A stretch of DNA of 64,000 nucleotides from Komagataeibacter xylinus NBRC 15237 (GTDB lineage: Bacteria; Pseudomonadota; Alphaproteobacteria; Acetobacterales; Acetobacteraceae). Position numbers and translations under genes: made by a program. The notes beneath the pieces are model-generated. The model did no database searches, had not been told where the DNA came from, and worked only from the letters and a program-made list of their open reading frames with translations. Every line of letters starts with the position of its first letter. The stretch's first letter is position 1. Where the stretch lies: positions 1 to 64,000 of the forward strand of contig NZ_BCTP01000012.1 in assembly GCF_001571345.1 (NCBI RefSeq). Direction: 5' to 3'. Below, in pieces: positions 1 to 64,000 of this stretch.

Positions 1-77
1 ACCTCCAGCGGCCTGGTGCCACAACCACGTTCCATGATGCCGCTGTGGTCGGCTTCCAGTTCACCACCAATCTGTAA
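1..77 (+). CDS. 3' end of a probable outer-membrane barrel protein (partial)
   Basis: An open frame enters from the left edge and stops with TAA at 75-77. Its last residues are DAAVVGFQFTTNL, alternating hydrophobic and polar residues as in the last strand of an outer-membrane beta-barrel. A porin such as OprB (another OprB-type gene lies at 44263-45756) or a TonB-dependent receptor would fit. Only about 24 residues are visible, so the family is a guess. The gene lies 69 bases before glpK on the same strand. Confidence 0.4.
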   Translation, partial: LQRPGATTTFHDAAVVGFQFTTNL

Positions 78-146
78 ACCCTGCCTTACAGTAAAAAATA
101 CTGGACACATGAAGCGTTACTGAAAATAACAATAAAGGAATGCAGC

Positions 147-1646
147 ATGACGGAATACGTTGGTGCAATAGACCAGGGCACGACCAGTTCCCGGTTCATG
201 ATATTCGACCGGAAGGGAAACGTGGTTTCCGTTGCGCAGAAGGAGCATCGCCAGATCTACCCAAAGCCCGGATGGGTTGAACACGACCCCATGGAAATTC
301 TTGAAAACACGAATGAAATGATTGGTGCGGCCATGGCCCGCGCCAATCTGGGCGCGGCCGGCCTAGCATCGGTCGGGATCACCAACCAGCGCGAGACCGC
401 CGTGCTGTGGGACAAAACAACAGGCCAGCCGCTGCATAACGCCATTGTGTGGCAGGACACCCGCGTGGATCAACTGGTCAGCGATTATGGCCGCGATGGC
501 GGACAGGACCGTTTCCGCGCCATTACGGGCCTGCCGCTGGCAAGCTATTTTGCCGGGCTGAAACTGCGCTGGCTGCTCGATAACGTGGAAGGCGCGCGCG
601 AGAAAGCCGAAAGCGGGCAGGCCCTGTTTGGCACGATAGACAGCTGGCTTTCATGGAACCTGACGGGCGGTGTGAAAGGGGGCATCCACATTACCGATGT
701 GACCAATGCCTCGCGCACCCAGCTCATGAACCTGAAAACCTGCGCGTGGGATGAGGACATGCTGGCAGCCTTTTGCATTCCCGCCGCCTGCCTGCCCCGC
801 ATCGTTCCCTCCTCACAGGTTTACGGCACGATCGTCATCCCCAGCCTGCAGGGCACGAAACTTGCCGGCATTCTGGGCGACCAGCAGGCCGCCCTGGTGG
901 GGCAGACCTGTTTTGCACCGGGCGAGGCCAAGAATACCTATGGCACCGGCTCGTTCCTGCTGATGAATACCGGCACCGAGCCAGTGCAGTCCAAGGCAGG
1001 GCTGCTGACAACGCTCGCCTACCAGTTTGGCACGGAAGAACCGCGCTACGCGCTGGAAGGCTCCATTGCCATTACGGGCGCACTGGTGCAGTGGCTGCGC
1101 GATAACCTGAAGCTGTTTGACCTGGCAACACAGATCGAACCGCTGGCCCGCAGCGTGGCGGATAATGGCGGGGTCTATATCGTCCCCGCCTTTTCGGGCC
1201 TGTATGCCCCGTACTGGAAGGAAAATGCGCGCGGGGTCATTGTGGGGCTGACCCGCTATGTCACCCGTGCGCATTTTGCCCGCGCAACGCTGGAGGCCAC
1301 GGCCTATCAGGTGCGCGATGTGGTCGCCGCCATGGAGGCAGACAGCGGCATCATACTGCGCAGCCTGAAAACGGATGGCGGCATGGTGGCGAACGAACTG
1401 CTGATGCAGTTTCAGGCCGATATCCTGAACGTGCCGGTCGTACGCCCGAAGGTGGTGGAAACCACCGCACTCGGCGCCGCCTACGCCGCCGGTCTGGCCG
1501 TGGGATACTGGAAAAACATCGATGACCTGCGCGCCAACTGGGCAGTGGACCACACCTGGCAGCCCACCATGCCGCCGGAGCAGCGCAGCCGCTACCTGGG
1601 CTGGTGGAAGAAGGCAGTAGAGAAATCCTTTGACTGGGCGGAATGA
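147..1646 (+). CDS. glpK: Glycerol kinase
   Basis: Cytoplasmic FGGY-family kinase converting glycerol and ATP to sn-glycerol-3-phosphate. The 499 residues match the usual length of GlpK. The N-terminus has the phosphate-binding loop [11 protein letters not shown], and the C-terminal half has the ATP-site region with [13 protein letters not shown] and [18 protein letters not shown] lies 8-9 bases before the ATG. The gene overlaps the first possible start of glpF, and the pair forms a glycerol uptake and trapping unit. It is separated by a terminator and a repeat element from the convergent tetrose locus. Family assignment is secure. Confidence 0.97.
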
Positions 1647-1678
1647 CCCGCCCCCGAACACATGTAAGGAAACAGGCA

Positions 1679-2518
1679 ATGAACAGGGAATTCCTGGGTG
1701 AGCTGATTTCTGAAGCGCTTGCCGTGTTCATCATCATCGCCTTTGGTGATTCCGTGGCGGCGATGTATCTCCTCTATGATCCCAGCCCTTACCTGCAGGC
1801 CTATTGGGGGGTGTGCATTGTATGGGGGCTGGGGGTGACGGTTGCCATCTACGCCACTGGATCCGTATCGGGCACGCATGCCAATCCGGCAGTTACCCTT
1901 GCGCTGGCAACCTACCGCGCCTTTCCATGGAAAAAGGTGGTGCCCTACTGGCTTGCGCAGACCGTGGGTGGCTTTTTGGGGGCGGGGCTGGTTTACGCGC
2001 TGTATTACCCCGTCATCGACCACTTCAATGACCTCCACCAGCTTACCCGCGCGGGCGGGGGTGGGGCGGGCGTGTTCTTTACCGCGCCGGGGGCGGGCAT
2101 AACCCTATGGCATGCCTTCAGCGATGAAATCATCCTGACCGCCATACTGGTATTCGGCATCTTCGCCATTACCGAACAGTATAATGAAATGGCGCCGGGT
2201 GCCAATTTTGGCGCGCTGATCATAGGCTTTCTTGTTGCGGCCATTGGCGCGTCCATGGGGTATCTCGAAGCATGGGCCATCAACCCGGCCCGTGACCTTG
2301 GTCCGCGACTGTTCGCCTATATGGCCGGCTGGCATGAAGCCGCCCTGCCCGCAGCCGGACATTACTGGTGGATGCCTGTTGTCGGGCCGCTGATCGGGGG
2401 GCTGGTGGGAGCCACGGCCTACGAATACCTGGTCTTTCCCTTCCTGCCCGCGCAATTGCGGGCACAGAAGGCACGACAAGGCAAGATCGAGGCGGAAAGC
2501 GTTATCATCGGGGAATAG
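1679..2518 (+). CDS. glpF: Glycerol uptake facilitator (aquaglyceroporin, MIP family)
   Basis: Inner-membrane channel for passive entry of glycerol and other small polyols. Both MIP half-repeats carry the NPA box: NPA at residues 69-71 and NPARDLGPR from residue 202. The aspartate after the second NPA is the usual mark of glycerol-conducting rather than water-only members. The start is set at the ATG at 1679, because TAAGGA lies 9-10 bases before it. An in-frame ATG at 1643 overlaps the glpK stop but would add 12 charged residues with no ribosome site. Length is 279 residues. It probably supplies glycerol to GlpK, and might also pass erythritol to the neighbouring locus (inference). Confidence 0.95.
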   Translation: MNREFLGELISEALAVFIIIAFGDSVAAMYLLYDPSPYLQAYWGVCIVWGLGVTVAIYATGSVSGTHANPAVTLALATYRAFPWKKVVPYWLAQTVGGFLGAGLVYALYYPVIDHFNDLHQLTRAGGGGAGVFFTAPGAGITLWHAFSDEIILTAILVFGIFAITEQYNEMAPGANFGALIIGFLVAAIGASMGYLEAWAINPARDLGPRLFAYMAGWHEAALPAAGHYWWMPVVGPLIGGLVGATAYEYLVFPFLPAQLRAQKARQGKIEAESVIIGE

Positions 2519-2529
2519 GCTGCCCGTAC

Positions 2530-2562
2530 AATCCTGCCCTTCCGCTCAGGGGCAGGATTTCA
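2530..2562 (+). terminator. Terminator of glpK-glpF
   Basis: A perfect 10-base-pair stem (AATCCTGCCC at 2530-2539 with GGGCAGGATT at 2550-2559) and a 10-base loop lie 11 bases after the glpF stop. The stem ends in a short T run. Consistent with a factor-independent terminator of modest strength. Confidence 0.7.
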
Positions 2563-2626
2563 GGGGTGGGACAGGCTCAGAGACTGTTTGAAACAGTCAG
2601 ATCAGGAAACATCCAGCAATCATAAG

Positions 2627-2704
2627 AAAGTTTTTGGTGAAGCTTTTTTCAAAAAGCTTCGAAGAACGCCGCCTTTTTGAAAAAAGGCGGCACCCAAAAA
2701 CTTT
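2627..2704. repeat. Compound palindromic intergenic repeat (three nested stems)
   Basis: An 11-base outer inverted repeat (AAAGTTTTTGG at 2627-2637, CCAAAAACTTT at 2694-2704) encloses two inner hairpins: AAGCTTTTT/AAAAAGCTT at 2640-2659 and GCCGCCTTTTT/AAAAAGGCGGC at 2668-2691. Folded, this would give a three-way junction. Adjacent bases 2705-2737 resemble 26107-26137, and a degenerate reversed copy of the core lies at 16301-16366, so this is a dispersed family. It sits between the convergent glpF and dhaK units and could also terminate transcription from both sides. Confidence 0.75.
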
Positions 2705-2761
2705 CATCAATGCGTTGTTTTCAAATAGTGCCTTAATGCGGGTATTGGTTTTTACTGAGAA

Positions 2762-2791
2762 CCGCCCCGATGCCTGAGTGCACCGGGGCGG
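2762..2791 (-). terminator. Terminator after the DhaK-DhaL gene
   Basis: An 8-base-pair GC-rich stem (CCGCCCCG at 2762-2769, CGGGGCGG at 2784-2791) lies just downstream of the minus-strand kinase stop. There is no strong T run, so terminator function is probable rather than certain. Confidence 0.5.
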
Positions 2792-2798
2792 GACAGGC

Positions 2799-4595
2799 TC
2801 AGGAGCGAAACGCATCCAATACCGGGTTCTGTCCGCTCATATGCGCCCTGGGGCGTATCGATGCAGGCACGGCTTCAACCGAAGGCATGCCTTCCCCCAC
2901 CACACGCAGGCACAGTGCCAGCGACAGGGCACCGGCATCAGGGTGGCCCAGGCTGCGCGTGCCATGGGTGCGGGCACGGCCCATGCGCGGCAGGAGGTCA
3001 CGCGTGCCGTCTGCTGCCTTCTGTGCTGCATCGGCTGCCGCCTGCCATGCGTCGCGCAGGGCGCACCCACGATCGCACTCGCGTTCCAGCGTTTCGACAA
3101 AGGGCACCAGCGCGTCCATGAGCGTCTTGTCGCCAACCTGCGCCCGGCCAAGCTGCATGACGCGTTCCATTGCGTACCGCGCACCGTGAACCAGTTGTGG
3201 CGCATCGGGTATGGATACATCATCGAGCGCCGTGCTGAAGGCCCGCAGCCCTTCGCCCCACAACGCGCCTGACGTGCCGCCTGCACGATCAGCCCATGCA
3301 TCCGCCGCCGCCGCCAGCACGGTCGCGGCCCCGGCGTGGGCACTGGCCGCCTGACGGGCAGCCTGATGGGCTGCGGCCGACCCACGGGCCATGCCCTGCC
3401 CGTGGTCGCCATCTCCGGCCACGGCATCAATACGGCCCAGTTCGCCCTCCGCTGCAGCAAGCGCCTGTGCCACTCGCGCCATGGTTTGCGCCACGCACAG
3501 GCCACCACGCTGGCCAGCCGGGGTTGCGGCCTGCGCATAAACAACAGGGGGCTCTTCCTCCATCACGCTGTCAGTGGCGTCAGGCTCACCCGTAATGCCC
3601 GCATGGCGCAGGACTGCCGTATCAACCGGCGCGCGCCAGTAGTGCTCCAGTTCCTCATCCAGCCACGTCATGGTCAGGGAACAGCCTGCCATATCGAGGC
3701 TGGTCACATATTCCCCCACCAGTGGCGCGATAACGGTCAGCCCCGCCTGCGCCAGCAGGGGGGCGAGCGCCTCCCACAGCACGAACAGTTCCTCGTGCTT
3801 GGTGCTGCCCAGCCCGTTGAGCACGATCGCAACCCGGCGGGGCGCGTCAACGGGCAGTTCCGCCAGAATACGGTCAAGCAGCACATGCGCCAGTTGCGCG
3901 GGTGGCGGAATGTCCTGTTCATCTATGCCCGGTTCACCATGCACGCCAAGACCGAGCGCCATGCGGTTCTTGGGCACATGGAACAGCAGGTCCGCCTCGC
4001 CGGGCAGGGTGCAGCCCTCAAACGCCACGCCAAAGGTGCGGGTCTGGCTGTTGGCACGCAGGCCGACTGCCTCGACCGCATCAAGGTCCAGTCCGGCTTC
4101 CGCTGCCGCGCCAACAATGCGGAACACCGTCATGTCACCCGCAATGCCACGCCTGCGGGCCATGTCGTGTGCATCGGCGCTGGCCACGTCATCGGTGGTG
4201 GCCAGCAGGCGGGTGTCGATCCCTTCACGGCGCAGGCGCTCGGCTGCAATGCCAAAGTTCAGCACGTCGCCTGCATAATTGCCAAAGCCAAGGATCACGC
4301 CCCCGCCGCGCTCGGCCCTGCGCGCCACGGAATAGATGGCCTGCGTGGAAGGCGAGGCAAAGATGTCGCCCGCCACCGCCGCATCGGCAAAGCCCGTGCC
4401 GACATAGCCGTTAAAGGCGGGGTAGTGGCCTGAACCACCCCCCACAACCACCGCCACCTTGCCTGCCCGGCCCGGTTTTGCCCGCACGACCCCACCGCGC
4501 ACCATGCGCACGAGGTCACGGTGAACAAGGCTGTAGCCATGCAGCGCGGAGTGGGCGAATTCGGAAGCATTGCCGCAAATTCTGGTCATTTGCAT
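2799..4595 (-). CDS. Dihydroxyacetone-kinase-type fusion kinase (DhaK-DhaL), candidate L-erythrulose kinase
   Basis: A 598-residue ATP-dependent ketose kinase. DhaK domain: GGGSGHYPA near 52-60 and GLGVHGEPG with His219, the residue that forms the hemiaminal with the ketose in this family. DhaL domain from about 365: GDGDHG at 394-399 for Mg-ATP, then GGTSGALWG. Fused DhaK-DhaL kinases use ATP, not a PTS donor, and no PTS gene is nearby. In Mycobacterium smegmatis a member of this family (LerK) phosphorylates L-erythrulose and works with TIM-like LerI and RpiB-like DerI. Homologues of both lie in this same operon, so erythrulose is as likely a substrate as dihydroxyacetone (inference). It is the last gene of the operon, 39 bases after the permease. 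Confidence 0.88.
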   Translation of the reverse strand: MQMTRICGNASEFAHSALHGYSLVHRDLVRMVRGGVVRAKPGRAGKVAVVVGGGSGHYPAFNGYVGTGFADAAVAGDIFASPSTQAIYSVARRAERGGGVILGFGNYAGDVLNFGIAAERLRREGIDTRLLATTDDVASADAHDMARRRGIAGDMTVFRIVGAAAEAGLDLDAVEAVGLRANSQTRTFGVAFEGCTLPGEADLLFHVPKNRMALGLGVHGEPGIDEQDIPPPAQLAHVLLDRILAELPVDAPRRVAIVLNGLGSTKHEELFVLWEALAPLLAQAGLTVIAPLVGEYVTSLDMAGCSLTMTWLDEELEHYWRAPVDTAVLRHAGITGEPDATDSVMEEEPPVVYAQAATPAGQRGGLCVAQTMARVAQALAAAEGELGRIDAVAGDGDHGQGMARGSAAAHQAARQAASAHAGAATVLAAAADAWADRAGGTSGALWGEGLRAFSTALDDVSIPDAPQLVHGARYAMERVMQLGRAQVGDKTLMDALVPFVETLERECDRGCALRDAWQAAADAAQKAADGTRDLLPRMGRARTHGTRSLGHPDAGALSLALCLRVVGEGMPSVEAVPASIRPRAHMSGQNPVLDAFRS

Positions 4596-4634
4596 ATATC
4601 CTCAGCTAACAGGAAACATCGCAGCACGGCATGG

Positions 4635-5651
4635 TCATGCCTCACGGTGCAGGTAGCGACGCGCCAGGGAATCAAAGGAGATGGCCAGCACCACAATCCC
4701 GCCGCTGACCACCGACTGCCAGTAAGGCGAGATGCCGAACAGCACGATGATGTTCTCGATCATGCCGATAATGACGGCACCGAGCACCGCCCCCACCGGG
4801 CTGCCCAACCCCCCCGTGGTGGCCACACCACCAATGACGGCGGCGGCAATTGGGGCCAGCACCCACGTATCGCCAATGGAGGGCTGCGCCGTGCCCAGGC
4901 GCGCCACCATCAGGATGCCGGCAAGGGCTGACAGGAAGCCCGCCGTGGCGAAGGCGGCAATACGGATGGCATCCACCCGCAGGCCCAGCATGCGGGCGGC
5001 GTCGGGGTTGCTGCCAATGGCATAGACGTAGCGCCCGACGGGCGTGCGCACCATGACAAAGGCCACCACGCCAAGGCAGGCCAGCAGCACAATGAAGGGC
5101 ACCGGCACGCCATAGACCAGCCCACGGCCCAGAAAGGAGATGTCAACGGGCACGCCGGTAATCGCCACCCCCTTGGTCGCCACCAGGATCGCGCCGCCGT
5201 ACACGCCCGCCATGCCGATGGTCAGCACCAGCGAATGCAGCCGCAACTGCGTGATCAGCACGCCATTGAGCATGCCGCATGCCGTGCCCAGCAACAGGCA
5301 CAGCACCAGCGACAGCCACGGGTTCAGCCCCGCCTGCACCATCAGCATGCCGCCCGTAATACCGGCAAGCCCGCCAATCGCGCCCACCGACAGGTCGAGT
5401 TCGCCAAGGATCATCAGGATCGACTGCCCGATCGTGACCAGCCCGATAAAGGCCAGCGCACGGGCCATGATCATCATGTTGAAGCCGGTCAGGAAATGCG
5501 GCGACAGCAGGCATGACACGCCAAAAATCAGCACAAGGGCTGCAATGACGCCCCCAAGCGGGTTGCGCATGCAGCGTGCAGCTAGCCTGCGCAGGGGCGG
5601 CAGGCGTGGCGGGGTGGGCGGCGTGGTGGGGAATGTGGTTTCAAGCGACAT
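4635..5651 (-). CDS. Sugar/polyol ABC transporter permease (CUT2, RbsC/EryF-like)
   Basis: Integral inner-membrane permease of 338 residues with many hydrophobic segments and the family region GELDLSVGAIGGLAG, where the EAA-like coupling loop is found in RbsC-type permeases. The start at 5651 follows GGAGG with a 6-7 base gap and overlaps the end of the ATPase gene by 11 bases, so the two are translationally coupled. A longer frame upstream is only the antisense of the ATPase-coding end. With the next two genes it forms a complete binding-protein-dependent importer. The context, between tetrose isomerases and a ketose kinase, suggests erythritol or erythrulose as substrate (compare rhizobial EryEFG). 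Confidence 0.9.
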   Translation of the reverse strand: MSLETTFPTTPPTPPRLPPLRRLAARCMRNPLGGVIAALVLIFGVSCLLSPHFLTGFNMMIMARALAFIGLVTIGQSILMILGELDLSVGAIGGLAGITGGMLMVQAGLNPWLSLVLCLLLGTACGMLNGVLITQLRLHSLVLTIGMAGVYGGAILVATKGVAITGVPVDISFLGRGLVYGVPVPFIVLLACLGVVAFVMVRTPVGRYVYAIGSNPDAARMLGLRVDAIRIAAFATAGFLSALAGILMVARLGTAQPSIGDTWVLAPIAAAVIGGVATTGGLGSPVGAVLGAVIIGMIENIIVLFGISPYWQSVVSGGIVVLAISFDSLARRYLHREA

Positions 5652-7146
5652 GACGAACCTCCGGCGCACCGATAATCGCGCCCACAAGTGTATTGATGTC
5701 GGTCGTGGCCTGGTCGAACGAACCGGTGATCCGCCCGGCATGCATGGTGATGATGCGGGTGGCGCAGCGTTGCAGTTCCGCCATTTCAGAGGAGACAAGG
5801 ATGATCCCCACCCCCTCTTCCGCCAGTTGCTGCATGATGCGGTAGATCTGGAACTTCGTGCCGATGTCGATGCCCTTGGTCGGTTCATCAAAGATCAGCA
5901 CGCGCGGCCTGCGCGCCATGGCGCGGCCGATGATCGCCTTCTGCTGGTTGCCACCCGACAGGTACATGATCTTCTTTTCCGCCGATGACGTGCGCACATC
6001 GAAGCGCGCGATGGCATCGGCCACCACGCGCCGCTCCCGGCCCGATGAAATGACGCCACCGCCCATGATCTGGTCCATGACCGATACGGCAATGTTCTCG
6101 CGCACGCTCAGCAGCGGAAAAATGCCGTGGTGCCGCCGCTCCTCAGGCAGGTAGAGCATGCCCATCGCCACGGCCCGGTCCGGCCTGCCGCGCGGGATCT
6201 CACGCCCGTCCAGCACGCACCTTCCCGCCGTTGCGCGGTGATAGCCGAACATGGTCTGCATGAGTTCCGACCGCCCTGCCCCTACCAGCCCGGCAAAACC
6301 CAGTATCTCGCCCCGGCGCAGGGTGAAGGAGGCATCCGTAAAGCCGGGACCGGACAGGTGCGCCACATCGACGATGATGTCCTGCGTTGCCGATGCAACG
6401 CCGGGCTGGAAGCGTTCATCAAGCTGCACGCTGTTGCCCGACATGAGGCGGATCAGTTCGCCTTCATCGAGTTCCGTCATGGGGTAGGTGCCCACGCTGC
6501 GCCCGTTGCGCAGCACGGTGACCGTATCGCCCAGCGCGAAAATCTCCTCCATCCGGTGCGAGACGAACACGATCGCGCAGCCTTCATCGCGTAGCGTGCG
6601 CAGGATGGAAAACAGATGTTCCGTCTCGCTCGATGTGAGCGAGGAGGTGGGTTCATCAAGGATCAGCACCCGGAAATCCCCGGCGCTGGCCGCGCGCGCA
6701 ATCTGGAGAAGCTGCTGGTCGGGCACGCTGATATGCCCCACCTTCTGCCCCGGCCGGGCATGCATGCCAAAGCGGGTCATGAGCTTCTGCGCTGCCGCTT
6801 CCATTGCCGTGCGTGACACGGTCATGCGCCCGAAACCGGATTTGGCAAAGGGCATGAACATGTTTTCCGCGACCGTCATGGTGGGAAACAGGCTGAGTTC
6901 CTGCGGCACGTACGCCACGCGGGCAAACAGGGCATGATCGGCCAGCGCGTCATGGCCCTCCATGTCCACGCGCCCCGCATCCGGGGTCACGAGGCCGGTC
7001 AGCACCTTGATCAGCGTGGATTTTCCCGCGCCATTTTCTCCAGCAAGGATATGGACCTTTCCCGCTTCCAGCGTCAGGTCGATATGGTCCAGCGCCACAA
7101 CGCCGGGATAGGTCTTGCGCAGGGATGAAACGTGGAGAACCGTCAT
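5641..7146 (-). CDS. Sugar/polyol ABC transporter ATP-binding protein (CUT2, double cassette)
   Basis: A 501-residue protein with two fused ATPase cassettes, as in RbsA. The first has Walker A GENGAGKST at 36-44 and Walker B LILDEPTSSLT. The second has the signature LSGGNQQK and Walker B LIFDEPTKGID. The second Walker A is degenerate (GLVGAGRSEL), which is normal in this family. The ATG at 7146 is preferred because GGAG lies 8 bases upstream. An open frame extends to 7254 but enters the region between genes. It drives import through the permease that follows. Confidence 0.93.
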   Translation of the reverse strand: MTVLHVSSLRKTYPGVVALDHIDLTLEAGKVHILAGENGAGKSTLIKVLTGLVTPDAGRVDMEGHDALADHALFARVAYVPQELSLFPTMTVAENMFMPFAKSGFGRMTVSRTAMEAAAQKLMTRFGMHARPGQKVGHISVPDQQLLQIARAASAGDFRVLILDEPTSSLTSSETEHLFSILRTLRDEGCAIVFVSHRMEEIFALGDTVTVLRNGRSVGTYPMTELDEGELIRLMSGNSVQLDERFQPGVASATQDIIVDVAHLSGPGFTDASFTLRRGEILGFAGLVGAGRSELMQTMFGYHRATAGRCVLDGREIPRGRPDRAVAMGMLYLPEERRHHGIFPLLSVRENIAVSVMDQIMGGGVISSGRERRVVADAIARFDVRTSSAEKKIMYLSGGNQQKAIIGRAMARRPRVLIFDEPTKGIDIGTKFQIYRIMQQLAEEGVGIILVSSEMAELQRCATRIITMHAGRITGSFDQATTDINTLVGAIIGAPEVRHVA

Positions 7147-7175
7147 GGTCGTTACTCCATCACTATCCGGAAAGA

Positions 7176-8096
7176 TCAGATGTTCTTCTTGGTCAGGACA
7201 TCTATGCCGGTATCTATGTATTTGGGCGTCTTCTGGCCCAGCGCGCGCTGCCATGCGGCGATGACAGCCCAGTAGCCCTGCATTTCAGGCCGGCTGGAGG
7301 CGGATGAATCCGCCACCCCGTCACGGATGAGCTGGATCATGTCGTTGAGGTTGTCGAGCCCCACTTCCTTTACCTTGCCCGTACGCCCGCTTTCGCGGAT
7401 GGCCTGGCCGATGCCCACCGGGCCTGCCGCATCGCACGCCACCCATCCGGCAAGATCGGGATGGGCCTGCATGATGGCGGAAGCCTGTTTCTGCGCGGTT
7501 TCGATACTGTCGTTATCAATACCGGTCGCGACCACCCTGATCTGCGGATACCTGGCAAACGTCGCGCGTTCGCATTCCGCGCGGCGGGCATGGTTGGGGG
7601 CGGTCGGCACGCCGATCATGATCGCGACCTCGCCCTTTTCCCCGATCAGCCCGGCCAGGCGCTGTGCCGCGATCGTGCCCTGTTCACAGAAATCAGCCCC
7701 GACTGCGGTGACGTCCATCCCTTCGGGCGGGAGGGAGTCAAACACCGTCATGGGCACCTTTTCATCCACGGCCTCAAGCATGGTGGCGTGGTTGCCCTTT
7801 TCATCGAGCAGGTCGAGGATCAGCCCATCGGGGTGGGTTGCGATCGCGCGTTCGATGATATCGTTCTGTGAGGAAACATCGGCCGTTTCAGGCGCGCGGT
7901 ATTCAATTTCCACCTTGCGCCCCGTCGTCTTTCCCAGCAGGTCGGCCGCTGCCTGGGCGCCGGTATTCACCTTGTCAAACCACGGATGGACCGTTTTGGG
8001 GATCAGTACGAAACGCAGCGGCGCGTGATCATCTGCCGCCCATGTCGCCATGGGCGCGAGCGCCAGTGCCGTGGCAAGAAGAAAAGCTGTTTTCAT
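7176..8096 (-). CDS. Periplasmic sugar/polyol-binding protein of the ABC importer
   Basis: A 306-residue type I periplasmic binding protein. The signal peptide ends MATWA before AADDH. The mature part has the two-lobe ribose/allose-binding pattern, with GADFCEQGTIAAQRLAGLIG and GWVACDAAGPVGIGQAI. It is encoded just before the ATPase gene in the same direction. A 16-base palindrome lies between it and the preceding isomerase gene and could protect or regulate its message. The substrate cannot be read from the sequence. The locus points to a four-carbon polyol or ketose. Confidence 0.9.
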   Translation of the reverse strand: MKTAFLLATALALAPMATWAADDHAPLRFVLIPKTVHPWFDKVNTGAQAAADLLGKTTGRKVEIEYRAPETADVSSQNDIIERAIATHPDGLILDLLDEKGNHATMLEAVDEKVPMTVFDSLPPEGMDVTAVGADFCEQGTIAAQRLAGLIGEKGEVAIMIGVPTAPNHARRAECERATFARYPQIRVVATGIDNDSIETAQKQASAIMQAHPDLAGWVACDAAGPVGIGQAIRESGRTGKVKEVGLDNLNDMIQLIRDGVADSSASSRPEMQGYWAVIAAWQRALGQKTPKYIDTGIDVLTKKNI

Positions 8097-8127
8097 TTTT
8101 ATTGTTCTTTCGCTTTACCGCTCATCC

Positions 8128-8143
8128 GGCTGCATATGCAGCC
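8128..8143. promoter_or_regulatory. Perfect 16-base palindrome between isomerase and binding-protein genes
   Basis: GGCTGCATATGCAGCC is self-complementary over all 16 bases and lies in the 52-base gap between the RpiB-like and binding-protein genes. As RNA it would give a short stem just upstream of the binding-protein start, a usual place for mRNA-stabilising or attenuating structures. As DNA it could be an operator. Confidence 0.4.
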
Positions 8144-8148
8144 AGCGT

Positions 8149-8631
8149 TCAGCAGGTGGTAACGACAGACTCTGGATGGGTGTATTTTTCACCCAGTGCA
8201 TCAATACCCGCCACATTGCCTGCCGAGGGGCCATGCGGGTCGAAGGAGCAGGCGAGCCACGCATTCACGATGCTCTTGGCCACCTCCGGGCCGATGACGC
8301 GCGCGCCCATGGTAATGATGTGGGCGTTATTGGACAGGGCCGCCCGCTCGGCTGAATAGGTATCGTGCGTCAGTGCCGCGCGGATGCCGGGTATCTTGTT
8401 GGCCGAAATGCACACCCCGATCCCGGTGCCGCAGCACAGGATGCCCCGGTCGAATTCCCCGGACATGATGGCCTGCCCCACCCTCTCGCTCAGGCTGGCA
8501 TACAGTTCGCTGCCACCGCCGGGGGGGGCTGACATGTCCAGCACGTCGTGCCTGCCCTGATCTTTCAAGTACTGCGCAAGCATGCCCGCCATGCCGTTAC
8601 CGGCGCTATCGCCACCAATGGCTATACGCAT
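8149..8631 (-). CDS. RpiB/LacAB-family sugar-phosphate isomerase, candidate D-erythrulose-4-phosphate isomerase (EryI/DerI-like)
   Basis: A 160-residue isomerase of the RpiB family. It shows the N-terminal GGDSAGNG, the active-site segment [15 protein letters not shown] around Cys66/67 and the [16 protein letters not shown] region. A canonical ribose-5-phosphate isomerase A is also present at 59625-60359, so this copy need not serve the pentose pathway. In Brucella EryI and in mycobacterial DerI, members of this family convert D-erythrulose-4-phosphate to D-erythrose-4-phosphate. It lies in the same operon as a TIM-like protein, the partner found in those pathways. The tetrose substrate is an inference from context. 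Confidence 0.9.
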
Positions 8632-8669
8632 CGTTTTTCTCCTATTATGGTAATGGAGTGTATTTTTAC

Positions 8670-9485
8670 TCAGTTTTTTACTGCATCACTGGCGCATAGA
8701 CGTGCCACGCGTAGTGTAACGCCATGATCCAGCAGGCGATCACGCATTGCGGGATCAAGGCCGTCATCGGTTATCACCACATCGAATTCGGACAGGTCCG
8801 CCAGGCGGTTCAGCGCGTTGCTGCCAAACTTCGTGCTGTCGGCCATCAGCACGCGCCGGTCCGCGCTGCGCATGAGCGCGTGCTTGGCCTTTACGATATC
8901 CTGTTCCTGGTGATAGGCGTTCACGCCATGCACGGCGGATACGGACATGAACAGCGTGCCCACCCGCAAGGCGCCGATCGCCTGTTCACACATCAGCCCG
9001 AAAAATGCATCAAAGGTAGGATGGTACCGTCCCCCCAGCGCCATGAGGCTGATGGCGGGCATGGATGCCAGGGCGGAGGCAATGCCAAGGCTGTTGGTGA
9101 CCACCGTCAGGCCGCCCATTGTCGCCACGTGATCCACCATGCAGCATGCGGTGGTTGAATCATCGAGTGCGATGACATCACCGGGCACGATCATGCCCGC
9201 CGCCAGCGCTGCCATGGCTTTCTTTTCACGCATGGCGCGACGCCTGCGATACAGCATGCTGCTTTCGGCAATGCCATTGGGCAGGGTGGTGACGCCCCCA
9301 TGCACCCGGCGCAGCAACCCCTGCGCCGAGAGTGCGTGCAGGTCACGATGGATGGTCATGCGACTGGTTTCAAAACGCGTGACCAGTTCATCAATCTCCA
9401 CATTACCCCGGCCCATGACATAATCGACCATGGCGCGCCTGCGGGTGGCGACGGTGCCGGTTTCAGCCAGATGCAACATGTTCAT
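8670..9485 (-). CDS. DeoR-family transcriptional regulator (within the tetrose operon)
   Basis: A 271-residue regulator. The N-terminal winged helix-turn-helix includes the family motif [16 protein letters not shown], followed by HGG. The C-terminal sugar-phosphate-sensing domain includes [14 protein letters not shown]. The ATG at 9485 is chosen because GGGAG lies 8 bases upstream. The gene starts inside the last 23 bases of the TIM-like gene, so the two are coupled. It is clearly paralogous to the divergent regulator at 14972-15799. A phosphorylated intermediate of the pathway is the likely effector (family knowledge). Confidence 0.9.
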
Positions 9486-10245
9486 GGGCAACACTCCCGA
9501 TAATCTGCCTGAAATCAGCAACGCTCCACGCAGCCCGGCCAATAAAGACACCATCTACATTGGCAATACGGGCATAGCCGCATGCATTGTTCCGTGTAAC
9601 GCTGCCGCCATACAGCAGGGGGATCTCAAAGCCGACTGCCTCCCCCGCCATCTCGACCAGCACAGCGCGCAGCCGCGCATGGGCAGCTGCAACAAACGTG
9701 GTATCCGCCGCCTGCCCCCCCGCCCCGATGGCCCAGACCGGCTCATACGCCACCAGTACCTGTGCCAGGCGGGCGGGCGGCACACCGTGCAGCGCAATGC
9801 GCAACTGGCGGGCCAGCACATCATGCGTCACGCCAAAGGCGTGTTCCTGCGCCGTGTCGCCAATACACACCAGCGGGCGCATGCCGTGGCGCAACACCGC
9901 ATGAACCTTCAGGTTGACGGTCCAGTCCGTTTCACCAAAATGGGCGCGACGTTCGGAATGGCCGATCTCGACCAGTGTGGCGCCACATTCAGCCAGCATG
10001 ACGGGCGATATTTCCCCCGTCCATGCGCCTTCATCCTCCCAGTGGGTGTTCTGCGCCCCCACCATGACGGATGTGCCGTCCAGTATGGCGCAGACATCCC
10101 TGAGCGATGTAAAGGGCGGGATGACAAAAGGTTGCACCCCGCCGGGCGGATGAAAAGCAGCCAGCGCGCGCGCGGCCTCGATGGCGGCGGCGGGGCCCTT
10201 GTTCATTTTCCAGCTTGTACCAATCCATAACGGTCTGGAATGCAT
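9463..10245 (-). CDS. Triosephosphate-isomerase-like protein, candidate tetrulose-phosphate isomerase (EryH/LerI-like)
   Basis: A 260-residue TIM-barrel isomerase. The catalytic set is present: Lys13 in WKMNK, His96 in IGHSERR and Glu168 in AYEPVWAIG, with YGGSV for phosphate binding. In Brucella (EryH/TpiA2) and mycobacteria (LerI), such second TIM copies isomerise tetrulose phosphates rather than triose phosphates. The ATG at 10245 has AGGGAG at a 7-base gap. A GTG three bases earlier is possible but too close. It is first in the downstream transcription unit, which also contains the DeoR regulator, RpiB-like protein, importer and DhaK-type kinase. The tetrulose role is inferred from this setting. 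Confidence 0.9.
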   Translation of the reverse strand: MHSRPLWIGTSWKMNKGPAAAIEAARALAAFHPPGGVQPFVIPPFTSLRDVCAILDGTSVMVGAQNTHWEDEGAWTGEISPVMLAECGATLVEIGHSERRAHFGETDWTVNLKVHAVLRHGMRPLVCIGDTAQEHAFGVTHDVLARQLRIALHGVPPARLAQVLVAYEPVWAIGAGGQAADTTFVAAAHARLRAVLVEMAGEAVGFEIPLLYGGSVTRNNACGYARIANVDGVFIGRAAWSVADFRQIIGSVAHEHVASG

Positions 10246-10291
10246 CACGCGGCTCCCTATCTGGCAGGCTGTCCATACATAACAGATTACA

Positions 10292-10305
10292 TGATATATA
10301 TATCA
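10292..10305. promoter_or_regulatory. AT-palindrome operator candidate upstream of the isomerase-importer unit
   Basis: TGATATATATATCA is a perfect 14-base palindrome 47 bases before the TIM-like gene. It shares the alternating TA core with the GTTATATATAAC pair at 14782-14814, upstream of the kinase unit, so one or both DeoR paralogues may bind both places. Confidence 0.5.
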
Positions 10306-10335
10306 TTGGTGGCGTTATCGTTGCGCCGTGCCCGA

Positions 10336-10359
10336 CATGAGAATGTTCACGTTCTCATG
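10336..10359. promoter_or_regulatory. Inverted repeat between the two tetrose transcription units
   Basis: CATGAGAA and TTCTCATG form perfect 8-base arms around an 8-base spacer. The site lies in the 200-base gap between the aldolase-like gene and the TIM-like gene and could be an operator. No terminator T run follows it on either strand. Confidence 0.4.
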
Positions 10360-10445
10360 ATCTTCAGAAATACAGGAAATAATACCCTGCCATTCCAAAA
10401 TAAAATTCACAAACACACAGTATTGGGGCAACTGCCATAGTCAGC

Positions 10446-11429
10446 TCACGGTGCCGAAGCCGCCAGCAGCATGTTTTCGGTTATGCAGCGATCAGCGCCG
10501 AGCGGGCGTTCGGCACGCCGCCCCCCGCGCGCCAGGGCATCATGATAGAAACAGGTTGCTTCCTCTGGCAACAGGTCACCATCCGTCACATGCCGCATGG
10601 CCTGTACCAGCAGCAGCGGATCATCGGCATCGACAATCTTGCGCCCGAACAGGGCTGCGCGTGCGCCGCAGGCCTGGGCCTGATGCAGCAGTTCAAGGCA
10701 GTCACGCGTCGTGCCGCTGCCGCCCCCCATGATTCCCACCACCATACGCGGATCAAAGGCGCAGAGTTCACGCAGGGCCGTGGCACCATTGAAGGGAATT
10801 TTCAGGAACTCGGGCCGCTCCGCCTGACGCAGGCCCGCAAGGGCGCGGATGATCATGTCATTAAGGAAAAAGCCCCAGTCGGGTTGCGCAATCCGCCCTT
10901 CATTGGGGTTGAAGACTTCAAGGAAATAGGAAAAACCCTGCGCCTGCGCCTCCTCGCGAAAGCTGCGGAAGCATTCCAGCGCATGGGCATCATGTTCCGC
11001 ATTGCCATTGAAGGTCATGGAATACAGGCCAAGCCGGGTCTGCGCACCGGCCAGTGACGCGCTGCGAAACGGCACGGAACGCTGGGTGGCGTAGGGGCTG
11101 CCCCGCCCGCGCCACAGGTCGGTGGTATCATTGGCGCGGATGGCAGGCTGCACGTGGCTGTGGTTAAAGGCGCCTTCGTGCACCAGCGTCTCCAGCGTGG
11201 AGGCCGAGACCAGCATGATATCGACAACATCAAGCTCCAGCATGGCGCGGATGTCATCCAGATAGTCTTCGCGGCAGCGATAGGGCGACAGGCCGCCCAT
11301 GGTGCGGTTCCGCCCCATGGCGCTGATGCCTGCGGCCATATCGGCATCCTTGGCATCGGCCAGGATAAAGTCGGCGCGCGTGTCGGTGCCTGCGACCATG
11401 CGGGCAATCTTGGTTTCATAGCGGTTCAT
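10446..11429 (-). CDS. Aldolase-like TIM-barrel protein of unknown reaction, in the place of eryC
   Basis: A 327-residue cytoplasmic protein. The C-terminal half resembles DhnA/LsrF class I aldolases: FLKIPFNGA could carry a Schiff-base lysine, followed by GIMGGGSGTTRDCLELL and GARAALFGRKI, which look like the phosphate-binding end of the barrel. It is not of the xylose-isomerase fold expected for EryC, the tetrulose-4-phosphate racemase of Brucella. It starts 3 bases after the EryB-like gene with GGAG at an 8-base gap, so it is coupled to the kinase and dehydrogenase. It might epimerise, cleave or isomerise the tetrulose phosphate made by them. I do not know its reaction. Confidence 0.7.
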   Translation of the reverse strand: MNRYETKIARMVAGTDTRADFILADAKDADMAAGISAMGRNRTMGGLSPYRCREDYLDDIRAMLELDVVDIMLVSASTLETLVHEGAFNHSHVQPAIRANDTTDLWRGRGSPYATQRSVPFRSASLAGAQTRLGLYSMTFNGNAEHDAHALECFRSFREEAQAQGFSYFLEVFNPNEGRIAQPDWGFFLNDMIIRALAGLRQAERPEFLKIPFNGATALRELCAFDPRMVVGIMGGGSGTTRDCLELLHQAQACGARAALFGRKIVDADDPLLLVQAMRHVTDGDLLPEEATCFYHDALARGGRRAERPLGADRCITENMLLAASAP

Positions 11430-11432
11430 TGT

Positions 11433-13139
11433 TCAGGCTCCGATCGGTTCGGGCTGCATGGGGTTTGCGGCAGGCATGCGGTCGGCGAGATGGTGTCGCG
11501 TTTCGGCTTCCTGCCAGGCTTCACCGGCCTGATGCCGGATCGTGGCGGCATCCCACCCAAGGGTTTCACCCGCAATGCCTGCCACTTCATGCGTGACGTC
11601 GGGCGTTAACGCGCCGGATAGGGCAATGGTGGTGCGGCGGTAGAGAATATCCGCCACATGACGCACCTGTTCATGGCGGGCGATGAACATGATCTCCCGG
11701 CTCGTATAGGATGGCAGGCTGCGCAGCGGCGCATCGGGCGCAAGAGCGCAGAACCGTGCAATGTCCATTGCCAGCGTGCCGTAACGGCCAAACAGCATGC
11801 GTGCCCGTTCACGCGGGATGGCACTGGTTGCGGCAAAACGGTCGATATGGGCTTCAAGGTTCGCGCGACGGGGATAACCACGCCCGCCCCCGATTGGCAG
11901 CGACCGGGTGGAAACCTGCCGCACCCGGCCAAGACGGGGCAGGATGGTATCTGCCACTTCCTCCGCCAGGCCGCGAAACGTTGTCCATTTTCCGCCCACC
12001 AGCGAAAACAGCGCGACGGCTCCCAACCGGTCCTCATGCACGATATGGTCACGGCTGATCGCGCCGGGGTCGGACGCGTTGCTCGCAGGCAGGGGCCGCA
12101 CGCCACTGTAGCGGTAGATCACGTCGGATGCCTCAAACCTAAAACCGGGGAACAGCGCACCCAGCATATCGAGCATGTAGTCCTGTTCCGCATCGGTGCA
12201 GATGGCTGCGTCCGGGTTGGAGACAGGGATATCGGTTGACCCCACCAGCACGTGATCCAGAAACGGATAGGCCAGGCAGATACGCCCGTCCGGCGTGCCG
12301 AAATACACCATGTTCCCATCCAGTTCGCGCAAAAGCCCGTCATGGCGCAGCAGCAGGTGCGACCCCTTGGTGCCGCCGATATACCGGGTGGGCACGCCAA
12401 GGGCCGCATTGACCTGATCGATCCACGCACCGGCTGCATTGACCACGACGGGCGCACGCGCGTGCCATGACTGCCCGCGTGGCCGGTCATGCAGCATCAC
12501 AACACCATCACGAAACGCTTCAACATGGGTATAGGTCGCGACACGACAGCCTTCCTGTGCATGCAATGCATCATGCACGCATTCATAGCCCAGTCGTTCG
12601 GGCTGGCTGATGGCGGCATCGTAATACTGCGCGCAGGCCATGACGGCGCTGCTCATATGGGGCCAGCGTGCCCGGGTCTGCCGGGCTGAAAACAGGCGGT
12701 GCCGGGGCATGACGCGGGCATGGCGGCCAAGGAAGTCATAGATCTGCAGGCCCAGTTCCAGCACAAGCGCCCCCCGGTCCGTCATTTTGCCGCCCAGGCG
12801 AAGAAAGCGCCGCACGGACGGCACGATGCCACCGAACCATGAGCGGACGGGCACGGTGGTGGGCAGGGGATGGACGACATGCGGCGCATTGCGCAGCAGC
12901 AGGTTACGTTCCAGCGTGGATTGCGCGACAAGGCGGAACTCGCCGGTTTCAAGATATTTGATCCCGCCATGAATCAGGCGCGAGGGGGCACTGGAAGTAC
13001 CGCTGCAGATATCGCCCCGGTCCACCAGCAGCACGCGCACCCCCTGCACGGCCAGTTCACGCATCAGCCCCGCGCCATTGATCCCGGCGCCGATGATGAT
13101 GACATCATAATCCTCCCCGGCAGGCAGGGCGGCATTCAT
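11433..13139 (-). CDS. eryB: FAD-dependent erythritol/glycerol-phosphate dehydrogenase (EryB/GlpD family)
   Basis: A 568-residue GlpD-type flavoprotein. The dinucleotide motif is GAGINGAGLMRELA near the N-terminus. The family segments SGTSSAPSRLIHGGIKYLE and GSTDIPV follow, and a C-terminal helical domain ends the protein. The APSRLIHGG variant and the partner kinase recall EryB, which oxidises L-erythritol-4-phosphate to L-3-tetrulose-4-phosphate at the membrane and passes electrons to quinone. A glycerol-phosphate role is possible but less likely here, because glpK is in a separate unit. The ATG overlaps the kinase stop by 4 bases (ATGA), so the two are coupled. Confidence 0.85.
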   Translation of the reverse strand: MNAALPAGEDYDVIIIGAGINGAGLMRELAVQGVRVLLVDRGDICSGTSSAPSRLIHGGIKYLETGEFRLVAQSTLERNLLLRNAPHVVHPLPTTVPVRSWFGGIVPSVRRFLRLGGKMTDRGALVLELGLQIYDFLGRHARVMPRHRLFSARQTRARWPHMSSAVMACAQYYDAAISQPERLGYECVHDALHAQEGCRVATYTHVEAFRDGVVMLHDRPRGQSWHARAPVVVNAAGAWIDQVNAALGVPTRYIGGTKGSHLLLRHDGLLRELDGNMVYFGTPDGRICLAYPFLDHVLVGSTDIPVSNPDAAICTDAEQDYMLDMLGALFPGFRFEASDVIYRYSGVRPLPASNASDPGAISRDHIVHEDRLGAVALFSLVGGKWTTFRGLAEEVADTILPRLGRVRQVSTRSLPIGGGRGYPRRANLEAHIDRFAATSAIPRERARMLFGRYGTLAMDIARFCALAPDAPLRSLPSYTSREIMFIARHEQVRHVADILYRRTTIALSGALTPDVTHEVAGIAGETLGWDAATIRHQAGEAWQEAETRHHLADRMPAANPMQPEPIGA

Positions 13140-14737
13140 GACGGAATCCCTCCCATCGCTGTCGCATGATGGGCATGCGGATGCAGGGCGGGATGGGCAC
13201 CGGATACAGGCTCTGGCTGTGCGTGTGCCGGGGGCGACGTATCATATAGCGCGCGCCAGAACGGGCGCATGGCCTGCGCCAGTTCCACGTAACGGCGATA
13301 GATGCCGTCATACGCCGCCACCTGCGCCGGTTGCGGGTCATAGGTCCGTAGCGCTACATCCAGCCCCGCCACGGCGTGTTCCAGATCCGGCTGCATGCCA
13401 ACCGCCACCGCCCCGGTCAGGGCCGCGCCCAGCGCGCCCGCTTCACGCACGGAAGAGACATCGACCGGCATGTCCAGCACATCGGCAAAGAGTTGCGCGA
13501 TGGCGGGCTGGCCGCTGCCACCACCCGATATGCCCACGCGCGTCACGCTACCCGTCTGGCACAAAGCGCTGACATGCATGCGGTGATTGAACACCATGCC
13601 CTCCACCATCGCCTGCAGCAGATCGGTCCGGTCATGCCATGACTGCACGCCAAAAAATGACGCACTGGCAGGCGCCGCATAAGGGGAGCCGAACAGGAAC
13701 GGATGGAAGAGCGGAACCGTGCGCGCGTGGCGGGCAGCGGTCAGGCGTTGTTCCACCTCATGCATCAATATCGTCGTGGCATCCGCATTGCCGGGCAGGA
13801 GCAGGCGGGCCATCCATTCCAGATTGCTCGATGACGCGGGCGAGATGGCCATGCAGTTCCACAATCCCCGCCGGTAACCGGCACGGCAGGCCCAGCCCTC
13901 CCCGGTGACGGGCCTGTCACGAAAGACCTCGTTAATGGAAAACGTGCCCGCCGTAAGCGACATGTCGCCCGACCGTGCATGGCCCATCCCCACCGCGGCG
14001 GCCGTTACATCATGCAGCCCCGCTGAAACCGGCGTGCCCGCAAGCAGGCCCGTTGCCGCGGCGGCGCTGGCCGTGACCGTTCCGGCGCGTGCGCAGGAAT
14101 CCAGCATGGGCGGCAGGCAGCCGCGCATGGCCTCCAGCCCCAGTATATCGAGGATGGCGGCGCTGTACTGCTGCGTATGCAGATCGGTAAAGGCCGTGCT
14201 GGCCTCGGTTATGTCTGTTGCGACTTCCCCCGTCAGGCACAGCCGGATCCAGTCCTTGGCAAACAGGATGGAGCCGATGGCGTGATAGCGCTCAGGTTCA
14301 TGCTCGCGGATCCATGCCAGCAGGGTATTGGCGGAATAGGCATAGGGCCGCTGCCCCGCCAGCGGCACAAGCTGGTCCAGCACCCCGCGTTGCCGCCACT
14401 GGTCGTGCAGGTCGGTCGCGCGGCTGTCGAGCGACATGATCCCGCGCCCGAGCGGGTTGCCCGTGCGGTCGAGCAGGAACAGCCCGTCGCCATGCGCCGT
14501 GACACCCACCGCGGCAATGGCCTGACCGTTCAGCCCCGCATCATCGAGCGCCATGCGGATGGTTGCGGCAACACCCTGCCAGACCTCGCCCATGTCACGT
14601 TCGACATGATGCGGACGGTCCATGTGCTGGACTACACGACTGCGCCCCGTGCCCACGATTTCCCCCGTGGGGGAAAAAATGACCGCCTTGGTGGTGGTTG
14701 AGCCGCAGTCTATTCCGATAATGAAGTTCCGGCGCAT
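13136..14737 (-). CDS. FGGY-family polyol/ketose kinase (EryA- or LyxK-like)
   Basis: A 533-residue kinase with the N-terminal GIDCGSTTTKAVIF, a sugar-binding region with GVTAHGDGLFLLD and MSLDSRA, and the C-terminal nucleotide site with GISGGGSGQPAIAQLFADV. AGGAGG six bases before the ATG at 14737 fixes the start. The position before an EryB-like dehydrogenase suggests erythritol kinase (EryA, giving L-erythritol-4-phosphate). Several stretches, such as HEPERYHAIGS and LTGE, instead recall L-xylulose kinase LyxK. The substrate is therefore not settled. It is the first gene of the upstream unit and is divergent from the DeoR regulator at 14972. A His/Pro-rich tail of about 30 residues is unusual. 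Confidence 0.85.
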   Translation of the reverse strand: MRRNFIIGIDCGSTTTKAVIFSPTGEIVGTGRSRVVQHMDRPHHVERDMGEVWQGVAATIRMALDDAGLNGQAIAAVGVTAHGDGLFLLDRTGNPLGRGIMSLDSRATDLHDQWRQRGVLDQLVPLAGQRPYAYSANTLLAWIREHEPERYHAIGSILFAKDWIRLCLTGEVATDITEASTAFTDLHTQQYSAAILDILGLEAMRGCLPPMLDSCARAGTVTASAAAATGLLAGTPVSAGLHDVTAAAVGMGHARSGDMSLTAGTFSINEVFRDRPVTGEGWACRAGYRRGLWNCMAISPASSSNLEWMARLLLPGNADATTILMHEVEQRLTAARHARTVPLFHPFLFGSPYAAPASASFFGVQSWHDRTDLLQAMVEGMVFNHRMHVSALCQTGSVTRVGISGGGSGQPAIAQLFADVLDMPVDVSSVREAGALGAALTGAVAVGMQPDLEHAVAGLDVALRTYDPQPAQVAAYDGIYRRYVELAQAMRPFWRALYDTSPPAHAQPEPVSGAHPALHPHAHHATAMGGIPS

Positions 14738-14781
14738 CCTCGACCTCCTGATATCCAGCAGCATGATGACGGATTCACGAT

Positions 14782-14814
14782 GTTATATATAACAAGTATA
14801 GTGTTATATATAAC
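14782..14814. promoter_or_regulatory. Paired palindromic operator in the divergent kinase/DeoR promoter
   Basis: The 12-base palindrome GTTATATATAAC occurs at 14782-14793 and again, identical, at 14803-14814. The start-to-start distance is 21 bases, two helical turns, so bound dimers would sit on the same DNA face. The sites lie 45 bases upstream of the kinase start, between it and the divergent DeoR gene. They are the best operator candidate for that regulator. Confidence 0.75.
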
Positions 14815-14971
14815 GCATATTAATGTGATCCCACAGGCCGGGAACCGGATCGGATGGCGTGCAAAAGGCAGCGCAGCCATTGCGGTGGCCACATTGAATG
14901 TGACACCGTAACAGGTATCCCTTACGCTAGGCGCCTTCCTGTTGACCTGCGGATGAAGATCGATTTCCAGT

Positions 14972-15799
14972 ATGACCGACAACACGGGCCTGTCACATTT
15001 TCCGCCTTCCACCCGATCTGCCCGCCGGGGCGACAGCACGGCCCGCAAGCAACGCATCCTTGACCTGCTGCTTGAAACGGGTAACGCCACCATTGACGCG
15101 CTGGCCGCCCATTTTGCCGTCAGCCGCATGACCATTCACCGCGATGCCAACGCCCTGGCGCAACAGGGGCTGGTGGAAAAGCTGCATGGCGGCCTGGCCC
15201 TGCGCAACCGCACCGCCACACAGAAGACCGTAAGCTACCGCACAACCCGTGCGCGAGAGGGCAAGCGGGCGATCATTACGCGCGCCATATCGCTGATCCG
15301 ACCCGAACAGATCCTTGTTCTGGATGATTCAACCACCGTAGCCGAGATGCTGCCCCTGCTGCCTGCGCTTGCACCGCTGACCATCATCACAAACGCCATG
15401 GGCGTGATCCAGGCACTCGCCCCCTACCCTGACCTGCGCCTGATCTGCCTTGGCGGTGATTACAACAGGCCCCGCAACGCCTTTTTCGGGTTGATATGCG
15501 AGCAGGCGGCACAGGGGCTGCATGCCAATACAATGTTCCTGTCCACATCCGTCGTCCATGATGGCACGGCTTTCCAGAACAACCCTGACATCATCAAGAT
15601 CAAGCGCATCCTCATGGAAATCTGTGACCAGACGGTTCTGCTGGTGGACAGTTCAAAATTCCGCAAGGGTGGCCTTTACCGACTGGCCGGTCTGGATGCT
15701 TTCGATCATGTGCTGACAGATGCACAGATCCCGCCCGCCTTACATGACAGACTGAAGACTGAAGGTATATCACTTGAAGTCTGCCAGACCGATGGCTGA
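14972..15799 (+). CDS. DeoR-family transcriptional regulator divergent from the kinase-dehydrogenase unit
   Basis: A 275-residue regulator with N-terminal winged helix-turn-helix ([16 protein letters not shown], then HGG) and a C-terminal sugar-phosphate sensor domain (VLDDSTTVAEM, LLVDSSKF). It is paralogous to the DeoR protein at 8670-9485, and the recognition helices are nearly the same. It reads away from the FGGY kinase gene, and the shared 234-base intergenic region carries two identical palindromes. The ribosome site is weak. No other in-frame ATG fits better. Likely represses the erythritol-type genes until a phosphorylated intermediate appears (family inference). Confidence 0.9.
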   Translation: MTDNTGLSHFPPSTRSARRGDSTARKQRILDLLLETGNATIDALAAHFAVSRMTIHRDANALAQQGLVEKLHGGLALRNRTATQKTVSYRTTRAREGKRAIITRAISLIRPEQILVLDDSTTVAEMLPLLPALAPLTIITNAMGVIQALAPYPDLRLICLGGDYNRPRNAFFGLICEQAAQGLHANTMFLSTSVVHDGTAFQNNPDIIKIKRILMEICDQTVLLVDSSKFRKGGLYRLAGLDAFDHVLTDAQIPPALHDRLKTEGISLEVCQTDG

Positions 15800-15812
15800 C
15801 CGTGAACCACAT

Positions 15813-16250
15813 TCAAGTATTATAACATATCGCTTCTATTGTTTTTAAATCGTTCGTGGCAGTATAAGCCTCGTATAGAACATCACAAAACGATTGCAGG
15901 CTTTCGCAACCAGCAGCGTACATAACCGAATTGACTGCCCTGGCTTTCCGGAACCAGCACATCGCCATGCCAGTAGAGTCCAACCCGTCATTCCGATCTG
16001 TTATATTGAAATATTCCTCGTCCAAAAACTCAACCATATGGCCTATATTATTAATATTTATTTTTGATATATCTCCTGTAGCAAGATATGACTGAACATC
16101 ATCATCGATATGGTCGTTGGCACCACTGACATCGCACGCCCATACAGCGACCATGCGTGCAATAAACTTTCTCTTTTCTTGTGATATGCCTTCCACAAAC
16201 TTCATAAGTTTGGGATCAACCTGCAATAATATTATATATGATCCTGTCAT
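15813..16250 (-). CDS. Hypothetical protein, AT-rich orphan gene
   Basis: A 145-residue acidic protein with no signal peptide or membrane segment. It has a helical-looking N-terminal part (ISQEKRKFIARMVAVW) and an Asp/Asn-rich middle. I do not recognise a family. The base composition is much more AT-rich than its neighbours (many ATA, AAT and TTA codons), which suggests foreign origin. It ends 13 bases from the convergent DeoR gene. Upstream is a degenerate copy of a dispersed repeat. Small acidic proteins of this sort are sometimes immunity or antitoxin proteins, but no toxin partner is seen. Confidence 0.6.
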   Translation of the reverse strand: MTGSYIILLQVDPKLMKFVEGISQEKRKFIARMVAVWACDVSGANDHIDDDVQSYLATGDISKININNIGHMVEFLDEEYFNITDRNDGLDSTGMAMCWFRKARAVNSVMYAAGCESLQSFCDVLYEAYTATNDLKTIEAICYNT

Positions 16251-16300
16251 TTCTTATTGTCTCTTTCAATTATATTACACCCGTCGCATCAGAGCCTGTC

Positions 16301-16366
16301 AGCTTTTGTTTTTTTTCAAAAAGGCAACAGCTTTCAATACTTCTTGAAAAAACTTGCCAGAAACTT
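16301..16366. repeat. Degenerate reversed copy of the dispersed palindromic repeat
   Basis: Read on the + strand, this segment resembles the reverse complement of the element at 2627-2704: a T run, CAAAAAGGC, CTTTCAATACTTCTTGAAA, then CCAGAAACTTT. The stems have lost much of their pairing, so this looks like an old copy. It lies in the 308-base gap before the secreted protein at 16559. The rest of that gap shows an imperfect inverted repeat at 16501-16531 but no gene. Confidence 0.45.
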
Positions 16367-16500
16367 TGATAATTGCACGTTATTATACTGCTGCATTGTT
16401 TGCAGGCAACGGTTCAGAACCTATCGCATCCAGCGCGGAAAGCCGCAGAACAGCGTTGTTTTGTCATTGACGGGCGTTTTGCCCTCAATTAAACGAAACT

Positions 16501-16531
16501 GAACCGTTCCGTTCAGGGTACCGAATGGTTC
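16501..16531. promoter_or_regulatory. Imperfect inverted repeat upstream of the secreted protein gene
   Basis: GAACCGTTC at 16501-16509 and GAATGGTTC at 16523-16531 match as inverted arms at 8 of 9 positions around a 13-base spacer. They lie 28 bases before the ATG at 16559. Could be an operator. Confidence 0.25.
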
Positions 16532-16558
16532 CCGCCCTTCTTGTCACTGGATCATGTA

Positions 16559-17005
16559 ATGAACCGCTTCCGGCATGCAGCCCTTGTGGCCCTCGCCAGT
16601 TTCCTGGCCCTTCATGGCACGGCGCAGGCCGCGTGCGCGCCCACCGATGCCCGGATCGAACTCTCGGCGCACCATATCGCGGCAGGGGTCGGTTACATCT
16701 GGGGCCGGGGCACGCTGTATGATGGCACGCATGCCTACCCCTTCACCATTCGCGGCGGCGGCATGCTGAGCGTGGGCGGCATGGCGCTGTCAGGGCAGGG
16801 CTGCGTGCGCAACCTTGGCCGCCTGTCTGACTTCAATGGCACTTACTGGAGCGTAGGCGGCACGGCCACCATCCATCATGGCACGGCGGGCCTGGTCATG
16901 GAAAATGGCCGGGGCGTGGACATCAATCTCGCCGCACACACCCGGGGCGCTTTCCTGTCCGGGCAGATCGCGCGGCTTTCATTTCGGCTGAAGGGCGGCC
17001 TGTAG
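16559..17005 (+). CDS. Small secreted protein, possibly DUF1134/EipA-like
   Basis: A 148-residue exported protein. A classic signal peptide (FRHAALVALASFLALHG) ends TAQA before ACAPTD. The mature part is rich in Gly and aromatic residues in an alternating pattern (GYIWGRGTLYDG, YPFTIRGGGM, NLGRLSDFNGTYW), suggesting a beta-sheet periplasmic protein. The pattern of GRGTLY, YPF and DFNGTY recalls DUF1134-type envelope proteins, but I am not sure of the family. The ATG at 16559 is preferred to an in-frame TTG six codons earlier. It stands alone, with a TetR gene 175 bases downstream. Confidence 0.65.
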   Translation: MNRFRHAALVALASFLALHGTAQAACAPTDARIELSAHHIAAGVGYIWGRGTLYDGTHAYPFTIRGGGMLSVGGMALSGQGCVRNLGRLSDFNGTYWSVGGTATIHHGTAGLVMENGRGVDINLAAHTRGAFLSGQIARLSFRLKGGL

Positions 17006-17120
17006 CCCCGAACACGGGCGCGCCACCCATTCGCAATGACCGTTTGAACACGCGCCGCCGTTCTGGCATCCCCATGGCGACAGGCAGGATTGCACGGCTG
17101 AATGACACCCGGCCCGCATA

Positions 17121-17148
17121 TCATGTTATGTTTCGTGATATAATGTGA
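17121..17148 (+). promoter_or_regulatory. Promoter with operator-like inverted repeat before the TetR gene
   Basis: TCATGTTAT (17121-17129) and ATAATGTGA (17140-17148) are imperfect inverted arms, 7 of 9 matching, separated by 10 bases. The right arm overlaps TATAAT at 17139-17144, a consensus -10 box 37 bases before the ATG. This fits autorepression by the TetR protein. Confidence 0.45.
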
Positions 17149-17180
17149 CTGACTGGCGACTGGAGTTTAAGGGACGAAGA

Positions 17181-17837
17181 ATGTCTGACGTATCATCAAG
17201 ACCGCCACATACGGGCGGACGCCCGACGCCCGAAGGCTCGGCGCAACTCGACCGGCATGTTCTTGAAGTTGCAACGGCATTGTTCATCAGGCAGGGTTAC
17301 GCCGCCACATCGCTGGAACGGATCGCGCGCGTGGCGGAGTGCAGCAAGGCCAGCCTGTACCGACGCTACGCCTCAAAGGAAGAACTGTTCCGCGCGGTGG
17401 TGGCGGCACGGGGCAAGCTGCTGCTCGAGGCCGCAGGCGCGGTCGAGGCCTCCTCCACCGACCCGCTACTCGCCACGCGTGAAATATGCCAGTTCTTCCT
17501 TGACTTCATGCTGCGGCCCGAAACGCTTGAAGCCTACCGCATTGTCATTGCGGACGGACACCGCATTGCCTCCGTCGTGGATGACATGATGCACACCATC
17601 GTGGAACCCTTCGTGGCCACGCTGAGCCGCCTGATCAAGGCCGCTGCCGATGCCGGGCGCATCCACTCCACCGACCATGAAGAGACAACCCGCGTCCTGA
17701 TCAGCCTGTTTTTGGGCTGGCCCCTACAGAACACCATGCTTGGCCTGAACAAGATGCATGACCCGCAGATGCGCACGCGCTTCTTTGAACGGGCCTGGCA
17801 GATCTTTATTTCAGGCATCTGCGTTCAGGAGAAATAA
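17181..17837 (+). CDS. TetR/AcrR-family transcriptional regulator
   Basis: A 218-residue repressor. The N-terminal TetR helix-turn-helix spans about residues 25-70 and includes FIRQGYAATSLERIARVAECSKASLYRRYASKEELF. The C-terminal all-helical ligand domain matches the AcrR-type C-terminal family (LDFMLRPETLEAYRIVIAD). The ATG at 17181 is preferred over one at 17145 because AAGGGACGAAGA lies directly before it. Its partner gene is not obvious: a perfect 19-base palindrome lies 109 bases downstream of the stop, but no efflux gene follows. A terminator follows the stop. Confidence 0.9.
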   Translation: MSDVSSRPPHTGGRPTPEGSAQLDRHVLEVATALFIRQGYAATSLERIARVAECSKASLYRRYASKEELFRAVVAARGKLLLEAAGAVEASSTDPLLATREICQFFLDFMLRPETLEAYRIVIADGHRIASVVDDMMHTIVEPFVATLSRLIKAAADAGRIHSTDHEETTRVLISLFLGWPLQNTMLGLNKMHDPQMRTRFFERAWQIFISGICVQEK

Positions 17838-17847
17838 GGGTTTTGCG

Positions 17848-17880
17848 ATGCCGTCTTTTTTTCAGGAAGGCGGCATTTTT
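17848..17880 (+). terminator. Terminator of the TetR gene
   Basis: ATGCCGTC (17848-17855) pairs with GGCGGCAT (17869-17876), one G-T pair, and is followed by TTTT. It begins 10 bases after the tetR stop. Confidence 0.7.
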
Positions 17881-17945
17881 CCTGGAGGGTGTCAAACGGC
17901 GCGACAGATCATTTTTTACAGGGGTTTTCTATATGTTATGTTGCG

Positions 17946-17964
17946 ATACGATACGGTATCGTAT
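17946..17964. promoter_or_regulatory. Perfect 19-base TetR-type operator
   Basis: ATACGATACGGTATCGTAT has 9-base arms that match perfectly around a single central G. The length, symmetry and GATAC/GTATC halves are like operators of TetR-family repressors. It lies downstream of the TetR gene and upstream of the Crp/Fnr gene at 18174, with no gene directly after it. Confidence 0.65.
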
Positions 17965-18173
17965 ATATGAGCATTAAAATGATGCAATCCCTGACGGGTG
18001 GCCCTGGAAGGGAATGACGACGGTGCCGACCAATGCAACCCCGATGGCCAGAAAAGACGCGCATTGGAGCCGTCCGATGAAACGCCGCCCCGCAGAAGCA
18101 TGCCCCGCCACCACCCACAATAGGGGGCAGATCCTTGACGAACACACAAAAACAACGCGTTCCTGCATAATAG

Positions 18174-18824
18174 ATGTTCATGATGTTCAGAGATTTCACG
18201 CTTACTGACAAAGAACGGGAGGCGTTAAACACGATCTCCACGAAAATACACAGGCCGGCCAAGCGCCATATCTATACCCAGGGCGAAGCGGGCAAATATG
18301 TCTACCGCATCCGTTCCGGCGCCGTGCGGCTGGAACATCACCTGCATGACGGGCGCAACCATATCTTCGCCTTCATATGGCCAGACGACATGTTCGGCGT
18401 CATTGAAGAGGGGGTCTATCCCGCCTCCGCCATTGCGCTGGTGGATACCTACCTGTTCCAGATCCCCTACGCCGCGCTGCTCAAGCTGATCGAGACCCAT
18501 CCGCGCATCCAGACCCTGTTCCTGCAGCAGGCGCTCAATTACACAAAGGCCGCGCAACGCCACCTGCTGCTGGCCACCTACCCGCTTGTGGTCAAGCGGC
18601 TGGCGGGGTTTCTGCTTGAATGCAGCAAGCAGGCCGATTTCTATGACCGGCACTCCAATGTCCTGACCCTGGCCATGGACCGCAGGGATATTGCCGACTA
18701 CCTTGGCTTTGCCGTTGAAACGACAAGCCGCATGCTCAAGGAACTGGAAGACATGAGGCTGATCAAACGCCTCTCGTCACAGCGCATCGTGCTCGACCGC
18801 CATAAAATCATGGAAATATTTTAA
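18174..18824 (+). CDS. Crp/Fnr-family transcriptional regulator
   Basis: A 216-residue regulator with a cyclic-nucleotide-binding-like beta-barrel (about residues 25-115, with YTQGEAGKYVYRIRSGAVRL), a dimer helix, and a C-terminal helix-turn-helix (RRDIADYLGFAVETTSRMLKELEDMRLI). The recognition helix ETTSRMLKEL is of the Fnr/FixK kind. There is no N-terminal cysteine cluster, so it is not an iron-sulfur Fnr. It is more like FixK or DNR. The ribosome site is poor, and in-frame ATGs at 18180 and 18183 are possible starts. It lies 141 bases before the DyP-encapsulin unit on the same strand and may control it (inference). Confidence 0.88.
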   Translation: MFMMFRDFTLTDKEREALNTISTKIHRPAKRHIYTQGEAGKYVYRIRSGAVRLEHHLHDGRNHIFAFIWPDDMFGVIEEGVYPASAIALVDTYLFQIPYAALLKLIETHPRIQTLFLQQALNYTKAAQRHLLLATYPLVVKRLAGFLLECSKQADFYDRHSNVLTLAMDRRDIADYLGFAVETTSRMLKELEDMRLIKRLSSQRIVLDRHKIMEIF

Positions 18825-18965
18825 AAGACCGCCCGCCAGCCCCTGACCAGCGCAGCCGCGTGTTCAATCCGCCTGTCTGCCCCCTGCCGCCCCATCTTGC
18901 CACGCCCCGCCACCTGCCTATGCTAGGCCCCGCTACAAGCGTTGTCCGCAGGGAGTTCGAGAGCA

Positions 18966-19985
18966 TTGGCCACACCCCAACCCATTGACACAAAGCTGAC
19001 CCAGGCCGCGGTTTTTCTTGTCCTGACCCTCAGCGCCGACACCGAGGTCGGCCCGCAGGTGCGCGACCTGATGGGAGACCTGTCATCACTTGTGCGCGGT
19101 GTCGGTTTCCGCATTGATGATGGCAGGCTCAGTTGCATAACCGGCATCGGGTCCGAGGCATGGGACCGCCTGTTCGGCGCACCGCGCCCGATGGACCTGC
19201 ACCCGTTTGCCGAGATCAATGGCGTGCACCACGCCCCTTCCACGCCGGGCGATCTTCTGTTCCATATCCGCGCCACCCGGATGGACCTGTGCTTTGAACT
19301 TGCAACCGCCATCGTCTCGCGGCTCGAAGGTGTTGCCACGGTGGTGGATGAAGTGCACGGGTTCAAGTATTTCGATGCCCGCGACCTGCTCGGTTTTGTC
19401 GATGGCACCGAAAACCCGGTGGACCAGCCCGCCCGTGATGCCACGCTCATCGGTGATGAAGACCCCGCCTTTACGGGCGGCAGCTATGTCATCATCCAGA
19501 AATACCTGCACGACCTGAAGAAATGGGATGCCATACCCACCGAGGTGCAGGAGCACATCATCGGCCGCAGGAAAGTATCGGATATCGAACTGCCCGAGGC
19601 CGCCAAGCCCAGCTATGCCCATAACGTGCTGACCAATATTGAAGAAAACGGCCAGCAGCTCCAGATCGTGCGCGACAACATGCCTTTTGGCACGGTGGGC
19701 ACGGGCGAATTCGGCACCTATTTCATCGGCTATGCCCGCTCGCCCGCGCGCATCGAGCGCATGCTGGACAACATGTTCGTGGGCCTACCGCCGGGCAATT
19801 ACGACCGGCTGCTTGATGTGAGCACGGCGGTGACCGGCAACCTGTTCTTCATCCCCACTGCTGATTTCCTTGATGCCGCACCCGACCTGCCCGCGCCGCA
19901 GGCGAGTGTTGCAGCCGCCCCGCCCGCGGCACCGCAACCCGTGGCGCAAGCGGCCGGCTCGCTTGGCATCGGATCATTGAAGTAA
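18966..19985 (+). CDS. DyP-type haem peroxidase with encapsulin cargo-loading peptide
   Basis: A 339-residue dye-decolourising peroxidase. The distal motif GFVDGTENP supplies the catalytic Asp, the proximal haem histidine is likely in KPSYAHNV, and GTYFIGYARSPARIERML carries the distal Arg region. The C-terminus is an Ala/Pro-rich linker ending SLGIGSLK, the known short peptide that docks cargo inside family 1 encapsulins. The encapsulin gene begins 12 bases later. Start: a TTG at 18966, 9 bases after GGGAG. An in-frame TTG at 18942 is less well placed. The protein should be packaged in the shell and act on peroxides. Its physiological substrate is unknown. Confidence 0.95.
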   Translation: MATPQPIDTKLTQAAVFLVLTLSADTEVGPQVRDLMGDLSSLVRGVGFRIDDGRLSCITGIGSEAWDRLFGAPRPMDLHPFAEINGVHHAPSTPGDLLFHIRATRMDLCFELATAIVSRLEGVATVVDEVHGFKYFDARDLLGFVDGTENPVDQPARDATLIGDEDPAFTGGSYVIIQKYLHDLKKWDAIPTEVQEHIIGRRKVSDIELPEAAKPSYAHNVLTNIEENGQQLQIVRDNMPFGTVGTGEFGTYFIGYARSPARIERMLDNMFVGLPPGNYDRLLDVSTAVTGNLFFIPTADFLDAAPDLPAPQASVAAAPPAAPQPVAQAAGSLGIGSLK

Positions 19986-19997
19986 AGGACACCAGAC

Positions 19998-20792
19998 ATG
20001 AACAACCTGCACAGACACCTCGCCCCCGTTTCATCCACTGCCTGGACCGAAATCGAGGAAGAAGCCACCCGCACCCTGCGCCGCCACCTTGCGGGGCGTC
20101 GCGTGGTTGATGTTTCCGAACCCAAAGGCACGGCCTTCGCCGCCGTGGGCACCGGGCGCGACCGGCGCATCGATGCACCCACCGACGGCGTGCAGGCCGT
20201 GATACGCGACGTGCTGCCGGTGGTGGAACTGCGCGTGCCCTTCACCCTGTCACGCGCGGAAATCGATGCGGTGGAACGCGGCGCGCGCGATGCCGACTGG
20301 CAGCCGGTCAAGGACGCTGCCAGAAAGATCGCCTTTGCCGAGGACCGCGCCATTTTCACCGGCTACGGCGCAGCCGGCATGAAGGGCATCGCGCAGGCGA
20401 CATCCAACGCCCATGTCAAGCTGCCCGCATCGGTCAGGGATTACCCGCAGGCCTTTGCCGATGCCCTTGCCGCGCTACGCCTTGCGGGCGTCAACGGCCC
20501 CTATGCCATCGTGCTTGGCGCGAAGGCATATGAGGCGGTAAGCGGCGGCGATGACGCGGGCTACCCGGTGCGCAAGCACATCGAAAGCCTGATTGACGGC
20601 AAGCTGGTCTGGGCGCCCGCCATTGAAGGGGCCTTTGTCATCTCGCTGCGCGGCGGCGACCTGCAGCTTGATATCGGGCAGGATTTCTCGATCGGCTATC
20701 TGGCCCATACGGCTGACACGGTCGAACTTTACCTGCAGGAAAGCTTTATCTTCCGGGTACTGACCAGCGAGGCCGCCGTCGCCCTCGACTGA
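19998..20792 (+). CDS. Family 1 encapsulin shell protein (linocin M18-like)
   Basis: A 264-residue HK97-fold shell protein, the usual size for T=1 encapsulins. The N-terminus MNNLHRHLAPVSSTAW, the segment HLAGRRVVDV, and the C-terminal VELYLQESFIFRVLTSEAAV match the family closely. It self-assembles into a hollow protein compartment and holds the DyP peroxidase encoded directly upstream. AAAGGA precedes the ATG. The tight DyP-encapsulin pair is a known arrangement in actinobacteria and some proteobacteria. Confidence 0.97.
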   Translation: MNNLHRHLAPVSSTAWTEIEEEATRTLRRHLAGRRVVDVSEPKGTAFAAVGTGRDRRIDAPTDGVQAVIRDVLPVVELRVPFTLSRAEIDAVERGARDADWQPVKDAARKIAFAEDRAIFTGYGAAGMKGIAQATSNAHVKLPASVRDYPQAFADALAALRLAGVNGPYAIVLGAKAYEAVSGGDDAGYPVRKHIESLIDGKLVWAPAIEGAFVISLRGGDLQLDIGQDFSIGYLAHTADTVELYLQESFIFRVLTSEAAVALD

Positions 20793-20825
20793 TTTCAAAC
20801 CGAACACGCGACCAAGGACATGATC

Positions 20826-21161
20826 ATGCAGAACCCCCTGGCCACAACACCAGAGACCGAAGCCCGCATCACCGCCAAAGCCCAGGAACTGTGGGAAGCC
20901 GACGGCAAGCCCGGCTGCGGTGCCGCAGCCTACCGCGAAGCCGCATCGGAACTGATCGGGATGGAAAGCAACCCCGACGCGGGCCAGATCCCCGTTGACT
21001 CACCCGTGCCGCTCGATGCGAACGGAGAGCCCGTCGAACAGGCCTGGCTGGAGGAAAACCTCGGCAATTCCGGCGGCAGCATGGATGAACTTGATGACAG
21101 GCAGGAAGTGCCCTTCGCCACGCGCGCTGAAGAGGCAAAAGCCCTGAAGGACCAGGACTGA
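20826..21161 (+). CDS. DUF2934 small acidic protein in the encapsulin operon
   Basis: A 111-residue acidic soluble protein. The N-terminal segment ARITAKAQELWEADGKPG followed by AAYREAA is the DUF2934 pattern (a short helix pair found in rhizobia and relatives, function unknown). The rest is low-complexity and rich in Asp, Glu, Pro and Gly, probably disordered. The ATG at 20826 is preferred over 20820 because AAGGA is then 7 bases away. It lies 33 bases after the encapsulin gene, so co-expression is likely. There is no SLGIGSLK-type tail, so it is not an obvious cargo. Confidence 0.8.
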   Translation: MQNPLATTPETEARITAKAQELWEADGKPGCGAAAYREAASELIGMESNPDAGQIPVDSPVPLDANGEPVEQAWLEENLGNSGGSMDELDDRQEVPFATRAEEAKALKDQD

Positions 21162-21203
21162 CCCTGCCGTGCGGGATGGCAGTCTTCCATCCCGCACGCA
21201 CCG

Positions 21204-21331
21204 CCCTACCCTCCGACCATGACCCGCACCAGCGCCACACTTACGGGTTGCGCCACAAGGAGCGCTACCGCAGCCCGGCGGCGGAAGCCCTGCTGGCACT
21301 TATTGGCCGGGAGGCGAGCGGCCATGCCTAG
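21204..21331 (+). pseudogene. Possible C-terminal remnant of a LysR-type regulator
   Basis: An open stretch without a start ends at TAG (21329-21331). Its last residues are HTYGLRHKERYRSPAAEALLALIGREASGHA in two pieces: HTYGLRHKERY and SPAAEALLALI. This is like the end of LysR-family regulators. The first part is missing. It overlaps by a few bases the restored end of the PLD gene on the other strand. Confidence 0.3.
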
Positions 21332-21832
21332 CGGGCATGGTCCCACCGGTTCTGCCAATGGGCCAGATAAGCCTGCGCAAGGGCGGGATCATCCCAGATC
21401 ACCAAGGGCGTTTTCACTATTCTTGCGCTGCGCGCCCTTGGTGAAATTGAAGGAGCCGGTCTCGACATTCTGGCCATCTGTAATGATGACCTTGTCGTGC
21501 TGCACGGCATAGACATCATCCATCCTGACCTGAATACCCGCATCCCTGACCCGTGCGATGGCCATCTGGTTGCCCTTGCCCTGATTGCCTTCCTCATCAA
21601 GCACGATCGCCACATCCACCCCGCGCTTTCTGGCCTTGATCAGGGCTTCGACCACGTTATCGGCGCTGAAGAAGAACGCCATCATGCGGATCTGGCTCTT
21701 TGCACTTCTGATCACGTTGAGCACCAGTTCGGTTGCCGATCCCTCTGGCGAGAAACCGACATCGATATGCGACTGGGCATAAACCGGCGTTGTCAGGCCA
21801 ATACAGAGAAAGGCTATAATAATGCTTTTCAT
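21328..21832 (-). pseudogene. Frameshifted secreted phospholipase D-family nuclease (Nuc-like)
   Basis: The N-terminal signal peptide (MKSIIIAFLCIGLTTPVYA) is followed by a single PLD domain with the catalytic HDKVIITD (HxKxxxxD) and the downstream GSFNFT. As read, the frame ends at a TGA at 21389 after NSENALGDLG. Removing one base at 21402-21403 restores VIWDDPALAQAYLAHW and a stop TAG at 21328, the expected C-terminus of Nuc-type endonucleases. The intact protein would be about 167 residues. As read it has 147 and lacks the last helix. The single extra base is either a real mutation or a sequencing error. The active-site half is complete. Confidence 0.8.
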
Positions 21833-22267
21833 TTTATCTTCTTTATTGACATGGATCTGTATAAATTCTCACGGCACCAGTCAGGGCGCGCCTAACCCAT
21901 TCCCGCCACCACGCACGGGGCCATAGGCTGACAAACAGGCCGCACTATCCTCTTGAGGAAGAGCATCAGGTCAACCCTGTTTCAGGCAGGGGCATTCCCG
22001 CCATATAGTCACGACACATGAAGGCAGGGCCTGCCACATCTTGTGAAATATGTTTTCATAAAAGTGTCATATACTGCCCTGACCTGCACGCCGCACGGGG
22101 CGCAGGGCGTGCCGCATCCGGCCTACCCGTCGCTTGCATCCCCGCCTTGCCAATTGATAAATATCAACGACATCAATACCAAAAAAATCGCGCTATACTC
22201 AGCAGACTTTCCCACCGGGGGAAAAGGTCAGGACCATGATCCATGGCCCCAGCAAGGCGCAAATTCC
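21833..22267. other. 435-base divergent intergenic region
   Basis: It separates the minus-strand PLD gene from the plus-strand oleate hydratase gene. An open frame runs upstream of the hydratase from 22043, but its 75 residues look unlike the family and no good ribosome site supports it. TATACT at 22194-22199 may be a -10 box for the hydratase. A short palindrome (GGCAGGGCCTGCC) lies near 22024. I see no gene. Confidence 0.4.
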
Positions 22268-24013
22268 ATGAGATATGCCCACAGCAATTTTGAAGCATTC
22301 GTCCGCCCTGAAAAACCAGCCGGAATTGACACCCGCGCGGCCTGGATCATAGGCGGCGGTCTTGGCGGCATGGCCGCTGCCGCCTTCCTGATCCGTGATG
22401 CGGGCATGCCGCCTGCACACATCACCATTCTTGAAGCCTCAGCCGACAATGGCGGCGCGCTCGATGGCACGGGTAACGCCGAGACCGGCTGGCTCATTCG
22501 TGGTGGCCGGGAAATGGAAGAACAGTTCCAGTGCCTGTGGGATCTGTACCGCTCGATCCCGTCGCTTGAAGTGCCTGGTGCCTCCGTGCTTGATGAGTTC
22601 TACCGCCTCAACCGCGCCGACCCCAGCAGCAGCCCCATCCGTGCCATGCACGCGCGCGGCCAGCCCCTGCCCAATCGTGACAGCCTGACCCTGACCGGCA
22701 AGGCGCGGCGCGAGATTCTGACCCTGATCCTGACGGATGAAGACAGGCTCGATGGCAGGACGATCAGCGATGTGCTGTCAGCCGATTTCATGAAATCGAA
22801 TTTCTGGCTGTTCTGGCGCTCCATGTTCGCGTTCGAGACATGGCATAGCGCCATCGAGATGAAGCGCTACCTCGCCCGCTTCGTGCATCAGATCCTGGGC
22901 CTCAAGGACCTGCACACGCTCAAATTTACGAAATTCAACCAGCAGGAATCGCTCAGCAAGCCGCTGGCCACGTGGCTGGCCGAGCAGGGCGTGGTGTTCC
23001 GCCACGGCGTGCAGGCAACCAATGTGCGTGTCGATACGGCAGGCGGCAAGAAGGTCGCCACCCGCATCGACCTGCTCGAGAACGGCCAGTCGGGTGGGAT
23101 CGACATCAAGGCGGATGATCTGGTGTTCGTGACCAATGGCTCCATGGTGGAAAATGCCCGCTGGGGCGACCATCACACCCCTGCCCCGATCGAAACCGGC
23201 ATTGCCGAGGGCAATATCTGGCAGTTGTGGCGCAACATCGCGGCACAGGACCCTGCCTTTGGCCGGCCAGACGTGTTCTGTGGCGACACCACAAAATCAC
23301 GCTGGGAGTCCGCCACCGTCACCACGCGTGATGCACGCATTCCTGATCTGGTGCACAGGGTAACGGGGCGCGATCCCTTCTCTGGCCGTACGGTTACGGG
23401 CGGGCCGATCACCATCCACGATTCCGCGTGGCTGATGAGTTGGGTCGTCAGCCGACAACCGCATTTCAAGGGCCAGCCTGAAGGGCAGATGGTGGCGTGG
23501 CTGTACGGTCTGTTCAGCGACGTGCCGGGCAATTATGTCAAGAAACCCATGCAGGACTGCACCGGCGAGGAAATCACGCGCGAATGGCTGTTCCACATGG
23601 GCGTGCCGGAAGACCAGATTGACGACATGGCCGCCACGGGTGCCACCACCCATCCGTGCATGATGCCCTTCATCACCGCGCAGTTCATGCCACGCGCGGC
23701 AGGCGACCGACCGAAGGTGGTGCCCGATTGCAGCGTCAACCTCGCCTTTCTCGGCCAGTTTGCCGAAACGCCGCGCGATACGGTGTTCACGACCGAATAT
23801 TCGGTCCGCACCGCGATGGAGGCGGTCTATACGCTGCTCGATATTGACCGCGCCGTGCCGGAAGTGTTTGGCAGCATTTATGATGTGCGCATGCTGTTGC
23901 AGGCGGCAGCCGAACTGCGCGATGCCCGCAAGATCCCCGCATCAGGTGTGGTGCGTCACATGGCAGATGGCACGGAAATTGGCGATCTTCTGATCCGCTA
24001 TGGCCTGATCTGA
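22268..24013 (+). CDS. ohyA: Oleate hydratase (FAD-dependent, myosin-cross-reactive-antigen family)
   Basis: A 581-residue flavoenzyme that adds water to the cis-9 double bond of oleate and similar fatty acids, giving 10-hydroxystearate. The FAD motif is IIGGGLGGMAAAAFLIRD near residue 23, followed by the glutamate ILEAS. FVTNGSM, VTGRDPFSGR and the C-terminal QFAETPRDTVFTTEYSVR region match the family. The ATG at 22268 is chosen because AAGG precedes it and the family starts shortly before the FAD motif. Thought to detoxify unsaturated fatty acids (family knowledge). It stands alone and has its own terminator. Confidence 0.95.
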   Translation: MRYAHSNFEAFVRPEKPAGIDTRAAWIIGGGLGGMAAAAFLIRDAGMPPAHITILEASADNGGALDGTGNAETGWLIRGGREMEEQFQCLWDLYRSIPSLEVPGASVLDEFYRLNRADPSSSPIRAMHARGQPLPNRDSLTLTGKARREILTLILTDEDRLDGRTISDVLSADFMKSNFWLFWRSMFAFETWHSAIEMKRYLARFVHQILGLKDLHTLKFTKFNQQESLSKPLATWLAEQGVVFRHGVQATNVRVDTAGGKKVATRIDLLENGQSGGIDIKADDLVFVTNGSMVENARWGDHHTPAPIETGIAEGNIWQLWRNIAAQDPAFGRPDVFCGDTTKSRWESATVTTRDARIPDLVHRVTGRDPFSGRTVTGGPITIHDSAWLMSWVVSRQPHFKGQPEGQMVAWLYGLFSDVPGNYVKKPMQDCTGEEITREWLFHMGVPEDQIDDMAATGATTHPCMMPFITAQFMPRAAGDRPKVVPDCSVNLAFLGQFAETPRDTVFTTEYSVRTAMEAVYTLLDIDRAVPEVFGSIYDVRMLLQAAAELRDARKIPASGVVRHMADGTEIGDLLIRYGLI

Positions 24014-24041
24014 AAGGCAGGCAACACGGCGTTATGAAAAA

Positions 24042-24069
24042 TCGCCACCTTTTGCAATAAAGGTGGCGA
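24042..24069 (+). terminator. Terminator of the oleate hydratase gene
   Basis: A perfect 11-base-pair stem (TCGCCACCTTT with AAAGGTGGCGA) and a 6-base loop lie 29 bases after the stop. No long T run follows. Confidence 0.65.
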
Positions 24070-24323
24070 CAGATCATGACTATTTTGACCTGAAAGTAGC
24101 ATCATGGAAATAAAATGAACGACAGGACTGTTCGTAACAAGCAAGATGCAGGCGGTTTTTATCTGATCAGGCCCGGACCTGCCTGGAGGACGCGGCGCGC
24201 ATCGAGAACCGGCGGGCACGGCTCAAGCAATGGCGGGCTGTCGCCACGCCATATGAAGCAACAGCCGCATTTTCCACCATCCTCATTACTGCGACAGCAG
24301 ACTGTATCAAACCCTGTCAGCCA
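24070..24323. other. Gene-free stretch between convergent genes
   Basis: It lies after the oleate hydratase terminator and before the end of the minus-strand oxidoreductase gene. I see no coding frame, repeat or RNA signal in it. Confidence 0.4.
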
Positions 24324-25331
24324 CTAGAACTCCAGGCAGATCTTGCCAAAATGCCGGTTGCTTTCCTGATGACGAAAGGCCGCCACGATCTCTTCAAGCG
24401 CAAAGCTGCGGTCAATGACCGGGCGGATGCCATTGCCCTCAACAGCCCGCACCATGGCATGCTGGTCGGCCCGGCTGCCCACGAGCACGCCCTGCAGCCG
24501 GAACTGCTTGAGCAGCATGGGTACCACTTCCAGTTGCCCTGCCACGCCCGTCAGAATGCCGATGACGGAAATATGGCCAGCCACCCGGATGGCCGCCATC
24601 GACTGTGCCAGCGTGGCGGGGCCACCCACCTCGATGATATGGTCCACGCCGCGCCCGCCGGTCAGTTCCCATGCGGTGGTGCCCCATTGCGGGTTTTCGC
24701 GGTAATTGATGACGTGGTCCGCACCAAGGGCGCGCAGGCGTTCGAGCTTTGCAGCGCTCGATGAAGTGGCAATGACCGTAGCCCCCGCCATCTTGGCAAA
24801 TTGCAGCGCGAAGATCGACACGCCGCCCGTGCCCTGCACCAGCACCGTATCACCAGGCTTGACCGCATCATCAACAAACAGCGCGCGCCATGCCGTCAGC
24901 CCCGCCGTGGTGAGTGTGGCCGCCTCGGCATGCGACCAGCCGCGCGGCGCATGGGTAAAGGAGGTGGCTGGTGCTGTCACCTCCTCACGTGCATAGCCAT
25001 CCACGCCGTCGCCCGGCACGGTGGTGAACCCGATCACCTCTGGCGCGCCCCCCAGCCAGGTGGGGAAAAACGTGCTGACAACACGATCGCCAGGCGCGAA
25101 TTCGCTCACACCTGCGCCCACTTCCACCACTTCACCCGCGCCATCGGCCATGGGGATGCGCGGCACTGTTGGACCCCACATGCCGCTGACAACCGCGTAA
25201 TCATGATAGTTCAGCGAGGAGGCATGCAGCCTGACCCTGATTTCACCGTGTGCCGGCGCGCGGGTGGGCTGGTCGGACATGATGACATGATCGAAGCCGC
25301 CGGGCGGCTGCACAATAACCGTTCTGGGCAT
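24324..25331 (-). CDS. MDR-superfamily NAD(P)-dependent alcohol dehydrogenase/quinone oxidoreductase
   Basis: A 335-residue medium-chain dehydrogenase/reductase. The N-terminal GroES-like domain has LHASSLNYHDYAVVSG, where Asn replaces the zinc-binding Cys, so it is of the zinc-free kind. The Rossmann domain has VQGTGGVSIFALQFAKMAGATVIATSSS. GAGGAG lies 9 bases before the ATG at 25331. An open frame continues upstream to 25385 but crosses the end of the IS element. The substrate is unknown. Zinc-free MDR enzymes commonly reduce quinones or enals. Confidence 0.88.
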   Translation of the reverse strand: MPRTVIVQPPGGFDHVIMSDQPTRAPAHGEIRVRLHASSLNYHDYAVVSGMWGPTVPRIPMADGAGEVVEVGAGVSEFAPGDRVVSTFFPTWLGGAPEVIGFTTVPGDGVDGYAREEVTAPATSFTHAPRGWSHAEAATLTTAGLTAWRALFVDDAVKPGDTVLVQGTGGVSIFALQFAKMAGATVIATSSSAAKLERLRALGADHVINYRENPQWGTTAWELTGGRGVDHIIEVGGPATLAQSMAAIRVAGHISVIGILTGVAGQLEVVPMLLKQFRLQGVLVGSRADQHAMVRAVEGNGIRPVIDRSFALEEIVAAFRHQESNRHFGKICLEF

Positions 25332-25364
25332 CGCGGGTTTCTCCTCACTACAGTAAAATACAAA

Positions 25365-26097
25365 GGGGCTGGCATAGGTAAGCATTTATTGGGACGGGTT
25401 AGGAAGGAAGCTTAGCCCATCCGGTAAGGATTTTCACGAGCCTTGCGGGAGAGCGGGTATTGAAGCGCCACTCGCACCCGGCCAGAACGAGATGGAAGTC
25501 CTTGCGTGGTATTTCATTGTATCGTCGCAGATGATGCCTGGCCTGGCTCCAGAAGTTCTCGGCGCCATTGATATGGTCTCTTCCCTGGGTGAAATGCCTG
25601 CTGTGGTCGACGCGCTCGTGGTGGAACTCAGACACAGCGAGCTTGTCGTCGGCATGCCATAAATCACTGTAAACGATTGAATCCGGTAGAACTTTCTGCC
25701 GGATGAAAGACACCGGCGTCTGGTGGCCAGCATTGGGGATCATGACCGCATGAACGCGGCCAGACCGCTTCAGCAGACCAGAAACGGCAACTTTTCAGGC
25801 AGCGCCTCTGCCCCGTTCACCTTTGCGATGTCCATTGAAACAGCTTTCATCGACTTCGATCTCACCGGAAAAGGGCGCGTCATGAGCAATCTGTTCAGCG
25901 ATGATTTCGCGCAGTTTGCGGTAATACAGGGTCGCGGCATTGCGATTGACGCCCACGGGTTCGGCGGCACTCCGCGCGGGCGTGCCCGCAACGAAGTGCT
26001 CCAGAAGCCGTTTTTGGGTGCCAACAGGCAGTCGGCTGCGACGACGTGCTTTCATAGGATATATCAAGCCTTTATCGGCTTACCCTATGTCAGCCCC
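25365..26097 (-). mobile_element. Decayed IS1595-family insertion sequence
   Basis: A 733-base element bounded by imperfect inverted repeats: GGGGCTGGCATAGGTAAGC at 25365-25383 and, on the other strand, GGGGCTGACATAGGGTAAGC at 26097-26078. It encloses one ISXO2-type transposase gene that has an internal stop. I found no matching 8-base target duplication (AATACAAA on the left, TATTATTT on the right). The left end lies 34 bases before the MDR oxidoreductase start. The right end adjoins a fragment of the dispersed repeat next to the stop of the giant surface protein. Confidence 0.8.
25399..26067 (-). pseudogene. ISXO2-like transposase with an in-frame stop
   Basis: The N-terminal part (to EIEVDESCFNGHRKGERGRGAA, in two pieces EIEVDESCFNG and HRKGERGRG) and the C-terminal part (from KVAVSGLLKRSGRVH to FNTRSPARL) are in the same frame, separated only by TGA at 25795-25797. 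A glycine codon GGA is expected there. The DDE-type residues are still present: D in VDES, D in VYSDLW, and E in HINGAENFWS. So a single base change ended an otherwise complete transposase of about 222 residues. It is probably not mobile by itself. Confidence 0.82.
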
Positions 26098-26137
26098 TAT
26101 TATTTTTCATCAATGAGTTGTTTTCAAACAGTGTCTC
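26098..26137. repeat. Fragment of the dispersed repeat at the stop of the giant protein
   Basis: CATCAATGAGTTGTTTTCAA and the following AGTG and CT match 2707-2737 with few changes. On the minus strand the fragment reads GAGACACTGTTTGAAAAC, and the stop codon TGA of the giant surface protein (26138-26136) overlaps its first bases. The IS1595-type element begins directly beyond it. Confidence 0.6.
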
Positions 26138-29100
26138 AGTGATTGACCAGATCGCGACTGCGCGCATATGCCGCTCTCTGGCCGATCTGGCGCATCTGCG
26201 CCCGCAGCCCCTTCTTGCCGGGAGTTGGCTCGTTGGCGTGATGGTTGCCGCGATGGAAATCAGGGTTGAAGGCAAGCCAGTTCATGTCCTGCTCCACCAC
26301 CTGCATCGCGCGCTCCACCGCCTGCGGAATGGACGGATCATTGCCCATTTCCCACGCGGGGTGTTCGTGCCCGATCACCACATGCACATCCACTTCGGCC
26401 TCATGGCCATATTCATCGCGGCCAATAAGGGCCAGGTCAATGGAGCCGCTGGCCTCATCTGGCGCGATCATGGAAAAGCAGCGGCGATCCGCATCGAACG
26501 AGACCCAGTCCGGCAGCGGCGCGCCGCCAGCCTGGCGTGCCGTAATGGTCAGGTTGAGGTCCGTTCCATCGGAGCTGATGAAGGCACCGGCCGGCACATC
26601 GATATCGTATTTCTGGTTGGTTGTCACAAACCGGTAGAGTGACGTTCCGCGTATCCATGTCTGGTGCGCGACGCCAAAGCCACGCTGGAACTCGTTCTCG
26701 AACCCGTCCTCCACCGATGTCTTGAGCAGGTCGGAAGAACTGAGGTCATTGTTGAGGGTCGAACCCGAAAGGGCGGGATTGCCCTCCTGCTGTGTCACGT
26801 TCGTGTTCAGTGCCACGGTGGTCTGCGAGACATGGCTGGTCTCATCAGCCATCAGTGCCGAGACATCTGCCACCTGTGCCGCCGTGCCCGTGGCCAGCGT
26901 GCTGTTGGTCTCGACCAGTGCGGCAGACAGCCCGCCCGGCGTGCCGGTAAAGCCTGTTACCGGCGCAAAATGCAGTTCCGCGCTGGCAGGCAGCACAAGG
27001 GCGGTCGTGGCGGAAACCGAGGTGCTGACATTCTGCCATGTCCGGCCCCCGTCGGTTGAATACTGCCATGTGCCCTGTGTTGCCGGGTTGGCCGTATTGC
27101 CCACAATGGCAACGCCCTGCAGATGGTCGGCTACCGAGCCATCAGGATTGGAAGCACTATGCTGCTGGTCGGCCTGATCAGAGAAAGTGGGCCCGAACAG
27201 GGAGGATACGCTATCCCCCCTGACCTGTTGGTTGCTGGTATCGACCGAAGGCAGCGTGGCGCTGCCGCTGGCTACCGGCGCGTCATTGACCTGTTCAACA
27301 CTGGTGCTCACCTGCACCGGCACCACATCAAGCGCGGTACCGCCACCGGTGTTGCTGACATCAACCCCTGTTGCAACGCCGGTTATGGCATTACCCGCCA
27401 CAGCCTTGCCATCCGCCCCCGTGAAGGCGTTGGCGGTCGTGTTATCGATCACCGTTGCCGTAAACGAGATGCTGGACGGGTCACCATTGAAGTTGGGCGC
27501 AGGCTGGAACCAGATCTGCGCATCCCCGGGCAGCACGACCGCACTGGTGGTGGAAAGGCCGGTCGGCAGCGCCTGCGCCGTGCCACCGGGCACGGAATAC
27601 ATCCATGTCCCTTCGCTGGCGGGCGTGGCGTTGCCGGTAATGGCAACGCCGCCCACGCCATTGGGGGCATCCGAGGCAGGAAACAGTTGAGAAACCGTCT
27701 GCTTCGTGCCCGGCTGGTCTTCCGTGCCCGGAGGAATGTTTACAGCCGTATGGGCATCCGGATTAACCTTGATATCCAGCGGCTGGCTGTTGGTGTTGAC
27801 TGACCCGTTGGGGTGATCCTGCTGCATCTGGGTTATGTTCACGCCCGTCAGGGCCGTGGCGGTGCCATCGAGCGCCTGCCCGGTCACGCTGGTGGCAACG
27901 CCATCGCTGGTGCCGGTCAGGGGCACGTCGGCTGAGGTCTCGACAACCTGCGTGGTCAGCCCGCCCGGCGTGCCGGTAAAGTTTGGCACGGGGTCAAAGC
28001 GCACCTTGGCCTGATCGCCCAGCACCACGGCATTGCTGCCTGAAACATTGGCGGGCACGTCCGTCCATGTCTTGCCGCCATCGGTGGAATACTGCCACGT
28101 GCCCTCGGTTGCGGGGTTGGCCGTATTGCCGGTAATGGCCACGCCAGCCAGATGGTCGGCAGTGGAGCCGGTGGGGTCGGTCGCGTTCTGCTGCGCATCG
28201 GTCCCGTCCTGCACGGCATTGGAGTACAGGGCGGCAACCGTGGTGCCCGTATTGGCGCTGTCAGCACTGTTGGAGGTCACATCAGGCAGCGTGTAGGGGC
28301 CTGCCGCCATGGTAGGCGGATCATTGACCGGCGTCACCGCGGTGGACAGGTCAACCGTGCCCGTGCTCAGCGCGGTCTGCCCGCCACGGGTCGAAACATC
28401 GGCGCCGGCTATCGCCATCGTGCCGGAATCCAGCGCGGCCCCGGTCAGCGGCGTGCCGTCGGTCGTGGTCAGGGCCTGCCCGTTCGCCCCCACCAGGGCC
28501 GGACTGCCCGATGAGGCGCCCGAATTGTCGATCAGCACGACCTTGAGGTCATCGCCACTGACAGGCTGGCCATTATAGTTGGCCGCAGGCGTAAACTGCA
28601 GTTGCGCATCCTTGGACAGCACGAGCGCATTCGTGGTCGAGACGGCAGCCGAAAGCTGTGTCCATGTCTTGCCGCCATCGGTGGAATACGACCATGTGCC
28701 CGCAGCCGAGGGCGTGTAACCCACCACGGCCACGCCCGCCATGGTGTTGGCGGTAGAGCCATCGGGGTTGGTGGCACTGTGCTGCTGGTCGGTCTGGTCG
28801 GAGAAGTAGCTGCCAAACAGCCCCTGCACGCTGGTTACCTGCGGCGTGTCTTCCGTTACCTTCCACGAGGCGGGCTGGTCCCCCGTGACCGGGGTCGCGC
28901 CGGGGGTGGTGTTATCGGCCACCACGTTCGGGGCGTCGTTCACGTTGTCATCCATCAGCGCCACGCTATCCGTGGCTGCTGAATAGGCGGAACCCGGCGT
29001 GTTGGTGCCCGTGCCCAGCCCCACTGTAGCGGGCAGGGCGGAAATGCTGCCATTGGCCGCGCCATCAAACTGGTCCCATGCGCGGAAGGTCAGGGCATCA

Positions 29101-32100
29101 TTGACCTTGCCGTTCCAGTTCGGGTCGGTGGACTGGAAATACACTCGCGCCTGCCCGTTATCGATCAGGTGCAGGGCATTGCCACCGCCAACTGCATTGC
29201 TTGCGCCGCTACCGGCAAATTCGGTCCATGTCTTGCCGTTATCGGTGCTGTACCACCATGTACCGTGTGTGGTATCGGCGCTGGTAATGGCAATGCCGGG
29301 CAGCGACGTGGCGCCTGCGGCACCCTGGCCGGTCAGGCCCGCGCCGTCGGGGTCGGTCACGTTGCCCGCGCCACCTGTTGCCCCTGCATAGCCCACAAGC
29401 TGCGAAACCGCCGTGCCCACCGCGCCCTGCGGCGGGGCGGAGTCCTCCTGCGCATCGTTCAGGGAAACCGGGACCGAGGGATCAAGCACCGGGGAATCAT
29501 TGGCAGCGGTGACCGCAATCGTGCCGTTGGTGACGATGGGCGCACTCGCCCCGTTTTCATAGACCGATATGCTCACATTGCGCGTGCCCTCGATGGGCGT
29601 ATCGGAGCTGTCGTAATATGTCAGGCTGGCCAGCGTGGCCTGCCAGTTCTTGAGCGTGGTGGCGGTGCCTGCGGTCAGGGTCAGGGCGCCGGTTGCGCTA
29701 TCGAGGCTCGCGGTAATGCCGCCCGCCGTCGTGGCGGCCAGCACGTCCTCCGCCGTGGCGGAACCGACCTGCACCACTACTTTCTGGATCGACCCCGCAC
29801 CCGTGCCCGATGCATCCTCTACCGAGACATAGGAGCCAAGCGCGGTTGCCGATGCCGCGGCCGGGGTGTCATTGGGTTCGGTAAATGTGGTGGCAAAGGT
29901 CGTGCCACCAACACTCACATGCGTGAACATGGGCGCGCTGGTCTGCACGCCCCCCGTGCCCTGCGCGCCCGTGGTGGCCTGCTGGCCCGCAAGGTCGGTA
30001 TTGCCATCGGAGAAGGTAGCTCCGAGCGTGACATCAAGCTGCGTTGCCGGATCGGTTGCCGTGGGCGTGTAGGTATAGGTCAGGTCCTGCGCCAGTGTGG
30101 CGATGCTGGTCTTGGTGGCGTTTGTATTGAACGTGAACTGCAGCACGCCGCCCGTGTCGGTATAGGTGCCGATTACGGTGTTGTTCACGCTCACCTGTCC
30201 GCCCGCCATGCTCACGTCGGTGCCCGTTGCGCCAAAGCTGTCCGTGGCCGAAGGAGTGGCCTTGCCATCAACATAGCGCTGCACCGTCAGCGTGGTACCG
30301 GCATAGGTATAGGTGCCGCTTTCCTTTGTGGTCAGCGTATCGAGTTCGTGGTCATCCACCGCTACCCCGCCATCGCCGATTGCCGTGGCGGTGCCAGCGG
30401 TGGCGACATGCGGCGTGGTGTCCTGCCAGCCTGTAATGGTGGGCGCGGTATCGGGCAGTTCATAGGCCAGGTCAGCATGGGTTGCGCTCATGCCACTGGC
30501 TGAATCCGCATCGGGGCTGACAGCGGTTGTAGCAGATGTTACCGCGCCATCATGGTTGTACACCTCCGTCTCGCTGGCAGGCACGCCATCCGTGCCTCCC
30601 GTGGTCGGCACGGTAATTTCCGCAATGGAGGCTGTGGGCGTGCCATAAACAGGCACCAGCGCCGCATAGTCGCCACTGGCATTGGTCGTGATGCCGGTCT
30701 GCACAAGGCCGGTGGCATAGGTGCCGTCCTGCCCGCGCGCGGTCACCGTAACGCCTACGCCATTCAGTGGGGTATCGATGGCGCTGTCATAGGTGCCGGG
30801 CGTATTGCCCAGCGCCTGCCATATCTGGCCCGACAGCGTGCCAAGCCCCATCGTGACCGAGCGCTCATAGGTATCGGCGGGGTTGGAACCTGCGGTGCCC
30901 GCCTGCCCGGCCGAGCCATCGCGGCTCTGCGCCGTGCCGCCCGAGGCGGCGGGAGTAGCCCCGGCCAGCGATTCCCACGTCACGCTGGTCGTGGTCTGCG
31001 CCAGTCCCTGCGTCAGGTCAGAGAGCTTGACCGTATAGGTCACGGTCTCGCTGGCACCGGCGGCCAGAGTCAGGCCGTTGGTGGTCACGCCGTTCGCATC
31101 GGCAGCCGCCACGCTGCCGCTGGCATTGATCGTGGTGTCCACCGTACCAGCGCCCTTGGCTGCAACAGCGCCAGCAACGGTTTCCTGCCCCGCCACCAGT
31201 GGGTCATTGAGGGCGACATCATAGGCCGTGGCATCGCCGGTATTGGTCAGGGTATCGGTAAAGGTGACGGTATCATCAGTGTAGTCGATCGCGGTCACCG
31301 CCTTGCCCAGCGTGACGGTGGGCTCCCTGACCGTTTCGGTCACGATGGATGCGGCGGAGGACTGGGTTGATGTGGGCGTTGGTGACGTACTGGCCGTCAG
31401 GCTCTCGCTGAAAGCGGGATTACCATCCTTGTTGGCCGTGGTATTGAGCACCGTGCCCGCCACCTGGATGATGGCATAGTTGGGAACGGATGACGTGTCG
31501 TTGTTGGTGACCGTGCCGAGATTGATGGTGAGCACGGTCTGGCCGGAGGAATCCGTTGTCACGCCGGTTATGGCCGCACCATTACCGTTAAGCGCGGCCT
31601 CCGCCGCATCCGTAAGCGTAAAGGTCTTGCCGTTCATCTGCACGGCCGATGTCGTGCCTTCCGCAAGCTGCTCGGCACTGCCAAAGCCGGATGATGTGAC
31701 TTCCCCGTTCGGGCTGGCCAGCAGCAGGCGCAGCGATGTGGGGTCAAGCTGCACGTTGTCCGGCACCTTGAGGGTCAGCGTCACATCCTGGTTCTGCCCT
31801 TCGGGGATCGAGACCTCGCCCTGCAGGGTCACCTGGTCGCCAGGCACGGTATCGGCCGCAGTAACGGGCTTAGTGGGGGAAATGCCGCTGGTGGTGCCGT
31901 TGCTTTCACCAACGATGTCGAGCACGGACGTGAAATTGCCAACCGCTGGCGCATCGCTGGCCGTGCCCTTGAACGCTTCGGGCACGTCCTGCGGTGTCAC
32001 CGGCGCATCCCCCGATCCGGACGGGGTGCCCGATGGCGGCATGAATTCGTTGCTCCTGGGCGCCGAATGCCAGGTGTAGTTGTCCGTTACCGCAAGCTTC

Positions 32101-35100
32101 GTGCCTGCGGGCAGGTCGGAGGCGACCGTGCCGGTAATGGTGTAGATGACCGGGGCATCGGTGGGAGCGAGAGAGGCAAGCTGGGACAGGGCGACGGATG
32201 TCTGGCCGGCGGCGACAGTGATGGTCTGCCCCCCACCCGTAATGGTGACGCCCGTCAGGTCCGAAGGCAGCGTAATGGCATGATCGACGTCATAGGCCGT
32301 GACATCACCGTTATTGCCCAGCTTCAGGGTATAGGTAACCTGCTGGCCGCTGTACAGCGGCTGGCCGTTCGTATCATCGGTAATGGTTTCGGTCAGGGAG
32401 GGCTTGCGCTCGGTTACGGTCACATCGGCGGGCCCGGCCTGTTCGGCTATGGTGCTCGTGTCATCATGCGCGCTGTAGTTCAGCACGGCCGATGACGTGA
32501 TCGTGGCGGCATTGGCTGGCGCATTGTTCTCGCCATAATAACCGTTATAGGCCAGCGTTATGGTGCCGGGCGTGGAACTGGAATTGGTAACCGTCTTGCC
32601 AAGGTCAAAGGTCAGGGTGGTGGTGCCATCGGCGTTCCTGACCGCCGTTGGCGCGGGCAGGTTGCCACTGGCATCGGCGCCTGAGGCGGTCGCGCCGGTC
32701 AGGGTCGCGGTAAAGCCTCCGGCATAGTCCATGCCAGCGGGCAGGGTTTCCACCACCGTCACATCCCCATTGCCATTGCTGAGCGTACCCTCGGGCACGG
32801 TTACGGTAATGGTGGTGGTCCGCGTCTCGCCACTGACGATTGTGCCGCTGGAGGTGGCTGCATCCACGCCATCGTTTTCAGGCAGGTTGGATGGGCCAAT
32901 GCTCTTGCTGATGGTGGGCACCTGCAGGGTGACGCTTGCCGGATCGGTCAGGTCCGACGCCTGCCCGCCAAGCGGTACGCCATTGGTCACGAACCCGTTG
33001 CCCTGCGCAACCGCGCCAGCGCTGTTGCCAAAGTTCACCACCGTTGCGCTGGCCACCAGCGTATCGCCCAGGTTCTGGCCGGTGGGCAGGGCCAGGTCAT
33101 AGGTAATGGTCAGGTCCTGCCCCTTGGCCAGAACCGGATCGGTGGCCGAGGTGGCCGGTATGGTCAGGCCGCCGGTGGTGAAATAGCTGTTGGCGGCAGT
33201 CGTGGCATCCGCCGCCGAGGAATAGACCACCGTGCCATCGGCGCGCGTGATCTGGAAATTCTTCACATCCCCCGCAGAGAACCCGGCAGGCAGGGTGCCC
33301 GATACCGTCAGGTCGTACATGCCGGCCGAGCCGGTATTTTCCACCGTGGAGGCGATGCGCACCGTGTCGCCGCCCTCGGCCCCCGTGGCGTTGAGGTCGT
33401 TGACCGCGCCAAGGCCGCTCACGCCACCGGCAGGAACCGATGCATAGGCGCCACCATCCGATCCCGCCGCGTTGAAGGTGGTGGTGGGATTGGTATCCGT
33501 CCCTTCACCCGGTGTCTGGGGCGTGTAGGTAACGGATTTGTCAGTGCTGGCGCCGTTCATGACCGACACCACGCCCGTCTTGATCTCGGCCGCGGGCTCG
33601 GCAACCGTAATCGACTGCAGGGTAGACTGGGCCGTCTGGGCATTCTGCCCATTGGTCAGGGTGGACTGCTCCTGGCTGGTCAGGCGCAGTCCATCGGCAA
33701 AGGGGCTTGATGTTGCATTGAGGGTGAACAGCACGGCCACCTGCTTGCCAGCATCATTGGTGGCAAGCGTGTTGCTGTTGCCCATATCGAAGCTGATGCT
33801 GTTGTTCGCGGACTGCGTCGAGACCGTAACCTTGCCCGGATCGACACCGTTTGGCACGCTCACCACGCTGTAGGTGCCAGCCGCCTGTTGGGTCGGGTCC
33901 GTGCTGTCGGCAGCCGTGAAAGCGGAATCGCCGGTGCCCGTGGGGTTGCTCGTGTCATAGAGCGGCAGGGGCAGGTAAGATGAGAGGTTCAGGTCGGTAT
34001 AGGTGCCGGTCTGGAGGGTATAGATTGCCTCGTAGGTCACCTTGTCACCCGCGTGGATGACGGGCGTATCCGTACCCTCAACGGCAACGCCATTGATGGC
34101 CACGATCTTCAGCCCCGTCGTGCCCTCGGGCACGGAAAGCGTGCTGCCTGAACCATCCTGCACCTGCGAGGTGGTGCCATCAAGGCCCGTTGCCTGCGCG
34201 CTGACACTCACGCTGCTGCTGACCGTATCGCCTTCGGTGACCGGGGTGTTCGTGGCGGTATAATTGTCGCTTACCGTGCTGGCATAGCTGATCGTGCCCT
34301 GCTTGCCCGCACCCATGGCAGGCAGGCTGTTATCGGCCAGGTACTGGGCGATGTTCATTTTCACCACGGTCTGCCCGTTATCGCCCGGCGTGGCCGACCA
34401 GTAGGCGCTGCCCAGTTGCACGGTATGGGACGTGCCGGTGGCATCGGTATAGGTAAAGGTGGGGCTGGTGCCCGCCTGCAGGGCCTGGCCATCGCTCAGC
34501 GTGGTGGTGACCACCATGCCGGTGCTGGAGTAGTAATCCGAATTCTCGATATGGATGTCATGCGTGATGATATCGCCGGGCATGACCTGCCCGGCAGGCA
34601 GGCCCGTGGCGCTGCCATCCGCATTCGTGATCGTATCCGTCTCCTGCACCGCGAACGCCTTGGCGTTGAACGTGGTGGGCGATGTGTCCACCGTCTGGTC
34701 CAGCGCAACGGCCGTGGCTGTCTGGCCCTCTGCCACAGGCGGGGTCCAACTGCCGGTATAGGATATGGTAGCGCCCGGAATGGTGGTGGGCGCTGTCGTG
34801 CCGCCAGAAGAATTGCCGCCAGAAGAATTGAGGATGGAATTCCCGGCCGCATCCGTCTGGCCAACATAAACCGGAATATCAATCTTGTAGGGCGCAGTTG
34901 CGCTGTAGGCCACGCTATCAAGCGTAATCCTGACCGACCCGCCTTCCTTTGAGCCGTCAGCGGGCGGCACGTAGGTGGCCGTGCCGCTGATGGTCGAGCC
35001 ATCGGCCCCGGTCAGGGTAATGGGGCTGTTGTTGTAATTGACGCTGTCAGGCAGGGCGACATTGAGCGTCATGTCCTTGATGGCGTTGTTCTGCGTCACT

Positions 35101-36491
35101 TCGGCAGGGGTGACGGTCACCTCGTAGGTGGCGGGATAATCCGGGCCAGTCGGCACTTCATCCTCGCCACGCGGCGAGGTGATGATACCGGCGCTCACCT
35201 GCACGATATTCTGGTCAACGCTATTAGTCACGACCGAACCCTGGATGGTCGGGTCGGTGCCGGGATCATTGAGCGCATCGGCGCCATACTGGTAACCACC
35301 AGCCGCGGCGATGGTAACGGGGGCGCCGGCACCTGTGGGCGCATCGACGGACTCGACCGTGTTATTGGCAAAATTCGCCGTAAGCGTGAGGGTTGGCTGC
35401 TTGGGCGTGTAACTGCCAAACGGCAGGGAAACCACATACATGGTATCGCCCGCCTTGAAGCCCGCAGGCGCCGTGACAAACTGCGGCTTGCCATCCGTGC
35501 CGCTGCTGTAGGGATTATAGGCCCCGATCTTGCCATCGACATCCACCAGCGTGACAGCCTTGGCGGACAGGTCCTGGCCCAGATAGGTTACGGAGGTCAG
35601 CGGGGTATCCTGCGTGGCGTTGGTCGGGGCGAATATCTCGACAAAGGGCGCGTAGCCCACGCCATTGGACGCATTGTTGGCAAAGGTAATGGTCTGGGAA
35701 AAGGCATTGCCCAGCAGGTTGCTGGTATCGGTGGAACTTGAAATGGTGACGGTGGCCGTCGGGCTGTCGAGCACACTGTCATAACCGGCCTCGGCCGCAA
35801 GCGAGAAGGGTGCATCCACGGCATTGCCATCCAGCCCGGCCGTGCGCTCCAGGGTCCAGTCACCCCCCAGCACGCCAAGGCCCGTGGCATCGGTCGAGGC
35901 GGCGACACCCGCGCCGGTCAGGGTATGCAGGTCCTCGACCAGCGCCTGACCGGCAGCCCCCTGCCCCACATCGCAGCCCCAGAACAGGATCTGCCCCTTA
36001 GCCCCCAGCGCATCGCCCCACTGCGCCACCTGCGTACTGTCCGCCATGAGGGTGGCGGCATTGATGGTGGCACTGCCAAGCTCGATCTGGCCTGCCTGCC
36101 CGTAGGTGAGGAAGCTGACACTGTTGAGGTTGTGCTGGTGCGACAGCACGCGCGAGACGACGGACATGCCATCACGCGTATTGTCCACCACCACCACGCC
36201 CACGTTATTGCCTAGCGAGGCGGTGAGTTCACGCCAGTCACTGACGCGGGAATCCACAAAGACGATATCGGTAAAACTGTCTTTTTTTCCACCATTGCGC
36301 TCATGTACCGACTTATCTGTACCAGTGGTTGCAGGTAAATCCGGCAGGGAACCAACGGATTCATCCACAACAGGGGCATCATGGGCATTTTCCCCCTGAT
36401 TCTCGTGATGGTGTCTGTCTGCCCCATGGTGATGGGAGACATGCGCCACGCTGCCATCAAAGAGATATCTCTGCTCAAGAATCAGACGCAT
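26136..36491 (-). CDS. Giant DUF4347 repeat surface protein (adhesin-like, 3451 residues)
   Basis: The N-terminus MRLILEQRYLFDGSVA matches the LEPR-type start of giant exported proteins. There is no Sec signal peptide. Residues about 75-213 form a DUF4347 domain (IVFVDSRVSDWRELTASLG, ILFWGCDVGQG, LGGDWTLE). Then come many DUF11/Ig-like beta domains to about 2350. At least five units centred near residues 2414, 2604, 2804, 2967 and 3147 carry GTWxYSTDGGKTW or a close variant. A cadherin-like domain lies near 3265-3365, and the C-terminal tail is basic (GKKGLRAQMRQIGQRA). No RTX nonapeptide repeats are seen. The divergent operon at 36842-42905 probably exports it. The stop codon overlaps a dispersed repeat, so the end may be slightly altered. 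Likely role: attachment or biofilm matrix (inference). Confidence 0.9.
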   Translation of the reverse strand: MRLILEQRYLFDGSVAHVSHHHGADRHHHENQGENAHDAPVVDESVGSLPDLPATTGTDKSVHERNGGKKDSFTDIVFVDSRVSDWRELTASLGNNVGVVVVDNTRDGMSVVSRVLSHQHNLNSVSFLTYGQAGQIELGSATINAATLMADSTQVAQWGDALGAKGQILFWGCDVGQGAAGQALVEDLHTLTGAGVAASTDATGLGVLGGDWTLERTAGLDGNAVDAPFSLAAEAGYDSVLDSPTATVTISSSTDTSNLLGNAFSQTITFANNASNGVGYAPFVEIFAPTNATQDTPLTSVTYLGQDLSAKAVTLVDVDGKIGAYNPYSSGTDGKPQFVTAPAGFKAGDTMYVVSLPFGSYTPKQPTLTLTANFANNTVESVDAPTGAGAPVTIAAAGGYQYGADALNDPGTDPTIQGSVVTNSVDQNIVQVSAGIITSPRGEDEVPTGPDYPATYEVTVTPAEVTQNNAIKDMTLNVALPDSVNYNNSPITLTGADGSTISGTATYVPPADGSKEGGSVRITLDSVAYSATAPYKIDIPVYVGQTDAAGNSILNSSGGNSSGGTTAPTTIPGATISYTGSWTPPVAEGQTATAVALDQTVDTSPTTFNAKAFAVQETDTITNADGSATGLPAGQVMPGDIITHDIHIENSDYYSSTGMVVTTTLSDGQALQAGTSPTFTYTDATGTSHTVQLGSAYWSATPGDNGQTVVKMNIAQYLADNSLPAMGAGKQGTISYASTVSDNYTATNTPVTEGDTVSSSVSVSAQATGLDGTTSQVQDGSGSTLSVPEGTTGLKIVAINGVAVEGTDTPVIHAGDKVTYEAIYTLQTGTYTDLNLSSYLPLPLYDTSNPTGTGDSAFTAADSTDPTQQAAGTYSVVSVPNGVDPGKVTVSTQSANNSISFDMGNSNTLATNDAGKQVAVLFTLNATSSPFADGLRLTSQEQSTLTNGQNAQTAQSTLQSITVAEPAAEIKTGVVSVMNGASTDKSVTYTPQTPGEGTDTNPTTTFNAAGSDGGAYASVPAGGVSGLGAVNDLNATGAEGGDTVRIASTVENTGSAGMYDLTVSGTLPAGFSAGDVKNFQITRADGTVVYSSAADATTAANSYFTTGGLTIPATSATDPVLAKGQDLTITYDLALPTGQNLGDTLVASATVVNFGNSAGAVAQGNGFVTNGVPLGGQASDLTDPASVTLQVPTISKSIGPSNLPENDGVDAATSSGTIVSGETRTTTITVTVPEGTLSNGNGDVTVVETLPAGMDYAGGFTATLTGATASGADASGNLPAPTAVRNADGTTTLTFDLGKTVTNSSSTPGTITLAYNGYYGENNAPANAATITSSAVLNYSAHDDTSTIAEQAGPADVTVTERKPSLTETITDDTNGQPLYSGQQVTYTLKLGNNGDVTAYDVDHAITLPSDLTGVTITGGGQTITVAAGQTSVALSQLASLAPTDAPVIYTITGTVASDLPAGTKLAVTDNYTWHSAPRSNEFMPPSGTPSGSGDAPVTPQDVPEAFKGTASDAPAVGNFTSVLDIVGESNGTTSGISPTKPVTAADTVPGDQVTLQGEVSIPEGQNQDVTLTLKVPDNVQLDPTSLRLLLASPNGEVTSSGFGSAEQLAEGTTSAVQMNGKTFTLTDAAEAALNGNGAAITGVTTDSSGQTVLTINLGTVTNNDTSSVPNYAIIQVAGTVLNTTANKDGNPAFSESLTASTSPTPTSTQSSAASIVTETVREPTVTLGKAVTAIDYTDDTVTFTDTLTNTGDATAYDVALNDPLVAGQETVAGAVAAKGAGTVDTTINASGSVAAADANGVTTNGLTLAAGASETVTYTVKLSDLTQGLAQTTTSVTWESLAGATPAASGGTAQSRDGSAGQAGTAGSNPADTYERSVTMGLGTLSGQIWQALGNTPGTYDSAIDTPLNGVGVTVTARGQDGTYATGLVQTGITTNASGDYAALVPVYGTPTASIAEITVPTTGGTDGVPASETEVYNHDGAVTSATTAVSPDADSASGMSATHADLAYELPDTAPTITGWQDTTPHVATAGTATAIGDGGVAVDDHELDTLTTKESGTYTYAGTTLTVQRYVDGKATPSATDSFGATGTDVSMAGGQVSVNNTVIGTYTDTGGVLQFTFNTNATKTSIATLAQDLTYTYTPTATDPATQLDVTLGATFSDGNTDLAGQQATTGAQGTGGVQTSAPMFTHVSVGGTTFATTFTEPNDTPAAASATALGSYVSVEDASGTGAGSIQKVVVQVGSATAEDVLAATTAGGITASLDSATGALTLTAGTATTLKNWQATLASLTYYDSSDTPIEGTRNVSISVYENGASAPIVTNGTIAVTAANDSPVLDPSVPVSLNDAQEDSAPPQGAVGTAVSQLVGYAGATGGAGNVTDPDGAGLTGQGAAGATSLPGIAITSADTTHGTWWYSTDNGKTWTEFAGSGASNAVGGGNALHLIDNGQARVYFQSTDPNWNGKVNDALTFRAWDQFDGAANGSISALPATVGLGTGTNTPGSAYSAATDSVALMDDNVNDAPNVVADNTTPGATPVTGDQPASWKVTEDTPQVTSVQGLFGSYFSDQTDQQHSATNPDGSTANTMAGVAVVGYTPSAAGTWSYSTDGGKTWTQLSAAVSTTNALVLSKDAQLQFTPAANYNGQPVSGDDLKVVLIDNSGASSGSPALVGANGQALTTTDGTPLTGAALDSGTMAIAGADVSTRGGQTALSTGTVDLSTAVTPVNDPPTMAAGPYTLPDVTSNSADSANTGTTVAALYSNAVQDGTDAQQNATDPTGSTADHLAGVAITGNTANPATEGTWQYSTDGGKTWTDVPANVSGSNAVVLGDQAKVRFDPVPNFTGTPGGLTTQVVETSADVPLTGTSDGVATSVTGQALDGTATALTGVNITQMQQDHPNGSVNTNSQPLDIKVNPDAHTAVNIPPGTEDQPGTKQTVSQLFPASDAPNGVGGVAITGNATPASEGTWMYSVPGGTAQALPTGLSTTSAVVLPGDAQIWFQPAPNFNGDPSSISFTATVIDNTTANAFTGADGKAVAGNAITGVATGVDVSNTGGGTALDVVPVQVSTSVEQVNDAPVASGSATLPSVDTSNQQVRGDSVSSLFGPTFSDQADQQHSASNPDGSVADHLQGVAIVGNTANPATQGTWQYSTDGGRTWQNVSTSVSATTALVLPASAELHFAPVTGFTGTPGGLSAALVETNSTLATGTAAQVADVSALMADETSHVSQTTVALNTNVTQQEGNPALSGSTLNNDLSSSDLLKTSVEDGFENEFQRGFGVAHQTWIRGTSLYRFVTTNQKYDIDVPAGAFISSDGTDLNLTITARQAGGAPLPDWVSFDADRRCFSMIAPDEASGSIDLALIGRDEYGHEAEVDVHVVIGHEHPAWEMGNDPSIPQAVERAMQVVEQDMNWLAFNPDFHRGNHHANEPTPGKKGLRAQMRQIGQRAAYARSRDLVNH

Positions 36492-36841
36492 GAAAAATCC
36501 ATTTTTATCAACAATTTGTTTAGGAATACCAGATTATGGTTTCCATGAGATGAATCATTTCCACTCAGCAGGGCGCCACGACCGTATTTTCAATTCCCGC
36601 ATTCCATCTACATTTTTTTTGCTTACGTTACAACAAATGAAGTTGACAGAAATGTGACGGCACCATAACTACCATGCCGCACTCGGTATCGAGCGCAGCA
36701 TAACTGCAAAACAGGCGGGCATTACAAAACCATACCTATATATATCTCTATATAGTTCTATATAATCAGATAACCACAATTCTATTCCCGCCATCTTGTG
36801 TTGAAATTACTCTTGACGACCTGAATACAACCCTGAAATTC
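36492..36841. promoter_or_regulatory. 350-base divergent promoter region of the giant protein and export operon
   Basis: An AT-rich region between two divergent starts. On the + strand TTGACA at 36639-36644 with ATAACT 16 bases later could be a promoter for the TolC-like gene. TATAAT within CTATATAATC near 36765 is a second -10 candidate. I see no gene here. Sharing one control region supports a common function for the two units. Confidence 0.45.
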
Positions 36842-38503
36842 ATGGTAAATCCTGTGACGCATCAGCTTATCCGTGGCAAATTACGTCTGGCTTCCTGCGC
36901 TGCGCTTTCGACAGTCATGCTGCTGGCGGGGTGTGGCATGCGGCCCAAGCCCATGCCCCTGGCCGATCATATCAAACGTGCCGATGCCGATCACGCCACG
37001 ATCGAGGCGCGTTATCTGCCGCTCGATGGCGACCTGACACTGGGCACCGCCATCGCGCGCGCGCTCAAGTTCAACTATGACTCACAGGTCGCCAAGCTTG
37101 AGATCAACCAGCAGGAAAAGCAGCTTGATCTGGCCCTGATGCAGATGCTGCCGCACCTTGCGGCCGATGCGGGCTATACTGACAGAAGCAACAACAATGC
37201 TGCTGAAAGTATTGATGAATTCAGCAACCAGCGCTCGCTGGATTATTCCTATTCCGAAATGCCCAGCCATGGCAGCGGGGATATCAGCTTTTCATGGAAC
37301 GCCATGGATGCGGGGATCAGCTATTTCTCCGCCCGCCAGCAGGCTTTCCGCGCGCTGATTGCCGTCGAGCGCCGCAGGCGCGCCATCAATGATCTGGTCA
37401 AGGCCGTCACCACCAATTACTGGGAGGCTGCCGCAGCCCAGGTCATGCTGCCCCGGCTCGACCCCATCATCCACGATGCGGAGACCATGCTGGCGGCATC
37501 GCAGGATGCCGGTAACGCGCACCTGCAGTCCCCGCTGACGCTGCTCGATTACCAGCAGAACATCATCCAGATCCTGGGTGAGATGCGGCGCATCAAGGAT
37601 GAGCTGGTTGGCGCGCAGATCCAGCTCGCCTCGCTCATCAACGTGCCGCAGGATGAAAAGCTCAATCTGGCCACCCACCCGCAGGATGTGCAGCCGCTGG
37701 GCAACCTCGACATTCCCACGCTGGAGCGCATGGGGCTGGTGATGCGCCCCGAACTGCGCATGGAAGTGTACCAGCAGAAGGTTGACCGGCAGGATGTCTA
37801 TAAGGAAATCCTGAAGATGATGCCCGGCATTGGCGCCATCGGGAACGGCAACTTTGATTCGAATGCCCTGCTCTACCACCACATCTGGGGGCAGATCGGG
37901 GTGCGGGCGACCGTCAACCTGATCAACATGATCCAGGGCCCGCGCGCCATTGCTGTGGCCAAGGGCAATGTCAAACTCTCGGAAATGCGCCGCCTTGCGC
38001 TGAGCGTCGCCATTCTGGCCCAGATCAACCTGAGCGCGCAGAAATACGTTACGGCGGTGGATTTTCTCAAATCCTCACGGCAGATCAACGATGTGAGCCT
38101 GCAGATGGAGCAGCTTGCCGTCTCCGCCTCCGCCGCAGGCGCGCAGTCCGAGGCCAATCGCGTGCGCCACCAGATGGCCGCCCTGCTCGGCCAACTCGAA
38201 TACAGCCGCAGCCTTGCCCATACCCATCAGGCGCTGGCCAACCTGTATGCCTCCATCGGCGTGGACCTTGTGCCCGCCAATGCCGATATTCAGGACCTCA
38301 GGCACCTGACGGCGCAAGTCGAGCATTCCATTGCCCTGTGGGAAAACGGCCGCCTGCCTGACCTGACGCTGCCCGATAATGTCAGGAAACCGGATGCGGG
38401 CACCAGCACGGTACCCGTCGCGGTACCGGTGCCGCAGGCTGCGCCGCCTTCCACCCCTGTTGCACAGACGGATGCGGCACAGCCTGCCGTTACACCTGGC
38501 TGA
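36842..38503 (+). CDS. TolC-family outer-membrane lipoprotein
   Basis: A 553-residue outer-membrane efflux protein. The signal peptide ends with the lipobox LLAGC (around Cys31), so it is lipid-anchored. The body has the two TolC-type coiled-coil repeats, rich in Ala, Gln, Leu and Glu (KLEINQQEKQLDLALMQM; AQSEANRVRHQMAALLGQLE), and a Pro/Ala-rich tail. It should form the outer-membrane channel. It is first in a four-gene operon with three HlyD-type proteins and is divergent from the giant DUF4347 gene, its probable cargo. No clear ribosome site precedes the ATG. Confidence 0.88.
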   Translation: MVNPVTHQLIRGKLRLASCAALSTVMLLAGCGMRPKPMPLADHIKRADADHATIEARYLPLDGDLTLGTAIARALKFNYDSQVAKLEINQQEKQLDLALMQMLPHLAADAGYTDRSNNNAAESIDEFSNQRSLDYSYSEMPSHGSGDISFSWNAMDAGISYFSARQQAFRALIAVERRRRAINDLVKAVTTNYWEAAAAQVMLPRLDPIIHDAETMLAASQDAGNAHLQSPLTLLDYQQNIIQILGEMRRIKDELVGAQIQLASLINVPQDEKLNLATHPQDVQPLGNLDIPTLERMGLVMRPELRMEVYQQKVDRQDVYKEILKMMPGIGAIGNGNFDSNALLYHHIWGQIGVRATVNLINMIQGPRAIAVAKGNVKLSEMRRLALSVAILAQINLSAQKYVTAVDFLKSSRQINDVSLQMEQLAVSASAAGAQSEANRVRHQMAALLGQLEYSRSLAHTHQALANLYASIGVDLVPANADIQDLRHLTAQVEHSIALWENGRLPDLTLPDNVRKPDAGTSTVPVAVPVPQAAPPSTPVAQTDAAQPAVTPG

Positions 38504-38600
38504 TCTGCCATTTTGAATATTATTACTAATAAGTAATGTTTTAAGGCCCCATCACCCTGGCGGGAGTGGTGCCTTATATTCCGGAAGGCTGGTTGCATAT

Positions 38601-39422
38601 ATGCGTATATATTCGTTTATCTCGGCACTGTTGCTTGGCCTTGCACCCGGCACGGTCCTGGCCCAGGCAGCACGACCGGTCGCACCCGCTGACATGACAC
38701 TGACCGCCACGGCACCTGCCCAGCAGCCTGATCTTGCGCCCACGTCGGAGCCGGACAGCACGGCGGTCCATGCCCCCAGCGTGCAGGTCACCGCACCGGT
38801 GAGTGCGCAGATCAGCGCCAGCATGTCGGGCCAGCTTGAAAAATTTCCTTTGCGCGACGGTGACCATTTCCACAAGGGCGACGTCCTTGCCGAGTTCCGC
38901 TGCGGCCAGCAGAAGGCAACCCTTGCCCACGCGCATGCCGAATACATCAAGCGCCGTGGCCTGCTGGATGTGCAGAACAAGATGAAGGCGCTCGGGCAAT
39001 GGAGTGTATCGGACCTGCGCTCGGCCGCGGCCGATGAACAGGCAGCCAATGCCGATCTGGAAATGGCCGGCGCCGTTGTGGCCCAGTGCAAGGTCGAGGC
39101 CCCGTTTGACGGGCGTGTCTCCAATACCACGGTGCATAATTACCAGTATCTTTCAGCCGGAACCCCCATGCTGGAAATACTGGATGATACCTCGCTTGAA
39201 CTGTCCATGATCGTCTCATCCATGGAACTGCGCCATCTGCAGCCCGGCACACCGTTCAAGGTTCATATACTGGAAACGGATGCCACCTACCCGGCAACCG
39301 TCAGCCGCATTTCGGGCAAGGTTGATCCTGTCAGCAAGACCATCAAGGTCTATGGCAAACTGACCCACCCCGCCCCTGACCTGCTACCGGGCATGACAGG
39401 AGAAGCCCAGTTCGGTCAATGA
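38601..39422 (+). CDS. Periplasmic adaptor (HlyD/RND membrane-fusion family)
   Basis: A 273-residue exported protein. The signal peptide (ISALLLGLAPGTVLA) is followed by a Pro/Ala linker, a lipoyl-like half (APVSAQISASMSGQLEKFP; APFDGRVSNTTVHNYQYL), a short hairpin and a beta-barrel (ELSMIVSSMELRHLQPG). It is shorter than the usual 370-400 residues and lacks a membrane helix. It should bridge inner- and outer-membrane parts. It follows the TolC gene by 97 bases and precedes the GAF-HlyD gene by 20. Confidence 0.85.
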   Translation: MRIYSFISALLLGLAPGTVLAQAARPVAPADMTLTATAPAQQPDLAPTSEPDSTAVHAPSVQVTAPVSAQISASMSGQLEKFPLRDGDHFHKGDVLAEFRCGQQKATLAHAHAEYIKRRGLLDVQNKMKALGQWSVSDLRSAAADEQAANADLEMAGAVVAQCKVEAPFDGRVSNTTVHNYQYLSAGTPMLEILDDTSLELSMIVSSMELRHLQPGTPFKVHILETDATYPATVSRISGKVDPVSKTIKVYGKLTHPAPDLLPGMTGEAQFGQ

Positions 39423-39442
39423 AGGTGGATGGCTGACGGATC

Positions 39443-40780
39443 ATGACCTCCTCCCCGCCTGATCCCTTACGCCTGCAGCAGGGCCGGCAGGCCGCATTGC
39501 TGCGGCTGTCAGCCCTTGTGCATCTGTGCGAGCGCCTGCGGACCTGCCCGCCTGATGAACTGGATTTCGTGCTGGTCAACGAAAGCCATAATCTCCTTCC
39601 CTACCAGCAGGCCGCCCTTTACCGCACGGACAAGGCAGGGATAACCGCCATATCCGGCACGGCGGTGTTCGATTCCGCCGCCCCCTATGTGCGCTGGCTG
39701 GGCCGGGTGTTCGAGAGCATCACGCCACAGGCTGAGGCCAGAGCGCTTGATGTCGCGACCCTGCCTGCCACGCTGCGCGATGAATGGGCGCAATGGATGG
39801 CCCCTCATGCCGTGCTCCTTCCGCTGCTTGGGCGGCATGGCCCGGTGGGCACGCTGCTTGTCGCGCGGGCAGATGCATGGACACCGCCCGACATCCAGGC
39901 CCTGTGCATGATTGGCGGCGAGTATGCGGAAAGTCGGCAGCTTATCGCCTCCCAACCGCCCAGGCCACGCGATACACGAATGCGCAGACGCATCGGCGCC
40001 ATACTGGCGGCTGCCGTGCTGGTGGCGTGCTACCCGGTCCATTCATGGGTTCTGGCCCCGGCTGAAGTCGTGCCGGTTGCCCCCACCTATGTGCGCGCGC
40101 CCTTTGCCGGTATCGTCCACCAGCTTGATGTCGCTCCCAATACAGTCGTGCAGGCCGGTACACCGGTCGTGGAACTGGAGCGCGCGCAGCTTGAAAGCCA
40201 GTACCTTGTTGCCCGCAAGGCGCTGGAAGTGGCCCGCACCCAGTATGATGAAGCCATTCAGGCAGGCATGCTTGATGCCAAGGCCCGCGCGCAGGCTGGT
40301 GAACTCAAGGGCCGCATTGACGAGGAAGCGGCCCAGATGCGCTACCAGAGCGAACTGCTGCACCGCGCCACCCTGACCGCCCCGATAGACGGGCTGGCGC
40401 TTTATAACGATCCTTCCGAATGGATAGGCCGCCCGGTGGAAGCTGGCGAACGCATTCTCATGGTTGCACCCGCCCTGTCGCGCCGGATCGAGATCCGCCT
40501 GCCCGCAACCGAGGCCGCACATTTCGCCCCCGATGCGCGCGTGCGTTTTTTTGACAATGTGCACCCAAACCATCCGGCAGAAGGGCATCTGGTCTTTACC
40601 TCCTACGCCAGCACACCGACCCCTGCGGGCACGCTGGCCTATACCCTGCGTGCCGACCTCGATAGCGACATCCGCCTTGGCCTGCGCGGCACTGCGCGCA
40701 TCTACGGCCCACGGCACATGCTGGTGCTCTGGGCCCTGCGCAAACCACTGGGCGTGGTCCGGCAATGGCTTTCCTTCTAG
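39443..40780 (+). CDS. GAF-like domain fused to a HlyD-type adaptor
   Basis: A 445-residue membrane protein. Residues about 15-170 form a cytoplasmic GAF-like domain (LSALVHLCERLRTCPPDELDF, split; MAPHAVLLPLLGRHGPVGTLLVA, split), one membrane helix spans about 183-200 (IGAILAAAVLVACY), and the periplasmic rest is a HlyD adaptor with lipoyl halves (YVRAPFAGIVHQLDVAPN; TLTAPIDGLALYND) and a short coiled coil. A GAF sensor on an adaptor is unusual and could couple export to a cytoplasmic signal or bind the M50 partner. It ends 19 bases before the M50 gene. Confidence 0.8.
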   Translation: MTSSPPDPLRLQQGRQAALLRLSALVHLCERLRTCPPDELDFVLVNESHNLLPYQQAALYRTDKAGITAISGTAVFDSAAPYVRWLGRVFESITPQAEARALDVATLPATLRDEWAQWMAPHAVLLPLLGRHGPVGTLLVARADAWTPPDIQALCMIGGEYAESRQLIASQPPRPRDTRMRRRIGAILAAAVLVACYPVHSWVLAPAEVVPVAPTYVRAPFAGIVHQLDVAPNTVVQAGTPVVELERAQLESQYLVARKALEVARTQYDEAIQAGMLDAKARAQAGELKGRIDEEAAQMRYQSELLHRATLTAPIDGLALYNDPSEWIGRPVEAGERILMVAPALSRRIEIRLPATEAAHFAPDARVRFFDNVHPNHPAEGHLVFTSYASTPTPAGTLAYTLRADLDSDIRLGLRGTARIYGPRHMLVLWALRKPLGVVRQWLSF

Positions 40781-40799
40781 CTGACCCGGCAGACGACGC

Positions 40800-42905
40800 A
40801 TGAGCACCCCCGCCCCCTGGCCTGCCCTGCGTGATGACCTTGAGCTGTTACGGGGCCCCGTCGTGACCGGCGCGCCCACATGGAGCCTCTATGACCCCGC
40901 CCGCCACCGTTACGTGCGCCTTGGCAGCATGGAAATGGAAATCCTGCAACGCTGGGACCTGGCTGACCCGGACACGATTGCCCGCATTGTGCATGAGCAG
41001 ACCACGTTTGATACGCAGTCGGCCGATGTCACGGCCTTTGCCGCCTTCCTGCAACAGGCCGGGCTGACGACGGCGCAGACCAGCGCAGACACCGCTTTGC
41101 TGGCCCGGCAGGCGCGCAGGCCGCCCTTGCTGTCATGGATCCTGCATCATTATCTTTTCCTGCGGGTAAGGCTGTGCAATCCCGATCCCGTTCTCAAACG
41201 CTGCGTGCCGCTAACGGACTGGCTTTTTACCCGCAGGTTCTGCATCGGGCTGGCACTGGCAGTGGGGTTGGCGGTCATTCTGGTCGTGCAGCAATGGAGC
41301 CTTTACGCTGCGGGGTTCATGCATCTCATCACGCCGCAGGGCGCAATCGGCATTGCCCTGGCGCTGACATGCAGCAAGATGGTGCATGAACTGGGCCACG
41401 GCATCGCGGCACGGCATTTTGGCTGCCGGGTGCCTGCCATGGGGGTGGCCTTTCTGGTCCTGTGCCCTGTTTTATGGACCGATACCACCGATGCATGGCG
41501 ACTGGTCCGTGCGCGTGACCGGCTGGTGATCGACTGTGCCGGCATGGTGGCCGAAATCATGCTGGCCACGCTGGCCACCATTATCTGGAGCGTCATACCC
41601 GATGGCCCGCTGCGTGATGGCCTGTTTACGTTAAGCAGTTCGACATGGATCCTCACCCTGTCGGTCAATCTCAGCCCGCTGATGCGGTTTGACGGGTATT
41701 ATATTCTTTCCGACCTCATGGGCATTCCCAACCTGCAGGAACGCGCCTTTGCGTGGACACGCTGGCGCACCCGAAAGTTCCTGTTTGGCATGGATACGCC
41801 CCCGCCCGAAGTCTTTCCCACATATCGGGGGCTCATGCTGACCGGCTACAGCATGGCAACATGGCTTTATCGTTTTTTCCTGTTCACCGGGATTGCACTG
41901 GTTGTCTATCATGCGGTTTTTCCCGCGCTGGGCGTGGTTCTGATGGGCATTGAAATCTGGTTCTTTATTGCCCGCCCCATCATGGGAGAGCTGGCGCAGT
42001 GGGCACGCCAGGCCCTGCATGCCCCCGGTAGCCGCCGCGTACACATTACGGGTGCGGCGTTTGCCATATTGATTGCCCTTCTTTTACTGCCATGGAGCCA
42101 CACTGTTCGCGCGCCTGCCGTATTGCGGGCGAAAGGGCAGAGCATGCTTTACACGCAGGACCCTGGCCAGGTGGTGCGCCTGCTGCCCACAGGCAGCCTG
42201 GTACGGGCAGGCGAGACCGTGGCCGAACTCCGCTCTCCCCAGCTTGATCATGACCGTGCCGTATCAATTGCACGACTGGCAACGCTGGAGGCCACATTGT
42301 CGGAACGACTGTTTGGCGTGGAAGATACCGCCTCGCTTGATGATACGCGTGACAGGATCGAGCAGGAAACAGCCGAGCGCCTGCGGGCTGAAGCCGCGAT
42401 AAGGCAATTGACCCTCACCGCACCCTTTGACGGCATGCTGGTGGATGTTCCACCGGAAATCCATGTCGGTGATACATTGAAACAGCATGATTATATTGGC
42501 TCAATCATAACCAGAGACCACGCCACTATTGAAGCATATGTGTATGAAACGGACATCAGCTTCATACAGCCCGGAGCAGAGGCCAGTTTTATGACCGATA
42601 GCCCTGGTGCCAAGCAGATTACGGGGCATGTACAGTCGATTTCGGTAGCATCAGTCCCTGAAATCGATGCGCTGGAACAGGCCTCCCTTTATGGTGGACA
42701 TATCAAGGCACACCGGGACGAGACCAGCCACCGGCTCGTGCCGGAAGAAGCGGTTTATCAGGTTATTATCCTGCCTGATGGGCCGCTGCCACCAATCAGG
42801 CGGCGCATCAGGGGAATGGCCCGCATACACGCCACCGCCACCAGCTTCTTGCAGCGGACCTACCGCAAGATTGTCTCGGTCTTTATGGGAGAAGCAGGAC
42901 TGTAG
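40800..42905 (+). CDS. M50-type membrane metalloprotease fused to a HlyD adaptor, with PqqD-like N-terminus
   Basis: A 701-residue polytopic protein. Residues about 25-92 (WSLYDPARHRYVRLGSMEME, LQQAGLT) look like the small PqqD-type peptide-binding wing domain. Residues 140-400 are a site-2-protease membrane core with zinc motif HELGH at 196-200 and the third ligand region NLSPLMRFDG at 290-299. After a last helix (about 419-432) comes a HlyD-like periplasmic part (APAVLRAKGQSMLYT; TLTAPFDGMLVDVPPE) with a coiled coil. All zinc ligands are present. It is the last gene of the operon. It may process or pull the giant protein into the channel, taking the place of an ABC exporter (inference). Confidence 0.87.
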   Translation: MSTPAPWPALRDDLELLRGPVVTGAPTWSLYDPARHRYVRLGSMEMEILQRWDLADPDTIARIVHEQTTFDTQSADVTAFAAFLQQAGLTTAQTSADTALLARQARRPPLLSWILHHYLFLRVRLCNPDPVLKRCVPLTDWLFTRRFCIGLALAVGLAVILVVQQWSLYAAGFMHLITPQGAIGIALALTCSKMVHELGHGIAARHFGCRVPAMGVAFLVLCPVLWTDTTDAWRLVRARDRLVIDCAGMVAEIMLATLATIIWSVIPDGPLRDGLFTLSSSTWILTLSVNLSPLMRFDGYYILSDLMGIPNLQERAFAWTRWRTRKFLFGMDTPPPEVFPTYRGLMLTGYSMATWLYRFFLFTGIALVVYHAVFPALGVVLMGIEIWFFIARPIMGELAQWARQALHAPGSRRVHITGAAFAILIALLLLPWSHTVRAPAVLRAKGQSMLYTQDPGQVVRLLPTGSLVRAGETVAELRSPQLDHDRAVSIARLATLEATLSERLFGVEDTASLDDTRDRIEQETAERLRAEAAIRQLTLTAPFDGMLVDVPPEIHVGDTLKQHDYIGSIITRDHATIEAYVYETDISFIQPGAEASFMTDSPGAKQITGHVQSISVASVPEIDALEQASLYGGHIKAHRDETSHRLVPEEAVYQVIILPDGPLPPIRRRIRGMARIHATATSFLQRTYRKIVSVFMGEAGL

Positions 42906-43156
42906 CAGCAATACGCAGGATCTATTTTATTTATGGATAAAGAAAATTTGGACTTGTGCCCATTAAGCCTGCCTCGATGGAGGCCCGCCAGATCGTCGAA
43001 TGGGACAAGTCCATTCTCCTCCTGGAGCGGATTAACGCCGCCGCGTAGCACAATCCAGAGCATGCAACTCTCTCTGCTCAAAACGCAGAACGACAATCAT
43101 CATCCAGAGCCTTCAATACCAGCCCGCGAACCCAAAATCAGGCAGAAAGGTCTTCA
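42906..43156. other. Gene-poor stretch after the export operon
   Basis: I see no intact gene. Short frames on both strands have no recognisable family. It borders a transposase remnant and may be further decayed insertion-sequence DNA. No clear terminator for the export operon was found. Confidence 0.35.
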
Positions 43157-43318
43157 TCAACGGTTCTTCGAACCCTCCATCTCATGGAAGCAGGTACTGT
43201 CATAACCCTTATTCGCAATCAGATGGTGAGTATCCGGCAGGACTGGAAGCAGCATGTGGGCGCCGTAATAATCGCTTATCTGGCTTTCCGTCAGAAGCAT
43301 GGCAACGGCGCGCCTTAT
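43157..43318 (-). pseudogene. Remnant of an IS5-family transposase
   Basis: The minus strand reads AVAMLLTESQISDYYGAHML, then LPVLPDTHHLIANKGYDSTC and FHEMEGSKNR before a TGA at 43157-43159. This is the central part of IS5/IS1031-type DDE transposases (ESQISDYxGA and ADKGYDS blocks). Both ends are missing. The fragment directly abuts the gluconokinase stop codon. Confidence 0.7.
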
Positions 43319-43320
43319 TT

Positions 43321-43890
43321 TTAAAGAGAAAGCTGGGCCAGATGTGCACAGGCCAGTTCAGCAAGTTGCGCCTGCGGGGCGTTGACATCCAGCACCATGA
43401 CCACTTCTTCATGCATGTCGGGTTCCTCCAGCGTGGCGAACTGACTGTCGAGCATGGCAACCGGCATGAAATGTCCGGTTCGCTGGGAAAGGCGGGGCAT
43501 GATGTCCTCCCTGCTGCCTTTAAGGTAGACAAAACAGACATCCGCGCTGTCGCCGCCAATCTGCCTGCGGTAACTGCGCTTGAGCGACGAGCACGTCACG
43601 ATGCCACACTGGCCTGCATCGCGCCATGACTGTATCCGGCCAGCAATCAGATCAAGCCATGGTGCGCGATCCATATCGGTCAACGGAATGCCCTTGCTCA
43701 TGAGGGCAATATTGGCAGGAGGATGCAGGTCGTCACCTTCGATAAGGGACCAGCCCATTCGTTCGGCTATCAGTTGGGCAAGTGTACTCTTGCCACAACC
43801 TGATACCCCCATAACAATCAGCACGCACGGTCGTCCCGCCTCACCAAACCTATGCGAGAATGAAACCATATCCTGCCCCATGTCATACAT
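43321..43890 (-). CDS. gntK: Gluconokinase
   Basis: A 189-residue thermoresistant-type gluconokinase, ATP plus D-gluconate to 6-phosphogluconate. The P-loop is GVSGCGKST at 28-36. The family segments EGDDLHPPANIALMSKGIPL and CSSLKRSYRRQI follow, and GHFMPVAMLDSQFATLEEP near the end is diagnostic. About 15 extra residues precede the usual start, so the ATG at 43881 is an alternative. The product enters the pentose-phosphate pathway through Gnd (63603-64000). The gene end abuts a transposase remnant. Confidence 0.95.
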   Translation of the reverse strand: MYDMGQDMVSFSHRFGEAGRPCVLIVMGVSGCGKSTLAQLIAERMGWSLIEGDDLHPPANIALMSKGIPLTDMDRAPWLDLIAGRIQSWRDAGQCGIVTCSSLKRSYRRQIGGDSADVCFVYLKGSREDIMPRLSQRTGHFMPVAMLDSQFATLEEPDMHEEVVMVLDVNAPQAQLAELACAHLAQLSL

Positions 43891-44262
43891 TGCCTATCCT
43901 ACCGAATATTATCATGAGAAAATGATCGACCCAGGCCTGTCTCGACCGGCAAAGAAGCGATAGATAACCGTTACTGACCCGATCAGCATTCAAGACATCG
44001 ACATCCTGACAGAAATAGGATAAATAAATCCAGTAAAATGGATGGCATAATTTTATTCCCGCTTGATACATTCGATCACGTTAACAATCATGGAATTTTA
44101 TATTCCTTACCTTAAAACTAGACAGAATAAAATTACAACAAAGGGTGTTGCTTACTTTGAAAATCGACAAGTTCCAACTACCAGATCTTTTCAGATCACG
44201 GATGTCCAGGTTTTTGCAACATCGCGGAATTCCATACAGAACAGATACGATCCGCAGTCTGG
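43891..44262. other. 372-base AT-rich intergenic region
   Basis: It lies between the gluconokinase start and the porin stop, both minus strand. A plus-strand frame at 44063 runs into the antisense of the porin and has no ribosome site. I see no gene or clear terminator. It probably holds the gntK promoter. Confidence 0.4.
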
Positions 44263-45756
44263 TTATAAAATCTGTATCTGCGACTTGAACCCAATGAACT
44301 CCACGTTCTTCAGGTTTTTCTGTGCATTGGGATGGAAATAGATCTGGAAGTCTGGCGCAAACACTACGCCGCGCATGACATGAATCTGGTAGTTTGCCTC
44401 AAATACCGTTACGTGTCCCTGGACACCCGTGGCATGGTTTGGCGCCGTTTTAGCGGGGATCATGCTGAGATCCAGCATATCCGTATCTGAAACACCAGGC
44501 GCAATTTTTACATAGGTCATGACGACACCAAACGAATCATAGGGGCGACTTCTGATAAAACCACGGTCCACAAATGCCACATATGTTTCGTAATTACGCA
44601 ATGAGGTACGCGGATCATTATAGATTATTCCGGTCATTGCCGTCAGCCCGCCTTCGGCATTGGAATAGGAATGGCGGAGGAGCTTCTGGTCAATTTCAAA
44701 CCATGTGCTCCATGTCTGCTGATGAGTGCGGGCCGCCCTGCCAGAAAGGGCATAAGGCTGACCCTGAGCATCATAGTAATTGTCAGGGTTGGGAGCGGAG
44801 ATCACCTGGCCGCCAATCTTGTAATGTCCCGGCAGTTTATGCTGGTGGCCCAGCAGGGGCTCCCAACCCAGCTCAATCGGCGCAAGCTGCCCTACAATAT
44901 TGGATGAATTAAAATGAAACCCGGTCCTGTGCTGGCTGTTGGCGTAAATTCCACGTTCGGCAAAATAGACACCGGCCTGTATATAAATGTAACGTGATGG
45001 ACGGCCACGCACACGAAAGCCCCACTCTCCGGCCGGATAGGACGTAATATACTGATTATCGATCGCCGCCTTGGGGCGCCCGCAAAAACCGTTATTCTGA
45101 AAATTGCAGAAAAGCGAACTGGCGCTGAATTCACTCATTTCAGTCAACCTCCCCCCGGCAATACTGACGCGACCACCGAGCAGGTTTTCCTCCCCATATG
45201 CCGTAACCAGATGAACGACAACATTGCCCCCTCCCCCGTATATTTCCGATGAGTGTGCAAGCCAGTCTCCCATCATGCGGTTGGCGGTCGTGCCATAGCG
45301 ACTGGTAAAAAGCGTATGGGTGGCAAAGCCTTTCAGACCAATAACCTTTTCCCAGTTGATGTGAAGAGCGGTATTCATCTGCCCTGCGTTACTTGCCCCC
45401 TGCTTGTAATCCGGGTGGCCGGGCGTTGGACTTGAAATGGCGGCCGTGAATTCATTTGTGTTATCCATAGTCAAGACAATGCCACGCGTGCGTAGCCATG
45501 ATGTCATGCCGAATGGGTCTGTAAACAGGGCTTCCGGCCGGGAAAATGGCGGAACCATAGGCCCGTTTGACGGATGGGCCATGAGTGGTGTCGCCACACG
45601 GAGCCTGGCGTCACTATTAGAGTTATCCTGAAAAGTCTGCGCTGTTGCTTGACTGCATAGAAACATACCCGCGATGACAATGACGAGCCAGGATTTTGTT
45701 CTAGAAACATGTTTTTGACAATATAATTCCATGATAACCGTCAATAACGCACGCAT
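44263..45756 (-). CDS. OprB-family carbohydrate-selective porin
   Basis: A 497-residue outer-membrane protein. A long signal peptide (SWLVIVIAGMFLCSQATAQ) is followed by the OprB pattern: DPFGMTSWLRTRGIVLTMDN near the mature start, NWEKVIGLKGFATHTLFTSR, QAGVYFAERGIY and a terminal beta-strand ending QIQIL. It forms a diffusion pore for sugars and sugar acids. AGGA lies 9 bases before the ATG at 45756. A later ATG at 45732 is possible. The setting among gluconate and idonate genes suggests uptake of those acids or glucose. Confidence 0.9.
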   Translation of the reverse strand: MRALLTVIMELYCQKHVSRTKSWLVIVIAGMFLCSQATAQTFQDNSNSDARLRVATPLMAHPSNGPMVPPFSRPEALFTDPFGMTSWLRTRGIVLTMDNTNEFTAAISSPTPGHPDYKQGASNAGQMNTALHINWEKVIGLKGFATHTLFTSRYGTTANRMMGDWLAHSSEIYGGGGNVVVHLVTAYGEENLLGGRVSIAGGRLTEMSEFSASSLFCNFQNNGFCGRPKAAIDNQYITSYPAGEWGFRVRGRPSRYIYIQAGVYFAERGIYANSQHRTGFHFNSSNIVGQLAPIELGWEPLLGHQHKLPGHYKIGGQVISAPNPDNYYDAQGQPYALSGRAARTHQQTWSTWFEIDQKLLRHSYSNAEGGLTAMTGIIYNDPRTSLRNYETYVAFVDRGFIRSRPYDSFGVVMTYVKIAPGVSDTDMLDLSMIPAKTAPNHATGVQGHVTVFEANYQIHVMRGVVFAPDFQIYFHPNAQKNLKNVEFIGFKSQIQIL

Positions 45757-45930
45757 CCACCATGTTCCTGTCGCACTTATTGTTTATCAAACAAATATTC
45801 ATTGCATGAATATTTAATCACGACATTCCGGAAAAATAGATGCCTAAAGCCGCCCTGCCCGCAGGGATGTCTTCAATATGTGTAAGATACGCCTGACTGC
45901 GGACGTATCCCACACAAGCAGTACGCCAGT

Positions 45931-46861
45931 TCAGATCACGGCAGTCAGCAATGACTGATCCGCAAAATGGGCAGCAAGATTTTTTATGACCAGTTCTCCC
46001 ATGGCCAGCCGCGTTTCCACGGTTGCGCTGGCACGATGAGGCTGCAGTACCGCACGGGCAGAATGGCGGAGCGGCGCAGGTACATCGGGGTTCATGCTCG
46101 AACACGTCCAACGCCGCTCCACCGAGTTTTTCCGCATCAAGCACCTGTATCAGCGCCTGTTCATCCACGACCGAACCGCGGGCGACATTGACCAGAAAAC
46201 CATCGGCCCCCAGCGCTTCCATAATCTCCCGGTTGACCAGATGCCGCGATCCCGCACCACCCGATGCCGCGATGACCAGAATGTCGCTACCCCGTGCCAA
46301 TGTCAGCAGATCAGGCACAAAAGCATAACCCTCCAGTTCAAAATCCCGCAGGTCGGTATAGGATACAGGCATGGCAAAAGCCTGGGCGCGATGCGCAATC
46401 GCACGCCCCACCCGGCCCATGCCTATGATCCCGAGCTTCCTGCCGGTTACCTTGCGCCCGAGCGGCAGAGCGGGTTTATGCCCCCAGGCCCCGTCACGAA
46501 CATACCGATCCCCTGAGGGCAGCCCGCGCAGAAGCGACAGGACAAGCCCCATGGCCATATCCGCCACATCATCGGTCAGGACACCCGGCGTGGTGGTGAC
46601 ATGGATATCGCGCTGCCTGGCTTTTTTCAGATCCACAGCGTCCGTGCCGATCCCGTTTATGGCAATGATCTCGAGGGCAGGCAGGCTGTCCATGACGGCT
46701 TCAGGCACGCCAGTCGCGCCGCCTGTCGCAATACCGCGTATCCTGCCCGCACTCTCTTTCAATTGTGCAACCGAGGTAAAACGATGCACGGTATAGGCAG
46801 CATCAAGCTGCTTCTCGATTTCGGGCATCATGGGTTCAATCAGCAGGATTTCAGGTTTCAT
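45931..46861 (-). pseudogene. Frameshifted D-2-hydroxyacid dehydrogenase (2-ketogluconate/glyoxylate reductase type)
   Basis: An NAD(P)-dependent enzyme of about 309 residues when restored. The NAD motif is GIIGMGRVGRAIA. The catalytic Arg is in VNVARGSVVDE and the Glu in DVFEHEP. Directly after this the frame is broken: one extra base in the four-G run at 46087-46090 (+ strand) sends the frame to 45818 with unrelated residues. In the restored frame the catalytic His appears in QPHRASATVETR and the protein ends SLLTAVI at 45931. As read, the product lacks the His and should be inactive. The ATG at 46861 is preferred to a TTG at 46882. The neighbours suggest a keto-gluconate role. Confidence 0.85.
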
Positions 46862-46992
46862 GATTTCAGGTTTCCAGTTCAAGCAAAATGGGCACTTACA
46901 CTGCCAATAGCGGGAAATCGGGCCATAATTTCGGTATCATGCCCGACAAAAACGGTTTCGGTCTGCACTTTCCATAATGAAATAAAAAACAA

Positions 46993-48387
46993 CTATAGAA
47001 TGTCGTTCTGCGCAACGAGGTCACGGTTACGGCATTCGGGAATGAAATAAGTTGTGCCAATGGTGATGCCCGCAAGAAAAACGACATAACCTGCAATTGG
47101 CAGCCACGACATCTGGCCGGGATGCGCCGCGGATGGCGAAAAGCTTGCCACCCACCTGATAATGCATGATCCGATAAGGGGCGTTATGCCACCTGCAATC
47201 ACGGCCGAGACTTCACGCGCCAGCGATACGGCCATGTACCGGTGCCGAGCGCCAAACATTTCCGGCAGCATGGCGGCCTGCGTGCCGAACATGCCCCAGG
47301 TGGTTACCCCAAGGGCGATGGACAGCGCGATAATGGCAGGTAGCGGACGGCCGGTGCTGAAGGCATACCATACCGGCAACGCCGTGATGGCCTGCAGGAT
47401 GGCAAAGGCGCGGTAGACCCTGATCCGCCCGAAACGGTCACTCAGCCGCCCGGCAATCGGCACGGTAAAGCCGCCGATTACCGCAGCCGTTATCAGGGAT
47501 GTCGTGCCCAGCAGTCCGCCCAGGCCCATAGTGTTGACAAGATAGCTGATCGCCAGAACCTGATAGATGGAGGAACCGCCATTTTCGGCCATTCTCACGC
47601 CAATCCCGGCCAAAATCGTGCGCCACGAGCCCTGGATGAGGGAGAAAAGCGATTCACGTTCTTCCGCCACCTTGCGCTGGATTACTTCGAAAGTAGGAGA
47701 TTCCCGAAGCTTGAGGCGCATATAAAGCGCAACCACAAGAATTACGGCACTGACCAGAAACGGCAGCCGCCATATCCATGAATGCGTGATGTCCGTCACC
47801 CCGAACAGAAGGCTGCAATAGACCACGGCTGCGATGATAGTGCCGATCTGGATGCCGAGGAATGGCAGCGAGGCATAGAACCCGCGCTGACCCACAGGGG
47901 CATATTCCGTCATCATCACGGCGGCGCCGGCCTGTTCCGCCCCTGCCCCAAGCCCCTGGAGCATCCGGGCCGTAATGAGCAGGATGGGGGCCCATATCCC
48001 TATTGTCTGGTAGGTCGGGATCAGGCCGATACCCGTGCTGGCCAGACCCATAAGGGTTATGGTCATCAGCAGGACCTTCTTGCGACCGATATGGTCGCCT
48101 AGCCGACCGAACACGATCCCGCCAATCGGGCGTACGGCAAAGCCTACAAAATAGGTTGCGAAACTGGCGATAAGACTTGTGACCGGCGTGGCCGAAGGAA
48201 AAAAGAGCGGCCCGAAAACCAGTGCCGATGCCAGGCTGTAGAGTGCGAAGTCATAATATTCAAGCGCACTTCCCAACGAGCATGTCCATGCCGCGCGACG
48301 CAGTTCGCTTACCGTCAGGGCAAGGCGAACCGGGGGAGACATTATCCGGCCATCTGCGCCGATGGCCCCGAATGCTGCTTGTGTCAT
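46993..48387 (-). CDS. MFS transporter, metabolite:H+ symporter (MHS) type
   Basis: A 464-residue transporter with 12 predicted helices. MHS-family marks: SALEYYDFALYS in helix 1, RPIGGIVFGRLGDHIGRKKVL in the loop between helices 2 and 3, and GRLSDRFGRIRVYR after helix 8. Members carry organic acids such as citrate, shikimate and ketoglutarate with protons. It overlaps the Gfo/Idh gene by 4 bases (ATGA) and is probably co-transcribed with it and with the 2-hydroxyacid dehydrogenase downstream. A sugar acid or its reduced form is a likely substrate (inference). Confidence 0.92.
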   Translation of the reverse strand: MTQAAFGAIGADGRIMSPPVRLALTVSELRRAAWTCSLGSALEYYDFALYSLASALVFGPLFFPSATPVTSLIASFATYFVGFAVRPIGGIVFGRLGDHIGRKKVLLMTITLMGLASTGIGLIPTYQTIGIWAPILLITARMLQGLGAGAEQAGAAVMMTEYAPVGQRGFYASLPFLGIQIGTIIAAVVYCSLLFGVTDITHSWIWRLPFLVSAVILVVALYMRLKLRESPTFEVIQRKVAEERESLFSLIQGSWRTILAGIGVRMAENGGSSIYQVLAISYLVNTMGLGGLLGTTSLITAAVIGGFTVPIAGRLSDRFGRIRVYRAFAILQAITALPVWYAFSTGRPLPAIIALSIALGVTTWGMFGTQAAMLPEMFGARHRYMAVSLAREVSAVIAGGITPLIGSCIIRWVASFSPSAAHPGQMSWLPIAGYVVFLAGITIGTTYFIPECRNRDLVAQNDIL

Positions 48388-49391
48388 GGAATTTCCACTT
48401 CGACCTGACGGCCCGTAAGGGCCGATTCACGAATGGCCAGCGCTATGGCCAGTGCAGCAAGGCCATCTTCGCCGGTCGCGGCGGGTTGCCCCGTGCCACG
48501 CACCGCATTGCTGAATGCGGCAAGGGCGTAGTGATAGAGATTGTGATGGTGAACCGGTATTTCCTTTTCACCATCGGCATTGCGCATGAACAGCCGCCCC
48601 GCGGCCCGCTGGCTCATGCAGTCCCGACCGATCAGGACACCATTGCTGCCATAGAACTCCACCCCACCTTCAGAGAAGGGGACGGTATAGGAACCATGGA
48701 TCTGGACCAGGACATCGCCTGGAAAGCGCATGATCACCATGATGCCGTCCTCCACGCCATCATGGGCAAGGCGACCGCTCTGGGTCATGGCCATGACATG
48801 TGTCGGGTTGCTGCCGATCAGGAAACGCAGCGTGTCGATGTCATGGATCGTGCTGTCGAGTATCAGCCCGCCCCCGTTGGGGTCGTTGATACGCCACCCC
48901 TGCAGGGCCTGAGGCAGGAAATTGGCATGAAAGACCCGCACGGCATTGAGCCGGCCGATCTCCCCCGCTTCCAGAAGCTGCCGCAGTTTCTGGTGCATGG
49001 CATTGCAGCGCAAGTGATGATTGACCGCCAGGACCACGCCCGCATCATGGCAGGCAGCGATCATTTTCCGGGCATCATCAATACCAAGGGCAACCGGTTT
49101 TTCGCACAGGATGTTTTTTCCGGCACTGGCTGCCGCCAGTGTCTGGCTACAATGGAACTGGTTGGCGGTGCTGATATAGACGGCATCCACGTTTCCGTCT
49201 GTCAGGATCGCGTCGATATCCGTCGTGTAGGCAGGGATGCCGTTTTCCGTGGCAAACCGGGCGCCGCGCTCTTCGCTCGAACTTAGCACGTTCAGGATCT
49301 GGCTGTCTGGCTGCGCACGAATGGCATCGACAATCCATTGCCGGGCAACATTGCTTGCGCCAATCAGGCCCCAACCGATAGGACTGTTCAT
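48384..49391 (-). CDS. Gfo/Idh/MocA-family oxidoreductase
   Basis: A 335-residue NAD(P)-dependent dehydrogenase. The N-terminal Rossmann fold has GLIGASNVARQWIVDAI, followed by ISTANQFHCSQ and CEKPVALG, the usual motif with the catalytic lysine. The C-terminal sheet domain has STIHDIDTLRFL with the active-site His region. The ATG at 49391 is chosen because the family begins only a few residues before the NAD motif. An ATG at 49466 would add 25 residues and lie across a hairpin. Acts on a sugar, inositol or sugar acid. The substrate is not evident. It leads a unit with the MFS symporter. Confidence 0.9.
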   Translation of the reverse strand: MNSPIGWGLIGASNVARQWIVDAIRAQPDSQILNVLSSSEERGARFATENGIPAYTTDIDAILTDGNVDAVYISTANQFHCSQTLAAASAGKNILCEKPVALGIDDARKMIAACHDAGVVLAVNHHLRCNAMHQKLRQLLEAGEIGRLNAVRVFHANFLPQALQGWRINDPNGGGLILDSTIHDIDTLRFLIGSNPTHVMAMTQSGRLAHDGVEDGIMVIMRFPGDVLVQIHGSYTVPFSEGGVEFYGSNGVLIGRDCMSQRAAGRLFMRNADGEKEIPVHHHNLYHYALAAFSNAVRGTGQPAATGEDGLAALAIALAIRESALTGRQVEVEIP

Positions 49392-49612
49392 TGGATGATC
49401 AGGGACAATTGCAGGCCCTCTCCATAATGGGCACGCTTCCCCCACAGGGGGCGTGTCTTGTGGCATCAGGTATGGGAAACAACCAAATGTTGAATTTTTA
49501 TTTATTGTTTATTTCAACGCACCAGTAACCGGTGACGCTTGACTGAAAACGCTGCCCTACCGAACCAGTTTTGTCAGGTTGAAAACAAAATCGTGAACGG
49601 AGCCCGTCCAGG

Positions 49613-50557
49613 TCAGCCATTTTGGGGCTGAAGGCCATCGCCGGGGGCCGCAATGGTGCTCCCTTTTGCCAGAACGCTGACCACAAGTGCAGTCTGGCCC
49701 GCATTCCACGCCATGTTAAGGAGACTGTAAGGAATTTCTTCGTTGCCCTGTGGGGCCAGCATTTCCATGGCGTAGCTGGTCAAGCGGCTGTACTCCCCGA
49801 CCGTATAGGACACCCCCCGCTCCCGACCTGACCGGTGCGATGGATAAAGAAGAAACAGCGGCTCATCCGCAAACATGACCGCAGGCGGAAAATCAGGCTC
49901 GTACCAATCCACCACTGCATCATAAAAATGGTCGCGGCCCGGCTTCATCGGCACATCTGCCGCGGCGCGGGCCACGACCAGAACCATCTGCACCCGGCAG
50001 CGGGCACCGGCAATGGCCAGAGCGCTGTCCAGTCTGGCCTTTGACGATACGGAACCCTCTATGCCGCCTGTTTCAATATCTGTCAGAACGACAACAGCGC
50101 CACATTGCGCCAGCCGTTCGGCAAGGGCAGGAACATCCGATACGCCGGCCAGCACGACATGCACCGCACCGATACGGATACAGGCCAGTACTGCAACGAT
50201 ACTTTCCATCATCAACGGCATATGGATCGCAACCCTGTCACCGCGCTGCACGCCCTGGTCCAGCAGGGCATTTGCAAGACGGCAGACGTGCTCATGCAGT
50301 GCCTGACAGGAAACCCGTTCCTCAGGCCGCGCGCCTGATCCCGGCCAGATTATCGCGGCCCTGTCCGCATGATCGCCGAGATGACGGTCAATGCACAAGG
50401 CAGAGATATTCAGCATGGGCGAGGCATATTGCCGCAGCGGGTCGACAGGCAGCGAGACTGCATGAGCGGCCGGTTGAATAGGGTGCTGCCGCGCATGGAT
50501 GGCAGGCAGAACGAACACGTTGTCATAAGTCCTGCTGATCATGGACCTGTTCCCCAT
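49613..50557 (-). pseudogene. Truncated, degenerate acetyl-CoA synthetase-like protein
   Basis: A 314-residue protein aligned by eye to the first half of acetyl-CoA synthetase (about 650 residues): LNISALCIDRHLGDHADRAA, ALHEHVCRLANALLDQGVQR and GDRVAIHMPLM match AcsA closely. The AMP-binding loop expected as YTSGSTGKPKG reads YPSHRSGRERG at 238-248. The C-terminal domain with the catalytic lysine is absent. It cannot be an active synthetase. The frame is nevertheless open and GGAG lies 10 bases before the ATG, so it may be translated. It is divergent from a RamB/ScfR-type regulator that usually controls acetate or short-chain acyl-CoA genes. Confidence 0.75.
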
Positions 50558-50899
50558 TGTTCAACTGCTCCGGCACGGATCACGCGCGATGCAGTCATAA
50601 ATTAAAAGAGAGGCGACGTGTGCTTTACGCGAAAAAACGCGATGACGGATGTGTGCCGACCTGGCGGATACGCGCGCCGTGCCACAACCGGGAACCGAAG
50701 CGGATGGCCGTCACCCGCGCGGTCCGGTTCCACAAAAAGCTGTTGTCGGTATGGGGCTGCGCCCCGTCATGGCATTTCATAGGATGTGCTCTTGTTTGCT
50801 TTTGTTACCACGGACTGTGACAAATCCCGGTTGCGGGCGGAAGATGTTTTGCCGTTTAAAGGGGCGAACGCCGCGCCGCGAATTGCAAAGGTTGCGAAG
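50558..50899. promoter_or_regulatory. Divergent region between the acs-like gene and the regulator
   Basis: A 342-base gap. GAATTGCAAAGG at 50879-50890, just before the regulator start, resembles the RamB-type core TTTGCAAA with one base missing and could serve autoregulation. An open frame from 50786 extends the regulator upstream, but its residues look unlike the family. I see no other gene. Confidence 0.35.
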
Positions 50900-52345
50900 A
50901 TGAAAAAAGCCGCCACCAAAACCTTCACCGGGTCACGCATCCGTCATCAACGCAACCGTGTGAGCATGACACAGAGCGCGCTGGCGCTGCGGCTGGGCAT
51001 ATCAGCCAGTTACCTTAACCAGATCGAACATGACATACGCCCCCTGCCCCTGCCTTTGCTTGGTGCCCTGTGCGACATCTTTTCGGTAGGGGCGGATTAT
51101 TTCAGTGATACTGAAGAAACACGGGGCATACAGGCACTACGTGAAATACTGACCGACCCCGTATTCGATACGGACGGCATCAGGCTCGACAGTATCCAGG
51201 CCGCCATGCGCGCAGCACCTGATCTATGCGCCCAGTTTGTGCGGCTCTATCGTGCCTATCTGCTACGGCAGGAACACACGGCGGCCCCACTGGTCGGCGC
51301 GGTCGCGCCATCGCCCGCCAGACAGGATGATGCCCCCGATCGGGTGGAACCTTATGAGGCCGTCAATGACTGGGTGCAGTTCCAGCGCAACTATTTTGAT
51401 GAAGTAGACCGCACGGCGGAACGCCAGTTCGAGATGATACGGCTTGATGAAGGAAGCCCCCGCGAACAGCTTACCCGCTATCTTCTGGACCATCATGGCA
51501 TACGCACGGAAACCGATCTCAGCCTGGGGCAGCGGGGCCTGATGTGGCGGATGGACCGGCGGGCACGCACCATCTTCCTTTCGCGCATCCTCCCGGCGGA
51601 AAGCAGTACGTTCTGGATGGCGCAGGCGCTGGGACAGATCGAGCATCAGGCCGTGTTTGCACGCACCATCCGCCGCTCCCGCCTGCGCGAAAGTGAGGCA
51701 CGGGGACTGGCGCGTGTCTATCTGACCAATTATTTTGCCGGGGCATTGCTCCTGCCTTATGAGCGTTTTCGGATAACCGCACGTGAGGTCCGCCATGACC
51801 TGGAACGGCTGCAGCGCCATTTCGGGGTCAGTTTCGAGCAGGCGTGCCATCGGCTCAGTACCATGCAACGCCCGGGAAGCCAGGGCATACCCTTTTACTT
51901 TCTCAAGACGGATATTGCTGGCAATATCCTCAAGAGTTTCAGTGCGAACCGCTTTACCCAGTCCCGCTTCGGCGGTCCGTGCCCATTATGGAACATTTTC
52001 CGTGCATTCAGCACGCCCCAGCAGGTGCAGGTCCAGCTATCACAGACCACCGATGGCGCGCTTTATCTCAACATAGCCCGCACGGTCGGGCGCAGCAGCA
52101 TCTCCTACCTTGACCGTCCGCGCCTGACTGCCGTGGTTCTGGGCTGCTCCATTGCCGATGCTGAGCACCTTATCTATTCCGCAGGGCTGGACCTGAATGA
52201 CCCGCAGATGATCATTCCCATCGGGCCGGGATGCCGTGCGTGCACCCGCGAGAACTGTCATCACCGCGCCCTGCCCATGGTTGGCCACCGGGTTGATGTC
52301 AACAATGAGGGACGCGGCATCGCGCCCTATCGCACGGCATTATAA
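50900..52345 (+). CDS. XRE-family regulator of short-chain acyl-CoA/acetate metabolism (RamB/ScfR type)
   Basis: A 481-residue regulator. The N-terminal XRE helix-turn-helix (GSRIRHQRNRVSMTQSALAL, LGISASYLNQIE) is followed by an IrrE-type peptidase-like domain (about residues 150-330) and a C-terminal DUF2083 domain with the cysteine cluster CRACTRENCHHR. This domain order is that of RamB and ScfR, which sense acyl-CoA or acetate status and control acs, glyoxylate or propionate genes. The ATG at 50900 has AAGG 9 bases upstream. The divergent neighbour is a decayed acs-like gene, its probable former target. Confidence 0.9.
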   Translation: MKKAATKTFTGSRIRHQRNRVSMTQSALALRLGISASYLNQIEHDIRPLPLPLLGALCDIFSVGADYFSDTEETRGIQALREILTDPVFDTDGIRLDSIQAAMRAAPDLCAQFVRLYRAYLLRQEHTAAPLVGAVAPSPARQDDAPDRVEPYEAVNDWVQFQRNYFDEVDRTAERQFEMIRLDEGSPREQLTRYLLDHHGIRTETDLSLGQRGLMWRMDRRARTIFLSRILPAESSTFWMAQALGQIEHQAVFARTIRRSRLRESEARGLARVYLTNYFAGALLLPYERFRITAREVRHDLERLQRHFGVSFEQACHRLSTMQRPGSQGIPFYFLKTDIAGNILKSFSANRFTQSRFGGPCPLWNIFRAFSTPQQVQVQLSQTTDGALYLNIARTVGRSSISYLDRPRLTAVVLGCSIADAEHLIYSAGLDLNDPQMIIPIGPGCRACTRENCHHRALPMVGHRVDVNNEGRGIAPYRTAL

Positions 52346-52539
52346 AACCTGCCCCGGATCAGCCACGGATACGAAGGCGGCGCACATCATTCTTTTCATG
52401 GCGGAAACCAGACTGTCTGCTGTCTCGTTAGAGCGGGCAGAACCCTTACCCTTTGCCATGCCCTGTCAAGGCCGTCATGCCGGCTCAACCTGTCCCGACA
52501 AAGCGACAGCCCTGTTTACAGGCGGGGAGCATTCTGAAC

Positions 52540-53601
52540 GTGTATACTGAAGCAAGTCATAACAACGTCGGTTCCTGCCTGACTGAGGCACTGGTGATCC
52601 ATGCGCCGCATGACCTGCGGCTGGACCCAACTCCCCTGCTACCACCCGGCCCTGATGAAGTGCAGGTGAATATGGCCTGGGGCGGCATATGCGGCTCGGA
52701 CCTGCATTATTTTGCGCATGGGGGCGTTGGCGCATCCATTCTGCATGCCCCCATGGTTCTGGGGCATGAAGTCTCGGGCACGATTGGCGCGCTGGGCCGC
52801 GATGTGAAAGGTTTTTCCGTTGGCGAGGCCGTTGCCATTCACCCGGCCCAGCCGTGTGGTCACTGCCCCGAATGCGCGCGGAAACAGCGCAATCTGTGTC
52901 GTAACATGCAGTTTTTGGGAAGTGCTGCACGTGATCCCCATACCGATGGCGGCTTCCGGCGGGCGATGACTGTCAAGGCGACACAGCTCCATACCCTTCC
53001 CCCCGGCCTGACTCTCCGCCAGGCCTGCCTTGCCGAACCATTATCCGTCGCCCTGCATGCCATTGCGCGCGCAGGCGATGTGCGCGACCGCAGCGTGATG
53101 GTGCAGGGGGCAGGCCCAATCGGGCTGTTAATCGTGGCGGGGCTAGTCCATCACGGGGCAGGACGGATTGTGGTAACCGACCTGGAGGATTTTCCACTCC
53201 AGTGCGCAACCCGGCTGGGTGCCAGCAGGTGCTACAACACTCGCCATGCCGCAGTGGAAGAAGAATTCGATATCCTGTTTGAGGCTACGGGCGTGCCAGC
53301 CGCCCTGCCTGCGGCCATAGCCCGCACACGGCGGGGCGGCATACTGGTGCAGGTTGGCATGTTCCCACCAGGTGACATCCCCGTGCCGATTGCCCAGATC
53401 ATCAACCGTGAACTCGATTTCAGAGGAACGTTGCGTTTCGATACCGAATTCGATGCAGCCCTGGCCTTACTGGCTGAACGGCCCGAAATTGCCGATATTC
53501 TGGTCACCCAGCAGTTTTCCCTGGCCAATTTTGCCGCAGCCTTTGCCCTTGCGCCAGACCGCAGGCAGGCCGCCAAGATCCTGCTCTCCCTGAGCACGTG
53601 A
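52540..53601 (+). CDS. idnD: L-idonate 5-dehydrogenase-like zinc alcohol dehydrogenase
   Basis: A 353-residue zinc-dependent MDR enzyme. Catalytic zinc site: CGSDLHYF at 51-58 and GHEVSG at 75-80. Structural zinc: CGHCPECARKQRNLC. The Rossmann motif is VQGAGPIGLLIVAG. The pattern CGSDLHYFAHGGVG is typical of L-idonate 5-dehydrogenase, which interconverts L-idonate and 5-ketogluconate. The start is a GTG at 52540 with GGGGAG 10 bases upstream. A longer frame from 52453 has no family support. It is convergent with the gluconate 5-dehydrogenase gene. Together they would interconvert L-idonate, 5-ketogluconate and gluconate. Confidence 0.85.
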   Translation: MYTEASHNNVGSCLTEALVIHAPHDLRLDPTPLLPPGPDEVQVNMAWGGICGSDLHYFAHGGVGASILHAPMVLGHEVSGTIGALGRDVKGFSVGEAVAIHPAQPCGHCPECARKQRNLCRNMQFLGSAARDPHTDGGFRRAMTVKATQLHTLPPGLTLRQACLAEPLSVALHAIARAGDVRDRSVMVQGAGPIGLLIVAGLVHHGAGRIVVTDLEDFPLQCATRLGASRCYNTRHAAVEEEFDILFEATGVPAALPAAIARTRRGGILVQVGMFPPGDIPVPIAQIINRELDFRGTLRFDTEFDAALALLAERPEIADILVTQQFSLANFAAAFALAPDRRQAAKILLSLST

Positions 53602-53611
53602 CAAGAGGCTA

Positions 53612-53645
53612 CCCATTTCCTCCCGGACATGGTGGCGGAAATGGG
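53612..53645. terminator. Bidirectional terminator between convergent dehydrogenase genes
   Basis: A perfect 9-base-pair stem (CCCATTTCC at 53612-53620, GGAAATGGG at 53637-53645) lies in the 63-base gap between two converging genes. Confidence 0.6.
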
Positions 53646-53664
53646 CAGGAAGTCCGCTTTTTGT

Positions 53665-54435
53665 CTACACGGAAGCGGTTATGCCCCCGTCAACCATGAG
53701 CACGTGCCCATTGACGAAACTAGAGGCATCGGAAGATAGAAAAACAGCCGCCCCGACAAGTTCCTCCACATTCCCCCACCGGCCAGCAGGCGTGCGCTGG
53801 CACAGCCACTGGGTGAAGGCCTGGTCGGCTACCAGCTTTTCATTCATTTCCGTTTTGAAATAACCCGGTGCAAGCCCGTTGACCTGCAGGCCGTGACGCG
53901 CCCAGTCCGTTGCCATGCCCTTGGTCAGGTTTTTGACCGCCCCCTTGGTCGCGGTATAGGGCGCGATGCCCGGGCGTGCCAGTTCGCTCTGCACCGAACA
54001 GATATTGACGATTTTCCCCTGCCCACGCGGCAGCATATGCTTTGCTACGGCCTGCCCGACAAAGAAAACCGCGTTAAGGTTCGTAGCGATCAGGGCATCC
54101 CAGTCCGCCCGGCTGAACTGGTCCAGCGGCGCACGGCGCTGGATGCCCGCGTTGTTGATCAGGATATCAATCGGTCCGCATTCGGCCTCTATCTTTTCAA
54201 CCCCTGCAATGACGGCGTCCTGATCCGTCACGTCAAAAGGGGCAATCGCAGCCTCCACCCCTTCGCGTTCCAGCATGGCGCGGGCGGCCTCCAGTGGTTG
54301 GGGATGGCGGCCATTCAGCACAATTTTCGCCCCATAGCGGCCAAGGCCACGGGCCAGGGTCAGGCCAATGCCACGAGAGGCTCCGGTCACAAGTGCGCGT
54401 CTTCCGGCAAGTGAAAAAAGGGTATCGTCCTGCAT
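53665..54435 (-). CDS. gno: Gluconate 5-dehydrogenase (5-ketogluconate reductase, SDR family)
   Basis: A 256-residue short-chain dehydrogenase, the same length as Gno/Ga5DH of Gluconobacter. The nucleotide motif is TGASRGIG at 18-25, followed by NNAGIQ and the catalytic YTATK. QRRAPLDQF and GYFKTEMNEKLVAD are typical of the gluconate 5-dehydrogenase group. Cytoplasmic and NADP-dependent in relatives, it reduces 5-ketogluconate to gluconate, which gntK then phosphorylates. The ATG at 54435 is chosen from family length. A longer frame goes to 54498. Confidence 0.92.
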   Translation of the reverse strand: MQDDTLFSLAGRRALVTGASRGIGLTLARGLGRYGAKIVLNGRHPQPLEAARAMLEREGVEAAIAPFDVTDQDAVIAGVEKIEAECGPIDILINNAGIQRRAPLDQFSRADWDALIATNLNAVFFVGQAVAKHMLPRGQGKIVNICSVQSELARPGIAPYTATKGAVKNLTKGMATDWARHGLQVNGLAPGYFKTEMNEKLVADQAFTQWLCQRTPAGRWGNVEELVGAAVFLSSDASSFVNGHVLMVDGGITASV

Positions 54436-54672
54436 GACAATGTCCGTCCGTGTTATCAGGGCGCTGATCATAGCAAGAGAACACGCCAATGCCCTCACAC
54501 GTCTGCGCGTGTGACAGGGTCATCATGCCGCAGATCCGTTCCCTCGCTGTCTGTCATGACGGCTGGCGTTCTCACCCCTGCTGCGGGCCAGGACCGGCCG
54601 AAGATCATGCACTATGCGGTTGCGCCACTGAGGCTCATCAGATTAATGATGTCTGGTCCTGAATTAAATATT

Positions 54673-54957
54673 TCAGCCATTTTCCCGTATGTTTTTTATT
54701 ACCGTACAGGTTAGTGCTGTCATGACAATTTCAATACTGATCACTCCAACCCAGTTGATCGCCGCAATAACCGGCGTTTGCACCGTCTGCATCTGCAGCA
54801 AAAAGCTCAGGCCAAGCAGCACGATCCCTGCCGCCCGGACGCATCGACATGCCAGCGGCGTGACGGCTTTGCGTAAAAGGATGCCACTGCCCCGCACAGA
54901 GACCATGGCCAGTAGCAGCATGGCACATTGCCCGCACAGGATAGCGGCCATCATCAT
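54673..54957 (-). CDS. DUF3325-like small membrane protein (iron-uptake operon)
   Basis: A 94-residue protein with three hydrophobic segments (MMMAAILCGQCAMLLLAMV; AAGIVLLGLSFLLQM; VGVISIEIVMTALTC), matching the DUF3325 layout. Its start overlaps the PepSY gene stop (ATGA), so the two are coupled. In siderophore operons such proteins accompany PepSY reductases that free iron in the periplasm. The exact role is unknown. Confidence 0.75.
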   Translation of the reverse strand: MMMAAILCGQCAMLLLAMVSVRGSGILLRKAVTPLACRCVRAAGIVLLGLSFLLQMQTVQTPVIAAINWVGVISIEIVMTALTCTVIKNIRENG

Positions 54958-56405
54958 GCCCGGTGTGCCGTGCGCAAAGTGGCATACCCAAACGCCCCGG
55001 CCAGCCCGAGGGCGATGCTGCCAGCCCCGAGTGTCGCGGCACTCGCCCATGGCATGCTGAGCAATGCTATGGCCAGACAGGCCAGCATATTGCCACCCAG
55101 CAGTTCCGGCCACGCACGGCCAGGGCGGCGGGCAAGGGCAAAGACAAGCGCAAGCGCCCACATCACGAAAACGGATCGCACCTCATATCCGGACCGGCCC
55201 GCGAGTGCGGGAGGAAGAAGCCGGTTGGCCAGAAAATAGGTGGCAAAGGCCAAGGGAGTTCCGGCCAGGATACCAACATTCAGGCGACTGACAATCACGT
55301 GCCCGATATGAGGCCGCTGGCGCAGGCGCTTGATGGCCCACAGATGCATCCCGCTACCGATAACCACGGCAAGAGCCAGACCGGACACGAAATAAAGCCC
55401 GCGTGTAAGTGCCGGTGCAAAGCGCGCGACATGCAGGCCATAGAGAAATGTATAGAGCCTGATGACGGGTCGCGTTTCGGTATGCGCGTTCAGCAACTGC
55501 CCCGTTACCCCATCGAACGTCATGATCCGGGCGGATGTGCTGACCGTCTGGCTGTTGCCAGAAATGAAAGTGACAAGAGAGGCACGATCAGACGGATTGA
55601 AGACATAGATCTGTGCAATGCCTGCGCCCCTGAAATGCCTGTCTGCCATCTGGATCAGGGGAAGAATGGGCACAAGATGCCCCGGCTGACCGCTGGCGGG
55701 GCGGGCGTACAGAGCCGGGTTCAGTTCCGTGTAGGATTCCCGCTCATCATGATGATAGACGGCCTGCGTGCTCCACGGCAGCAGCAGGGAGGCGAGCGTT
55801 ACCGCCCCCGTCAACGAAATCATAAGATGGAAAGGGAGCACTGCAACCCCAAGCAGGTTATGGGCGTCAAGCCAGCTTCGCTGCCCCTTGTTCGGCCGGA
55901 ACGTGAAAAAATCCGCAAAAATGCGCCGGTGGATGATGATGCCCGTCACAAGGGCCACCACAAGTGCGAGGGCCGCGAGGGCCGCAATCAGCCTGCCCCA
56001 GGGATAGGGAAGCTGGAGTTCGAAGTGAAAACGGTAAAAGAACTCGCCTCCAAGCGTATCACGCAGGCCGTCCGGGCTGCCGGTTTGCGGATCAAGAACC
56101 CGTTGACTGTATGCACCCTGCGCATTGGGCCATATGCCGGTTGCAAAGGGTGCCTGAGGCGTGGGGCAGGCCACGTACCATGCCGCCGCCGTGCCTGCAT
56201 GCTGGCCCAGCCAGTCAATCGCCCGGCTGCAGGCCTGCGCGGGATCAACCGGCGGGCTGGCCAGTTCGGGGTGCATCCAGCGGGTGATTTGCTGCCGATA
56301 GACACTCAGCGAACCCGACAGCGCAATGGCAAACAGCACCCAGCCGGTGATAAGCCCCAGCGTGGTATGCAGCCATGCCATGGAGGCGCGGAATAACCCC
56401 TTCAT
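54954..56405 (-). CDS. PepSY-associated transmembrane protein (siderophore-iron reductase type)
   Basis: A 483-residue inner-membrane protein. An N-terminal helix (HTTLGLITGWVLFAIALSG), PepSY-type periplasmic domain, and paired helices with conserved histidines (RFHFELQLPYPWG; WLDAHNLLGVAVLPFHLMIS) that could bind haem are seen, followed by extra C-terminal helices. Related proteins such as FpvG reduce ferric siderophores in the periplasm. The ATG at 56405 overlaps the DUF3649 gene stop by 4 bases. It is part of the TonB receptor operon. Confidence 0.85.
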   Translation of the reverse strand: MKGLFRASMAWLHTTLGLITGWVLFAIALSGSLSVYRQQITRWMHPELASPPVDPAQACSRAIDWLGQHAGTAAAWYVACPTPQAPFATGIWPNAQGAYSQRVLDPQTGSPDGLRDTLGGEFFYRFHFELQLPYPWGRLIAALAALALVVALVTGIIIHRRIFADFFTFRPNKGQRSWLDAHNLLGVAVLPFHLMISLTGAVTLASLLLPWSTQAVYHHDERESYTELNPALYARPASGQPGHLVPILPLIQMADRHFRGAGIAQIYVFNPSDRASLVTFISGNSQTVSTSARIMTFDGVTGQLLNAHTETRPVIRLYTFLYGLHVARFAPALTRGLYFVSGLALAVVIGSGMHLWAIKRLRQRPHIGHVIVSRLNVGILAGTPLAFATYFLANRLLPPALAGRSGYEVRSVFVMWALALVFALARRPGRAWPELLGGNMLACLAIALLSMPWASAATLGAGSIALGLAGAFGYATLRTAHRA

Positions 56406-56734
56406 GGCCGCCACCCGGCCACAAGCACCATAAGGGCGCAGGCCCCCATGCAGGCGCCAACACCCAGCATAAGCCGCCGGAGACTGGAGACGCCAAAGGC
56501 CGCAATGAACACGACAGGCCACAGCAGCAGCCCGGAAAGCGTTCCGGCCATGGCCCTGTCCGCCCGTGACAGGGGAAGCCACAGGCCCAGCGCCATGCCA
56601 CCAAGCGATGCGAGACCATACCCGCCCGGCCCGGCCACCAGCGCACGCAAGGCGACGTTCAGCCGGGCCTGAGCAGCAGGCGAAAGGTTACCAGCTAAAG
56701 CCAATGCTCGCCTGCGCATTCCGCCGCTCGCCAT
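56402..56734 (-). CDS. DUF3649-like small membrane protein (iron-uptake operon)
   Basis: A 110-residue protein with three hydrophobic segments and the sequence LVAGPGGYGLASLGGMALGL, matching the DUF3649 family of iron-uptake operons. It begins inside the 3' end of the TonB receptor gene (overlap 47 bases from this ATG, 32 from the one at 56719), and its stop overlaps the PepSY start. Function unknown. Probably part of the inner-membrane iron-release complex. Confidence 0.75.
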   Translation of the reverse strand: MASGGMRRRALALAGNLSPAAQARLNVALRALVAGPGGYGLASLGGMALGLWLPLSRADRAMAGTLSGLLLWPVVFIAAFGVSSLRRLMLGVGACMGACALMVLVAGWRP

Positions 56735-58841
56735 AATAGCACCATTCCTGATTATAGGATGCGTAGCTCAGGCAGTTGGAGACATACTTCTTGTCAAACA
56801 GGTTGCGCACGCTCGCAGCAAGCGTCCATCCGCGCAGGTTGGGTGAAAGGTGCGAAAGATCATAGCGCAGCGACGCATCAAACACGGCGTATTGCGGCAC
56901 CCAGACGCTGCCATAACTGGCCTCGCCGCCATAGGACTTGGCGGAGTAGCGCAGGCCGCCACCAAAGCCCAGGCCTTTTACCGGCCCCGACGGCATGGTG
57001 TAGAATGCAAACAGCGACGCATTGCCCTTGCCGGACTGGATCAGGGGCTTGCCTGTCGAATCATCACGTACTTTCTGCACGCTCACCGCTGCGGTAATCA
57101 TCAGGTTTTTGTAGGGCTCGGCATGGGCTTCAAATTCAAAGCCATCCGAATGGACCCTCCCGCTCTGGGTGCTGTAGCCCAGATTGCCCACGGCAACGAG
57201 CACATTGGTCTGTTCGATGTGGTAGCCCGCAGCCGTAAACAGCAGCGACGTGCCCGGAACCTGGTATTTCAGGCCACCTTCAAGCTGCTTGCCAAGCGAT
57301 GGATCGGCCTGGCGCTGCGTTTTGCCGCCATCATTGGAGACAATGCCCGACTGCGGCTGGAAGGAGGTCGAATAGCTGATATAGGGTGAAAGGCCGAAGT
57401 TGAAATGATACAGGGCCGACGCACGCCAGGTGATCTGACGGGGATTTTCATGCGTGGATGTATGGCTGACATATTCGTTCTGTTGTGACCTGTACCAGTC
57501 ATTGCGCAGGCTGCCGGTTACGACCAGCCCTTTCCAGCGCATTTCATCCTGCGCGTACATGCCGATCTGGTGCGAATTGGTCCGGTAATTCACATAAGGG
57601 CTGCCCATGGAGGGAATGGCCATGTGATAATCCGGATGCAGGACATCGAGGTCGGGCGCCGAGCCATAAAATCCCTGCTCCGCCGCGCTCTGCTGCATGT
57701 AGTCAAAGCCGAACATCATGGTATGCCGCAGGGTGCCGGTGCGGACATGGCCCTTGAACTGGCTGTCAAAAGTCAGGTTGTGTGTATGCTCGTTTGTGCC
57801 GAACGCCGAGCGGCTGAGCATGTCGTCGCTTGTGTAATACCCGTTGTTATACACGCTGCGATAGATGGTCTTGATGTCATCATACCGGCCACGGCTGGTG
57901 AAGCTCCAGTCATTGTTGAAACGGTGGTTGAAGATGTAGGTAATCCCGCCCTGCCGGCGGTTGAATTTCTCGAACGGCACGTCGCCATCGTAAAAATTCC
58001 GTGGCAGGTATCCGTAAGATGCGGGCTTGAGTGAGCCCACCAGCGGCTCGCCGCCATAAGTGCCGTTTTCGGGATCGTACTGGTAATTGCCCAACAATGT
58101 CAGTGTTGTTGGCCCATCCCCGCCAAACGTAAAGGACGGGCTGATGGAAAAGCGTCGGCTGCCTGTCTTGCTCAACTGGGTATGCTGGCCGTTGACCGTG
58201 CCATACAGCCGATAGCGGACCATGCCGTCCTTCGTTGCATAGCCGCCCACATCGGCATCTACGCGGTAAAGATCGAACATGCCGCCGGTTGTGGTCACGC
58301 CACCATAGAATTTCTGGTCAGTCGGCAGCTTGCTGGACAGGGCGACAAGCCCACCCGGGCTGGACTGGCCATATAGCGCGGATGATGGCCCCTTCAGGAT
58401 CTCGACGCGTTCCAGGCGGAACGTATCGGTCTGCGCCGTGGCATAGCCTGTCGGGCTATCCTGCAGTTTCAGGCCATCAAGAAAGGTCGGAACCTGGAAG
58501 CCACGCAGAAAGAACTGGTCATAACGCGTGCCCTCCCCGCCGCGCAGGTCAGGCGTAATGCCCGCCGTATAGCGCACGGCCTGATTAAGGCTGAGCACGC
58601 CGCGCACATCCATTTCATTGCGGCTGACAACCGTGACCGACTGGGCGGTTTCGATCAGCGGTGTATCGGATTTCGTGGCCGAAGACGCAGATGTGGCGGC
58701 CCTGCGGGCATGGACTTCAAGCTTTTCAGCCTGCACGGCGTTCGCTTCAGGTTGGGCATTCGCCTTTTTTGCGTGCGACGTGCCGACAGGCTGGTGGGCT
58801 GATTGATCGACCAGATCCGCCGCAAGGGCATTTCCCGTCAC
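56688..58841 (-). CDS. TonB-dependent siderophore receptor (start region disrupted)
   Basis: An outer-membrane receptor of 717 residues as read. The plug domain has DTPLIETAQSVTVVSRNEM, TYDQFFLRGFQ-like RYDQFFLRGFQVPTFLDGL and VEILKGPSSALYGQSSPGG. A 22-strand barrel ends in ASIGFSW. As read it must begin at a GTG at 58841, inside the signal peptide. If one base is removed from the five-C run at 58892-58896 (+ strand), an ATG at 58917 gives MMKNARNGAGIQRSR, then the hydrophobic core VFYVFPLSLLVTG and the cleavage site NALA-AD. So the true start is probably 58917. A Fur-like site lies upstream. The operon continues with DUF3649, PepSY and DUF3325. Confidence 0.9.
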   Translation of the reverse strand: MTGNALAADLVDQSAHQPVGTSHAKKANAQPEANAVQAEKLEVHARRAATSASSATKSDTPLIETAQSVTVVSRNEMDVRGVLSLNQAVRYTAGITPDLRGGEGTRYDQFFLRGFQVPTFLDGLKLQDSPTGYATAQTDTFRLERVEILKGPSSALYGQSSPGGLVALSSKLPTDQKFYGGVTTTGGMFDLYRVDADVGGYATKDGMVRYRLYGTVNGQHTQLSKTGSRRFSISPSFTFGGDGPTTLTLLGNYQYDPENGTYGGEPLVGSLKPASYGYLPRNFYDGDVPFEKFNRRQGGITYIFNHRFNNDWSFTSRGRYDDIKTIYRSVYNNGYYTSDDMLSRSAFGTNEHTHNLTFDSQFKGHVRTGTLRHTMMFGFDYMQQSAAEQGFYGSAPDLDVLHPDYHMAIPSMGSPYVNYRTNSHQIGMYAQDEMRWKGLVVTGSLRNDWYRSQQNEYVSHTSTHENPRQITWRASALYHFNFGLSPYISYSTSFQPQSGIVSNDGGKTQRQADPSLGKQLEGGLKYQVPGTSLLFTAAGYHIEQTNVLVAVGNLGYSTQSGRVHSDGFEFEAHAEPYKNLMITAAVSVQKVRDDSTGKPLIQSGKGNASLFAFYTMPSGPVKGLGFGGGLRYSAKSYGGEASYGSVWVPQYAVFDASLRYDLSHLSPNLRGWTLAASVRNLFDKKYVSNCLSYASYNQEWCYYGERRNAQASIGFSW

Positions 58842-58941
58842 CAGAAGTGAAAGTGGAAAGACATAAAAAACCCTGCTGCGCTGTATGCCCGCCCCCGTTT
58901 CTGGCGTTTTTCATCATGTGGATGGGGACCATTAACGTAAA

Positions 58942-58956
58942 TGAGAATCACTTGCA
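58942..58956. promoter_or_regulatory. Fur-box-like site before the siderophore receptor
   Basis: TGAGAATCACTTGCA matches the 7-1-7 Fur consensus TGATAATNATTATCA at about 10 of 14 positions and lies 25 bases upstream of the restored receptor start. A second partial match (TGCAAATGATTGCC) is at 58976-58989. This fits repression of the iron-uptake operon when iron is plentiful. Confidence 0.55.
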
Positions 58957-59505
58957 ATTAATGTCAAAATGTATCTGCAAATGATTGCCGGGCGGCCTTG
59001 TTTTTGGATTTATAACGGTCTTGTGCCTGTCATCTGAGCGATCAGGCCTGTGATGAGGAGACAGAACAATAGCGGGATAGCTGGTTCCGGATTTTGAGAA
59101 TGTATTATTTTTATGTGCGTGAGCGCAAAAAACCGGGTCTGACCACCCGTGACCGACCGCGTCGGACACGGTCCTGATACAGCCAGCCCACGTGGTGTCT
59201 TCCATCAGCGCGGGCATGGCCGCAGACATGAGGTCCGTTGCCGCAAGAACTGCGTCCGACCATTCCCGCTGCCCCATATCCAGCCATAACGTGCCGGATG
59301 CAGCGGGCATGTCTTCGCTTATCTCTCTGCAGGGCTGGTAATGTATCCATGCCTTGGGCAGTTGCACGGGATGGGTTGCATGGAAAATGTCCGGCTCATG
59401 TCGCGCGGCTCCTATCAGCCTGGGCGCGGCAAAGCCGGGCATCGCAATGGTGCTGCATATTTGTTGGCTACGGGGAAACCTGCGTTCGAATTCCACGCAT
59501 TCCAA
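58948..59505 (-). CDS. Uncertain open frame upstream of the iron operon
   Basis: An open frame of 185 codons whose only usable start is a TTG. Its composition is coding-like to about 59100 (LWLDMGQREWSDAVLAATDL, SAAMPALMEDTTW), but the last third is Ser/His/Arg-rich, runs into the Fur-like site and looks non-coding. I do not recognise the protein. It could be a decayed or shifted gene: an ATG-ATG pair in another frame lies just upstream near 59530. If it is not real, 58918-59624 holds only the receptor promoter and a palindrome at 59553-59570. Confidence 0.25.
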   Translation of the reverse strand: MECVEFERRFPRSQQICSTIAMPGFAAPRLIGAARHEPDIFHATHPVQLPKAWIHYQPCREISEDMPAASGTLWLDMGQREWSDAVLAATDLMSAAMPALMEDTTWAGCIRTVSDAVGHGWSDPVFCAHAHKNNTFSKSGTSYPAIVLSPHHRPDRSDDRHKTVINPKTRPPGNHLQIHFDINCK

Positions 59506-59552
59506 TGCGGCAGGTTCATCATTCCATCATATGCCGGGCCGGAAAGAAATGT

Positions 59553-59570
59553 GGGCAGCACCTGCTGCCC
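59553..59570. terminator. Near-perfect palindrome downstream of rpiA
   Basis: GGGCAGCA and TGCTGCCC are perfect 8-base arms around CC, 55 bases beyond the rpiA stop. It may end the pentose-phosphate operon. There is no T run. Confidence 0.35.
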
Positions 59571-59624
59571 AGATCAATCCCGGCAAACATGATCGTTTTC
59601 CGCCACCACGCGTAAAAGCCGTAA

Positions 59625-60359
59625 TTATCCGGCCATCAGGTGCTTCAGGCCATCCCGGCCTGCCACAATGACCTCGGATGTGCGGCCAATGAACAGGCCG
59701 CTTTCGATCACGCCCACAATGGCGCGGATTTTCCGTGCCAGCGCCATGGAATCCTCGATTTCCCCAAAATTGCAATCCAGGATCAGGTTGCCGCCATCGG
59801 TGTTGAAGGGCGTACCCTGCGGGTCCAGCCGCAGGGTGGGGCGTGCGCCCAGATCCTGTAGCCGCGATGCCGTCAGTTCCCAGCCGAATGTCGTGACTTC
59901 CACTGGCACGGGCATGTGGTGGCCCAGCCGTGGCACCAGCTTGCTTTCATCCACCACCACCACGAAGCGGCGTGAGGCAGCGGCCACGATCTTTTCACGA
60001 AACAGCGCTCCGCCCCGTCCTTTTATCAGGTTGAGCGTGCCCATCTCCACTTCATCCGCCCCATCAATATCAAGATCAATCTGCGGATGGGTGGCAAATG
60101 TCACCAGATTTATTCCGTGCGAACGCGCCTGCTCGGCCGAATGCTCGGATGTGGGAATGGCGGCAAAACGCAGCCCTTCCGCCCAGCGGCGACCGAGTTC
60201 ATCAATCATGTAGGCTGATGTGGTACCCGAGCCGAGGCCGACCACCATCCCTTCCCTGACCATGGATGCGGCTTCGATCGCGGCAAGGCGTTTCTGTTCC
60301 TCACGCGGGTCACCTGTCTGGGCTATCATGTCCGGGCTCCTGCTATCCACCGCGCTCAT
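59625..60359 (-). CDS. rpiA: Ribose-5-phosphate isomerase A
   Basis: A 244-residue enzyme interconverting ribulose-5-phosphate and ribose-5-phosphate. The motifs GLGSGTTSAYMIDELG, DIDGADEVE, KGRGGALFREK (catalytic Glu) and GFDGELT-like TTFGWELTA are all present. The ATG shares one base with the pgl stop (TAATG), so they are translationally coupled. It is the last gene of the pentose-phosphate unit. Its presence frees the RpiB-type protein at 8149-8631 for another substrate. Confidence 0.96.
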   Translation of the reverse strand: MSAVDSRSPDMIAQTGDPREEQKRLAAIEAASMVREGMVVGLGSGTTSAYMIDELGRRWAEGLRFAAIPTSEHSAEQARSHGINLVTFATHPQIDLDIDGADEVEMGTLNLIKGRGGALFREKIVAAASRRFVVVVDESKLVPRLGHHMPVPVEVTTFGWELTASRLQDLGARPTLRLDPQGTPFNTDGGNLILDCNFGEIEDSMALARKIRAIVGVIESGLFIGRTSEVIVAGRDGLKHLMAG

Positions 60360-61096
60360 TACCCCGCCGCCGCCTTGTCCATAAGCCAGATGAGTTCACC
60401 CTCGGTGGTGATATGGCTGGCAGGCTCCGCCGGGTCGCCCGCGCGCACCCTGGCGAAGGCTTCACGCTTGCCTGCACCCGCCAGCATGAACACCACATGG
60501 CGGCTGGAATGGATGGCGGGATAGGTCAGCGTGAGGCGCGTATGCGGCGCATCATCGGGCACGCAGGTCGAGACCCAGAGCTTTTTCTCCTCCAGCACCG
60601 GCTGGCGCGGAAAGAGGGATGCGGTATGCCCGTTATCACCCAGCCCCAGCATCACCACATCGAATAGCGGGCGCCCGGGTTCCAGCGTCTTGCCACCATA
60701 AACCGCTTCGAGTTCCGCCTGATACTTTGCCGCCGCCTGCGCCGGGTCGCCCGATGTGGGCATGGGGTGCACGTTGGCGGGTGGCACCTTGACGTGCGCC
60801 AGCATCTCGGTCTCGACCATGTTGTAGTTGTTGGCCGCATCGCTCTCGGGCACGAAACGCTCATCGCCAAAGAAGAACTGCGTGTTCGCCCACGGAAAAC
60901 GGTCGCGATATTCAGCGGAGGCCAGGATCTGGTACAGCCGCCTGGGCGTGGACCCGCCCGAAAGGGCCAGCACGAACGGGCTCCCCTTTTTCGCCAGCGC
61001 CTGTTCTGTCAGCCACTTCGCCATGTGCTGCGCAATGGCCTCGGCATCGGGCAGGACAACCATCGCGCCCGTTTTCACATCATGTCCACCGGTCAT
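60359..61096 (-). CDS. pgl: 6-phosphogluconolactonase
   Basis: A 245-residue hydrolase of the glucosamine-6-phosphate-isomerase-like family, turning 6-phosphogluconolactone into 6-phosphogluconate. Diagnostic segments: LALSGGSTPRRLYQIL, FFFGDERFVPESDAANNYNM and GLGDNGHTASLFP. The start at 61096 is preferred because the G-rich site lies 9 bases upstream and the gene then begins one base after the HAD stop. An ATG at 61105 and an open frame to 61168 are less likely. It is between the HAD phosphatase gene and rpiA. Confidence 0.94.
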   Translation of the reverse strand: MTGGHDVKTGAMVVLPDAEAIAQHMAKWLTEQALAKKGSPFVLALSGGSTPRRLYQILASAEYRDRFPWANTQFFFGDERFVPESDAANNYNMVETEMLAHVKVPPANVHPMPTSGDPAQAAAKYQAELEAVYGGKTLEPGRPLFDVVMLGLGDNGHTASLFPRQPVLEEKKLWVSTCVPDDAPHTRLTLTYPAIHSSRHVVFMLAGAGKREAFARVRAGDPAEPASHITTEGELIWLMDKAAAG

Positions 61097-61097
61097 C

Positions 61098-61907
61098 TCA
61101 CGCATCCCCCAGCACGAATTTCTCGATTCCATTGGCGAATCCTTCCTCCTCGCACGAGGTGGAAACATGGGTCGCCTGTTTCTGCACCTCCGGGCTGGCC
61201 TGACCCATGGCGATGGACATGCCGCTCTTGCGGAACATCAGCACATCATTGGGCTGGTCGCCCAAAGTCACCATCTGGCTGGCGGGAATGCCCAGCAGGC
61301 GCTCGAGCGTCATCACCACGCCGCCCTTGTTCGCGTCCTTGTTGGTCACGTCCACGTAGTACGGCTGCGACAGCGCGGCGGATGCCGTATCGCCCAGCGC
61401 CTGCTGCAGGTCGTGCTCAAGGCGCTTCATCAGTTCAAGGTCATCGCTCACGCCGGTGATCTTGACCACCTGGTCCAGCTTCGCCTCGACATCGCCCACC
61501 ACGGGCGGGAACTTGACCGTCCACTGCTCGCGCGCCACGTGCGGGGCCTCGAGTTTCGAGACGATCCAGTCATTGCCGTTATACACCCACGGGTCGGCCC
61601 TGTGGTCGCGGATGATGCCGATCACCTTGCGCGCGGTGTCAGTTGGCAGGGTGCGGGCCTCGATCACGGTAAAATCGGGCTTGACCATCATGCCGCCATT
61701 GAAGCCTGCAATCGGCTCGGAAATTTTCAGCGGGTCGATCACCATCTTCATGCCCTTGGGCGGGCGGCCACTGGTGATGGTGAAAAGGATGCCCCGCTCG
61801 CGCAGGCGCTCGACCGCGCGGATGGCGCGTGGGGTCAGGATCTTGTCCTTCGTGACCAGTGTGCCATCCACATCGGCCAGTACAAGGCGTATTTCGGGAT
61901 CAGACAC
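61098..61907 (-). CDS. Cof-type HAD-superfamily phosphatase in the pentose-phosphate operon
   Basis: A 269-residue HAD hydrolase. The nucleophile motif is LADVDGTLVTKD (Asp11, Asp13). TSGRPPKGM is motif II, the lysine lies in the cap-adjacent part, and GDQPNDVLMFRKSGMSIAMG is motif IV. The class IIB cap domain lies in between. The start is a GTG with AGGAGG eight bases upstream. It lies between zwf and pgl, so a sugar-phosphate substrate is likely. It may remove a side product or recycle a phosphate ester, but the reaction is unknown. Confidence 0.9.
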   Translation of the reverse strand: MSDPEIRLVLADVDGTLVTKDKILTPRAIRAVERLRERGILFTITSGRPPKGMKMVIDPLKISEPIAGFNGGMMVKPDFTVIEARTLPTDTARKVIGIIRDHRADPWVYNGNDWIVSKLEAPHVAREQWTVKFPPVVGDVEAKLDQVVKITGVSDDLELMKRLEHDLQQALGDTASAALSQPYYVDVTNKDANKGGVVMTLERLLGIPASQMVTLGDQPNDVLMFRKSGMSIAMGQASPEVQKQATHVSTSCEEEGFANGIEKFVLGDA

Positions 61908-61962
61908 GGAAGTGTCCTCCTGTCAGTATCATGTCAGTCAGGCTGCGGCGCGTCAGGTTCCG

Positions 61963-63495
61963 TCAGGAGCCGATTTTCAGCCAGTGCCGGTGGTCGCGGG
62001 CCAGCAGGTCATCGGCGGCCTTTGGCCCCTCACTGCCAGCAGCGTAGAAATCCAGTCCCGCGGGCGCGTGCATCCAGTCCAGAACGGGCTGGACCACGCG
62101 CCATCCGGCCTCGATATTGTCCGCGCGCTGGAACAGGGTCGCATCGCCTATCATGCAGTCATACAGCAGCGTCTCGTAGCCGGTGCTTGGCCCTTCGTGG
62201 AACCATTCGGAATAGTCGAACTTCATACGCACCCCACCCAGATGCACCATGGGACCGGGGATTTTGGCGGAAAACTGAAGTGTGACCCCTTCGGTCGGCT
62301 GGATATGCAGCAACATGATATTGGGGGTCAGCTTGTCCACTGGTGTGTCGCGAAACAGGGCATAGGGTGCCGACTTGAAATGCACCGCGATTTCCGTCTT
62401 GCGCGCGGCCAGGCGCTTGCCGGTGCGCACATAGAACGGCACCCCCGCCCAGCGCCAGTTATCGATCATGAGCTTCATCGCCACATAGGTTTCGGTATGG
62501 GAATGCGGGTCCACGCCGGGTTCGTCACGATAGCCCGCAACGGGCTGCCCCTTGATGGTGCCCGCCGCGTACTGGCCGCGCACCACGTCATGATGCTGCA
62601 CGGCATGGATGGCCTTGAGCACCTTGGTCTTTTCATCACGCACCGCATCGGCATCAAATGAAATGGGTGCTTCCATCGCCGTCATGGCCAGCAACTGCAT
62701 GACATGGTTGGGCACCATGTCGCGCACGGCGCCCGTGCTTTCATAAAACCGGGCGCGCTGCTCCACGCCCACCGTCTCGGCTGCCGTGATCTGCACATGG
62801 TCGATATTGTCGCGGTTCCACAGAGGCTCGAAAAAACCGTTGGAAAAGCGCAGGGCAAGGATGTTCTGCACCGTTTCCTTGCCCAGATAATGATCAATCC
62901 GGTAAATCTGGCTTTCATCAAGTGTGCGTAGCAGCCGCTCATTCAGCGCAATGGCGGAAGCAAGATCGCTGCCGAAGGGCTTTTCGATAATGACCCGGCG
63001 GAAGGTCTTCCCGCTTTCTTTCGCAAGGCCCGAGACGCCGAGCTGGTCCACGATCGTGCCAAAGAAGCGGGCCGCCACCGCAAGATAGAAAATACAGTTC
63101 TGGTTGCCGGTCTTCCGGGCAAGGGCATCGTAGGTCGCGGGCTCTTCGAACGAACCGCGCACATAGTCGATGCTGGAGGACAGGCGCTTCCACACATCAT
63201 CATGCAGGCTGACGGCTTCCGTGCCGCGGCTGGTTACGAAATTTTCCAGCGACGCATGAAAGCTCTGCCGCAGGTCGGCTGCCGAGACATTGGCCCGGTC
63301 CACCACAATGATGGAGAAGTGGCTATCCAGCAGCCCTGCGCTGGCTAGGTTGTAGAGTGCCGGGACAAGAAGGCGGTGCGTCAGGTCCCCGCCCCCGCCA
63401 AATATGACAAATACTCCCGGTGGCCCGCGACGTGGCACGTTTTCATGCTGCGTGTCGTCAATCTGCGAGGATGCGGATGCGACAATGCTCTCCAT
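61963..63495 (-). CDS. zwf: Glucose-6-phosphate 1-dehydrogenase
   Basis: A 510-residue NAD(P)-dependent enzyme, the first step of the oxidative pentose-phosphate pathway. The N-terminal motif FVIFGGGGDLTHRLL is the nucleotide site (GASGDLT in most relatives; here GGGGDLT). The substrate motif RIDHYLGKETVQN is intact, and EKPFGSDLASA follows the family. AGGGAG lies 7 bases before the ATG. It is part of a minus-strand run gnd-zwf-HAD-pgl-rpiA. Confidence 0.97.
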   Translation of the reverse strand: MESIVASASSQIDDTQHENVPRRGPPGVFVIFGGGGDLTHRLLVPALYNLASAGLLDSHFSIIVVDRANVSAADLRQSFHASLENFVTSRGTEAVSLHDDVWKRLSSSIDYVRGSFEEPATYDALARKTGNQNCIFYLAVAARFFGTIVDQLGVSGLAKESGKTFRRVIIEKPFGSDLASAIALNERLLRTLDESQIYRIDHYLGKETVQNILALRFSNGFFEPLWNRDNIDHVQITAAETVGVEQRARFYESTGAVRDMVPNHVMQLLAMTAMEAPISFDADAVRDEKTKVLKAIHAVQHHDVVRGQYAAGTIKGQPVAGYRDEPGVDPHSHTETYVAMKLMIDNWRWAGVPFYVRTGKRLAARKTEIAVHFKSAPYALFRDTPVDKLTPNIMLLHIQPTEGVTLQFSAKIPGPMVHLGGVRMKFDYSEWFHEGPSTGYETLLYDCMIGDATLFQRADNIEAGWRVVQPVLDWMHAPAGLDFYAAGSEGPKAADDLLARDHRHWLKIGS

Positions 63496-63602
63496 CTTGC
63501 TTCTCCCTGAACTTTTTTAGCGTTAAAACCCGACGGGCCGCCCGTGGTCGTTATGGTGCCACCGTGGTCTGGCCTGCCGGGTGGGTTATCAGGCGCGCGC
63601 CA

Positions 63603-64000
63603 TCAGTTGTTCGTGCCTTCGATATGGCCACCAAAGCCGAAACGCATGGCCGACAGCATTTTCTCGGCAAAGTTGTTGCCCGTGCGCGAACGGAAACGCG
63701 TGAACAGGGCTTCCGTCATCACCGGAACGGGCACGGCTTCTTCAATTGCGGCCTCGATGGTCCAGCGGCCTTCACCGGAATCCGCCACGTCGCCCTTGTA
63801 ATTGGACAGGTCCGGATTGCCCGCCAGCGCGCGCGCTGAAAGGTCGAGAAGCCAGGACGAAACCACGCTGCCACGCCGCCAGACTTCGGCAATATCGGCC
63901 ATGTTCAGCTCGAAGCGCTGGTTTTCAGGCAGGTCTGTGGAATTCTTTGACTTCATGACATGGAAGCCCTCGGCAAAGGCCTGCATGATGCCGTATTCAA
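63603..64000 (-). CDS. gnd: 6-phosphogluconate dehydrogenase, decarboxylating (3' part)
   Basis: The gene enters from the right edge. The visible 131 or so residues are the all-helical C-terminal part of the short (GntZ-type, about 330 residues) enzyme: [50 protein letters not shown] and [10 protein letters not shown]. It oxidises and decarboxylates 6-phosphogluconate to ribulose-5-phosphate. It is upstream of zwf in the same direction with a 107-base gap. It receives the products of gluconokinase and Pgl. Confidence 0.95.

Follow-up and report, generated by a model that had tools for sequence, protein, structure and literature searches.

The four-gene operon described here probably serves the export of one giant protein, by a route in which an RRE-like domain would guide the substrate, an M50 protease would process it and HlyD- and TolC-type parts would carry it; we put the probability of this reading at about two in three. 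The operon lies in the window, which is the whole 64,000-nucleotide stretch of Komagataeibacter xylinus DNA that was analysed, from a genome of 3.6 Mb. Its co-directional genes, at 36842-42905 (+), encode in order a TolC-type factor, an HlyD/RND-type adaptor, a GAF-HlyD protein and an M50-HlyD protein (Table 1), and the giant protein begins with MRLILEQRYLFDG, after which DUF4347 follows. Computationally, the N-terminal domain of the M50-HlyD protein has an RRE-type fold, the protease motifs are intact, the operon is conserved and the N-terminal motif of the giant is tightly associated with the system. A family scan of the ten ORFs neighbouring the operon found no peptide-modifying enzyme.

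Table 1. Features of the operon and of the giant gene (positions in the window)
Feature	Position	Strand	Remarks
TolC-type outer-membrane factor (OEP)	36842..38503	+	PF02321 4.6e-21
Periplasmic HlyD/RND-type adaptor	38601..39422	+	RND_mfp 103.8 bits, above cut-off 94.9
GAF-HlyD protein	39443..40780	+	GAF match weak: 16.3 bits against a cut-off of 22.4
RRE-like - M50 protease - HlyD adaptor fusion, 701 aa	40800..42905	+	Peptidase_M50 186-282, HlyD_3 538-616, HlyD_D23 463-615
PqqD/RRE-like wing domain, residues 8-92	40821..41075	+	predicted fold, structure and profile comparison
Zinc motif HELGH, residues 196-200	41385..41399	+	HExxH in 80/80 related loci
DG of second M50 active-site motif (SPLMRFDGYY), residues 298-299	41691..41696	+	DG[YF] in 80/80 loci
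HlyD-type adaptor region, residues 463-616	42186..42647	+	HlyD family matches
Giant protein, 3451 aa	26136..36491	-	divergent from the operon
Proposed leader motif LEQRYLFDG, giant residues 5-13	36453..36479	-	leader profile E 3.0e-12 in own genome
DUF4347 domain behind the leader, giant residues 76-241	35769..36266	-	PF14252 E 6.6e-46; caspase/CHAT-like fold predicted

Two other observations concern the remainder of the window. At 18942-20792 (+), a Dyp-type peroxidase gene is followed by an encapsulin gene (Linocin_M18, E 1e-95), and from their sequences the pair likely forms a cargo-loaded nanocompartment. At 45818-46882 (-), the frame of a 2-hydroxyacid dehydrogenase departs from its family towards the C-terminus, the Pfam match stopping near residue 266 of 354, and a frameshift is possible.

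The N-terminal domain of the M50-HlyD protein

At the level of sequence, the kinship of the N-terminal domain with known families is distant. Residues 1-104 match no Pfam or NCBIfam family at E<=1, and because the window domain does not reach the cut-off of PF05402, it is named RRE-like here and not classed as PqqD. Among 76 related domains, six match PqqD at E<=1, and PqqD is the commonest family there; the best of these values in the window type (type A), 0.0061, is weaker than the 1.1e-4 of a relative of the sister type (type B, described below), which itself lies just below the cut-off. A profile-profile comparison of the domain with 25 PqqD-type sequences gave a probability of 48.8 (P 1.8e-4) over 62 collinear columns, while the maximum probability in 30 column-permuted controls was 1.0. 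Additionally, a PF05402 search of 80 genomes of the phylum returned eight matches within frames of 718-768 aa, seven of them above the cut-off, and each of the eight frames proved to be related to the window protein (E 1.5e-34 to 3.3e-50). When four of these RRE-M50 frames were scanned with hmmscan, two had a PqqD match above the cut-off and the other two fell 0.5-0.7 bits short of it, the match always lying within residues 37-102. Since sequence searches of the PDB were nearly empty, with no match to the domain profile and just three weak adaptor matches in a phmmer search with the whole M50-HlyD protein, a comparison of structures was needed.

The AlphaFold2 model of residues 1-104, built with 75 relatives (75 N-terminal domains from 80 loci, five near-identical ones being omitted), has a pLDDT of 85.8 and a pTM of 0.76. 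Its strands (15-22, 25-32 and 37-41) and helices (43-49, 57-67 and 74-86) follow one another in the order βββ-ααα, and residues 8-92 are predicted to form the corresponding winged fold. In a Foldseek search of the PDB, this model had 630 matches at E<=10 and none at E<=0.001; E values above 0.001 are common with domains of about 85 residues. Ranks 1-6 were lasso B1 RRE-leader complexes (6jx3, 5v1u and 5v1v; best E 5.2e-3, probability 1.00) and ranks 7-8 the sactipeptide maturase 5why/5wgg. VIA-align placed the same B1 entries first, with Z of 11.2 (6jx3), 10.0 (5v1u) and 9.8 (5v1v) over 80-84 residues, followed by 8hkr (7.3) and the JmjC hydroxylase 4bu2 (7.0); lower rows held 5wgg/5why, TruD, MccB and PqqD, interspersed with the carbamoyltransferase GdmN (6.4). 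The main text of a 2025 RRE survey gives the βββ-ααα order as a requirement for an RRE, has 8hkr among its reference structures, and reports RRE-like folds on JmjC proteins as well as RRE-carbamoyltransferase fusions (PMC12710340).

The original prediction had likened the first about 90 residues to the PqqD/RRE wing domain and proposed a structure prediction compared with PqqD as the check. The model bears out the RRE-type fold, with PqqD itself (3g2b) as a lesser match (Z 5.8 over 56 residues only). As modelled, the domain is thus like RREs in general and nearest to those of lasso B1 proteins, more than to PqqD proper. By hydropathy, it precedes the first membrane segment of the M50-HlyD protein (about residues 147-165), and it would lie on the cytoplasmic side.

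The M50 protease

The membrane part of the same protein carries both motifs of the M50 (site-2) proteases, HExxH and (N/S)PxxRFDG. Across the 80 type A loci, HExxH is written HELGH in 62, HEFGH in 13, HEMGH in three, HEIGH in one and HELAH in one. Because HExxH and the DG motif (DG[YF] in type A) are kept in 80/80 type A and in 8/8 type B proteins, the conserved residues point to a site that is probably active. M50 proteases work in or near membranes. The proposed leader of the giant is not hydrophobic, which counts against the reading preferred here.

Conservation of the operon and the source of energy

Relatives of the operon partners, each distinct from the M50 gene, occur widely across the 80 loci: TolC in 64, HlyD in 68, GAF-HlyD in 78 and all three in 63, where the counts include short contigs and each ORF was assigned to its better match. 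By tblastn, relatives are also found on 68 plasmid records, including 18 from Escherichia and 8 from Citrobacter. The order giant, TolC, adaptor, HlyD-family gene and M50/HlyD recurs on plasmids of E. coli, Kosakonia and Niveispirillum; the E. coli giant has ALESRQLFDGAA near its N-terminus and the Kosakonia giant SLEPRMLFDGAI.

Several of these plasmids hold further features. On an IncF-type E. coli plasmid (L030, 2340-22091), the operon is complete, its giant is Ig-like and 4459 aa long, and an IS element lies on either side. Small genes annotated as tail fiber adjoin the operon in Kosakonia (three genes; L031, 22125-24232) and Niveispirillum (one gene; L034, 3510-4409). In the Magnetospirillum plasmid pMSR-1 (L033, 14499-22085), the operon is accompanied by a short ELWxxDGT protein, and the leader motif was not found in 11 kb of forward frames.

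A dedicated ATPase was sought near the type A systems, in the 80 loci and in the window's own genome, and none was found. No SecA-like ORF occurs in any of the 80 type A loci as far as these reach, and the window locus has no adjacent secondary SecA_DEAD; the only SecA match of its own genome lies on another contig, in a 953-aa frame. Likewise, no ABC domain is present in the four operon genes or, at the cut-off, in the ten neighbouring ORFs, and an ABC-signature ORF appears somewhere in 7/80 type A loci. Of the three components of type I secretion (ABC transporter, HlyD and TolC), the window operon therefore has HlyD and TolC only.

The proposed leader motif and its association with the system

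In an alignment of 22 N-termini, the L, E, R and D of LE-x-R-x-x-F-D-[GA] are invariant. A leader profile of 28 positions (LExRx[LM]FD[GA]A type), made from the N-termini of system neighbours, matched in 77 of 249 genomes of the phylum at E<=0.05. Genomes were counted as having the system when the protein matched at E<=1e-120, a threshold that falls within a gap from 6.8e-173 to 5.5e-96, and 70 did so. At E<=0.05, the leader is found in 69 of these 70 genomes versus 8 of the 179 without the system (Fisher 3.7e-51, a value that ignores kinship, the 249 genomes not being independent), and seven of the eight have E values of 0.008-0.045. At E<=1e-3, the figures are 63/70 and 1/179, the single genome without the system being G246, which is 57% complete. 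The 70 system genomes represent 34 genera, with the leader in 33. Within the genus of the window (19 genomes, its own included), the protein is present in ten, nine of which also have the leader and a DUF4347 giant; the nine genomes without the M50-HlyD protein have neither leader nor DUF4347. This contrast within one genus lessens the worry about kinship.

The coupling extends to copy number and position. Nine type A genomes consist of no more than two contigs; together they hold at least 11 system proteins and 12 leaders at E<=1e-3, and 11 of the 12 leaders lie within 20 kb of a system protein. Among all 123 leader matches at E<=1e-3, 47 are within 20 kb of the system and 5 are farther away on the same contig among the matches listed, and the remaining 71 are on contigs without a system protein among the matches listed; the counts of system proteins in the 249 genomes are lower bounds, as no more than four M50 candidates per genome were scored and G065, G075, G247 and G279 have further matches. 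Within the 80 loci, the motif is borne by 22 of the 55 ORFs that measure 800 aa or more and have their N-terminus inside, and 29 further ORFs are cut, a count that is poor evidence compared with the preferred genome scan, many of the ORFs without the motif looking unrelated or like shadow frames.

A few genomes depart from this pattern. In G007, of the same genus, neither leader nor giant accompanies the protein, whose match ends 95 bp from the end of the contig, and G260 has the system without the leader. Outside the genus, G022 (480 contigs) has the leader and DUF4347 and no protein at 1e-20, a leader match at E 0.02 occurs in G019, and no leader reaches the threshold used in G033, which encodes two distant M50 relatives.

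Structure prediction and hydropathy of the giant agree with this picture. In the model of its residues 1-245, DUF4347 is ordered and segments 1-39 and 45-69 have a pLDDT below 50, so the motif stands in a stretch predicted to be disordered, and the proteins that share it differ in what comes behind; it is probably a signal and not an element of the fold. No 19-residue stretch of the 3451 residues has a mean hydropathy of 1.4 or more, and no Sec-type hydrophobic segment is thus found in the giant. A C-terminal signal of the RTX type or a Sec signal was also considered for the giant and rejected, as there is no hydrophobic stretch and no RTX-type family among its Pfam matches. The suggestion that the N-terminal motif is a secretion leader recognised by the domain has accordingly found partial support: the pairing of motif and protein is about 1:1 in near-complete genomes, and the RRE-like fold, the near-perfect association across genomes and the coupling within the genus all agree with it, while binding of the motif by the domain, the need for the motif in export and the export of the giant itself are what this reading predicts. 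Overall, these results suggest that the motif acts as an address label, sending giant proteins along a secretion route that is as yet undescribed.

A sister type with a SecA-like protein

The relatives with PF05402 matches belong to a second type of locus. Both of the two that were scanned encode SecA_DEAD (E 3.7e-96 and 4.1e-100), the SecA signature TGEGKT occurs within a long frame in 8/8 type B loci, and one locus scanned further also holds GAF-HlyD, HlyD and a ShlB/FhaC-type pore. The type B locus is the one described in the main text of Kamneva et al., 2015 (PMC4452313), with a secondary SecA_DEAD, Peptidase_M50/HlyD, GAF/HlyD and HlyD, for which a secretion-related role was proposed and the biological role was called completely unknown. 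Three type B giants begin with LEPRFLLSGEA, LEPRFMLSGEG and MEPRYLLSGEG, continue into DUF4347-like sequence and match LEPR-XLL (NF012209) at 25-29 bits, against a cut-off of 17. In G065, a 14,920-aa frame starting with LEPRFMLSGEG lies on the same contig as the operon and is long enough to extend back to it (L236). With G065 counted on the strength of this length, a LEPR-XLL start would be present in 4/4 type B loci in which the N-terminus was reached.

The same partition is seen among genomes. Nine have a lower-scoring M50 relative only (the locus was inspected in one, G106), and LEPR-XLL is found in 8/9 and the type A leader in 0/9. Among 170 genomes with neither system, LEPR-XLL occurs in 8 at E<=0.05 and in 1 at 0.01. 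At 0.05, weak cross-matches to LEPR-XLL are seen in 53/70 type A genomes, some of these genomes having type B too, and the dialects therefore overlap in score. The type B leader reads LLSG/LLSA where that of type A reads FDGA, and the type B N-terminal domain is nearer to PqqD than the type A domain. Leader dialect and domain subtype thus vary together.

Proposed mechanism and the reader of the motif

We infer the topology, the binding and cleavage of the leader and the direction of transport as follows. The RRE-like domain, on the cytoplasmic side, would catch the disordered N-terminus of the giant through LExRx[LM]FD[GA] and bring it to the membrane part. There the M50 site would probably cut off or clear the leader, by analogy with what has been proposed for the daptide RRE-M50 protease, and the HlyD parts of three proteins together with TolC would form the conduit to the outside. 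Binding of the leader is assigned to this domain because of the known role of RREs and because there is no other obvious receptor.

It is also conceivable, though rather unlikely, that the motif is an export signal read elsewhere, such as by GAF, by the membrane part of the M50 protein or, in type B, by the SecA-like protein, and that the RRE-like domain persists as a leftover with a regulatory or structural role. The association between motif and system would fit this equally well. The co-occurrence of the operon partners is silent on which part reads the motif. A separate GAF-HlyD relative is moreover the partner found in nearly every locus (78/80); hydropathy predicts one membrane segment region (about 186-210) in the GAF-HlyD protein, part of which probably lies in the cytoplasm as well. 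While the window domain has diverged enough to miss PF05402, it has nevertheless been kept, with R11, D32 and W52 invariant across 76 domain sequences, and its best fold matches are leader-bound RREs. The sister type, in addition, differs in both leader dialect and domain. Recognition by the RRE-like domain is therefore preferred.

DUF4347 at the head of the giant

An improbable alternative gives the motif a role in the structure or maturation of the giant's head instead of in targeting, where it could serve, for example, as a substrate site for a caspase-like DUF4347. The two do travel together, as DUF4347 stands behind the leader in 25/27 type A and 10/17 type B proteins and its predicted fold is caspase/CHAT-like, but the motif is also found without a DUF4347 match in 2/27 and 7/17, and DUF4347 occurs alone, without system or motif match, in G029 and G034, both outside the genus. 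The type A heads came from 27 of 30 loci (one near-duplicate and two missed by the regex were omitted) and the type B heads from 17 of 30 (six regex misses, one short and six with an FD/LLD-type motif were omitted). A His/Cys pair, the putative dyad, is present in 23/27 type A heads; in four proteins, that of the window and three of its sisters, Tyr replaces His and Cys is retained. DUF4347 may therefore be inactive in these four, and self-cleavage is unlikely in the window protein.

In a comparison of folds, DUF4347 was closest to Tce1 (9qpe, Z 12.6) and SAVED-CHAT (8tl0, Z 9.2), followed by legumain and caspases at Z under 8. In K. melomenusus (L037, 5526-6440 and 1-5856, -), the head of the giant stands apart from the remainder in a frame of 305 aa, and the gene looks broken; G015 likewise has a 305-aa frame at the head of its giant.

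As for the domain itself, many of the VIA-align rows that follow the B1 complexes are RRE-bearing too (8hkr, 5wgg, 5why, 4bs9, MccB and 3g2b). This speaks against the very improbable case that the winged helix serves DNA binding or dimerisation, merely resembles an RRE and binds no peptide, for although RREs resemble DNA-binding helix-turn-helix domains (main text of PMC7470986) and transcription factors appear in the list at Z 3-5, the RRE-leader complexes stand on top, 2.5 Z units above the next row, and the domain is fused to a membrane protease.

Comparison with known systems

Export guided by the RRE-like domain has partial counterparts in several known systems. The daptide protein MpaP/DapP likewise has an RRE N-terminal to a site-2-type M50 protease, and the passages of PMC10036551 on this N-terminal fusion to an intramembrane site-2 protease assign to it the RRE-dependent removal of the leader. 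The family of the daptide intramembrane metalloprotease (NF041824) matches residues 34-384 of the window protein with 150.7 bits (E 6e-44), below its cut-off of 300, and the window protein is accordingly not counted in that family. Unlike the daptide protease, the window protein has an HlyD adaptor behind the protease and HlyD, GAF-HlyD and TolC partners, and its substrate would be a 3451-aa protein instead of a short peptide. Another M50 protease, EpeP, is thought to perform both cleavage and export, according to the part of PMC10885120 that concerns it. In the peptidase-containing (C39) PCAT exporters, an N-terminal part likewise recognises and removes an N-terminal leader, and the passages of PMC8277102 on PCATs with an active C39 give their cargo as about 10 kDa or less; in the window system, by contrast, RRE and M50 replace C39, the operon has no ABC ATPase and the substrate is a giant.

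The lasso B1 RRE proteins, which provide the nearest solved fold, differ from the window domain in being discrete small peptide-maturation proteins, and about 12-20% of the aligned residues are identical. The locus of Kamneva et al. has the set of M50-HlyD, GAF-HlyD and HlyD in common with the window operon, whereas the window type is without SecA_DEAD and with TolC; the main text (PMC4452313) mentions none of PqqD, DUF4347, leader, adhesin, giant and LEPR. The LEPR-XLL domain (NF012209, LEPR-8K) is likewise a short N-terminal motif of large proteins, and it has been named as an N-terminal domain of an 8000-aa protein. Its profile (cut-off 17) has no match in the window giant or its genome, which places the giant outside this family, and against five other type A heads it gave one match above the cut-off, two below and two without a match; the window-type leader has FDGA in place of LLSA/LLSG. 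Within open-licence PMC main texts, neither the combination of PqqD, M50 and HlyD nor an account of the export of LEPR-XLL or DUF4347 proteins was found, and the main texts of the 2020 and 2025 RRE surveys (PMC7470986, PMC12710340) do not mention M50, HlyD or secretion.

Implications

The balance is about even on whether a separate secretion class exists, where giant surface proteins are picked by an RRE-M50-HlyD protein, and not by an ABC transporter, through a short N-terminal leader with the two dialects LExRx[LM]FDGA, used with TolC, and LExRxLLS[AG][DE], used with a SecA-like ATPase and an FhaC-type pore. The RRE-like domain and the two leader dialects join LEPR-XLL, the DUF4347 giants and the M50-HlyD-GAF locus. 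A system without its own ATPase raises the question of the driving force. If such a class exists, it would extend the recognition of leaders, known from peptide natural products, to proteins thousands of residues long, and RRE domains would move beyond peptide modification to bulk protein secretion.
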